DNA from: Tubiluchus corallicola
Taxonomy: Eukaryota > Priapulida > Priapulimorpha > Priapulimorphida > Tubiluchidae
NCBI GenBank assembly: GCA_030141605.1
Contig: JAQGDQ010000594.1
Coordinates: 1-64,000 of the forward strand
DNA length: 64,000 nucleotides
Direction: 5' to 3'
The notes below the pieces were generated by a model. The model made no database searches and had not been told where the DNA came from. It saw nothing but the letters and a program-made list of their open reading frames with translations. Of the stretch, positions 1 to 64,000 are shown in pieces (the stretch's first letter is position 1; every line of letters begins with the position of its first letter). Position numbers and translations under genes: made by a program.

Positions 1-735
1 AAGTAATTAAGTGCAGTTGTTGTGATAGTTAGTGATTAAGTGCGGTTGTGCAGAAAGTAAGTTAATAAGTGTGGTTGCTCTGGTTGTGAGTAATTAAGTG
101 GGTTATGTAAAAAGTAAGTAAATCAGTGCAGTTGTGCAGAATGTAAGTAATTAAGTGCGGTTGTGCAGAAAGTAAGTAAATAAGTGCAGTGTACAGAAAA
201 TAAGTAATAAAGTGCTGTTGTGCAGTAAGTAAGTAATTAAGTGTGGGTGTTGTGATAGTTAGCAAAAAAGTGCAGTTGCACAGAAAATAAGTAATTATGT
301 GCAGTTGCGCAGAAAATAAGTAATAAAGTGCGGCAGTTGTTGTGATTGTCAGCAAAAAAGTGCGGTTGTGCAGAATGTAAGTAATTAAGTGTGGTTGTGC
401 AGAAAATTAGTAATTAAGTGCGGTTGATGTGATAGTTAGCAAAAAAGAGCAGTTGTGCATAAAGTAAGTAATTAAGTGCGGCAGTTGTTGTGATTTTTAG
501 CAAAAAAGTGCAGTTGCGCAGAAAGTAAGTAATTAAGTGCGGCAGTTGTTGTGATTGTCAGCAAAAAAGTGCGGTTGTGCAGAAATTATGTAAAAAAGTG
601 TGGTTGTTCTGATTGTGAGCAAATAAGTGTGAGTAATGTAAGTAGTTTTAGTGCGGTTGAGCAGAATGTAAGTTATTAAGTGCGGTTGTGCAGAATGTAA
701 GTAATTAAGTGTGGTTGTGCAGAAAGTTAGTAGTT
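1..735. repeat. Degenerate tandem array, unit about 29 bp
   Basis: The segment is a poorly conserved tandem array built on a core resembling gtaagtaattaagtgcggt followed by tgtgcagaa. Most units are 28-31 bp. A longer variant carries gcagttgttgtgat and agcaaaaaag. The array is already in progress at base 1, so its left end lies outside the window. No gene is seen in it; the short minus-strand open frame across 62-355 is a by-product of the repeat. Confidence 0.85.
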
Positions 736-751
736 GGAATGGACAAACTCT

Positions 752-2074
752 TGTTTCGTATCCTACATGTTGAGGAAAGTCAGTAGTTGAGTTAGTTAGC
801 TATTGTTTCATATCCTACATGTTGAGGAAAGTCAGTAGTTGAGTTAGTTAGCTATTGTTTCGTATCCTACATGTTGAGGAAAGTCAGTAGTTGAGTTAGT
901 TAGCTATTGTTTCATATCCTACATGTTGAGTAAAGTCAGTAGTTGAGTTAGTTAGCTATTGTTTCGTATCCTACATGTTGAGAAAAGTCAGTAGTTGAGT
1001 TAGTTAGCTATTGTTTCGTATCCTACATGTTGAGGAAAGTCAGTAGTTGAGTTAGTTAGCTATTGTTTCATATCCTACATGTCGAGGAAAGTCAGTAGTT
1101 GAGTTAGTTAGCTATTGTTTCATATCCTACATGTTGAGTAAAGTCAGTAGTTGAGTTAGTTAGCTATTGTTTCGTATCCTACATGTCGAGGAAAGTCAGT
1201 AGTTGAGTTAGTTAGCTATTGTTTCATATCCTACATGTCGAGGAAAGTCAGTAGTTGAGTTAGTTAGCTATTGTTTCTATCCTACATGTTGGAAAGTCAG
1301 TAGTTGAGTTAGTTAGCTATTGTTTCTATCCTACATGTTGAGAAACATATCCTACATGTGAGAAGTCAGTAGTTGAGTTAGTTAGCTATTGTTTCATATC
1401 CTACATGTTGAGGAAAGTCAGTAGTTGAGTTAGTTAGCTATTGTTTCATATCCTACATGTTGAGGAAAGTCAGTAGTTGAGTTAGTTAGCTATTGTTTCG
1501 TATCCTACATGTTGAGGAAAGTCAGTAGTTGAGTTAGTTAGCTATTGTTTCGTATCCTACATGTTGAGGAAAGTCAGTAGTTGAGTTAGTTAGCTATTGT
1601 TTCGTATCCTACATGTCGAGGAAAGTCAGTAGTTGAGTTAGTTAGCTATTGTTTCGTATCCTACATGTTGAGGAAAGTCAGTAGTTGAGTTAGTTAGCTA
1701 TTGTTTCATATCCTACATGTCGAGGAAAGTCAGTAGTTGAGTTAGTTAGCTATTGTTTCGTATCCTACATGTTGTGGAAAGTCAGTAGTTGAGTTAGTTA
1801 GCTATTGTTTCGTATCCTACATGTCGAGGAAAGTCAGTAGTTGAGTTAGTTAGCTATTGTTTCATATCCTACATGTCAAGGAAAGTCAGTAGTTGAGTTA
1901 GTTAGCTATTGTTTAGTATCCTACATGTTGAGTAAAGTCAGTAGTTGAGTTAGTTAGCTATTGTTTAGTATCCTACATGTCGAGGAAAGTCAGTAGTTGA
2001 GTTAGTTAGCTATTGTTTCATATCCTACATGTTGTGGAAAGTCAGTAGTTGAATTAGTTAGCTATTGTTTCAAA
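752..2074. repeat. 52-bp minisatellite, about 25 copies
   Basis: The unit starts tatcctacatgttgaggaaa and continues with gtcagtag, ttgagttagttagctattg and tttcg. About 25 head-to-tail copies are nearly identical. Two positions alternate between units: ttCGtatcc versus ttCAtatcc, and atgtCGagg versus atgtTGagg. Both are CpG/deaminated-CpG alternations. A few units near 1290-1370 carry small deletions. The array abuts the 29-bp array on its left and ends in unique sequence at about 2075. No coding potential is evident. Confidence 0.95.
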
Positions 2075-2152
2075 TCCGTGGCTCATAAATAAAATGTATT
2101 ATTTTACAAACTTCATTTTGGCATTACAAAACGGAACACAAGATTTCAATAA

Positions 2153-2497
2153 TTACACTTCGCTAATGAAAAACAAGAGAAGCTTAATGTCACCCGCTTC
2201 TATGCTTCTAACGATGACTGGAATATAGGCATTGAAACTCTTAGCCAGTTTAACTGCCCCAGAAAAAACAAAAACAAAACATATGATGAACTATGTACAA
2301 TACTAAATAATCAATTTAAGCCAGAAGTTTCAGGGTGCATACAGTGGTTCAAATTCAATTCTGGAAATCGAAAGCCTGATGCAACAGTCAACGAATATGT
2401 TGTAAGATTCATGGAATTGCACAAGACTAGCTTTGGGGACACACTAGAAGTGTGGAAGTTGGAATTGTACATTATAATTAGGTGCTGCCATCTATGA
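2153..2497 (+). pseudogene. Ty3/gypsy-type retrotransposon gag fragment
   Basis: A 115-codon stretch is open to the TGA at 2495-2497. Its translation has the spacing of gypsy-class gag proteins. An N-terminal piece contains FANEK, then comes KTYDEL, then QWFKFNSGNRKPD, then VNEYVVRFMEL. In family members the FxFNxRxRKP and V.E(Y/F)V..L motifs occur in this order in the capsid-like domain. There is no start codon, no zinc knuckle, protease or polymerase after it, and the frame closes just before an LTR-like segment. It is read as an internal-deleted retroelement relic and not as a host gene. Superfamily level is all that can be claimed. Confidence 0.6.
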
Positions 2498-2505
2498 GCT
2501 ACTCC

Positions 2506-2818
2506 TGTTACATTCTACCAGCTGACTTACCCCCAGTATAATTGTATGGTCCAGTGAATGCATATTCACTGGTTCTCTCCCTATTTTAAAGTAATGGTTT
2601 TTGTGAAGCCTGTGCAAGTCTGCATAGGTCAAGTCCTATACCTATATATACTGACCGTTTTTGCTTTCTAGTCACTCTCACTCTCACTCTCAGTGTTCAG
2701 TGCAGCATGTCATGTGTCTATAGTTTTAATAAACACTTTTCTGTTGTGTGCAGTGCAAATATGAATTATAGATTTTTTATTCTTGTTCATACTTCTGTGC
2801 CTAAACTGAATCGTAACA
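2506..2818 (+). mobile_element. Probable LTR (313 bp) next to the gag relic
   Basis: The segment begins TGTTAC and ends GTAACA, a perfect terminal inverted hexamer with the TG..CA ends usual for LTRs. It carries a TATA-like ctatatata (2642-2650) and an AATAAA (2728-2733), both in plus orientation as the gag relic. No matching target-site duplication flanks it (ctcc versus aagt), and no tRNA-complementary primer site or polypurine tract is recognised. It may be one end of a rearranged element. The boundaries come from the terminal hexamers only. Confidence 0.45.
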
Positions 2819-3849
2819 AAGTGAGTGATCAACAACTTCAAACATGACTTTCACAAGAAGTGTTTCTATGAGAATGTATTGAGTCACATAAATGATAACA
2901 ATATACAGCACAAAATTCTTGCTGAAAGATTTGATACATATATACCAGAGAGGTCGAGATAGAAAAGCAAAACAATTGCTTTATTTGTTTTCGAATTGTG
3001 GATTGCTCTGAGCAACTCTCGTTATGAAAGTACAGCCACCAATAGACAGAATGGAAAATTTGAACAGTTCGATCAGGAACAGTTTTTTGGAAAAGAAGCT
3101 TAAGCTTGTGCGTCAATGATAAGGACCATTTCTTTTGCATTTAGCTGCATAAAGTTCAGTTACTTTCAAAATGGCAAGGACAAAATTCTACTCTGAGAGG
3201 AATTTGCCAAAGGACACAGTAGTTGTAAGCACCCGCGAATCTAGAATGGAGTGAACTTATAGCTCACACCACTCAGGGCCCTTGGACCACCATCTAATCA
3301 AGATCCTTGCAAAAGAGTGCCTACACATCCACAACATCTGACAACACCCAGCCGTCCTGACACTACCATATATTGAGCACCTGCTCATCACAGGACTAGG
3401 ACCATGCTGCAGAGAGAACAAGGAACACTTAAGAGAAATTGAAGCTTGGCTAGATGAGAAACAGGAGATGAACTGAAGAGTGGAAAAAGGCCTACAAAAA
3501 AAACAAGAAAGTAGTGAAAAAATACAAGCACCTTAAACAAAGTCTGTCTTCTTCATCATTTTCTTCTCTCTTGTCTGCTTTGCAGCATCTTCTTCTGCAG
3601 CAGAGTTCAAAGGCATTGGCAAAATAATTGTTGATTTGTGTTGTCTGTAACTAAAACTGAAAAAGTTGATTGCCTCATAGTGGCTTATGATTAGGATTAC
3701 GGCTGGAAGAAACTTCGCTTTTGCAACATATAACTCCTGCAGTTTTCAAAGGTGAGAGTGATAAGTTGAAATTTTGACATTGGAAGGCAAGCTTCGACAT
3801 TGGAAGGAGAGCTTAATATAAAAAGTGCCTATCCCAGATGAGAGATTAG
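2819..3849. other. Unassigned sequence, probably old repeat debris
   Basis: No intact gene is recognised. Around 3230-3480 there are short plus-strand open pieces, including one reading YIEHLLITGLGPCCREN, separated by stops, which look like a decayed mobile-element protein. I cannot name the family. The rest is AT-rich without clear structure. Confidence 0.3.
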
Positions 3850-4038
3850 TTACACCACTTATGTCAGTATTTAGCTAGAGATGCATTGCATGTTGTAGAA
3901 CATTACAGACACTTGCGAGGTGACCCAGCATCTCTGCTTGCCGTCAAGCTAGAGAAGAATTGTCTCGATGCGTTGGTTCAGACAGCTCAGAGAGAACTAG
4001 AGAGGAAAATTTTGTACTGGGACATCAGTATAATGTGA
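3850..4038 (+). pseudogene. Unidentified coding-like fragment, 62 codons
   Basis: A stop-bounded plus-strand frame of 62 codons, ending TGA at 4036-4038, has a composition unlike the surrounding AT-rich sequence. It includes ARDALHVVEHYRHLRGDPA and LEKNCLDALVQTAQREL, a charged, helical, protein-like run. There is no start codon and no clear splice context. It may be a remnant of a transposon protein belonging with the gag and LTR relics upstream. I do not recognise the family. Confidence 0.3.
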
Positions 4039-4065
4039 TGTTAAAACCTACAGGAATAATTTTAA

Positions 4066-4402
4066 GGAGTAATTATGAGTTCAGCATGATTTTTCTGGGA
4101 TAATTATAACCCCAACAGGATTTTTCTGGGATAATTATGAGTCCAGTTGAATTTTTCAGAGTAATTACTAATCCAGCAGAATTTCTCTGGGATAATTGGG
4201 AATCCAGCAGGATTTTTTCTGGGGCAATTATAACTCCAGCAGGATTTTTTTCGGATAGTTATGAATCCGGCTAGATTTTTCAGAGTAATCAAGAATTCAG
4301 CTAGATATTTTCAGAGTAATTATGAATCCAGCAGGATTTTTCTGAGGTAATTATGAATCCAGCAGGTTTTTCTGAGGTAATTATGAATCCAGCTGGACAT
4401 TT
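4066..4402. repeat. 31-bp degenerate minisatellite overlapping the LACTB 3' end
   Basis: About ten to eleven copies of a unit close to taattatgaatccagcagg followed by atttttctgagg are arranged head to tail and are 70-95% alike. The last unit runs into the LACTB terminal exon, so the LACTB stop codon (minus-strand TAA at 4383-4381) and its last four or so codons are built from repeat sequence. The rest of the array would lie in the LACTB 3' UTR or immediately downstream. Confidence 0.85.
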
Positions 4403-7400
4403 TCAAAAACATTTGCTATTTCTAAAGCAGTTTTATTTAAGCCAACTTTTTCTAAATTTACCAGAATAGCGACGACAATGCCGAGCGGCAACTTACTATT
4501 GTGGTCACAGTTACTAACAAAATGATCTTCGCATCGTCCTGGCAACACTAGTAGAACACTGCTGCCACCAACGGCACCACCCGTATGCGACACATAGCTG
4601 CGCTGTCGGCGGCACTGACCACATTTCTGTTGTTCATCAATCACTCCCCATCCCAGAGCGTACAGCCCGTCTGAATCCCACGAGCAACCCGTATTTTCCA
4701 CTGGTCTCCACATTTCTTGAACCGTCTCCTTACGCAGATATCCCGGAAGACACTTACACGGCTTACTTTTAATGTCGGTCGTACGTTCTTTGGATTCCGT
4801 TATTAAATTTCCAGCCACCGTACCTTTGCAAGAAGTGGAATCAGCATTAACTGAATGTGGACATGAACGAACTTGCCCGCTGTACAACATGGCATTACCA
4901 AACTTGACCAGATCTCCGGCGGTTGACAAGATGCCTCCGCCTGCGTACTTGCAGCTGCAGTCTACGAACGGCGTGTTAATAATCCTCCCCTTCTTATCTT
5001 TCATGTAAAACCTGAAGAAAAATACGAGTAAAAAGTACAGTAGTCACAGTGTGCGTGTGTGCATCCACTAGCCATTTTTAGCTGGATAAATACTTGGTTG
5101 TGTAAGTGATTAAGAGAAGTTAATTATAAGAAATTTGGCGTTCATCATCATCATCATCATCATCTCTGGAGTCTCACGTCCTCTGACATGACCCTCCTGA
5201 TCACTTTACTCCATGCTGCCCTGTCACCCGCAACTTCCTATGTCTCTGTATTCTTGATATCTAATGGTGTGTTGATAAGATCTTTTTGAATGAAATTAAT
5301 GTAAGTCAGCAGCTGTTCTCCTTGCGGTTTCTTTTCTATCTGCAGTGCTTCTTTGAAAGCTAACTTTAATGGGCTGGCAGTCATATAACATGTCTTATCC
5401 ATCTTGACTCTCCATTTCTCTGCCTTGACTCTATTATACAGATTCTCTTTTAATATTTTCTTTGGCCATTTTATTCCAAGAATGCTCCTGTAATTTTTAT
5501 TTTTTGAAATGCACCAATTTCTGACGTGTTGTGCTTTGATTGTTCATAATTCTGAGTTGTAGAGAAACACAGTCTTGGTGTTGGTGGTTTGCGAATGTGC
5601 AGTTAATGACTGTTTTCATTTCTGAGCGAAATTCTCACTTTTATGCTTCAAAGTAATTGGAATAAGCTACCGATTAAAATTACGACTTGCAAAAAACTAA
5701 AGTCTTTCAAAAGGAAACAAAAAACTCATTTTTAAGCAGTATTTTAATGTATAAAAGGTAACTGTTTTGTAGATTTTTTATGACCTATAGACAAGTCTAA
5801 TTATAGTTCTAGTTTTTTAAGTACTTAAATTTAGCTTAGTACTTTTAATTGTGCCTTTGAAAAAATACTGAAGGAGCGTTTTATAAATAAAAAAATTATA
5901 ACACATATATTCAGATATTGATGAAAAAGCAAGAACAATAATCAAAAACAATGTAAGTACTTAGCATATCAATGATGATTACGATGATGATATTGATGAT
6001 GATGATAATTGTCATGACAACAAAAATAATAGCGACGACAATAAATGTGATACTGACAATAATCAGGACCACACCACTTGAAATAGGTCTTATAAGATCT
6101 ATGGCTTTCTGCTGCTGTGTGAGCAAAGACATAACTAAATGATTACAAATTAGGTATTATTCTATTCAGTAGAATCTCGGCTATCCAATCATACCATTTG
6201 TTTAAACATTTATAAGCGATTTAGTTGGATAAAATTGAGAAAAACGTGACCTCTTCAGGCGTCCCAAACTCTGCCTGTTGAGTAGCTTAGTCTGGTGCAC
6301 ACTTGCGTGATTGTACAGGCTAATTTATTGATCATCTGGTTTAGTACAGCCTAAGCTGTACAGAGATTCCAGGAAAAACCGACTGGTCAGCAATGACAAG
6401 TTAAGGTCGTTTCATCTTTTAACAACAATTTCTCCTTAAAAATAGAGGAGACTTGAGGCCAAAGTCTATCAGAGTGTTGTGTCTGGATATTGAAATTTTC
6501 TGCATTAGCCAATTTCACACATGTGGTACGGCAGAGTTTTATGATATAAACACTGTAGTTGCTGAAATTTTTTTAATTTTTCTTTTTTGCCAAAAATCTA
6601 TTTTTAATTTGTCTACGGTAAGTAAATGCTTTCCATATGTATTTTCGCATGAACATCATTTGTGTGACGAGTACAAACCTACAAAATGATCAAATATAAT
6701 GTAATTTTTGTTTAGTGAGAGTAGTTTTTCACGAACCTATGCTAAAGGCAGTGAACTCTTACGGTCCTGAAGGAGTTAAAGTTGATGTTTACAGTTCTCA
6801 TTAGCAGTCAAGTATTCATACAGCAACTCTTACTGACTTGGACTCAGAGGTATTATAATGCAAACTATGCGACTGATGACATAGTGACATATGAACGATG
6901 GAGGAACCACGTGCAGAAGGAGGTAAAAAGGAAAGGAAATTTTGCTACAAAAGCGATACACACCTTGCTCGGTTGTAAATCAGCGGCTCATTTTTGTCCA
7001 GCCAGGTGTTTTCCATTCCGATGTCTTTGAATAACTTCTGCATCCTGGATTCAAATGACTTGCCGCTGGCTCCCTCTATAATGGCCGCCAGCAAAGTGTA
7101 GCCAAATGTCGTGTATAAAAACTTTTTTCCTAAAATTAACATAAACTAGTCATTCTCACTTTAAGACATTTTTTGAAGTCCAAAGCCTACAGAAATACAC
7201 AACGCTATTCACTAAAATATAATAAGCCTTCTCACAGTTCCAGCGATTGATGATTGTCAAAAGGTCAAAATACAGACCTTTTGAGTCCGTTAAGTGTATC
7301 AGACAACGGTTCTAGCAATTGACGATGATCATGAAAAGGCTAAAGGTTAAGTGCACCAGACAACATATTTGTGTACACTTGACAATGCCTCACAGCCCAT

Positions 7401-10400
7401 GCTATTGTAATAGTAACACTTTTAACAGCGAGCTAGAACCATACCTAGTTCATTTTTTCTTGTTCCCAAGCACGATCCTGCTAGTAAATCACTCAGTGCA
7501 CAGACTATTGCATAATTAAGTAAATTCCACATAAAACAATACAAGTAACTGAACTGATGTAGCAGACGGCTTTGCTTTACCCACACATCATGTGACGATT
7601 GTAGTTGAGACGTGTTACTACGGGACAAATAACCTTTGACCTGCAGCAATTGCACGTGCGCACAATGAAACAGAAAAAAGGCTTATTGAGAAAGTGTTTT
7701 TAATGAGCACCAAAAAATACCATAAAATTTTCCAAAAAATGCAATACATTTCAACTTACATAAAGAAAAAAGTAGAATAATTGTTTGCGATTAGTTACCT
7801 AAACATGGCGCATAATTATCAAAATTAGTTAATTCTAATTAATGATCTAACCTGGTTCAGCAGCTACAGGGTCATCTTTAAAGATAGCCAATGCATCAAC
7901 GGCACTCTCATAATGATCGGTTATGTAGAATTCTTTTGACAGCTGATCGTCCTGATTAACTTGTTTCTAAAAAATGAAAACAGTGAAGTTAACATTGTCT
8001 AGAACAATGTGATTTTAGTAGCACCTGCAAGGTGTTATCGTTATACAGGGTGTGCAAAAACTACTTGTATGCTTTTTGTTGCTTTATCAAGTATAATGGA
8101 AGTCCCGCAAACAAAGTAGGTGAGAAAGCCTTTTCACAGTGTCATTGAGCACATGCGCAGTCGGTGTAGCTCAAAGGTGTTAAGTGTTCCACAGTAATGC
8201 ATCTTAACTACAACCGCCACGTGACATGTTGTTAAAGCAAAGCCGTCTGCCTCATCAGTTCAGTTACGTCAGCTGTTTTACGCGAACTTTTCTTAATTAT
8301 GCATTAGTCTGTGCGTAGAGTAATTTACTAGTAGGATCTTGCTTGTGAACAAGAAAAATGAACTAGGTAAGGTTCTAGCTAGCTGTTAAAACTGTTACTA
8401 ATACAATATCATGTTGCACAATAGCAAGGGCTGTGAGGCATTATCAAGTGTGCACAAATGCGTTGTCTTGTACACCTAAGCTTTGATCTTTTCAAGATCA
8501 TCGTCAATCAGCGGAACTGTGAAAAGGCTTATTGTACCAAAATTTCATTCTGATCTAGAAACAATTGAAAAAAGAAAAAACTTATTTTTTTTATTTTTTC
8601 ACTGACCTATACCAAATTAAAATTAAGTCAATTAATTTTACAGGAAATTTCACTAAAATTGGTATTAACTGTTGCCTAGAATGATAGCTCTGTACTAGCA
8701 GAGAGTAAACTTTTTACTGATTGTGCTTCTTGCCCCAGACATGGGTTCGAATCCCACTTCTGACACCATACAAGTTTATGTACCATATATACTCGCAAAT
8801 AAGCCTACATCGCATATAAGCCGACCCCCTAAAACTGCTTTAAAATGGCCAGTTTTTGCAAAAACCCGTATATAAGCCGACCATCAACTTGTCTAATTTT
8901 AATATTAAATATTAAACCCGTATACATTTTTAATATTTTTTATCTAATGAATACAAAAAGCAGACATTTATTGAAATGTGAATTTTTTCTAAAAAAAAAA
9001 GGTGGGTGGACGGCGATCCCCCACGATCCCCCTCCAATACACCACTGGTGACACACAACCAAATAAAGAGTCAGATAGCGATGAAAATGTGTGGCTGGAA
9101 AATTGGCATTAGTGTCTGTCCTTGTGTTCATTTTGTTTCATGCGCATATAAGCCGACCCCCTGATTTCAGTATTGTATTTTATAGTTCTAAATTCGGCTT
9201 ATATGCGAGTATATACGGTAAGTTCCAAACTAATTAAACTGTGTTTTGAACTTAACTGCTTCATTAAGCAGAAATTACACTTCAACTACCAATATAATTA
9301 GAATGATATGCAACATCAGCAAACATCGAAATCATTGTTATTACATAATTCATATCTATGCCCTATTGTCATCCTACAGTACATCGTCAAACATGCAATC
9401 TTCGCCTCTTCACTGCCGCACAATTTGCATTGTCGTTGGCACAGGGGAATATTTTAGGAAAAGGCAAAGTTTTTACTGACGCTTATACTGTTATAAACTA
9501 CAGATTACTGTAACTTTTGAAATCAGTTTTGTTATTACAATAAGTGGTGGCGCTCACGTATGGGTACTGTGGAACTGCAGCACCGCCTATTTTCGTTTGC
9601 GACGCAAGCGATAGCTGTGTTCGGTTGCCGTCAATTAACTTTCCAAGGTAATTATTCAAATATTAGAAACAAATGCTAACTTTTATAGACAATAAAATGT
9701 ATATTTTGGATAGTAAATTAAAATGTGATTAAGTCTAATCAAGCATCCGGTTTTCCTTAATTTGCACAACAAGTATGATGGTACAGTCTCGTCACACCAG
9801 TAAAGCACCACTTTCCTGGCTAGAGATTCTCATCACTCACCACACGGTCAGTGAGGTAGTTCATGAATTTAATGAAACGTAACTTTTTAATTTAAATAGT
9901 ACAACGGATTTCAAAAAGATCTTCATACTGTTGCGAGCTCAGACACCTCCTCCGTCTCCTGCTCTTTCTTGCGTGTTTCATCTTTTGTTGCAGTTTTTTC
10001 CTCTTTGTTCAACTTCTTGTAATGCCTGATGCCACCTAGGTGCGATGCAAGCAACCTTGCTGTGATATCAACCTGTGAAAATGCCAAATGCTCTTCTCCG
10101 TTATGTTGTTAAGAAAGTTTACTTTTAGTGATTTTCTCAGTTGTTTATTGGTACGCAAACCATGAGGACCGGGCTGAAAGACGGATGAAAACTAAATACC
10201 GTATATACTTATGTACAACTAGGTAACGTAAAATTTATTAGTATAGCACACTACATTGTTTAAAATCTCAGGATGGGACGGACAATAAAAATACTTCTGT
10301 TTCCTTCTAATCACCTGGGTAATATTTTTTTCAAATTGCGCACCTAGCCGTACGTTCATATACTTATTTCACTCAGTTATAGAAAAGTGTATTTTTTAAT

Positions 10401-13293
10401 TTAAAATGTAAAACGCAATAAGTATTATAACATCGTTCTTTCGGAAAAAGAATGACGTGGCCATGTTTTTCCACGGATAACTTCAGCCGCGGTTGCCGTT
10501 TTGTATGATGCTTATTGTATTGGACCAACAACTAATCATGACTCTAGGTTAATACTTAAATATCAAAAACATTTTGGATTTTTATATGCGTTAAAATGCA
10601 TATTTTTATTGTACTTCAAAATGGGATGGGATATGAAAAATCATCCCTTTTTCCTCTAAAGGAAGCAATAGAACCAAAGAATAAATGAATCGATAAAGAT
10701 CACCTTAACGCCTTTGTAGAATTTCTCGGGAAATTTCTTGACATACTCCTGCACTGGTTTGTCAATGTCAAGCTTTCCATCCTCCCACAAACGAGCCATA
10801 TCCGTTACCGTAATACACTTTGATATGCTAGCAATGCGCATGATGGCTTCCGGCAGGCAGCGAACTCTGTTCTCCAGGTCACAGTAACCCATGCCTTCTG
10901 ACCACACCTCCTTACCATCGACACTGACCGCTACGGTTAATCCAGGAGTGCCGACCTCATCCTGAACAAATAACTGTTGTCAAAATAATCACCGACACCA
11001 TCATTATAATCATTACCACCATCGGCATCATCATCATAACCAGCATCATCATCAAAATCTTCATTAACGCCATCATCACCCTCATCTTCAGCAACAATAA
11101 GCAATTAGGCATCTACATCTACTGCTAATACAGGTAGGCAATTAGCCTAGAAAACTGTAAAAAAGGTTAAAAAATTCATACTTCCGGACACAAGCAAATA
11201 AATAAAACATGTGATAACTCCTTATCATCAAATGATTAGCACCAATTTCAAAAAATAGTAGGAATCAGGGTTGTTGCCGAAACTGAATTTACAAACTGAA
11301 ATTTATGAACCATAAGAAACGTATGCCGAAACGAAACTGAACCCAAACATTTTTGCAGTACCAACTAGTATTAAAAGTGAAAAAAATTCTGAAATAAGTA
11401 AAATATTTTGTTTTTTTGTTTGCTTGATTGTTTATCTGCTGTGATGCAAAATTACTGATTAAAAAATTTTAATACAAAAAGGTACAAGGAAGTTTTGTAG
11501 TATATAACCTCAAGTTTGATGGAGTGGCTTACCTTAGAAAAGTGTATTTGGATTCAAGTATCCTTAATGATTAAGGTTTAAAGATCATAATCCTTCATTA
11601 AAAATAAACAAATTTTGTTTTATAGATATTTTGTTGCCTATATTTCATAAATAAAAATTTTGCTCAAATAAATTCAAACGTGGTTTGATATTTCGGTTGA
11701 TTGGGCCTGGAAACCCTATAACTTCACAGTAGTCAGCACTGAAAAATGCCACACTGCCGGTAAAAGCACGTGACAAACTTTATGTAAACGAGATTTTCGC
11801 TTTATTTGAACTTATTTAGTCAAGATTTTTCAGCAGTTTTTGGTATCTAGGTGAAAAGAAAAGGTAAATTGGTTAAATATTAGTAAAACCTCAGAAGAAT
11901 GCTATCGAAAATTATCCGAAATTTCAGCTACAAAATTTAAAAATTTTAATGAAACCGAAACTTAACCGAAAGTGCAAATATCGGCAAACCGAAAGGAAAA
12001 TTTCGTTTCGGTAACATCCTTCTACTTAGTATAGGTGCTTAGTGCAATTGCAAAGCAAAATTTTCCTAAAATAAAAAATATGAATTGCTAAGCATATGTA
12101 ACGACAAATGCCTTAGATGTAAAAATATGTAAAAATACATTTTCCAACTTACAGTTAACAAATTATTTCCCATTTAATTTTCTTTTGTAAATTTTTCATA
12201 TCCCTTCCCATCACCAGAACAGAGTTTGTGAAAAAGGCGAGGCATTTTAACAAACCCCTGTGGTTGTAGTCTTGTTATTTCACGGCCATCAGAGTTGTGA
12301 ATGACGGCAATACTAAATACAGAAAATAATTTTTTCTATTGAAATACCATTTCTTATCATTTCTAAGGTTTTCTCTATTTTGCATTAGGCTGGCAATAAA
12401 AATACTTCTGTTTCTGCGTGATCGCTCCGGTGATCTTTTCTACTACACGCCTAGCTGCAAATTTTACATTTTTGTGTGAGTGCGTTCATATACTTACCTG
12501 ACACAGTCATAGAAAAGCATATTTTTAAATTTAAAACATAAAATGCAATAATTATTATAACATCTTATGTTTCCGTGAGAGCACGGTCAAGTTTCTCTAC
12601 AGGTAGCTCTTGGCATTTCTTAAGAGACTGACATTCAGGCCAAGCAGTCACCGTTGTCACTATCCTAATTTAAAGTAAAAGCCCAGCCTCAACAGCAAAT
12701 TTTAGCAGAAGTTTAAGGAACACGTGTTGAAATGATATTCCACTTGCTTTTGTAAAATAATTAAGTAATTATATAAATAATTTAGGGATTTTACTTATAC
12801 CAATAGTGATATTTAATTATAGCAAATGATACGCGCAATTCAGCGGCAGGGCGGCCATTCACTGATGACACCAAGGTAGAACATTACTGCTAACCAGTGG
12901 GAAACAATTCAGCTTTAAACAATTGCAAAGCTTCAGAAATTTTTTTGCAAATTTTTTCTCCCTCTCCACTGGTATTTTCTGAACTCATGAAGCAAAACAG
13001 AAATGAAAGTCTTTTTGTCGCTGGACGTAAACATTTTTTGGACACCCTGTAAGAGGTAGTAGTGGGAAAATGCACACCTTTTTCCGTTGTAGGAGATCTC
13101 TGCACATCCCAATTGCATCACAGAGAGAAACTTTTCCCTTTAGCTGATTTTTTGTTGTTAAATTTTCAGGATCAAACGTCTCCTCAACAGGTGAGGCACT
13201 AAAAACAGACTTTGTTTTCGCTGCATAGATGGCAGTAGTCACGCCACACACGCCTCCGAGTAAAACAGCAATGCCATGCTTGGTAAAGAACAT
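4381..13293 (-). CDS. LACTB: LACTB-like serine beta-lactamase-family mitochondrial protein, six exons
   Basis: Six minus-strand exons join in phase to 509 codons (human LACTB has 547): 13293-13078, 10961-10704, 10072-9929, 7966-7852, 7129-6964 and 5011-4381. All have GT donors and AG acceptors. The N terminus (FFTKHGIAVLLGGVCGV) is a short hydrophobic segment suited to mitochondrial targeting or membrane anchoring. The class C beta-lactamase/penicillin-binding fold is shown by SISK (catalytic Ser117, Lys120), FLYTTFGYTLL (Tyr250) and SHTGGAVG (His442), matching the human SISK, YST and HTGG motifs in order. Human LACTB forms filaments in the mitochondrial intermembrane space and affects lipid metabolism; that role here is inference. 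Two differences from human are seen. Exon 3 ends in a short Lys/Glu-rich tail where human has a longer linker, and residues about 348-387 form a Cys- and Ser-rich insertion between GNAMLYSGQV and LPGYL. The stop lies in a minisatellite. The introns carry LINE relics, MITEs and dispersed repeats. Confidence 0.93.
5143..5610 (-). pseudogene. LINE reverse-transcriptase C-terminal relic with ATC-microsatellite tail
   Basis: Read on the minus strand, the segment gives pieces typical of a LINE ORF2 C terminus: VFLYNSELWTIKA, then RSILGIKWPKKI, then EKWRVK, then FKEALQIEKKPQGEQLLTYI, then EVAGDRAAWSKVIRRVMSED, ending at a stop at 5162-5160. An in-frame stop and missing residues show it is dead. Directly after the stop on the minus strand comes a (GAT)n run (about 5143-5165), as expected of a LINE with a simple-repeat 3' tail. 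It lies in the last LACTB intron, on the LACTB coding strand. Confidence 0.7.
5646..5898 (+). pseudogene. Second LINE 3' end: ORF2 terminus plus A-rich tail
   Basis: A short plus-strand frame (5646-5735) reads WNKLPIKITTCKKLKSFKRK and ends at TAA. This is the conserved last helix of many LINE ORF2 proteins (WN-LP, then FK-x-LK). It is followed by AT-rich sequence with AATAAA and an A-rich end near 5880-5898, as in a LINE 3' UTR. Only the tail of the element is present, as usual for 5'-truncated insertions. It lies in LACTB intron 5, antisense to the gene. Confidence 0.55.
6125..6785 (+). repeat. About 650-bp dispersed repeat, copy 1 of 2
   Basis: The sequence from about 6125 (acataactaaatgattacaa) to about 6785 (cggtcctgaaggagttaa) recurs in the same orientation at 56510-57150 with scattered substitutions and small indels. 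Shared landmarks are gtagcttagtctggt, cgtttcatcttttaaca, cagactgttgtgtctggat and tcaaatataatgtaat. No open frame or obvious termini were recognised, so class is unknown. This copy lies in LACTB intron 5. Confidence 0.7.
7221..7687. mobile_element. AATAAGCC-TIR MITE, copy 1
   Basis: It starts aataagccttctcacagttc and ends aaaaggcttatt, forming terminal inverted repeats of about 19 bp. The interior has landmarks shared with other copies: ttaagtgcaccagacaac, gtgtacacttgacaa, agcccatgctatt, gcagacggctttgct and aacctttgacctgcagcaa. A duplicated piece near the left end makes this copy longer than the others. It is non-coding and lies in the LACTB intron between exons 4 and 5. The class cannot be fixed without target-site duplications. 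Confidence 0.7.
8122..8534. mobile_element. AATAAGCC-TIR MITE, copy 2 (inverted relative to copy 1)
   Basis: This is the reverse-complement counterpart of the 7221-7687 element. It begins gaaagccttttcacagt and ends ggaactgtgaaaaggcttat. The interior carries the reversed landmarks agcaaagccgtctgc, tagtaggatcttgcttg and aagtgtgcacaaatgcgttg. Two copies in opposite orientation sit about 450 bp apart around LACTB exon 4. Confidence 0.7.
8736..8768 (+). other. 3' half of a tRNA-Leu-like sequence
   Basis: The segment catgggttcgaatcccac followed by ttctgacacca matches the T arm and acceptor end of animal tRNA-Leu (B box GGTTCGAATCC), with a CCA-like end. No complementary acceptor strand or A box is found upstream, so it is not a functional tRNA gene. 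It is most simply a tRNA-derived fragment or SINE piece. It lies in LACTB intron 3. Confidence 0.45.
8783..9218. mobile_element. 436-bp TIR element with TA target duplication (ATAAGCCGACC family)
   Basis: The ends are ccatatatactcgcaaataa and its near inverse ttatatgcgagtatatacgg, each flanked by TA, as for Tc1/mariner/pogo-like insertions. The interior repeats the motif atataagccgacc near both ends (about 8871 and 9147). It contains no transposase frame and is non-autonomous. It lies in LACTB intron 3. Confidence 0.75.
9541..9775. repeat. Dispersed repeat, inverted match to 26325-26530
   Basis: It contains taattattcaaatatta, cttttatagacaataaaa, tgtatattttgga and ggttttcctta, which reappear in reverse complement at 26325-26530 in RFK intron 3. 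Identity is moderate. No coding sequence or clear termini are seen. Confidence 0.5.
10237..10660. repeat. Dispersed repeats in LACTB intron 2
   Basis: The first half (10270-10460: ggcaataaaaatacttctg-like start, then cgttcatatactta and aaaacgcaataa) recurs in direct orientation at 12385-12590. The second half (10500-10660: gttaaaatgcatattttt, then acttcaaaatgggatgggat) matches the right part of the repeats at 55705-56330 and 60905-61495. It is probably a composite of two elements. No genes. Confidence 0.5.
10962..13077. other. LACTB intron 1: no gene seen
   Basis: The intron holds a degenerate CAT/ATC-rich run (10990-11095), a dispersed repeat copy (12385-12590) and otherwise AT-rich sequence without recognisable structure. 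Confidence 0.5.
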
Positions 13294-14868
13294 GACAGTT
13301 TTTGTAGAAGTTGCTGCTTAATTAAGGCACCTAAAAAAAGCAAATCCTACAGTTTTTTCAACTACTAAGATAATACAGGGTGGTACATAACCTATTACTA
13401 GGGGGTACAAAAACAATGAGTAATGGTACAGAACAATTTATTACATTTAATACATTATCAGAATTTATTACATTACATTACATTTATTACATTACGAAAC
13501 AATAGCTTCTGATGTGTCCCACAGCCTGCAGTCTTGAAAGGTATGATTGATGCAGGGACTAGTGGTGGGCTATTTACAGACTAATCGAATTAATCAAGAT
13601 TACAATTATATATAAATCGATATAATCGGCGATTGAACAGCAATTCAATTAATCGAGAGCAAAATATGTGTTACGCACCATACACATAACGTATGCGGCT
13701 AATATTTGGATATTTTATGCGCAAAATTTGGGTAGATTTTTTTTAACAGCCTGCCTCATTTCCTGTAGAAAAAATCGCTAAATTTGCACCATGTCATGGA
13801 CTTAATTTTAATAAGTAGCCTGTATAAATCAGTAATTTAAAGACGTAGGGCAATAAATTAGTTAAAGTTCAAGGAGCTGCTCCATATTAAAGTAATAAAG
13901 ACCATTGTATTGATAAAATGTTAACACAAATGATTTTTTCTTCACAGAAAAAGTTGTTTACCACAATTAAAAACTGCAAACAATAATGGATCTCAAAATG
14001 ATAATTTAATTACAGTAGTAACTTAAAATAGTGCTAGAAATGTCCCATCGTTGTAGACATTAAGCAAGCAGAATTCTATGTAAATCTGCAGAAATCTCCC
14101 AAATAGCAGCACGTGAAATGAAGCGATAACAAAAACCTTTGCGCAACTAAAAAAAAGTTCAATTCAAATAAGCTCTTTTGTCACAAAACAATTCTTATAC
14201 ACCTAAACACACTTGGTACTCGTTTCACAGAAAAATTTTTATTCCGAAAAGTTTTTTGCAAAAAAAAATTTGCCCTCAAAAATTTTTCAGGAAACCTTTT
14301 TGCCAGAAGAATTTGCTTCCCAGAAAAAATTCACAGAATTGCTATTTCACAGAAACCATAATCGAGTTTTTTAAGCACAATTAGATAATGCGCAGTAAAA
14401 TGTAGCTTATCTATTATAATTATGATTATTAGAGATCATAATAATGAAAAAGTCTGGTCGACTCAAACAGAGTTGTACTCGCTTCAGGTCAAGGCGAGAA
14501 TGCAGATTTATGACAGCAGAATAATTAGATGGCAAAACAAGTTTATTGGGCAAATTTAGACATCAAGCTTTTCGCAAGCCTATCTAGTGTGAAAATCCTT
14601 GGTGTTTTAATTTTTTGTTATTATTATAAACTTTATTAATTTTGAAAATTAATCATATATGAAAATGAATTCTATTTGAAGCAATTATAGGCAACAAATG
14701 AGAAAGCATTTTCGTTCTAAAAGATTGAAATTGTGGCAATGAAATTTCAAAACAAAATATTCTCCAAAAGAAAAAACGAAGTTGACCCCAAAACATCATT
14801 TTAATTTTTTGATATAGTCATTAGTCAAAGCACTATTGATAACTAAAGAAAAGCAGAAAATCAAAGAA

Positions 14869-14869
<1 letters not shown>
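13294..14869. other. Spacer left of the LINE relic
   Basis: No gene is seen. The segment 14178-14380 is a purine-biased degenerate repeat (caga/gaaaaattt motifs) whose inverse appears at 15600-15760, on the other side of the LINE relic. The rest is AT-rich and unstructured. Confidence 0.35.
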
Positions 14870-14870
<1 letters not shown>

Positions 14871-14929
<59 letters not shown>

Positions 14930-15427
14930 ACTGCATGAGGGAAAGCAAGAGAGGATTAAGAGAGACAATTTATATACATCTAATAGTTGCTGCAATCGTT
15001 GTTACTAACAAACAAACATCATCAGGTTGTTCATAATCATGTTCGAGACATTGCAACCAAGATGAATGCTTAACACTTAGATCTTTAGAATAAAAATTAA
15101 AAAGAAAAGGTGACATCTTGTCACCTTGGAGTACTCCATTTCCAATATTAAGAGCTATATATTGACTGTGTCCCCACCTGACAGACATGCCTTGTTGCGT
15201 GTAATAAAATGTGAGCAAGTGGATTACAATATTTGGGATTGAAGTTTTTTTTTGAGTTTAAGAAAAAGTTTTGAGAAATTAACTCTATCAAGTGCCTTTG
15301 GCACGTCGATAAAAACAATGTGAACAGAGCTATCATGACTAATGTAATAGTCAATGATCTCCTTTAATGTGTTTATCCAAATTTTGGTGCCAAGTTTTTC
15401 TACATAACCAAACTGATTAGGAGTTGT

Positions 15428-15483
<56 letters not shown>

Positions 15484-15493
15484 GAGAGAGAAA
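14871..15493 (-). pseudogene. Broken LINE reverse-transcriptase core between two GA microsatellites
   Basis: On the minus strand (about 15420 down to 15030) the pieces appear in the order of a LINE RT domain: FGYVEKLGTK, TLKEIIDYYISHDS, VHIVFIDVPKALDRVNFSKL, then after a frameshift MSVRWGHSQY, NGVLQGDKMSPFLFNFY and KDLSV, and a shifted DDVCLL. The FIDxxKALDR and GVLQGDxMSPFLFN motifs are the usual RT blocks, with expected D retained as part of FIDV. At least two frameshifts kill the frame. (GA)n runs of about 57 and 65 bp lie at 14871-14927 and 15429-15493. Confidence 0.75.
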
Positions 15494-15879
15494 GAGAGAC
15501 CAAAAGAGACAGACAGAGAAAGAGAGAAAGAGAAGAGATGGTTAGAGAAGGAATAAAGAAATTAAATAACAGGTTGAGCAACTAAAAAAGTAAACGTGGT
15601 TTTTCTGTAAAGTGAGTTTTCTAGGAAAAAGGTTTCTCGATTAAAAAAAATTCTCTGGCAACTTTTTTGAAAGAAAAGTTTTTCCTGGGAAATCGTTTTT
15701 CTGTGAAAGCTCAAGAGCATCTTCCGTGAAACTCTTTTTTTCTGGGAAACTGACCTAAATCATGTCACACTCCCATAGTTAACCCCCATTAAAAAGCATT
15801 GTTCTGACCTGATTATTTTTTATAAATGTGAATAATTCAGACTAATTACATAGCTTAATTACCTTCTCATTAAAATAAA

Positions 15880-16050
15880 TGAACTATGAACTATGAATTT
15901 ATTTTCATGCGTAAAACTACAAAATCAAACACATCAATAATTTTAAATAAAATATTTTGAGTAGTGCGAGGTTGAGTACGACCACACGGTCATTAACACA
16001 CTCACCTTACTTAAAAATGACCATATTTATGCATGCTTCTATAGATAGCT
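15880..16050. repeat. Dispersed repeat, inverted match to 63150-63330, with internal palindrome
   Basis: The stretch gtacgaccacacggtcatta followed by acacactcaccttac recurs in reverse complement in the right-hand part of the window (63150-63330). The core of the copy at 63205-63243 is an imperfect palindrome with arms aggtgag/ctcacct and gacc/ggtc. Shared flanks include gaagcatgcata and atttaaataaaatattttga. The class is unknown. Confidence 0.55.
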
Positions 16051-16892
16051 TAGCAGTGCAAATAAGGATGATGTAAATAATGTAATAATAGCAATGATAG
16101 AAGAGCAATAAAACCGAAAGTTGAGAAAGCAAAATATTATATATCGGCCAAGGTTGTATGCATTCGTGTGCACAAAGTAAAAATCATTTGTACTGTTTTT
16201 TAATTTGGTGCCAAGTTTTAGTGCAACTAAAGAATAATATTTACTAGAGTCTGTACTATATGTAATTATCTGGATCTTGAGAATCTTCACATATGGGCGA
16301 CAGAAATAAAGAAAGTTAATGTAAGTAGATAAGAAAAAAGCAGAAACACTTGTGCTGAAGATAGATGAGAATTCCTCATCATCGCAGCCCTAAAATGGAA
16401 GTAAAACGTTAATACAGTTTATACAGTGGTAAGGCTCACTACTACTGCCTAATTTACGGAATTCTGAAAGGAACAAGATGAACAGTTAAATAGTCTCATT
16501 AGTTAGATTTAAGGTACTCTAGCATACGTAATTCAACATTGCAAATGCTGAACTGGTTTGTCAGCATAGAGATGAGTATTTGGCAGTTTTGATTGCTGGG
16601 GAGATTTATACTCAGCGACGGGTCGACGACTGCATTTTATATAAGTACTATGTAAAACATCAATGTTTCAAATTCAGGCAGTGTTCTAAATTTTTGCATT
16701 TCTGTTTTTCAAATTTCGGTTCAAAATAATTTAAGCAATTATACTGTCTGTATCATCGCTAATATTAATGCTAATAATAATAATAGATTATAAAATTGTT
16801 TATAGATAAGTAACATATATACATTGAACAAACAAAATTAAACTGAATCAGAGTAATATGTATTCAATCAACCGCTGACTTTAGACTGCGCT

Positions 16893-16901
16893 GTGACGTA
16901 A
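16893..16901 (+). promoter_or_regulatory. CRE-like TGACGTAAT upstream of RFK
   Basis: A TGACGTAA octamer lies about 22 bp before the RFK start codon. It resembles an ATF/CREB site and could belong to the core promoter or 5' UTR. Short motifs of this kind occur by chance, so support is weak. Confidence 0.2.
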
Positions 16902-16922
16902 TAGATTTCTTGGAAACTAACA

Positions 16923-19900
16923 ATGGCGTCACCTTTGCCGTATTTTGCTAGCGGAGAAGTTGTTAAAGGTTTTGGACGAGGATGCAAAGAGCTAGGCATA
17001 CCAACAGGTTTAATTACCAACATAGTTTTTGGCTTTCTGCTGCAGTTCTATGCAGGAACTTGTGTTGTACCGACTCCGTATCGTCTAGAATGAAAATGAA
17101 ACATCGTTCATATCATAGCCTTGTGTACATTAAGTCATTATTTATAGTCACTGCTTGTATGGTAAATTGTAAAGACGACTGACGTAATGCTAGTAAACTG
17201 TATGCGGAAGAGATAGTGTGTCGAACGAACTCACTGAACCTTAAATAATGTAATCTCCTAAATGTTGTCCTAGTTCAAAGGCTGTTCATTAAGCCATGAA
17301 CGTTTGTAAGCGGATCATATACATGCTATCCATGATAAGCAGTGTGTTTTACAAACGGATCGTGTGATAAACTGTTATCTCACCTTGTCAATGACTGCTA
17401 TGTTTAATCAGTATTATAACGGACGAACTTATCACCTGTGGATGTATATCTATATGGTCGATTTGTGAGGGGAGGAGGTTTTTCGTAGAAATATGTGCAA
17501 TTTCTCCTTGAAAATTTAAATAGCCACCCAGCAAACTATTGTGTCCACGTGTTTTGACCCAACTAACCGACTAAACCTATTAACCGATGGGCGTAGTATT
17601 ACAGGTATAGAAGTATGAGTCATCAGCTTATTATGCACTGCAAATGGTTTTTAATAAATTTTAGAAATGAACTAATGCCTGAATTTCTTTGTGCTGTTAA
17701 AAATTAGAAAAAATATTTTAAAATATTAATTTATGTAAGTGAATTAACAATAAATTAAGAAGTATACTTTTCTAAGTCTGTTTATTTGCAAAAATTCCAA
17801 AAATTCCTTCAAAGTCGGCTGCTGCATTTTCTTGCGAAGAACTTGGCCCACAAAGTTCTCGTAATTACAAAAACGTTGAAAATATGTTCTGCTCACTTAC
17901 ATTGCTCCTATTTGCTGTACGATATTTACTCTTGTAAGTTACAAGGAATACCAGCTGATTGTACTGTACCCGCATCTTTGACTGTTAACTCATTAAGCCT
18001 GAAAGCACGGTTTGCAACGAGAGCATCAAAAGGAAACCGCTAGGCAAGTGATTAAATGTTGTTTAGCTTCCAGAAATTCTTTGGGTAACAGTGGGCAAGC
18101 GGGTAACAGATTCAAAGCAAAACCGCTACGCCAGCGTATTAGCACATGATAAACGTACCTTCTTACAAACAAAACAGTACTTAACATGTATACGTAGTGC
18201 ACAAAAGGGAAGTAAAGATGACACAAAAGTGGGAAAGGCTCTTTGGGCACGTACAAATTTCTTATTTTAAGTAGGTGAAGGAAAAATATTGAGTCAATTA
18301 TGCGGAGTTATTGGAGTCAATTACCGATAGTTTTTTATGTATATTTGAATAGAAGCGGCCCCGTTCCATGCATTTTTGAGTCAATTAAGTGACTGAGTCT
18401 ATTAACTGTGAGTCTGTGTAGCAGCGTCTACTGAAGTTTCTTTTTAGATTTAAGTAAATTGCGATGATGCCTTTGAAAATGTGTTTTGTCAGAAGCACAT
18501 GTTGGTTCATCCGCAAATTATTTTAATATTTCCGAGTGATTTTTTTTTAGTTTGCAAAACATTATACAAAATTTGAATTTCACATAATTGAAAATATGTA
18601 ATTTACATATTCATATTTACATAATATACATAATTTAAAACTGACATTATAATTTACTGTAGTCTAATTTGTAATCTTATATCGGATGGCTCAAGGAAAG
18701 TGTTGAATGTTTTGATCACGATATTATAAGGAGAAAAAAATGGAATCACTTGAAAATTAACGGATTGATGTTAGCGGTATTTATGTAAAAATACTAAAAG
18801 TTTTAAGTCTTTGCCTTAGATTTAACCAAATATAGAGAAGTTTTAAAGCAATGAGTCAAAAAAAAGGAAAAAATTGAATGTCACTGTTGTTAAAATTTAC
18901 AGTGAAATTTACCTCTAAGTGTTCACCGTCATTATTTGTCAAATTAGACAAAGGTACTTTTCCTACAGCTGATACAGCTTCTTTATGGTGTATTTGGTCC
19001 CAGCACTCAAGCCTTTGGTCCCAGCCTTTAGTTCCTCTGCACAGGGCCTATTTCGGCCTAAGCGAGGCCCGAGGAAGTGGGGCGTGTGAGGCCCCTCGGG
19101 GTGGGGGCGGTACCAACTGTTTGAACTGCTAGAACACCGGAGAAGCATTTTCAAAGAGAAAATATGGAGTTATACAGTTGTTAATGGAAAGAACAATTGA
19201 AAGAAAAACTGCTTTATTCTCAAGACCAGTCCTTAATACTTGTCAATACTGGCAAACGGCGTGCGTGCAGCAAGAGAGACGGAGAGAGGAGGCAGTATGT
19301 TCGCATAAAGCAAATAAATGTTACCTTGGCGCGAGGCTCCGGGGAAGTATCCCCACTCCCCCCCTGAAATAGGCCCTGCCTCTGCATCAAATGGTTCAGT
19401 GCAGTTCACTTTCTCTTAAAATGAAATTCCAGATACATGATTAAGTTTCATTTTTTCTTGGCAACAAAACTTTTTCGGTGCTTTATTTTCAAAGGCATAG
19501 TGTAAACTGGTTGATTTCTTTATTGTTTGCTGCCATGCATTAGGTACCTTACACATTAACTAAGTATTTTTTACTGATGATGGGACTGGCATTGTTCTAG
19601 CATTTAATTTTTCAATGTGCAAACATTTTTTAGCATTAAGTTAAAAACTGCCAAAACCATAAACACGCAACTTTCACAGCCATAATCTAATGCATTGTAA
19701 TATCAGGTTGTGAAATTTCAACATTGTAGGGCACTTGCTTATTGTAGGTTAAACTTCGGCACATTTTTTCTGTGCCACCTTTTATATGATTATATAATTT
19801 ATTTGATTTGCAAATTGCAAAAACTTTTACGTAAAAGTTACACAATTACGCAGTTAGAAAGAGGCGAGGTGATGAAAGACCAAAGGGTCACCTTTGCTAC

Positions 19901-22900
19901 CTCCCTTAATAACAGACTAATAATCACAATGAGAAAATAAAATAATGGCGATAGTGACATCTGGTGAGAGGAAAAGAATTTTTTGGGGAGTTCTGCAATT
20001 TGCTGTCAGATTTACGTGTACAGGCTACATAGTTGATTTATTTTGCTCAGTCATTGGACCTTTGCTCGGATTTATCACAATTGCAAACATTATCATGGAC
20101 TATGTTCCCTAATGTCAAGGTGTCTCTATTCTTAATCAGTTTGTTGTTAGTGCTCGCCGTATTTACAACGTTCAGAATGTTGAAGTGATCTAGACAGTTT
20201 GACTCTGAAATTATTTCGACCAGAAGATTGTGTTAGAATTAACAGCTTTTCGAATTCTGTCAATGTGCTTTCTTTTGTACAAATGAACAGTGCACAACTG
20301 TTTATGAAACATATGTTTTTAGTGCTTTTTGAGCAACACTTTATGTTTCAACTCTCTACAGTAACTGTTAGTTGCTCTTTGTCCTATTAGATAAATTAGT
20401 ATCTGATTTGCTGTTCGCATTTCTGGTGGTAATGATGTTCAAGGCTTGGTTGCCTTTTTGTACATACGGTCGAATAGTGAAGGGATTTGGTCGTGGCAGC
20501 TCTCAGCTATTGATGCCAACAGGTGCGAGAAATCACCCATGATCTGGCTTCGCTTTCTTTTACTTGTAAACAGAGAAACATATTAAGATTCTGCTTACAG
20601 TAGCTGACAATTGTGTGCTTAGAGCGGAATTTTCTTGATGTACCCGTGGTTTTTATTATTTATTTATTTGTGCTTTTTTGTTTTTTTTTAATAACTCGCA
20701 CACGCGCTGGGCTAGGTTTACAATGATCATATTATAACTTTTTGAAACTCGCTAATAACTTGTTAAGAAATTACCTGTGTGACCACGTTATGTGCTTGCT
20801 TGAAAAGACAAGCAACAAAAGACTTAGTTAATAATTATATTGGTTGAACAGAGACAATATTATGCCCTTCGCAGCCTTCAGTTGTAGACCAATGGTGAAA
20901 AAGAGGCAACGTCCAAATTCAGTAAAGCTTTTATTATCAAGCACAACAGTACCTGATGTTAGCTACTTTCAAAAACATTTTTTGTTTTAAAAACAAAAGC
21001 CCTCACATAATTATAACATCTCCTGTCACAAAAGCAGAATCTTACCACAGTTTTTAGCACGGTCAAAAGCGTCGATTAGTTGAATTTGCTTTTCGGTTAC
21101 ATGCCATGTGCTAATGGTGGAATATATTTAATGAAAGAGTGAGCCAGAATGAATGAAAAGATGGAATGAACCGGCATGTATTAAAATTTCTAAGCTGAGA
21201 GAAATTAAATATAAAGCATACAGTGCTATGAGCATCAAACCATAAGCCTCGACTATAACTCATACATTTCAGCAAAGTTTGGCCTCAAAAATTTAGCCAA
21301 TGTTTGTGGGTTCAGTCCATCTTTAGAGCTAAAATTTCAGCCAGAATTAGAAGCGAAACAAGTGCACATGCTTCGGTACATACAACTATATTTTAATGAT
21401 AAGACATTGGTTAGAATTTTGATGCTCATTTTTCTATCAACCTGTTCACATGACCTTATGACATTGTATTAATTAATTTTAAAGGAAAGAACATACCACT
21501 TGTTTTTAAGGGAAAAGACACATTGTTGTTTTATTGTTATCACATAAACTAAGAAAAATACAACAAAGAAATTTTCAAAAAGCTGTCTGTAAAGCATAAA
21601 GTTAATTTATACTACTGTAAAGAAATTTTCAGACCGAGGTAGTTGCCGCCATTCACTTGAAAGTTCTGATGTAACTGATGGACTTGATGATTTTTCGTAC
21701 GTGCGCCAAGGCTTTTTGCAAGTGCGGGCTGCTTAAACTAATTCAAATTTGTGCAGCTTGTCTATTGTTCGTGTAGAAACTTAGCTATCTTATTTTGCAA
21801 AAACATTTAGACTTGGAACGTAATTGACAGCGCGCTTATTTTCTTCAATCAATGAACAATGCCATTGGTGGAAAAATTGGCATTCAAAGTTGACCCCCTG
21901 GCGTGAAACAATCACAACTTTAAAATGATTTTACTAATTACACGAGGTCCTGGAATGCTTGACCTTTTCTTTAGTGACAGTTGCAACTAGTGTTAGAAGA
22001 AAATGAAGATGACAGCTACATAAAATGAAAAGTTTTAGCAACACATTGAGTCAATATAATGAATTTCCTGTCAACTGAATTAAAGGCAGGACAGACAGAC
22101 GAACGTACAAGTAGACTAAATTTTCACAAGTGTGAAGATTTTTGCAACTATTACTGTTCATGATCAATTGCAGCTTATTGTACTTTTGCAGCTAACTATC
22201 CGGAAGAGGTGGTCGACGTTTTACCAGATAAAGTTGAGTGTGGTATCTACTATGGCTGGGCACAGGTTGATAATGGTGAAGTGTACAAGATGGTTATGAA
22301 TATCGGATGGTGCCCTTTTTACCGCAACAAGCAGAAGTCAATGGTGAGTGGTTCGAGGGTTTTTTAAAACACAAGTAAACACTCTCCATAAATGAAAGCA
22401 TAAATAAGTTGTCTTCAAATTTTGTATCACTTAACTGCTATCTTATTGCATGCAGGGCTTACGGTAGCAGTACGTTGTATAAAACTTGTGAATTTAAACT
22501 CTCACAGTGACAGTTTGGTACTGCCATTTTGGTGGTAAGTCATTTGAAAAAGTTTACATAACACTGTGTAAAGTTTGAAAAATAATCAGAGCATTCGTAG
22601 GACACTCTTTGCTAATTACACTGTACTTTGTGGTTTGCCGGACCTCAGTTTTATGGATATCGGAAAAATCGGATGAAATCTGGACTGTTAAAAGTCCTGA
22701 ATACTACGGACACAGTCAGTTGTTCTGCGAGCTGACTGCTAGTTGGTGGGCCGTCACTTTGTTTACATCATTACATCTGTCCAACGAAACAGGACATGTA
22801 GTTTGTATGTGCGGAGTGGCCTGTGCTAGATGTTTTTGAGACAATTAGGCGATTGATTCTACATCACCGTGAGTCTAATACATAGCTCCTACTGTATTAA

Positions 22901-25900
22901 CTTAGTATCACTAGCATTTAGTGGTCAGTCAGGTGTACAAAACGTATGTACTTGTATAATAATTGCAGTGTTTACATTACTAATTCATTTTTAGAACAGA
23001 ATTAAACAATATTTGCTGTTTTAATGCATCAAATTAGGTAAAATATTTGTTGATAAAGTAAAAATTGGCATTGAGCAAAGTAGAAAAATCGTTAAGTTAA
23101 AATGAAACGGTGCGTGGCTACATGAAAAAAAGTGTCAACTGTTCAGCGTTGTTAAAACAAAACGTCGCTAAACGGGGAGTCGTTAAACGAGGACTTATTT
23201 CACTTCTGTATAAGATGATTGATGTTGTAACACTATCACATGATGGTATATTGGCAGTCTAGAAATGTCACGAATAATTTGTTTATGTTACTTCTGGAAG
23301 CAGTCATTTAGAGCGGAAACTTCTAAATATTGGTGGTGCATACATTTTGCACCCATACTGGCAACATTTTCAAATTTTCTCCTAAATTATTAAAAGACAA
23401 TAAAAGGGGTACCTGAAGTAGGTTTCAGAAAAATCACCTTAAAAATTATATTACTCTATTGCAATTTTAGTGTATGTCATACATGTGTTAAAAGGAACTA
23501 ATGTTTGTTTTCATTTTAAATTTCCTGCAATACTGTTCCGACGGCGCCATTACATGATGTCACCTATGGAAATGTAAATCAGGCAGTGTTAAGTTAAATC
23601 CCAAAAAACTTTCCATGCAAATCTATATTGCCTAGTGTTTTGCTTTTCCCGCTAGAAAGAATTATGTAACTAGAAATAATTTAAAATGTTTGTGCCAATT
23701 GGTAAAATGTCACTGGATCACCCTCCAGGGTGCGCCACTCACTAACCATAAAACGTATTTTTATACTTATTGACAAGATACAGTAATTGAAAATTTTTTA
23801 CTTAGTTATTAACATGTATGCTACGAATGCTCTGATTAGTTTTTCAAATTTTACCCAATGTTATCTAAACTTGTTTGAAACAAACTGCCATTAAAATGGC
23901 TGCGCCTAATGGTCATTGCGGGAGTTTAAATTTACAAGTTTTATACAGCATGACTGCAGACGCAAGCCCTGCATGCAAAAAGGCAGTATGTAAGTGGTAT
24001 AAAATTCAAGATGAATTTTTTATGCTTTATGTAAATGGAGGGTTTTCTTGTGCTGTAACAGTATTTTGCATTATTTTTATTTGTAAAATTTTTTGACGTC
24101 TTAAGAAGCAATTTTCCTGCAATGTTTAACGGGGGTGACTAATGGGGGTGAAAAGGGGTGACTTGTTAATGTAAAGTTGGTTTAGAAAGGCCGTCTGCTC
24201 TTTACAATTTGCGTTTCTATAAGCACTGAATGACTGTTGCAAATTTTTTACTAGTAGAAAGAAGAAGGACTTTGAACTGTGTCATATTTACCGTTGGTGA
24301 ACTGATTGTTCGAAATCTGTAGTTGCCTGGGTGTAACTTGGACACTAAATATATTACATTGACTCTTAGATGTTGTCTAGAGCAACTGTGTGATTTTCTT
24401 TTAGGGTTGTGCTTTCATCTGATAGAAGAGATTCAGTTTTGGTTCCGGAAATAACACGATAAATTAACAAATTTATTAATTTCCTCTTATACAAAATTCC
24501 TATTAAAAGTATATGATACCAAAAAATTAGAGCTATGGGAAGGTAAAAATAAATATATCTAAGTATACGGAGTATCTAAACATACGGTGGAAAAAGGACT
24601 CTTGAATTCGATACTTACTTATATGTCGGATTTTTTCTGTCTGTTGTTTATCATAATATGAAGAGAATAATTGCTAGTCAAAGCTCACATCGCAAGAGTA
24701 AATGTGTAAAAAAAGTGAATGAGTCATTTAAAAAAATTATTTCTTCACAAAAGGTTATAGTATACTGCACAAAATTTACAAGTACAGACGTGCATGCATG
24801 GGTGGTATCAGAAACATTACCTGAGGTTAGATATAACCGCATTCACTTTTTCAAAAACACATAGGGAATTTGCTGTCATTACTTGGCATTAACAAGCATT
24901 TTACAGGTCCAGCAATTGGCGATAGTCGTGAAAAGGCCATTGGTTAAGTGTACCAGACAACGCATTTGTGTGCACTTGACAACGTCTTGCAGCCCATGCT
25001 ATTATAATACTGTAGTAACAGTTTAACAGCTAGTTAGAACCTTACCTAGTTTAGTACACGCAAGTAAATAAGTAAAGTCCACGTAAAACAACTGAAGTTA
25101 CTGAACTGACGTGACAGGTGGCTTTGCTTTACCCATGTCACATGAAGGTTGTATTTAAGATGCATTGCTGTAGTACACTTAACCTTTGACCTACAGAAAC
25201 TGCATGGAACAAAACATTGAAAATGCTTATGGACAATCCTGGATGGTTTGTGTGCAGGTTTTTTTTGAACTCGAGCAAAACAAACCATACAGCAAAAATA
25301 GTCTATTATTATCCGAAATTTGTTGTAACGGGATCCATTATAACTAGAATTTACTACAATGGATATAAATAATGTAGATTTTTTTTAATATTGTTACAGG
25401 AAACGCACATTCTTCACGAGTTCCCGGAGGACTTTTATGGAGCGACGTTAAAAGTTGCCATTTTAGGTTATCTCCGTCCTGAGAAGTCTTTTCCATCAAT
25501 AGGTAAATCTTCATTGGTTAGAGTTGCTTAATAACGCTTTACGAATAAATTTCGACTTAACTGGCAGCATCCTACCTTCGTACATGCAGGGCCTCCGATT
25601 TTCTGTTTCATTTTTGACCAAATTCCGTTTCAAAGAATCGTCAATTCCGTTTCAATTCCACTTCACAGAAATGAGAAGCTACATGGCCCTGTAAATAATA
25701 TTTACCATCAAATTATGTGCTGTGCCATAGATTGTAATTAAAAAATAAATTTTTATATGAATTAAGTATGTAGTCTATCAGTTATCAGTATTTGGCTAGG
25801 ATAAAATAAGATGCCAACATTTAATTTGCGCAAAAAAGTTACAGAACAATAGCCTATCATATTTGTACAAATCATCAGGGAAATTCCCCGGCTAGCTGTC

Positions 25901-27696
25901 ACACTCATAACATTGTCAGATCGTGTTCATGTGAACAGGGGAAACCTTTCGAGAAACGTACACCTATTCGCTACAAGCTCGCGCTGAAGAATTTCCCATA
26001 TTTCTTGTGGTAAACACAAAAACAACGCGAAAGTTGCATAAAAGATAAAACTCAGGGAAGAACTTTGTCGTGAAAGGCTGAAACAACTGCTTAGTTTTGC
26101 CGGAATGTAACAAGTCGAGAAAATTCCGTCTCTACTATGCATTAAATTTGCTGAAAAGTCGGAAATCAGGCAAATTCCGTTTTGCATTGCAATTTTCGTT
26201 TCAGTTGCGGAAATCGGAGGCCCTGTACATGACATGATACTTTTGTTTGTTTTAGTACTACTGACAGTTTAAGAGCTGTGTTTTAATTAAGCGTAATTAG
26301 AGTACATAAGTCACAAGGTGAGAAAGCGTTAAAGGAAAACCAGATGATTGATTAGAATCAATCTCATTTTATTTTACTGTCCAAAATATACATTTTCTTG
26401 CCTATAAAAGTTAGCAATGTTTTCTGATATTTGAATAATTAGCTTAGACAGTTAATTATTCAAATATCGCTATTGAGAAAGCTATCGCTTACGTCAGAAA
26501 CTAACCGCAGTTTGTGCGATGGTAGGCATCTTCCCTGTCCGTCAAGGTCATTTGCGTGAGCGAGGATTGCTATAAGATGCTGTGAAGTTATGTCACAAAA
26601 ATGGGCTTCATGATCATGCTTATCGTGGTACCGCACCTATTTGTCGGCCACGTAAATGTGACAGAAAGCCACCATTGTCAGTCTTCAACAAAATTTAGCT
26701 ATCCGAGATTATTATTATTATTTAAAGCTTCGATTTAAAAAAAGCTGTTATAGTTTTTGATATTTTAGAGCATTCTTTTTTTTTTGAACTAATGTCAACA
26801 CAATCGTTCAGTTTCCTTTAATTCTCAGCATGCATGCAGTGATTATGGTAAGTCGACGGCTTGCTGAATTAAGTTAAGATACAATTGTTAAAATGCAGTT
26901 TTTTAAATTTGCTGTGGTTGGTACTTACTGTGACTCACTAACTGATGCGAGATGTTGCCAACCAAAAGGCATCCTCTTTGCATTTGCTTAACCCTCCGTC
27001 ACCGGAAATGGGGTGGAACAACACTCAGGGTGTTTATCTAGTTACACCTTTTTACCATGAAGCCGCCAATACCTGTCTTCTTTTGTGTTTAAATGGTTAT
27101 CTGCTTACTATAAGAACATGTTATTTGACCTCTTACAAGTCTGTGTTGCTTAGTAATATTACTTACAACTCTGAGGTCTGTCTTCACCCCTGCATCGATT
27201 TTGCTGCTATATTGACGTTCTCCATTATTTAATATAGGTAAAAATGAGAAAGTAAACAAATGCTGAGCATTTTTATAGTACATGTTAGGTGGCTTGTAGA
27301 AAAAATGGCCTACATCAGGCCATCGAGGCTTGTTATGTAAAGTAAAGTTACACAGGTCAAGTGACGGTTGTATTAAGATGCATTGCTGTGGTATACGTAA
27401 CCTTTGACCTATAACTGCGCATTACACATTAAAACTGTAAAAAGACATTTATTTTGCAGTCACAAAGTTGGCGGTATAAACAGGCTTGACTGTATTTACA
27501 AAGTTTTGCATACTCATAAATATTTTGGTTGCCATAACGCTGAACACGTGATATATTTATTTTGAGTTTTTTACATTTTTCAGTCGCTCTAATAGAAGCC
27601 ATACAAGAAGATATCAGACAAGCTCGACTGCTACTCGATCTACCGGAGAATCTCAAATACCGAGACAGTAACTTCTTCAAGACTAGTATATCATGA
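16923..27696 (+). CDS. RFK: Riboflavin kinase (ATP:riboflavin 5'-phosphotransferase), four exons
   Basis: Exons 16923-17007, 22192-22343, 25400-25502 and 27584-27696 join in phase (85+152+103+113 bp) to 150 codons, close to the 155 of human RFK. The enzyme converts riboflavin and ATP to FMN in the cytosol. Exon 1 encodes LPYFASGEVVKGFGRGCKEL, the glycine-rich ATP loop, and joins exon 2 inside the P-T-A-N motif (residues 27-30) that binds Mg-ATP. Exon 2 carries CGIYYGWA, MNIGW and the KSM immediately before Glu80, the catalytic glutamate equivalent (ETHILHEF in exon 3). Exon 3 continues with DFYGATLKVAILGYLRPEK. Exon 4 gives ALIEAIQEDI and LLDLPENL near the C terminus. Introns are 1.9-5.2 kb and contain hAT-like, MITE and other repeats. 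A second version of exon 1 lies at 20432-20522 in intron 1. The start is the first ATG before the conserved region, with no upstream coding evidence. Confidence 0.95.
17008..19041. other. Left part of RFK intron 1: nothing recognised
   Basis: The sequence is AT-rich, with short meaningless open frames on both strands and no repeat that I could match elsewhere in the window. Confidence 0.4.
19042..19378. mobile_element. hAT-type MITE with perfect 8-bp target-site duplication
   Basis: The element has perfect 13-bp terminal inverted repeats, CAGGGCCTATTTC and GAAATAGGCCCTG. It is flanked on both sides by the identical octamer cctctgca (19034-19041 and 19379-19386), the 8-bp duplication typical of the hAT superfamily. 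The interior is GC-richer than its surroundings near the left end (gaggcccgaggaagtggggc). It has no transposase and so depends on an autonomous element elsewhere. It sits in RFK intron 1, upstream of the duplicated exon. Confidence 0.9.
20432..20522 (+). CDS. RFK: Duplicated, alternative RFK first coding exon
   Basis: This 91-bp open segment encodes MMFKAWLPFCTYGRIVKGFG followed by RGSSQLLMPT, and then meets a donor (ACAG then gtgcga). It parallels RFK exon 1, which ends IPT with the same ACAG|gt split. Splicing to exon 2 at 22192 would therefore be in phase and give a 152-residue protein. Fourteen of 24 aligned residues match exon 1. The VKGFGRG core is identical, yet six of its seven codons differ synonymously, a sign of selection on protein sequence. 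Changes in the loop (CKELGI in exon 1, SSQLLM here) lie beside the nucleotide-binding motif. The frame is open upstream to a TAG at 20369-20371, and the encoded segment before the ATG is hydrophobic but lacks an ATG. An alternative first exon with its own promoter is the simplest reading; a young pseudo-exon is the alternative. Confidence 0.7.
20523..22191. other. RFK intron 1, right part: no gene seen
   Basis: The sequence is AT-rich, with no repeat match elsewhere in the window that I noticed. The branch and acceptor region tgtacttttgcag precedes exon 2. Confidence 0.4.
22425..22650. repeat. Dispersed repeat family R7, copy 1
   Basis: The landmarks are ttgtataaaacttgtgaatt, cattttggtggt, a cluster ending agtttgaaaaataatcagag and cattcgtag. 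The same series recurs at 58545-58960, 58975-59235 and 60290-60570, and in reverse at 23820-24100 and 50860-51090. No termini or coding sequence are clear. Confidence 0.65.
23520..24110. repeat. Dispersed repeat family R7, copy 2 (reverse orientation)
   Basis: In reverse relative to the copy at 58545, this one contains tgctctgattagtttttcaa, ttatctaaacttgtttgaaa, taaaatggctgcgcctaatg, gggagtttaaatttacaagt and gcagtatgtaagtgg. The left half (aactttccatgcaa, cactggatcaccctcc) matches 50660-50830. The 73-codon open frame at 23875-24096 lies entirely in the repeat and is not taken as a gene. Confidence 0.65.
24904..25231. mobile_element. AATAAGCC-TIR MITE, copy 3 (end-truncated)
   Basis: The interior landmarks match copies at 7221 and 37077: ttaagtgtaccagacaacgc, gtgtgcacttgacaac, gcagcccatgctatta, gtggctttgctttaccc and aacctttgacctacagaaac. 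The TIRs are eroded or missing. It lies in RFK intron 2. Confidence 0.65.
25587..26225. mobile_element. Non-autonomous TIR element, CAGGGCC ends, 639 bp
   Basis: The termini are CAGGGCCTCCGATTT and AAATCGGAGGCCCTG, a perfect 15-bp inverted repeat. A tacatg lies immediately outside both ends (25581-25586 and 26226-26231). The CAGGGCC start is like the hAT elements at 19042 and 35993, but only six flanking bases match, so the usual 8-bp hAT duplication is not fully seen. No transposase is found. The element occupies the start of RFK intron 3; the minus-strand 102-codon frame inside it is a by-product. Confidence 0.8.
26325..26530. repeat. Inverted match to 9541-9775 with a perfect 16-bp hairpin
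   Basis: Reverse-complement partner of the repeat at 9541. It also contains a perfect hairpin: gatatttgaataatta at 26426-26441 and its exact inverse at 26453-26468, with an 11-base loop. The copy at 9541 has only one arm, so the second arm was gained by one copy or lost by the other. Confidence 0.55.
26531..27583. other. RFK intron 3, right part
   Basis: A fragment of the AATAAGCC MITE lies at about 27335-27440 (caagtgacggttgtattaag, then aacctttgacc). The plus-strand 95-codon frame at 26945-27232 has no recognised domain or splice support. Confidence 0.4.
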
Positions 27697-28125
27697 CGAT
27701 AAATCATGCACACAATTTATTTTAGTTAATTATTTAGCACTGTATGTGATAATAGAGCCCTTGTTGATGTTATTAACTGTGAGTTAGTCTCGCTGTTGTA
27801 TTTTAATTGCGTTTTCCTGTTGTATTTATCAAATAGGAAATGTATGTAAGTTTTAGCTGTGCAGAAATTATAATGTTTTTGCTCATACTGCAGTAGGGCC
27901 TGTCCTTCACCTAAAGAGTAGGTGTACTTCAGTTTGTTACCACCTTCCTACCCCCCTCCCCCTCCAAGCTACACCACTGCGTACCTGATTCTAGGTTTAA
28001 TTTTGCTGCTTCATCTGTGCAATTGCCTTCGTTATCTTGCATTGAAACACGTTTTTTCAGACAATAGCAGAAACATTTCAGTTTGTTTCATGGAGCAGCA
28101 ACTGTAGACAAACTACAGTTGTTTA
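27697..28125. other. RFK 3' flank: no gene seen
   Basis: The RFK 3' UTR presumably starts here. I see no AATAAA in the first few hundred bases, and no other feature. Confidence 0.35.
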
Positions 28126-28641
28126 CAGGGGCGTCGCTAGGGCTGGTGTCATCCGTGCATTGAAGCTCTGATACCGTATCATACAACACCCTTTATTATT
28201 ATCTTATGTACGTAGCTAGCACTTGCTACACATGGCGATAAGGAGTAACATCATCTAAACAACATCATTTTGTTGCCATCCTACTGAGTTAAAGTGCTAA
28301 GAACACGTTTGTACATTGATAATGTTTATTTTAAAATGAACTTTTAATATTTTTACTTTTTATATGAGATGCTTATACATTGGAGCAACACTTTTAATCA
28401 TACATATAAAAATACACAACTTAGTTGAAATATCGAAAAAAACTGGCATTAAAACAAACAATTCTGTATTTACTGATTGTATGTTAACAATCAAAACTTT
28501 CCTTTACTGAAGTTCACAGCTGCAAACTTTCTCAATTACTTTATGAAAATCAATTGATAAAACCGCAAGATCAGATGGCCTTGACTGTCCAAAAAAATAC
28601 ACATTGATGGTGTCACCCCACACCCCCTAGCGACGTCACTG
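28126..28641. mobile_element. TIR element, CAGGGGCGTCGCTAGGG ends, 516 bp
   Basis: The left end caggggcgtcgctaggg and the right end ccctagcgacgtcactg are inverted repeats with two mismatches. No transposase is seen and no clear target-site duplication flanks it (gttgttta versus gttacaag), so the superfamily is left open, though the ends resemble hAT-like elements. Confidence 0.6.
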
Positions 28642-28904
28642 GTTACAAGGGCGTTTGCCTCGCTCTTTTGCTGAGTCTTATTTTAATTAAACTCTGAGCA
28701 CAATCAATCTGTACAGTTAATTAATTTGATGAATATTTTCTCATAGTTTTTGCTAGTGTACTGTGATAGTATTTTCTCCGGTTGTGATAGTAGGGAACAA
28801 GATTCTTGCCCAGTTTTTCACATATCAGTCCATACAGCCACTCTACAGTTTTCGATGCTTTAAAAATGTAAAGAAAGCGTAGAACTGTTATTGTTCATGT
28901 TAGT

Positions 28905-29290
28905 CATTCTGCACATCGTTTCTTGAACTCATGTAGCTGTCAAGATATGTCATTTTCCCCCCGGTGCACTACCCCGCCGTTGTTTCTTCATCATTGTTCA
29001 TGTTATTCCTTCTGCACATTGTTTCTTGAACTCCAGGTATGTAGATGTCAAGATATGTCATTTTCCCCCCGGTGCACTACCCCGCCGTTGTTTCTTCATC
29101 ATTGTTCATGTTATTCCTTCTGCACATTGTTTCTTGAACTCCAGGTATGTAGATGTCAAGATATGTCATTTTCCCCCCGGTGCACTATCCCGCCATTGTT
29201 CTTTCATCATTGTTCATGTTATTCTTTCTGCACACTGTTTCTTGAACTCCGGGTATGTAGATGCCAAGGTATGATGTCATTTTCTCCTGG
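28905..29290. repeat. 108-bp tandem repeat, about 3.5 copies
   Basis: The unit runs from ttgttcatgttattccttct through gcacattgtttcttgaactc and tgtcaagatatgtcattttc to the pyrimidine-rich ccccccggtgcac. Because 108 is a multiple of three, a plus-strand frame stays open through it; this is not taken as coding. Confidence 0.85.
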
Positions 29291-29509
29291 TGTACTACCC
29301 CACCCCCAAGGTCATGAATAATGATCGACTGATGGATAGAAATCTTTATTTTGAAAATGTAGTCTGTCCATTTGCAAAATGGTTTTTATTTTTCTGACTG
29401 TGGCACTGCATAGTAAACTTCTAAACGTTTTTCTCCGCTGCCAATTTGAGCAGCTTCCAGTAAGATGATAATTAGACAACTTTGTAATGAGCAATTAAAT
29501 TACTCCTTT

Positions 29510-29990
29510 TTTGCATCGAGCGAGGCTCAAATTGATTTCTATCCTATGACTTAAAATCTTTGGCACTCCTGAGTATCGAATGTACCTAGTCATTGTTTAC
29601 GTATTTGATCTATTGCTGCAGGTATAAAATCCTTCAATAGCTTTTTACGTCATCTTGTCGTACTAAACCATCTGGCATATTGAACAATCACCTTCCTAAG
29701 GCAAAAAATAATCACCATCTTATGGCTTAAAGTCACTGTGCTGAATATAGACTGTACCTAGGCATTAACTACATGTATGCACTGCAGTGTAGTTATTAGA
29801 TATGTTTAACATCCCATGTCTTCTTCTTGTCCGGGCATTCTAAACGATCACCTTTCTAAGGCTCAAAATATCTCCGTCCTATGGCTCAAAGCGATTAGCA
29901 TTCCTTAATGTAGGCTGTATATAGTCATTAACTACCTATATTTATCGTACTGCTTGTACTTGTGATAGATATGTGAACAGATGTTGCTGT
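29510..29990. repeat. Weak tandem repeat, about 190-bp unit, three copies
   Basis: Three diverged blocks share aatcaccttcctaaggc, the phrase cttatggcttaaagtc and an ending like tgtacctaggcattaacta. Identity between blocks is low. No gene. Confidence 0.45.
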
Positions 29991-32156
29991 GTTAGTATCA
30001 ATTGCCATATGTATTGTAATTTAATTGATAGAGCTGTTATGGACACGTGACTTATCAAAAAAAAAAAAAACGTGCACTAATCGTCCTACTGCAAGGCTGA
30101 TAGTCAGCGTTTTTTAGGACTGCTTAAGATTACAGGCACAATCATCGTCAAACTTGTTGAACCTGTTTCGGTGAACTTGTTGCAAACTTTTTCCACTTTC
30201 AACGTGTGAAATTTGGTTAACTTTGGTTAAATACTGTTAATCCAATGTTGCAGTACCGACACCTTGCCGCACAAGCCACGAAACCTACCACCAGCACACA
30301 AATTCTGTTTAAACTTGACCTGTTAAAAGACCGCTTTGGATTTAGCTAAACCACAGCATCAGATTTAGCTTGTCTAGAGTATCATTAAAACTGTTATTAG
30401 AATCAACTGGTTAGTTTTCTACTGGTACCAGACATGTTATTCATGCTGTATTGTACTAAGTATCTTAAATGCCATTTTAGGGAACAGGTCTTAAACTTAA
30501 GGAACTAAATTGTCCAAAAGTTCTTTTAATGTGATAATGTTAGACAATGTGACCAGCTAAATAAATTTTATTCGTTAACTTTCCTTTGAAAATTTGAGAA
30601 GATGTTATTCTAATGCAATATTGGCTTCAAAAATAGCTTACAATCGCATTACAATGATTGTAATTTAACAAGAATAAGGCTATGTATTATATGCATTGTT
30701 CAACTGTCTAATAGCAGTATGAAACTAATGCACTGTTTAATTTTAATATTAGGAAACATTTGCTGGTTTCCTGGCAAAATCTGTTTGCGAATTAGCAATT
30801 ATGTTTACACAAATACAATATCTAAAAAGTATGATGAAAATGACAATTAGATTAGGAGCTTATAGTGAATTAGCGAATATATGAGTGGAATGATACTAAT
30901 TTATTGATGTTAGCGCAGCAACATAATAAATTAAACGCAAATGTTGAAAAGTGCGTAAATTTCAATGGTTTATATCCTATTATGTAGAAAATCTGTTGTC
31001 TTAATGCTTCTAATGTACTGTTAATAAACCATTGATTGTTCTAGATGAATGTAATGTTTTGAAGTTTTCCTTTCTACACTTACAACACGTTCAGACAAGT
31101 TAGCTCGCCAAGTAACTTACAAACGTGTAAAATTCGTATCAGAGAGTTTACTTGTCAACAGTAACTCGCAAAGCAGTTCACACTTGCGAGTTTGCTACCA
31201 GAGAGAAACCTCGCGACAAACAAGTAAGCAAAACAAAAGCATAAAGGCAAAATTATTATGCAATATTTGATTAAGCATAAATACATCATAACTAGCTTAG
31301 TATAAATACGTATAAATACACTATTAACTATACAGTAACGTTCAGTTTGCTGTACAAAGCAAAATATACATAATAAATTCTAATACTGATGCCATGGCAA
31401 CGTAACAATGTATTTTGGCAAGTATAAATAGTGACTGTATTAAGTTTATTTGACTAATTTATTCACATGACTAGAATTATGACCTCATAGCCTAGATACT
31501 CAAGCGTAGACAAATTTCACTAGCCTTGAGTAAATATATAAAAAATGAAAGATAAATAGTAAGTACGATGTACTTTTGACTAGCATTGCAATGAGCCGAG
31601 CTTAGTGAGTATAATTTGGCTAGCTTAAACAAATACATAAAAAATTGTAAATAGTGAAGTGTACCATGGACTGCTTTATCTATAACCTGTGCCATTCTTA
31701 CAGTGTAACTGATAATACATTGCATCATCCTTTATAAATACGTTACTACATTCACTAGGTACACAAAAAGGTAGACATGATACTTGGCTTACTTTACATT
31801 TGGCTGTACATATTATTATAGAAACGTTTATGACCAGAAACAATTCAAAATAAAAACCCTAATGCCTCATTCACATTGCATAAACAATTCAAAATAAAAA
31901 ATCTAATGCCATCGACACTGCATACGGCTTGAAGCTTGAGTAAGGGTGTGTTCATTGTTTAGAATGTTAAAAGAGAACTGACCAGTACTAATCTGCCGAC
32001 AATTTTCGCTTTTTGTGCTACAAGAAATGGATACGCTGCAGCCGCACTCAGAAGGAAACAGGTGTGAACGGAGGAAGTTCACACTTTCAGATGAAGCAAC
32101 ATTTGACAATGTGAATCAGAAATAAGAAATCACAGAATGTACAACACAGATGATGT
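29991..32156. other. Gene-poor stretch
   Basis: No gene is recognised. Near 31080-31215 there is a single diverged copy of the motif family in the 44-bp array at 42449 (taactcgcaaagcagttcac, acttgcgagtttgct). A short near-direct repeat (acaattcaaaataaaaa) occurs near 31840-31900. Confidence 0.4.
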
Positions 32157-33330
32157 GACTCAACTTTAGTCCGGTTGTTAAGTCCTTGGTTTGTGCAATA
32201 CCGATGTTATGACTCAACTTTAGTCTTGCCGTTAAGTCCTTGGTTTGTACAATACAGATGACATGACTCAACTTTAGTCCTGTCGTTAAGTCCTTGGTTT
32301 GTACAATACAGATGATATGACTCAGCTTTAGTCCTGTCGTTAAGTCCTTGCTTTGTGCAGTACCAATGATAAGACTCAACTTTAGTCCTGTTGTTAAGTC
32401 CTTGCTTTGTGCAGTACCAATGATAAGACTCAACTTTAGTCCTGTTGTTAAGTCCTTGGTTTGTACAATACAGATGACATGACTCAACTTTAGTCCTGTT
32501 GTTAAGTCCTTGGTTTGTACAATACAGATGATAAGACTCAACTTTAGTCCTGTTGTTAAGTCCTTGCTTTGTGCAGTACCAATGATAAGATTCAACTTTA
32601 GTCCTGTTGTTAAGTCCTTGCTTTGTGCAGTACCAATGATAAGACTCAACTTTAGTCCTGTTGTTAAGTCCTTGGTTTGCGCAATACCGATGTCATGACT
32701 CAACTTTAGTCCTGTCGTTAAGTCCTTGGTTTGTACAACACAGATGATATGACTCAACTTTAGTCCTGTTGTTAAGTCCTTGGTTTGTGCAATACCGATG
32801 TTAAGACTCAACTTTAGTCTCGTCGTTAAGTCCTTGGTTTGTACAATACAGATGACATGACTCAACTTTAGTCCTGTCGTTAAGTCCTTGGTTTGTACAA
32901 TACAGATGATATGACTCAGCTTTAGTCCTGTCGTTAAGTCCTTGCTTTGTGCAGTACCAATGCTAAGACTCAACTTTAGTCCTGTTGTTAAGTCCTTGCT
33001 TTGTGCAGTACCAATGATAAGACTCAACTTTAGTCCTGTTGTTAAGTCCTTGGTTTGTACAATACAGATGACATGACTCAACTTTAGTCCTGTTGTTAAG
33101 TCCTTGCTTTGTGCAGTACCAATGATAAGACTCAACTTTAGTCCTGTTGTTAAGTCCTTGGTTTGCGCAATACCGATGTCATGACTCAACTTTAGTCCTG
33201 TCGTTAAGTCCTTGGTTTGCGCAATACCGATGTCATGACTCAACTTTAGTCCTGTTGTTAAGTCCTTGGTTTGTGCAATACCGATGTTAAGACTCAACTT
33301 TAGTCTCGTCGTTAAGTCCTTGGCTTTATC
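32157..33330 (-). repeat. 54-bp minisatellite, about 22 copies, open for 413 codons on the minus strand
   Basis: The unit is aagtccttggtttgtgcaat followed by accgatgttatgactcaact and ttagtcctgttgtt. Since 54 is a multiple of three, minus-strand units read KDLTTGLKLSHDIGIAQT without stops, and the frame is open from 33357 down to 32116. Three variant types (ending HDIGIAQT, LIIGTAQS, HVICIVQT) are interspersed. The block at 32248 and onwards recurs at 32842, exactly 11 units later, almost unchanged, so there is a higher-order repeat of 594 bp. No signal peptide, domain or splice support was found, and the ATG frame begins only six codons or so outside the array. I treat it as a minisatellite with an incidental frame. 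Confidence 0.85.
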
Positions 33331-33357
33331 ATTAAAAAAGGAAACAAAAGTTTTCAC

Positions 33358-34026
33358 ATAAATTTACAATGGAAGACAAAATTGACACCACCAGCAATAG
33401 TTGACTGCAAACACCCTCACCCTTTCAAAGTGGTACGATCAACTTTCAGAACACACAAAATCATTTGGCAAAAACAGCATAAGTGCCCACTAAACTTACT
33501 GACTTCACGTTCGAACTTTTCTAGACACTATTACCCCACGTCTTGCTAAGAAAAATGTAAAACTTATAAAATAATACAAAATTAATCATTGAATCATTGT
33601 ACAACGGTTTACTGCAGATAAATATATGTGACTTCAGGCTTTAGCCTAACAAGGAATAAAATCACATATGTGCACCCACAATAAACCATTACACAATCAT
33701 TCAATTACGAATAAATGCAAAATCACGGGTGTGAAGTTTAACACGTCGCAAGTAAAATTTCCCCCAAGAGCTATTAACTAATATTGCCCATTTCACATGT
33801 GCTCTTTCATTCTCACTTATTCTATCATTCTCCCTCATGCAAATAAACTGAAAAGTCTTGCAAAAATTTTTTCAAAAACATGCGATTACAAAGAGTAAAC
33901 GAACTACGGCAACATATTCGGGTGCTTGTCAAAATAAGCGGTCTCATCAGGAGAAACAATGAACACAAAAGGTGAAGTGCTTATTATGATGAAAAACTAG
34001 CCTCCATTACGACAAGTCTTAGGAGC
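33358..34026. other. No gene seen
   Basis: AT-rich spacer. Nothing matched elsewhere in the window. Confidence 0.35.
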
Positions 34027-34401
34027 CATCCACATATAATGACATCAAGTTTTCGGTTGATTTCGAGGACCTACCTACTTTGCGTTACAATGGCGTTATC
34101 ATGTGCCCCACCACCTACCTACACTTATATTGATATCGATATTACACCGATGTACCTTTTTGTACATTTTATTCTTCCTCCTCCCACGGACAGGCAACAA
34201 CATCACTTGTGTTAATTAATGAAAAAACCTCAGTGGATTCTACTGGTATCGTCTGCAGCAGGCATGCGCTTGAAGTTGAAAAAAGCACATAGTCAGTTAA
34301 GGATATCATGTCTAAATCACCTACCTACCTTAAGTTATAATGGCGTTATCACTTCTCCTGATACCTACCTGCCTTAAACTTAATATCATTATATGTGTGC
34401 T
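34027..34401. mobile_element. Possible small TIR element
   Basis: The ends ccacatataatgacatcaag and cttaatatcattatatgtgt are imperfect inverses. The phrase caatggcgttatca and its partner ataatggcgttatcac, each beside ctaccta motifs, repeat inside. It abuts the next element and could be a nested insertion. Confidence 0.4.
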
Positions 34402-35045
34402 TGCAAACCAAAACCGTCCACAAGGCGGCATAGTTAAAACTATGTTATGATGCTTCAAAGTAGAATGCAGCAAAAGTTTGGTCAAATGTCAATTTTTTGT
34501 CTTTTATTAAAAACAAACACTAAATATATTGTACTTTTTCTAATATCAAATTATCAAGAAAATGTTTAAAAATTTTTAAGAATTTAATTTTATAACCTCG
34601 TACCCACTTTTTTGTCTAGAAACTAGTACTGCAATTGTAAAAAACTTGTATTTTCTAACTCTGATAGCAGCTCGTAAAAGCATTCATTTTGCTTCGGATT
34701 TTTGCTGCCAAGCCCAGATCTCTTCATCAGGAAGGGCCATCTACAGGATTTAAACATAACTTCAGTGTGTTCTTGCAAAGTCCATAGCAACCATTATTTG
34801 TGCGGTTGCTAAGTGTTCTTTAAAAATGCAACAAAAAACAACGTCTAACTTTAGCAGTGATTTTCTCATGGTTATGTTTTTCAGTGTGCAGCCTGCACGT
34901 CAATTTTATCCTGGATTATCTCATGTTAGAAATAACATAGAGCGATGAACATGGTTTCGAAGTGACCCTCGGGGTATGTGAATAACTAGAAAAGCATAAC
35001 TGTCGATTTACTAAAAATTTGGCTAAGCAAGCACACATACGTGGA
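34386..35045. mobile_element. About 650-bp TIR element, copy 1
   Basis: The ends are tgtgtgcttgcaaacc and gctaagcaagcacaca. The whole segment is repeated in reverse complement at 53700-54335, sharing for example cgtccacaaggcggca, gtacccacttttttgtc, cttcggatttttgctgcc and cttcatcaggaagggccat. No transposase frame is visible. Confidence 0.7.
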
Positions 35046-35992
35046 TGGCCCCATAACGTGGATCCTCACTTAAACGAAACACAGCCTAGTGTTGTGAAAT
35101 AAATGCCTGCACACTTACAGCCACGATTTAAAAACAGCGCAAGAGCCAAATTTGTAAACTAGTTAAGCTCATAAATATGGAGGTACACTGGCAGAGGTAG
35201 CACTGGACGCTAGTAAAGTTCTACAATAGTTGACAAGAAAAGTGGCAGGTATGGGTAGTGGCATATTATACACGTAAAACAGTTAAGCATTTTTAACGAC
35301 GTAACTGCCGAGGATGATATTTCAAGCTCAAGTATCTTATAATAAATTAGTGTAAAAATCGAACGCACGACGCGATTCCAAGCTTCCAGAAAGGAATCGG
35401 CTGTTTCTAAGACAAAAGCATCAAAAAGAACAAAACAATGTTCTTTACAGACAGGTTCATGGTATCACAAAAAACTATACCCTCTTTTCACCAAAATTCT
35501 GGAGGTGAACCATGAACAATGGGCACCATATCAAACTCGGATGTCGATAAAATCATCATCACATTATGTCAGAATTCAATTCTAGTTCTAGGCTAGTTTT
35601 TTTTATACTAATATTCTTAGATGTTATCTCAGTAAGTAACTAATTGCTAGCTTCATTTGCATAGCAAAATACAGCTAAGTTTGTCTGCACTTATTAAACG
35701 TATAACATAACATACGGTAACACCTCAGTAACTTGACTAATATCGTCACGAGCAGCCAACTTACATTAATTTCAGTTCTGACACGTAAGTTAGTGTAAAA
35801 CGATACAAATGATGAAAATATTTGAGGCAAATGCTTTACAGTGACACCCCAAGATTCAGATACTCAGAGGAAGAGAAAATTAGAGAAGCACGAACTAGCT
35901 TTGCATCGAAATTGCTTTGCTGTCTTTCGTAGCAGAGGTAACTACTATATGCATGTTATGCAAACTTTCTATAATATCAAAACACTTGCTAC
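35046..35992. other. No gene seen
   Basis: AT-rich sequence 3' of the Rab gene without recognised features. Confidence 0.35.
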
Positions 35993-36547
35993 CAGGGCCG
36001 CATTACCCTATAGGTTAGTATACCCTGCAGGCTGGGATCCCTCAAGCTAGGAGGCCCTGACTTTGCATTGTTGAATAATTCATATAACTTAAAATAAAAT
36101 TTCAAGTTTAAAAAAGGAGGCCAGGAAGTCTGAAAATCTAATTTTAAGTGGCTCCCCATTTGAGATAAAGGATCCCTGTTTAAGGCCTTTTATTTGAAAC
36201 AAAGGGTTCTTGTGTGAGGCCCTTCATTTGAGATAAAGGATCCCTGTTTAAGGCCTTTTATATGAAACAAAGGGTTCTTATTTGAGGCCCTTCATTTGAG
36301 ATAAAGGATCCCTGTTTAAGGCCTTTTATTTGAAATAAAGGGCGCTTGTTTGAGGCCCTTCATTTGAGATAAGGCCTCTCTTTGAAGCCTTGTATTTTAA
36401 ATATGGAGTCTCCACCAATGTAAATGTTGCTAAAATATATCACAAGTAAAAAATATTCAAGACGAACGCGAGCAAATAAGAGGGTGGCTCCGTATGAAGG
36501 CATTATTTCATTAGCCCAGGGGCCCCAAAGGTCATAATCTGGCCCTG
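35993..36547. mobile_element. hAT-type element with 8-bp duplication and internal 68-bp minisatellite
   Basis: The termini CAGGGCCGCATTA and TAATCTGGCCCTG are inverted repeats with two mismatches. The flanking octamers cttgctac (35985-35992) and cttgcgac (36548-36555) agree at seven of eight bases, as expected for an old hAT duplication. Inside, 36165-36395 is a tandem array of 68 bp (core ccctgtttaaggccttttat, then ttgaggcccttcatttgaga), about 3.4 copies. No transposase is present. It lies about 220 bp beyond the Rab stop codon, perhaps in its 3' UTR or flank. Confidence 0.85.
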
Positions 36548-36765
36548 CTTGCGACACACTTTGTCAAAGATCAGAGGCCCACATAAAAGTAGCAATGTTA
36601 TACATATTGAAAAACTTGCAACAAGCTTACAAAGTTGCACGAGCAACGTACGACAACGACACATACAGTTTAATGTACACGAAGACTTTATAGCTATATA
36701 CATTGCAATAGCAAAACCTGTACGAAACATTTAGTTTGCGCAGCCGCTCACCAGGGTGCAGCAGC

Positions 36766-47943
<11,178 letters not shown>

Positions 47944-48412
47944 ATTTCCAACCAATTAGAAAACTTCCGGCACTGTGCTTATCTACATCCGGTTTAGCAT
48001 AAGCTTGAATGTTGTCACAGAAGCACATTAAGTTGCCACGATGCCAACACCACGAAGGCGGCCTAAAATGTGTGTTTTTACGAAAAAAACGGACGCATTC
48101 ACGTAACCACTTAATAATAATTATTTGTCTCATTTATATCATGAATATGGAAATAAGAGCACGTTTTAAAAAGAAATTTTGAATTGAATTGAATTTGGTT
48201 AACAAGGATTTCTTGTATTGCTTGCTCAACAAATTCGTGAATGGCCGTTTTTCTTGCGAATGTCCCGTGTACCTGTAATTTGTTTACGTTAATTAATTTT
48301 CTGTTTTATTACTGTATTGTTGTTATTAGTATTACTATAAAGTGCGGTGCTGAGACTTATAGAGTAGACGGCTGTGTGCCTAGTCCCTACGTACATCGTT
48401 TGTACTCTAATG
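47944..48412. other. Rab 5' flank
   Basis: It presumably holds the Rab promoter. I see no convincing core motif. A 65-codon plus-strand frame at 48241-48438 runs into the adjacent transposon and has no domain. Confidence 0.35.
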
Positions 48413-48881
48413 CAGGGGTGTGCAAATTATCTGACTAGCCGGGCCACATTAAACTTTCCTGCGGGCCACAGGCAGTTTGATCAATGAGCTAAGTACAGAA
48501 AGGCCTAATAACGATTTTTTTGCATCCGACCTGCGTACATAATTACTACTACACACAAGAAACTATTTTAGAAATTAAAATTTATATTACAAACCATGAT
48601 ATATTTCTACTTTCAGGACAGATAGTGGTAGTTTCATTACAATGCATATTAGTATATCACACAGTCTGTGTAGTACAGTGACAATAAGCTACAACCGTCT
48701 TGTAAGGGTTAATCGCATCCGATCTAGTAAAAAAAAACTACCCGCACTATCTTTGGGATCGTGGCACAGACTTCAGCTGGATACACTCAATTAATCGCCC
48801 GGGGCGCACTTTCATTAGGTTGACAAATCTCTTTGCGGGCCACACAAATTCTCTCTGCGGGCCGCAATTTGCACACCCTAA
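48413..48881. mobile_element. hAT-like element, CAGGGGTGTGCAAATT ends
   Basis: The left end CAGGGGTGTGCAAATT and right end AATTTGCACACCCTA are inverted repeats, and the subterminal gccgggccacatt and gcgggccgc resemble the ends of many hAT elements. Target-site duplication is not clear. The element lies between the divergent Rab and SMUG1 genes. No transposase. Confidence 0.75.
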
Positions 48882-48889
48882 TTTGTCGT

Positions 48890-49060
48890 CAATCCTAAAA
48901 ACTGTCATTGTGGAAGGACGTCTCATTAAAGGAAAGGCCAAACCTACTGCAAAGTTAGGATTATTTCAATTTTTGCAAAAAAGCGTTAGACGGACTTTGT
49001 AATAAAAGTGTGATAAGAGCCTTATGAATTAGGAAAATCGCGACCATATCACGCCTTGGC
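48890..49060. repeat. Dispersed repeat, direct match to 43715-43885
   Basis: Shared text includes attaaaggaaaggcca, gcaaagttaggattattt and gtaataaaagtgtgataa. Class unknown. Confidence 0.5.
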
Positions 49061-49261
49061 ACTCTAAGTTTGAACGCCTTATATTTTGCAATATACTTTG
49101 AATTATACCACACAAAACAAAACCACTTTCAAGATAATGTTATGAAATTGGTGTTGATGTAAATGGTGATACTCGTGATTGTGGTGGTGGCAATGATAGT
49201 TTTGACAGTAAAATTGATGGACATGTAGCTGAAGTTGTCGTAATCTATAGTCTATAGTAGT

Positions 49262-49850
49262 CAATTCAATTATTTATTTTTTTCTGAATCTAAAGTACAT
49301 AAAACACAATACAAGGATAAAAAGAAATAAGTACTACTAAAAAACTAACTTAAAAACTTATTTACGATATCATATATGTGTACGTTTATGCACTTACAAT
49401 TAAAATTCTTCTCCATTTGCTAAAAATATAAGAACTCATACTGATATCAGAGTATGAAATGTATTGCATTGAAATGTTACTAGAGAGATCTAATCGATTT
49501 TTTAAAGAATAAACTGCTTTTTGTATGATTACGTCAAAATGTTTAATTTGCAAGTTGACACATTCTGTATTCGTAGAGCAATAAAAATAGTTTTCTTAAA
49601 CACTTGTTGTAGGCAACTTCTCAATATAAGCATTGTTATTTGTCCACAATGGTGCAGTTTGTCTTAAACAATTGTACCTTGACAGCTTTACTACAAAATG
49701 AAAATTTTCTAACAAGAACGTTTGCTCTAGCAGCGAGAAGACAGTATCTGTAGCAGGAGCAATTTTTCTTTTTCTTGAGAATTTCCAATGCAAATTGTAC
49801 GGTAGAGAAGACACTACTAAAGTTCTGTTTTGGCAAATTGGCACTTTTTT
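49262..49850 (-). pseudogene. Degenerate LINE 3' part (tentative)
   Basis: Two overlapping minus-strand frames give VRKFSFCSKAVKVQLFKTNC and, after a shift, YIEKL and CLRKTIFIALRI, loosely like the region C-terminal to the RT domain of some LINEs. Farther along the minus strand AATAAA-type A-rich sequence occurs (T-rich at 49268-49285 on the plus strand). The match is weak and family assignment is not possible by eye. Confidence 0.3.
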
Positions 49851-50201
49851 GACGTGTGATTTTGCGGCTAAGTGCTGGTGAAGTTTGCCAGGGTAAGAAT
49901 TTTTACTTCCGTTCCACGAATATTTAAAATTTGTATATAAAAATTATTTTGCAACTGTGTTTTGCTGTATTATCACAAATTTGATAAAAAGCTTTTGTTT
50001 TCCTAGGGTAAACATGCGTGGCCTGATATTCGTATGTTATAACAAGATAACTTGGCATGAAACGTAATGATGGTGAATGACGAGTGAGCAGCATTTGTCA
50101 AAAATCAAGATCCATTTGCATATCTTGCTTGTTTACATTTATGATCCTGTCGATAACAATCAGAGCAATTTTGATATTGACTCCGCGAAAAGATTGTGGA
50201 A

Positions 50202-51839
50202 ATGATTGCTGCTGGTGACGTATCCATTAACGAAGAATTTCTTAGCTTGGAGCTTGATCTTTGTGAACAGTTGGCTCCTCTCTCATTTTCGGCACCCGTC
50301 ACACACGTCTACAATCCGTTACTTTATGCAAGAAACACTCACAGAGACTATGTGGCGAAGTATCTGCGTGGACGGAAGCCGGTGATTTTTCTGGGGATGA
50401 ATCCGGGACCTTACGGAATGGCACAAAACGGGGTAGGTATTTTAAGTTGTGTATGCTGTTCATAACAATGTTTAAAATTGGAACGATGCCAAGTAAGGAT
50501 GAACCTTCTGGACTTTGCAATTGCTGTAGAGAATAAGAAATTATTTATTTTCTTCATTTGTTATGTTTATTTTCTTTCTTTAGAAAATCATGTATTTATT
50601 TGTGGGGCTAAAAAACACATTCAAGGGTAAGAAAGGGTAATTTTAAATTACGTTCCTTAAAACTTTCCACGTAAAGTTATATTACTTGGCATTACGATTA
50701 CTTGCTTGAAAGCTTTATATAACTTAATAAGAAAATTCTTATTTGCACCAGCTGGTAAAACGTCATTGTTTCATCTTCCCAGTGTGCACCATTGATTCAC
50801 CAAAAATTGTTATCGATCATGTTGACATTGTAAAGTATTTTAAACTTTTACTTAATTAGTGAACAGTGTGCTATGAATGTTCTGATTATTTTTTCAAACT
50901 TTGTGCAATGTTATCCAAACTTGTTTCAAAAGACCTACCATTAAAGTGGTTGCACCTAGTGGAGTTTAAATTTACAATTTTTGTACAGTGTTACTGCTAA
51001 CACAAGCTCTGTGCGCAATAAGGCAGCATGTAAGTGACATTTAATTTCAAGACAATTTTTTAGCCTTGTACAATTAAATGGTTTTTTTGTGCTTTAAATT
51101 TGTCTGATGTACTAAATTTTAGTTTTGCTAATTTATATAAATATAGTATAAGGTAGGTACTGTATTTGTTATAGGTACCATTTGGCGAGAACAATCATGT
51201 TGTGAATTGGTTGGGTGTTACGGGAGAGGTGTACAAGCCGAACAATGAAAATCCAAAAAGGCAAATTCATGGTCTGTCCTGCTCAAGAAGTGAGGTAAGA
51301 ATTCATGCTACCGTAGCTGGTTGTTTCTTTAGCAAAACCCAATTTTCATTATCTATTAGTTTTTTTGTTTAGGATTTTATCAAGTTTTTGTGTAAATTTT
51401 TGCATGTTTGTTGTTTGTTTAAAATTACAATTACAAATTACAACATTAAAATTACACACATTTGTTTTGTTTTACACAGTATTAAAACAATGGTTAAACA
51501 TTTTCTGAAACAGCACCCCCATTAACTTTAACTACGGGCTGCCACTCGTTCTGGCATTGTTTGTATATTTAATAAAAAATGATCAATTATCAGTTATTAG
51601 TTTGCAAGTAGTAAGTTTCTATATTTCTACAACAAAAGTGCTCATAGTTTATAAATGTAGGACCGACACCTCGCTATCCGTTGACAAATGTCAAATGTTA
51701 AAATAAACCTTGTTACGCCTTTTACTTCCTCTAAATGATCAAGTTTGGTCATCTTCCCAGCGACACCAGCGCGAAGGTTGCCCCTCTCGTCGGGACCGGT
51801 CCGAAGACCTCACTAAATCATTCAACCGGTAGTAGCGAT

Positions 51840-51874
<35 letters not shown>

Positions 51875-52611
51875 ACGAGCTTATGACTCGCGCTTACTGG
51901 GAATTCCTCGTTCAAGGGAAATAATTGCAATTCCCTATCCCTAGCACGAAGGAGGTTTATCGGGTTACCCAGTCCTTCCAGAAAAGGTTCAAATGCATGC
52001 TGATTCCTTCAGTGTAGCGCTTGTACAGCCCCGGACATCTAAGGGCATCACAGACCTGTTATTGTTCAATCTCGTGCAGCTAAGCGCCGCTTGTCCCTGC
52101 CAATGCACTTTCATTGTTTGTTTAGAACACTCGATCAAGAGTGAATAAAAAATCAGCAATCAATGAAAACAAATTTAATTGATTAGTGATTAGAAATCGA
52201 ATTTTGTCAACGGTCTTTTAGTATCTGCATCTATAAATTGGCTTCGATTCCACGTTGTTATTCTGTCTCATTTTACTTTGCATGATGGTCTTCATAATGG
52301 TGGAACAAAGCCATAATGAAATATTGATACCATACTTGAACGACAGAAAATCTAAAAAAGTTGGAATATAGCTTATTGGATTTGAACCGCATGCCTTCTG
52401 CTTGCAATTCAGATGCTTTAGACCACTCGGCCACTGTATCCACTAGTGACCAGAGCAATCCAGAGTAATGTGTTACTCCTACTTGCCAGGTTATCGATAT
52501 ATGATTTTGTTTGTGTAGAAAGCTCATAATCCCGTGGTATTTGAACAGCATTTGGAATACATTTTTAGGCATCTCATCACATAGACACTAACCTGCCAGC
52601 TTACTATTGTA

Positions 52612-52679
<68 letters not shown>

Positions 52680-53487
52680 TTCGTTTAGGACATAGTCCAT
52701 GGATAACACCTTAAGTAACTCAGTACTTATTTCTAAGGTGGTTCCAATTATTATTACCCACTCATTACCCGTGATTAACCTGCATGCTTGGTTGAACAAT
52801 CAGCGGTACCGTTTTTTAACTCTTTGGTATGACATGGTCGGGAATTGAACTCGCGACCTCCCATGTGTATGCTTACATTGCGGAGCTATACCTCAAGTGT
52901 GTTGCTAACTTCTTGCCTTACATTGATGAGCTTTGCTGATGAAACAAATTGTGGCTGCACCAGTCAAATTTTCACTACTGTCAATTATTAATTCTGTATT
53001 TAATTACGACAAAAGTCAAGCTAGTATTATTGTGCAAACAATGCTCTGATCTTCAACTTTTCTTTTCCAGGTAAGCGGTGCCAGATTTTGGGGTTACTTC
53101 AAAGATGTCTGCAAAGTGCCAGAGGTGTTCTTTCGCTATTGCTTCGTGCACAACTACTGCCCTCTCATGTTCATGACGGAAAACGGAAAGAACGTCACTC
53201 CGGCAGACATGAACGCGCAGGAAAGAAAGCAGATGGAACGCGTTTGTGACAAGTCCCTGTGCGGAGTGATTTCGTTGCTTTGCACGGACACGGTCGTGTG
53301 TATAGGAAAGTACGTAGAAACCAGGACTAGAGCCGCCTTGAAGGATGCGGGAATGAGCGATGTTAGAGTGCTCAGCATCATGCATCCCAGTCCGAGGAAT
53401 CCAAAGGCTAATCAGGGATGGGGTGCCTTTGTCAGCAAGCAATTGGAAGAATTCGGACTGTTACATTATATTCAGCCACCTGTGTAG
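50202..53487 (+). CDS. SMUG1: SMUG1, single-strand-selective monofunctional uracil-DNA glycosylase, three exons
   Basis: Exons 50202-50432, 51175-51294 and 53071-53487 join in phase (77+40+138 codons plus stop) to 255 residues; human SMUG1 has 270. The enzyme removes uracil and oxidised pyrimidines from DNA in the nucleus at the start of base-excision repair. Exon 1 holds FLGMNPGPYGMAQNG (residues 63-77; Asn67 is the water-activating position), exon 2 VPFGENNHVVNWLG, exon 3 EVSGARFWGYF, FVHNYCPLMF (Asn145 for uracil recognition) and LSIMHPSPRNP (His222, the conserved catalytic-loop histidine). The start is the first ATG after an in-frame TGA; a GTG two codons earlier is not a plausible start. 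Intron 2 contains an 18S rRNA fragment and a SINE. An AATAAA at 53684-53689 could end the transcript. Confidence 0.95.
50650..51095. repeat. Dispersed repeat family R7, copy 3, in SMUG1 intron 1
   Basis: It is in the same orientation as 23520-24110 and shares aactttccacgtaaagtta, gctatgaatgttctgatta, gcaatgttatccaaacttgt, ttaaagtggttgcacctag and gcagcatgtaagtgaca. Confidence 0.65.
51705..52099 (-). pseudogene. 18S rRNA fragment (3' end region) inside SMUG1 intron 2
   Basis: The minus strand reads like the 3' part of eukaryotic 18S rRNA: it includes the universal gtacacaccgcccatcgcta (normally cgtcgcta), the ggaattcccagtaagcgcga type block, ggtctgtgatgcccttagat and gaggaagtaaaaggcgtaac (normally agtcgtaac). 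It stops about 30 bases short of the true 18S 3' end and about 395 bp are present. Point differences in invariant positions mark it as a dead copy, not part of an rDNA unit. The variable segment between gaccggtccc and gctgggaagatgacc may indicate the host lineage. Confidence 0.9.
52377..52442 (-). other. tRNA-like sequence (Leu/Ser-type A box)
   Basis: On the minus strand, tggatacagtggccgagtgg then tctaaagc and cggttcaaatcc give an A box and B box in tRNA spacing. The anticodon and T stems contain mismatches and the acceptor ends do not pair, so this is a pseudo-tRNA or the head of a SINE and not a working gene. Confidence 0.45.
52611..52899 (-). mobile_element. tRNA-derived SINE with (ATT)n tail
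   Basis: Reading the minus strand, the head gaggtatagctccgcaatgt and ggaggtcgcgagttcaattc then ccgacc has tRNA A and B boxes (TAGCTCCGCAAT, GAGTTCAATTCC). A unique body of about 130 bp follows, ending gtcctaaacg, and then an (ATT)n run of about 66 bp (52611-52678 on the plus strand). Head, body and simple-repeat tail in that order are the structure of a full-length SINE. Confidence 0.75.
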
Positions 53488-53683
53488 AAGTAATTTCTCT
53501 TAAAATTGAAACTTAGAGTATCATGAAGTCAGACATACTCCCAAGCATTTTGCTGATGTTTGTTAATTTAAACAACATTTTTTATTTGAGAGAAAGCATG
53601 AAGTGACTCATTAAACACATGTTCACTTGTAGTAAGTACAAAGGAATTAATTAAACGCTGATTGGCTAACAGGAAAAACCTAT

Positions 53684-53689
53684 AATAAA
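53684..53689 (+). terminator. Candidate SMUG1 polyadenylation signal
   Basis: AATAAA lies 197 bases after the SMUG1 stop codon, on the coding strand and just before the TIR element at about 53700. Distance and orientation fit, but no downstream evidence is available. Confidence 0.3.
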
Positions 53690-53699
53690 GCCTTTGAGA

Positions 53700-54335
53700 T
53701 TGTAGATACATCGCATGTGTGCTTGCATGGCAAAATCGTCCACAAGTCGGCAATTAAGCCTTTATAGTTATTCACATATCCCGAATCTCCATTTCACGAG
53801 GATCATTTTGATGCTAAGCTCATCGCTTTGTGTTATTTCTAAGCTGAGATAATCCACGTTGAAGTTGAGGTGCTGGCTAAACACTGAAAAATATAACCTT
53901 GAGAAAATCGCTGTTAGAGTTAGCCGTTGTTTTTTGTTGCACTAATGTTGGTTGCTAGGAACGTTGCAAGAACCCACTGAAGTTATCTGTAAATCCAGTA
54001 GATGGCTCTTCCTGACGAAGATCAGGGGTGGCAGCAGAAAAAAACCGAAGCAAAATTACAGCTTCCACGTACTGCTATAAGAGTTTGAAATTATGAGTTT
54101 TTTTACAATTGCACTACTAGTTTTTAGCCAGAAAAGTGGGTAGGGGTTCTAAAATTAGATTTTTAGTATTTTTTGAGCTTTTTCTTGATTATTTGATGAT
54201 AGAATATAAAAGACCAATATATTTAGCATTTGTTTTGACAAAAAACAAAAAAATTGACATGGTGCATTCCAGTTTGGTGCACCATAACTACGCCGACTTA
54301 TGGACAGTTTTAGTTTGCAAGCACACATAAGTTGT
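53700..54335. mobile_element. About 640-bp TIR element, copy 2 (inverse of 34386-35045)
   Basis: The ends are catgtgtgcttgcatggc and tttgcaagcacacata. The interior is the reverse complement of the element 3' of the Rab gene, including agtagatggctcttcctgac, ttgcactactagtttttagc and atggacagttttag. It lies just after SMUG1. Confidence 0.7.
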
Positions 54336-55704
54336 ATAGGCAGATGTATTACAAAAATTGCAACATCTGTAAGTAAGAACGAAACTGAAATAGCTATGCA
54401 ACTGGTTGTTCAGTAAGTTAGGTGAGCGAAAGGGTGAGACAAATTGGTTATGATTTGGTCATTGTTAATGCAAATCTGTAAGAATAGAACAAACAATTAA
54501 GACAAGGTGTTGGTATCACAGGAACACAATAATATAAAGAATTTTCTCTGTTAGGTCGAATTGAGAGAATATATTAGAACACAGTAGATTTAATTTTATT
54601 ATCTACATTTTATTACAAAGGTGCCAACTTTGTATAATAAATATAATGTCAGCAAATACTATAACATATGCTAGAATCAGGTGAAAGAAACTTTAATGTT
54701 GAATATTATGTCTGTTTTTTTATACAACCACCCCAAACACAGCCAGTGGGCCTCCAGCGAAGTGGTTACCATAGAAAAGTTAAAATGTGCATACAGCTTA
54801 GAAAAATAGAATTATTGTAACTAATTGTGTATAGATTGTAGGACTCGTAGGAGCGACTCCGTGAAGTTAGTTAAGTTGTAGTTATCAGGAGGCCATTTTC
54901 TGGTAACAAGTTCCACAGATAAGAGGCCAGGGAGAAAAATGGTTTTCAAGTTAACCATTCTGTTTCTTAACCAACCTTCAACCAGAACGAGAGGCTGCAA
55001 CTAACAAACTGTCTGACCAATTATTATAGGCTGTGACCACATCTTGTAAACATTTGTTAATGTAGTTAGCCGACCTACATTAGAGTGTAGGTAGAAAGTG
55101 CCTGTTGCTGGTGCCACGTTAAAGGCTCAACAGACAGCAAATCTTCAAACAATGACTCATCAATTGTATTATAGTACTACTGCGTATTGACACGGCAGTG
55201 GCAACGAGACTTGTGTAAATATTTTTCCGGCCGTTACAGTTGCCGCGCAGTGACATCGCGTAGCTGCATGTGTCCAACTCTTCGAGCTTGTGTTAATATT
55301 GTGAATCGTGCGCGGGTGTGTTCTTTACTTCAACCAGGTCGAGCGACAATGTTTGCTAACAGCGTTTATTCATGCGGATATGTAAACGTTTATATGATGA
55401 ATAATGATCCTACAGTTTGGACAGAAATGGCTCATTGCTCTTTTCTGAGTACGAGATACTCGACTGTTATAGTTGTACCGTAAACGATCATTGTATCATA
55501 AACATGTGGTTTCTTTGCATTGTTCTACACAGTTCTTTATGTCTAGCATATGCAGTTTTTTCTCTTGTATTCTGTTCTACGGTTCAATAAGCAATATTGA
55601 ATGCATGATAGATTTGCAATTGTTTGCATTATGGTTGTGCAATAAACTCGTATGTACTTGTTTGTGTTTCTTTTTTTAATTCACATGCAGCTTTTGTAAA
55701 CTTT
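54336..55704. other. Spacer between SMUG1 and the convertase; anonymous frame at 55187-55483
   Basis: Most is AT-rich and unassigned. From about 55187 to 55483 base composition is less AT-rich and a 98-codon plus-strand frame is open, with many Cys and Arg (CMCPTLRACVNIVNRARVCS). It has no recognised domain. With an AATAAA at about 55640 after it, this could be part of an LTR-like or other element. I would not call it a gene. Confidence 0.3.
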
Positions 55705-56330
55705 AAAGGAAAACCCTACTCCATCTTAAACAACAGATCAAAACAACTTACCTAATCGGACTGGAACATATTGTTTTCTTTAAGAATGACTCAGTGCACA
55801 GACCACTTTTATGTGCAGTTAGTTTTGTACAGTTATATCATTTTGCCATTCGCTTGTTAAATGGGCTCTAACGTCTACAGCTCAAAAAACATTGCACAAA
55901 AACACGTTCTGTACCCTTGAGTTCAGAAGTGTTCAGTTGTGATGTGGTGCAGATGTTTGAGAGTCCATGTGGTGAACTTAAAATTCAAATTTTTAAACTC
56001 AAAATTTGCCACTCAAAGTTTTTGTGTGGCACACAAAATATTGTATAGTATCACTGTACTTCAAATTTTCTTTTTACAAACACGTGTAACGCTCATGTAA
56101 TGCTTTTCCGGCTGAAAATTACGTTAGTTTGTGATGTCATCACCACTTGGGCTCCCCGGCCATTAATTAAGCTTTTAACTTTTTATTTAATTATCAGAAA
56201 ACTTTCGCATTATTATAACTTGTGTTAAAATGTATACTTTTGACAGTACTTCAAAATGCTGTAGGATATGAAAGAAATCATCGTGTTTTCTTTTAAGAAC
56301 GCGAATGTTTATCCTCGTCCGTTTTTCATA
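55705..56330. repeat. About 600-bp dispersed repeat, copy 1
   Basis: It shares with 60905-61495 the landmarks gtgatgtcatcaccactt/gtgatgtcgtcactattt, cattaattaa, ttatttaattatcagaa, gttaaaatgtatactttt and acttcaaaatg. The right part also matches 10500-10660. No coding sequence. Confidence 0.65.
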
Positions 56331-56509
56331 TATAATGTGTTTTTCGTGGTCGAAATATGTAATTATTTATTTCTAGTAATCATTGTAATGGTAATATTAG
56401 CAACAATGATTGTAAATATAATTGTGATGTATTTAGTATAGGTGTTATTTATAATTGGTTTCTCTTAATAATGGCATTGATGATGTTAGCTCCTTATATG
56501 ACCTTTGAT

Positions 56510-57150
56510 TTTGATGAGCATAGACATAACTAAATGATTACAAATTAGGTACTGTTCTATTCAGGAGAATATCAGCTATCCAATTGTGCTATTTTTAAAC
56601 ATTTAAAAGTTATTTAATTTAGATAAAATTAAGAAAAACACACACTTTCAGGTACTCCAACTTTGCCCATTGTGTAGCTTAGTCTGGTGTACACCTGCTT
56701 GGTACAGCTCAAGCTGTGCAGTGTTCTGCTGCTATTCGATGAAAAACCAACTGATCATTCAAGCGCAAATATAAGCTGTTTCATCTTTTAACAGGAATTT
56801 CTTCTTAAAAATGCAGTATACTTGAGGCCAAAATGTATCAGACTGTTGTGTCTGGATAGGTGAAATTTTCTGCATTAACCGATTTCACACAAGTCATACT
56901 GTACTTTGTTACAGTGCACACACTGCAGTTACTGAAAGTTTTTTCAATTTATTCGACTAAAATTGATATTTAATTCGTCTAAGGTAAACAAATGGATTGC
57001 ATACATAATTGTGCACGAAAATCCATTGTGTGAGGAGTAGAAACCCACAAAGATTATCAAATATAATGTAATCACTGCTTAGCGAGAGCAGTTTTTCATG
57101 AACCCCTGCAAAATGCAGCAAACACTTACGGTCCTGAAGGAGTTAATGGT
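56510..57150 (+). repeat. About 650-bp dispersed repeat, copy 2 of 2
   Basis: The direct counterpart of 6125-6785, ending in the same acggtcctgaaggagttaa. It lies just upstream of the convertase gene. Confidence 0.7.
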
Positions 57151-57652
57151 GTCTATGTAACTACTGTCTTAAAGATCAGGTCTGTAGCTAACAGAAGCTG
57201 TGGTGTAGCAATGGTTTTTGTTTCCTGGACTTCTGTTTCTCTTATGGATGTTAGTAAATTTTCTGTTAGTAGATTTTTTCGATTACTAGTATTTCAATAA
57301 GATTTTTGAAAATCGGTAATCAGTCATGTTGAGTTCATTATTCTGTATTGGATGAATTGTAATAGTTTTCTGGCATTGTGAGCTGTAAATTCATGTACAG
57401 TAGTTAGTAATTGTGAAATAGAAAATAAAGGATTTTTATACTCATATTCAGTAATTGCAGTTACTTATTTTTTACGCTTTAGCGTTTGGTTTTTCGATGC
57501 TTGTCAGTCTACTAGTGACATCTGTTGACAATGCAGTTTATTAACATTTTCAAAGTTTTAATCTCTAATGTTTCAGCAATATGCAACAATTGCACATCTC
57601 ACAATGACTTGAAACGCACGTTGGAAAATCGGCTTTGCCCGGCCTGAAGAGA

Positions 57653-60600
57653 ATGAGAAAACGCAAAGTTGGGTTCCTGCTGCTGTGTGCGCTGGCAATA
57701 TCGTCGACCTGGGGCGAATTTTTAGCAGATGAAGGGGGTGACGTTTTCACGAACAAGTTTGTAGTCGAGTTTCGGAATGAGGCCGACGAGACTGTGGTGC
57801 AGTTAATTGCTGAAGCTCTAGGAATAAACAATTTGCAAAAGGTACAGTACACTTTTATTGTCTGTTATTATTATTGCACAAAATTATTACATGCTGCACC
57901 ATTATTTACAATTAGTATTCTATGGTGTCTTATGACAATTAAACAGGAGCATCAGTGTTATAAAACCAAAATTTAAACAAATCACAATAAAACCCAGCGA
58001 ATTTAAACCAGGCAATGTACAACATAGACACAACTGGTATAATGATAAATATTTGAAGTAGCAATGAAATAAAATCAGTTTTTTATAATAATCCTGCTGG
58101 AAGTGGATAATTAAATGTTACGTTGTTAATAACGTTATGGTCATGGCAAAGTGGTCTGATGTGCATATATCTAAGATGCCTCTGCCAGTTCACTGGTTTA
58201 TCTTTAATAATGAGCCACCTTCTCAAACATCTCATTGAGTCGTCATTATCACCATATGCCCATTACTACGTCTATTACAGATATTGGGCAGGTAAAATTC
58301 TAAAATATCTGCCCTCAATGCAGGTAAACACAGCAGTAGTCCAACAAAAAACTAGACACTGCTATGCCAGTGACTTGCCAGCACCTCTTCCGAGAAAAGC
58401 ATTGAGTAAGCCTTGCCAAAGGCTTGATTTCCCAACTTGCAATATACAGAAGTGAATAATTATACTAATAATGTAGATTCCCTATGTGGAGTCGCTTCAG
58501 TTTGATGTTATATTGGTTGTATTTATGCTGGCAAATATGAGCGCTGCTCTGTAGTTGAAGCATAAAAAAACTCTTATAATAAAACTGAAATATAAAATCG
58601 TCTTGAAATTTAGTGTCACTTACGTGCAGCCTTATTGTGCAAAGAGCTTGTGTTAGAAGTAACGCTGTATAAAACTTGTAAATTTAATTCCTGTGATGAC
58701 CACTAAGTGTAGCCACTTTAATGGTGTGTCTTTTGAAACAAGTTTAGATAACATTGCATACAGTTTGAAAAAATAATCATTGCATTCGTAACACACACTA
58801 ACTAAGTAAAAGTTTAAAATAGGTTTCCTTGTCAATATGATCAACAACGTTTTTTGGTGAATTAGTAGTGCATATTGATATTGTGATACAGAGGTGTTTT
58901 ACCATGTGTAGAGAACATTTTATATTAATTCTTTTCCAATTACATAAGTCTTTCAAACATGGCAAGCATAATGCTAAGTAATATAACTTCGTCTTGAAGT
59001 TTTGTATCTCTTACATACTGCTTTTTTGCACTATATAAAACTTGAAAATTTAAACTCCTGCGATGACCGTTACAGGCAGTCATTTTAATGATAGGTTGTT
59101 TGAAACAAGTTTAGATAACATAATCATCAGACGATTTGTACCACACTAATCGCTAACTAATCAAAAGTATAAATTACTGTCTTGTCAATTAGATTAAAAA
59201 CATACTTGTTGGTGAGTCAGTGATGCACGCTGGGAAGGTGAATGAGTGACTTCTTCCAGTTGGGACAAATATTTTAAATTTCTACGAATTTTCTTTTCTA
59301 GTTGCATATGTCTTTCAAACATGTAAGCATATTGTTTAGTCATACAACTTTGTATGGAAAGTTTTTTGGGACGTATTTTAAAATTCCCCTGTCTTTGCCT
59401 TCAAAATACCTTGTTTAATTCACATTCATTTGCATACACTCACTGTAACATCGTTTCAGGTACTTGGATTTGAACACGTTTATCTTATTGAGGAGTCTAG
59501 CATAGTGAAACGATCCACCACTGCCGTGCGTCATGACTATATAAGGAGCTTCCAAGACGACCCTCATGTAAGTCCATTGTGTTTTATATTTTATATTCCA
59601 TTGTTTACATTTCTAAAAATCAAATGTCTCAGTTGAATGTTTAACGATGCATGTTATCCAGTATTAGTAACAGCATTTCACCAGGCATTAACCTGACATT
59701 TTCTGCTATTGAAACTACGGATGCACGGCAGATCTATGAAACTTAACTTTCAGAGACTACCCACGGAGCAACCTCTTCCCACTCCCTGATAGAGTGCTTT
59801 CGTTGGTTGCTTGGCACACGCTGTGACTAGTGAGCTATTTCCCTCTCAAATGCATTTAAGCAAATTACAATTTTTTTTTTAATTACTTTGTTCATGTATG
59901 AATATAGGTTGAATGGATTGAGCAGCTTCGATTAGTGGACAGAGTAAAACGGGCACTTCCCGACTCGCTGACCGACCAAAGTGGGACGAGAAAGATTGAA
60001 GAAAGTGATCGGCTGGTGTTCACAGACCCTAATTATCAGGACCAGTGGTATCTTGTGAGTAAATCTGTTGTCTCATTCCAGTTTTTATTGGCTTTTATTG
60101 TCGGAAGTTTTCTTTGAAAATTATAAGGTTCAATAGGCATTTTTCGTTCTTCCTATCTCTTCCTGTTTACTGGTTAGGATTAGAAAATTATCCGGCTTAT
60201 AAATGTGCCCTCACCTTTTTAGACGAGGCAGTAAGTTATTCACAGAAGAACAGATTAAAGCACAAGAAAACACCCTTCATAAATAAAGCTTAAAAATTTT
60301 TTACATCACTTACATGCAAACTTGTCGCACCTAGAGCTTGCATTAGCAGTATAAAAACTTGAAAATTTAAACTCCCGCGATGACCGTTAGACGCAGGTAT
60401 TCTCACGGCAATTCAATTTAAACAAATTTAGTTAACATTGCATAATGTTCGCAAAAATAATCAGAGCATTTGTAGTACCCATCATTGTAGAACTCTCTAA
60501 CTAAGCAACAGTTTAAATTACTTTGTATTGTCACCAACATCAATAATGTGTTATTTGGTGAACAAGTGGTGCACACTGGGATGGCGATGCAGGACTATTT

Positions 60601-63600
60601 TACCATACTTTAAAATAACCTGTTCTACCCCTTTAATAAGATTAATAATAAAGCAAATTTATCGACATTACAACTATGCTTTTGTCAAAAATGAAGGAAA
60701 ATATTAAATAATGCTCATAAATATAGAAATTTAACAGGAAGTATAATTTTACACAATATCAAGTACTACAATTTATGCTCTAACTAAGATTAAAATTTCC
60801 AGATATTAACGAATTAGTGAACTCTGTTGTGTATAAATTATATGCATCAAGTGTTGTGGTGGCATATGTTCTTGTTCAAGAACACTCCTTTATCTTGCTG
60901 TAGACTGTTAAAGGAATACCAATCTTGAACTAAAGCTCAATACAATGTACCCAATAAACTATTGGAAGGAAACGTATTATTTTTTCCAGAATGACTTTCA
61001 TGAAAGAATTATTACCACAGAATTACCACAGAAACTCCCGTTCACGCGGTTCGTTATTTGCTTTTACCCGCATTTCGTCATTCATTTGTTAGACGGGCAC
61101 CAGCGCCTTCATCTCGGAAACTGGCGCTGTACTTTTCGGTTCAGACGTGACGTTGTGCACACGTTCGAAAGCTCATGCATGAGCACAGCTAGAAATTTGA
61201 ATTTTAAATTTTGAAATTTGCCGAGTTTTTGTATTTCACACTTAATGTTGTGCAGTGGCACTGTTCTTCCATTTTCGTTTTTGCAAACATGTGAACAAGC
61301 TCACGAAATGTTTGTGCTGATGAAAATTACGTTTACCTGTGATGTCGTCACTATTTGGGCTCGCGAACATTAATTAATTCATTATTATTTAATTATCAGA
61401 AGCACTTTGGCATTATTATACGTGTTAAAATGTAGACTTTTTACTTTGCTTCAAAATGTGTTATGATATGAAAATTCACTCTGTTTTCCTGCAAATCATT
61501 TGGTAAAATGCACTGGAATACAAATTCGTAGTTTCTTTTTATTTTTGATACGTAATAACAGTTACATCCAAGTAGTGAATTCGCTTCATCCATATTTTAA
61601 GAAATGATTTAATTGCTTTGCTACCTTGTCTAAAACTCATTCTTATCACTTTCAACGAGTTTTAACCAATTAAGCGACAAGTAGTCAAATCTGCCAAAAT
61701 GATTCGTTATTTTCCATCTCTCTAGGATTCAACTGCGACAGTTTATTGCAATGATCGGCCAATTTCCACAATTTTCCCAATTAGCACGATTGCGATGTCA
61801 ATCGTCATTCCGTACCATCACAAGCCGTCATCCCGTTTGATGCCTTTTTGCATTTTGGTTCTCAATAAATAATGTGTTTCTTCAATGTCGCTTCAATGTC
61901 ATCGGGGAATTGAAATCACAGTTTAACCAGGCTTGATCAACCGATAAATGTTGTTTGCAAAGTGCCTTCTGCACCCACATTTCACAAAAAGGTGAAATAT
62001 TTGCTAAGCCATCTCTTAAGCTACGAATTTCGTACTGTTTTAGTTAGTAAAAAAGTGCGACAAATCAACGAAAAGCTTGCTTCTGTCTGCCAGCGTATTG
62101 TATCTTTGGATAGAAGAAAGAGAACAAGAATGCACAGAACAAGAATGCACTAAATAATTATAGATTTTTTTATTTAATAATAATGATAGCACAATCACTA
62201 ATGAAGCAGTGAATCCACACCACACAATACACACCATTCACTACCACAATACACACCATTCACTACCACAATACACACCATTCACTACCACAATACACAC
62301 CATTCACTACCACAATACACACCATTCACTACCACAATACACACCATTCACTACCACAATACACACCATTCACTACCACAATACACACCATTCACTACCA
62401 CAATACACACCATTCACTACCACAATACACACCATTCACTACCACAATACACACCATTCACTACCACAATACACACCATTCACTACCACAATACACACCA
62501 TTCACTACCACAATACACACCATTCACTACCACAATACACACCATTCACTACCACAAGACACAAGATTCGTTACCACAATACACACCATTCACTACCACA
62601 ATACACACCATTCACTACCACAATACACACCATTCACTACCACAATACACACCATTCCACTACCACAATACACACCATTCACTACCACAAGACACAAGAT
62701 TCGTTACCACAATACACACCATTCACTACCACAATACACACCATTCACTACCACAATACACACCATTCACTACCACAATACACACCATTCACTACCACAA
62801 TACACACCATTCACTACCACAATACACACCATTCACTACCACAATACACACCATTCACTACCACAAGACACAAGATTCGTTACCACAATACACACCATTC
62901 ACTACCACAATACACACCATTCACTACCACAATACACACCATTCACTACCACAATACACACCATTCACTACCACAATACACACCATTTACTACCACAATA
63001 TACACCATTCATTACCACAAGACACAACATTGATTACCACAATACACACCATTCACTACCACAATACACAACCCTCAGGTTTAACTTTCGGGTTTATTGC
63101 TCTTATACCATTGCTATTATTACATCATTTACTTCGTACTTATTTACTTTAAGTTATCTACAGAAGCATGCATAACTATAATTATTTTTTCATTTAAGTA
63201 AGGTGAGTTTGTTAATGACCGTATGGTCGTACACTCACCTCGCACTAGTCAAATTATTTTATTTAAAGTTTATTAATGTGTTTGATATTGTATTTTTTAT
63301 TGTGTGAAATAAAATTCATAGTTCATAGTTCCTCATTAGCACAATACACAAGATTCATTACCACAATACACACCATTCACTACCACAATACACAACCTTC
63401 ATTACCACAATGCACAACATTCATTATCACAATACACAATGTTCATTACGCAATACATGCCATTCATTACCACAATACACAACCTTCATTACCACAATGC
63501 ACAACATTCATTATCACAATACGCAATACACAATATTTGTTACCATTAGTGTTCGTTCTACCATGTTATTAGTGACATTTTAAACCTACTCTCTTCTTAC

Positions 63601-64000
63601 CCTCGTGGGTTTCTACATTCCAGATCATAATACAATGTCCAGTACTTGCTTGCATTGTTGTTCTTGTATTTGTGGTCAGTTTGTCTTGAAGTCACGGGTC
63701 GCAGTTTTTTGGTTCACGGTGCATTCTGGGGTGTTATAGGTCACTTGAGCTTGTTTTTTGTTGTGGCTTTTTGAAAAGCTTCTGGTTTCATTTTTTCATC
63801 GCATTTTTTTATCATCTTGTCTTTTTCTAATTTAGTTCAACGACGGAAGTAGACTAGGCTTACCTGGTTATGATATGAACGTCATACCTGTATGGAGACA
63901 GGGGTACACGGGCAGAGGTGTCATCGTCTGCATTGTTGATGACGGCGTCGATCATTCTCATCCCGATCTCAGCGAAAATTTTGTACGTACCAGCGTGTTG
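57653..64000 (+). CDS. Proprotein convertase (furin/PCSK, kexin-type subtilase), 5' part, four exons
   Basis: Exons 57653-57841, 59460-59567, 59908-60054 and 63836-63982 join in phase (63+36+49+49 codons). A donor gtacgt at 63983 shows the gene continues beyond the window. The start is the ATG in AGA-ATG-AGA; the product begins RKRKVGFLLLCALAISSTWG, a signal peptide. Exons 1-3 encode the propeptide: VFTNKFVVEF, LGFEHVYLIEESSIVKRS (an internal VKR site like the secondary site of furin) and VEWIEQ followed by the RVKR primary cleavage site. FTDPNYQDQWYL leads into the subtilisin domain. Exon 4 has YDMNVIPVWRQGYTGRG and VCIVDDGVDHSHPDL, with catalytic Asp183. Such enzymes cleave precursors at basic sites in the secretory pathway. 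About 25 residues separate RVKR from FTDP, more than in furin. Which PCSK it is cannot be decided from this much. Confidence 0.93.
57842..59459. repeat. Convertase intron 1 with two copies of repeat family R7
   Basis: Copies lie at 58545-58960 and 58975-59235, direct repeats of one another (cgtcttgaaatttagtgtca / cgtcttgaagttttgtatct, ttgaaacaagtttagataac in both). The left part of the intron has no recognised feature. Confidence 0.65.
60290..60570. repeat. Repeat family R7, another copy, in convertase intron 3
   Basis: It carries aaaacttgaaaatttaaact, cccgcgatgaccgttaga, aaaataatcagagcatttgt and gtattgtcacc as in the other copies. Confidence 0.6.
60905..61495. repeat. About 600-bp dispersed repeat, copy 2
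   Basis: The direct counterpart of 55705-56330. The 89-codon frame at 60945-61214 lies in it and is not taken as a gene. Confidence 0.65.
62219..63070. repeat. 22-bp minisatellite, about 38 copies
   Basis: The unit is acacaccattcactaccaca plus at. A variant block acacaagattcgttaccaca occurs at regular places (about 62566, 62690, 62868), which suggests a larger duplicated unit. Diverged single copies continue at 63337-63540. Since 22 is not a multiple of three and no frame has a stop, a long plus-strand frame results; it is not coding. The array lies in convertase intron 3, about 770 bp before exon 4. Confidence 0.95.
63150..63330. repeat. Inverted copy of the 15880-16050 repeat
   Basis: It contains agcatgcataactataatta, aaggtgagtttgttaatgac, cgtatggtcgtacactcacc and gtttgatattgtattt, the reverse complement of the copy left of RFK. 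It separates the minisatellite from its diverged outlying copies. Confidence 0.55.

Follow-up and report, generated by a model that had tools for sequence, protein, structure and literature searches.

Vitamin B2 is turned into FMN and FAD through a single entry step, that of riboflavin kinase (RFK), for which there is normally one gene and one enzyme form. The window (the whole stretch of 64,000 nts that was analysed) contains one animal-type RFK gene, on the + strand, and the first-pass annotation placed inside its first intron a further 91 nt frame encoding an RFK N terminus. Could this frame serve as an alternative first exon from which a second form of the enzyme is made, or is it the remnant of a duplicate that has lost its role? 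The exons of the gene, of which 2–4 were mapped by reading the sequence, are given here with the extra frame (exon 1B) and one upstream element. All borders of exons 1A, 2, 3 and 4 are GT/AG.

16894..16901, + strand: TGACGTAA, CRE-like, a possible but weak core promoter element for 1A, 22 nt before its start codon
16923..17007, + strand: RFK exon 1A, the canonical first coding exon, MASPLPYFASGEVVKGFGRGCKELGIPT + G
20432..20522, + strand: RFK exon 1B, duplicated, candidate alternative first exon, MMFKAWLPFCTYGRIVKGFGRGSSQLLMPT + G, with its donor gt at 20523-20524
22192..22343, + strand: RFK exon 2, common to both forms
25400..25502, + strand: RFK exon 3, common to both forms
27584..27696, + strand: RFK exon 4 including the stop codon, common to both forms

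Joining exon 1A to exons 2–4 gives a protein of 150 amino acids, which shares 63% of 145 aligned residues with human RFK and scores 134.7 bits against the Pfam Flavokinase profile (PF01687; curated cut-off 19.6). Set beside the eukaryotic enzymes (human 1NB0/1Q9S, S. pombe 1N06), this isoform A is a plain orthologue. Exon 1A on its own scores 24.9 bits. The window contains the octamer upstream of it 7 times, mostly away from starts; 1.8 occurrences would be expected, and each of 100 shuffles has fewer than 7. Being over-represented throughout, the octamer is weak evidence for a 1A promoter.

The coordinates, frame and donor claimed for exon 1B hold. Its reading frame is open from 20372 to 20539, with two ATGs at the start of the exon (20432 and 20435), and its end, CCAACAG/gtgcgag, interrupts the same codon in the same phase as the end of 1A, CCAACAG/gtttaat. 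It lies on the same strand as exons 1A and 2 and between them, upstream of the common exons and with its donor intact. That it is a true homologue of an RFK exon was borne out by a search of 177,635 distinct PDB sequences with its 30-residue peptide alone, which gave four matches at E up to 10, all of them riboflavin kinases (best E values: human 0.001, T. brucei 0.07, S. pombe 0.1). The peptide aligns to positions 4–25 of the Flavokinase profile at 13.8 bits, 11 bits below 1A and under a cut-off (19.6 bits) that is set for whole domains rather than single exons. When 1B is spliced in silico to exons 2–4 the score is 123.9 bits, above the cut-off and mostly due to the common exons. Searches of the 343-Mb assembly with exon 1A and with exon 1B each recover the 1A/1B pair only. 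This uniqueness, together with the RFK-only PDB matches, rules out a chance match.

Other trivial origins can also be set aside. The similarity ends exactly at the exon boundary, where there is a good donor, and is not followed by exon 2, which dismisses a retrocopy or processed fragment. A recent copy, an allele or an assembly duplicate is rejected by a dS of 1.26 and by flanking DNA without similarity. The DNA of the 1B region is single copy in the assembly apart from a dispersed repeat downstream, and this repeat (at about 20613-20844, dozens of copies) leaves 1B uncovered, so the exon is not repeat-borne. The repeat itself begins about 90 nt downstream of the 1B donor and consists of two adjoining units of about 110 nt, with more than 40 matches scored genome-wide.

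How long ago the two exons parted, and under what constraint, can be judged from 24 aligned codons. Thirteen residues are identical, 8 of them specified by different codons, and in the VKGFGRG core six of the seven codons differ synonymously, as had been noted (GTT AAA GGT TTT GGA CGA GGA versus GTG AAG GGA TTT GGT CGT GGC). For the closing L, P and T the two exons use the same codons. By the NG86 method dN is 0.377 and dS 1.265, an omega of 0.30. Differences occupy 14 of 48 first and second positions and 13 of 24 third positions, a contrast so modest (Fisher P 0.07) that the codon count is compatible with constraint on 1A only; omega is likewise not far from the value of about 0.5 expected for one constrained and one free copy. 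The earlier claim of protein-level selection on both exons is thus not carried by the six-of-seven count. What does fit long selection on 1B is the pattern of its changes (P 0.0002–0.02), and where the changes fall is the stronger argument.

Exon 1B keeps 10 of the 12 columns that are invariant in human, S. pombe, T. brucei and 1A, the exceptions being V to I and G to L, while 9 of the 12 variable columns differ (hypergeometric P 0.006). Simulated random changes at first and second positions reproduce such a placement with P 0.004 for 14 changes and 0.02 for 12. Similarity of 1B to four outside RFKs, compared with random changes, gives P 0.0002 (13–14 changes) or 0.002 (11 changes), and about 0.01–0.07 when only 7–9 changes are laid on the 1B lineage. 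All these P values come from 24 codons of one species, and they are optimistic because the stretch was noticed for its conservation. Among random sequences with a comparable load of changes, about 55–60% would carry a stop. In its GRGSSQL, exon 1B also retains an S and a Q of the human protein at sites where 1A has changed to C and E, so that a late origin as a copy of 1A is excluded. The DNA flanking the two exons does not align. These comparisons suggest that 1B is an ancient exon duplicate on which selection acted at the protein level during much of its existence, and whose loss, if it has been lost, may be recent.

The part of RFK that exon 1 specifies runs from the first strand through the GFGRG turn and the FlapI loop to the PT of the PTAN motif. 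The human enzyme has three mobile loops, FlapI, FlapII and L5; a salt bridge between Lys20 and Asp88 links FlapI to L5, and the active-site motif is 25-PTAN-28 (PMC10086132). Lys20 in this numbering corresponds to the K of GRGSK, which 1A retains and for which 1B has Ser, as does T. brucei RFK. The residue two before the Pro-Thr of PTAN is changed too, from Gly to Leu (LGIPT to LLMPT). This site is near-invariant: the Gly is part of the 205-G-[FY]-P-T consensus drawn from 500 FAD synthetases (PMC2573891), and it is present in 32 of 33 bacterial RFK domains in one HMM-found set and in 55 of 56 genuine matches in another, with Gln as the exception. (Only HMM-found loci were used in judging the Gly; 80 loci from a contig scan with the pattern LG[IF]PTAN were left out.) In isoform B, PTAN is preserved across the junction of 1B with exon 2, and the G-[FYI]-P-T-A-N consensus of the ATP/Mg site is broken by the Leu that precedes it. 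The proposal that the differences between the exons touch the loop beside the ATP site overlooked the replacement of the near-invariant Gly and the loss of the FlapI Lys. From the sequence, these two changes point either to altered catalysis or to decay. RFK activity is absent from plant chloroplast FAD synthetases in which the PTAN site has been lost (PMC2972280), a reminder, by analogy, that this stretch is likely sensitive to change. Isoform B, if made, would more likely have altered or low activity than be a plain second kinase. It is conceivable, as a tentative and rather improbable extension, that choice of first exon yields two RFKs, of which the 1B form, with its rebuilt FlapI (Lys to Ser, Gly to Leu), would be a low-activity or kinase-dead regulatory form.

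For use as an exon, 1B needs splice signals and a route by which transcripts reach it. With a generic matrix, not one trained on this genome, its donor (CAG/GTGCGA) scores 5.4, in the top 0.9% of the region's GTs and above the donor of 1A (CAG/GTTTAA), which at -4.6 is no better than 43% of random GTs in the region. Exons 2 and 3 score 6.4 and 1.5. So weak a donor on 1A is unusual for a housekeeping gene, given the competing better donor on 1B. Upstream of 1B are two acceptor-like sites, ending at 20361 and 20390, both within the top 2% of the region's AGs and comparable to the three true RFK acceptors.

20345..20361, + strand: candidate splice acceptor upstream of 1B, ttcaactctctacag followed by ta, scoring like true RFK acceptors
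20373..20390, + strand: second candidate acceptor upstream of 1B, gctctttgtcctattag followed by at, in frame with the phase-1 donor of 1A

Use of the second would make 1B an internal exon of 132 nt. On these signals 1B may have a start of its own and be a first exon, or it may be a second exon, preceded by a non-coding one. A search for promoter elements of 1B found none, and nothing like TGACGTAA was seen ahead of it. Trans-splicing to 1B was considered with a query that we take to be the ascidian-type spliced leader; the genome has four exact matches, and neither of the two that were read has the right orientation and a GT donor, which leaves trans-splicing unsupported.

The explanation toward which we lean, with limited confidence, is that 1B arose long ago by tandem duplication of the first coding exon of RFK and has been retained as an alternative first exon. 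Transcription would begin at 1B, from a start site of its own or from an unmapped 5′ exon, non-coding and spliced to 20362 or 20391, and splicing from 20522 to 22192 would attach 1B to the common exons 2–4 to specify a second RFK of 152 amino acids. Its first beta strand and glycine-rich GFGRG turn would be as in isoform A, and its FlapI over the ATP site would be altered from CKELGIPT to SSQLLMPT. Homology, uniqueness, the open frame, matching phase, a good donor and long divergence with RFK-like substitutions lead to this reading; transcription, splicing and translation of 1B, and a functional difference from the 1A form, are inferred. The Leu in place of the Gly before PTAN, the low Pfam score and the lack of a promoter element in the search count against it.

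The same three points bear on a possible, less probable reading, in which 1B worked for a long time as a duplicate, has since lost its role, and has an intact frame through its shortness and the recency of the loss. At a near-invariant site, Gly to Leu takes at least 2 coding changes; the profile score is weak, no promoter is visible, and the 5′ part of the exon is poorly conserved (YFAS to FCTY). However, the frame is still open and the donor still strong in an exon that retains 10 of 12 invariant columns, and at this load of changes about 55–60% of random changes would have given a stop. The two acceptors raise another, distinctly unlikely, interpretation, that the 132 nt at 20391-20522 act as an internal or cassette exon, which is joined to an unmapped 5′ non-coding exon or is inserted in frame after 1A as 44 residues, including the hydrophobic stretch LVSDLLFAFLVVMMFKAWLPF. 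Both acceptors rank in the top 2% of the region's AGs, 132 is divisible by three, an exon beginning at 20391 would continue the frame of the 1A donor, and the first ATG downstream of either acceptor is that at 20432. Yet in-frame linkage has a one-in-three chance, two good acceptors per 100 nt are possible by chance in T-rich sequence, and a protein with both 1A and 1B would have its first strand and loop twice, an arrangement that the RFK barrel could hardly accommodate.

It is very improbable that 1B, without being joined to exon 2, is a remnant of a tandem second RFK gene or part of a nested gene. An old duplication at the DNA level, with flanks that have lost similarity, would accord with such an origin, but second copies of exons 2–4 occur nowhere in the genome, and the other Flavokinase matches are bacterial ribF genes on microbial contigs. 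A second RFK gene elsewhere is rejected on the same grounds: the matches on contigs C755 (94075-97461, murA-ribF-ileS) and C1762 (67020-70319, truB-ribF) are bacterial, and the host therefore has one RFK gene. On C1762 the ribF reading is broken close to the start and again, by a TAG, towards the end of the Flavokinase domain. This animal assembly is mixed with at least two bacterial genomes, of symbionts or contaminants.

Within the window, the second RFK intron has what resembles a decayed foldback element, a long imperfect inverted repeat (22395-22618 and 23803-24028) with several arms of 28–74 nt that are 76–86% complementary. Tandem repeat arrays at 32116-33363 and 62164-63583 have long open frames in several registers (KDLTTGLKLS-type and HTIHYHNT-type) and are most likely satellite DNA rather than genes. 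Two other coding regions were recognised.

4381-5043 and 10656-10979, - strand: exons of a serine beta-lactamase-like (LACTB-type) gene, Pfam PF00144
42776-43015, - strand: exon of a Rab/Ras-family GTPase, PF00071

Genes with multiple variable first exons include vertebrate UGT1, GCNT2 and the clustered protocadherins (PMC1885805, PMC3325998). Like these, the RFK locus has tandem homologous first coding exons ahead of common downstream exons, and as in UGT1 the first exon sets part of the enzyme's active site. Unlike them it has only two copies of a short exon (85–91 nt), in a gene for a housekeeping kinase, and is known here from sequence alone. There is also a likeness to tandem duplicated exon substitution events (PMC9741552), in which neighbouring homologous exons of equal phase and ancient divergence swap one stretch of protein. 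The published cases, however, usually keep key functional residues and have expression support, whereas 1B changes a near-invariant Gly. From the eukaryotic RFKs (human 1NB0/1Q9S, S. pombe 1N06) isoform B would differ in FlapI. FAD synthase, the next enzyme of the same pathway, likewise has N-terminal isoforms: the splice isoforms of human FLAD1 differ in N terminus and location (PMC4406087, PMC6017331). They do not arise from duplicated exons, and RFK isoforms of the 1A/1B kind are not described there. In the open-access full-text literature that was searched, no paper on an alternative first exon of RFK was found. Alternative duplicated first exons are a mechanism already known; the RFK case is new if 1B transcripts exist, and otherwise it is an exon relic.

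As a relic, 1B would show how long a duplicated exon can keep its frame. If it is used, the exon pair would serve as a natural experiment that shows which residues of FlapI are needed for the reaction, and the animal would tune the step by which vitamin B2 enters FMN and FAD through exchange of the strand and loop lying over the ATP site.
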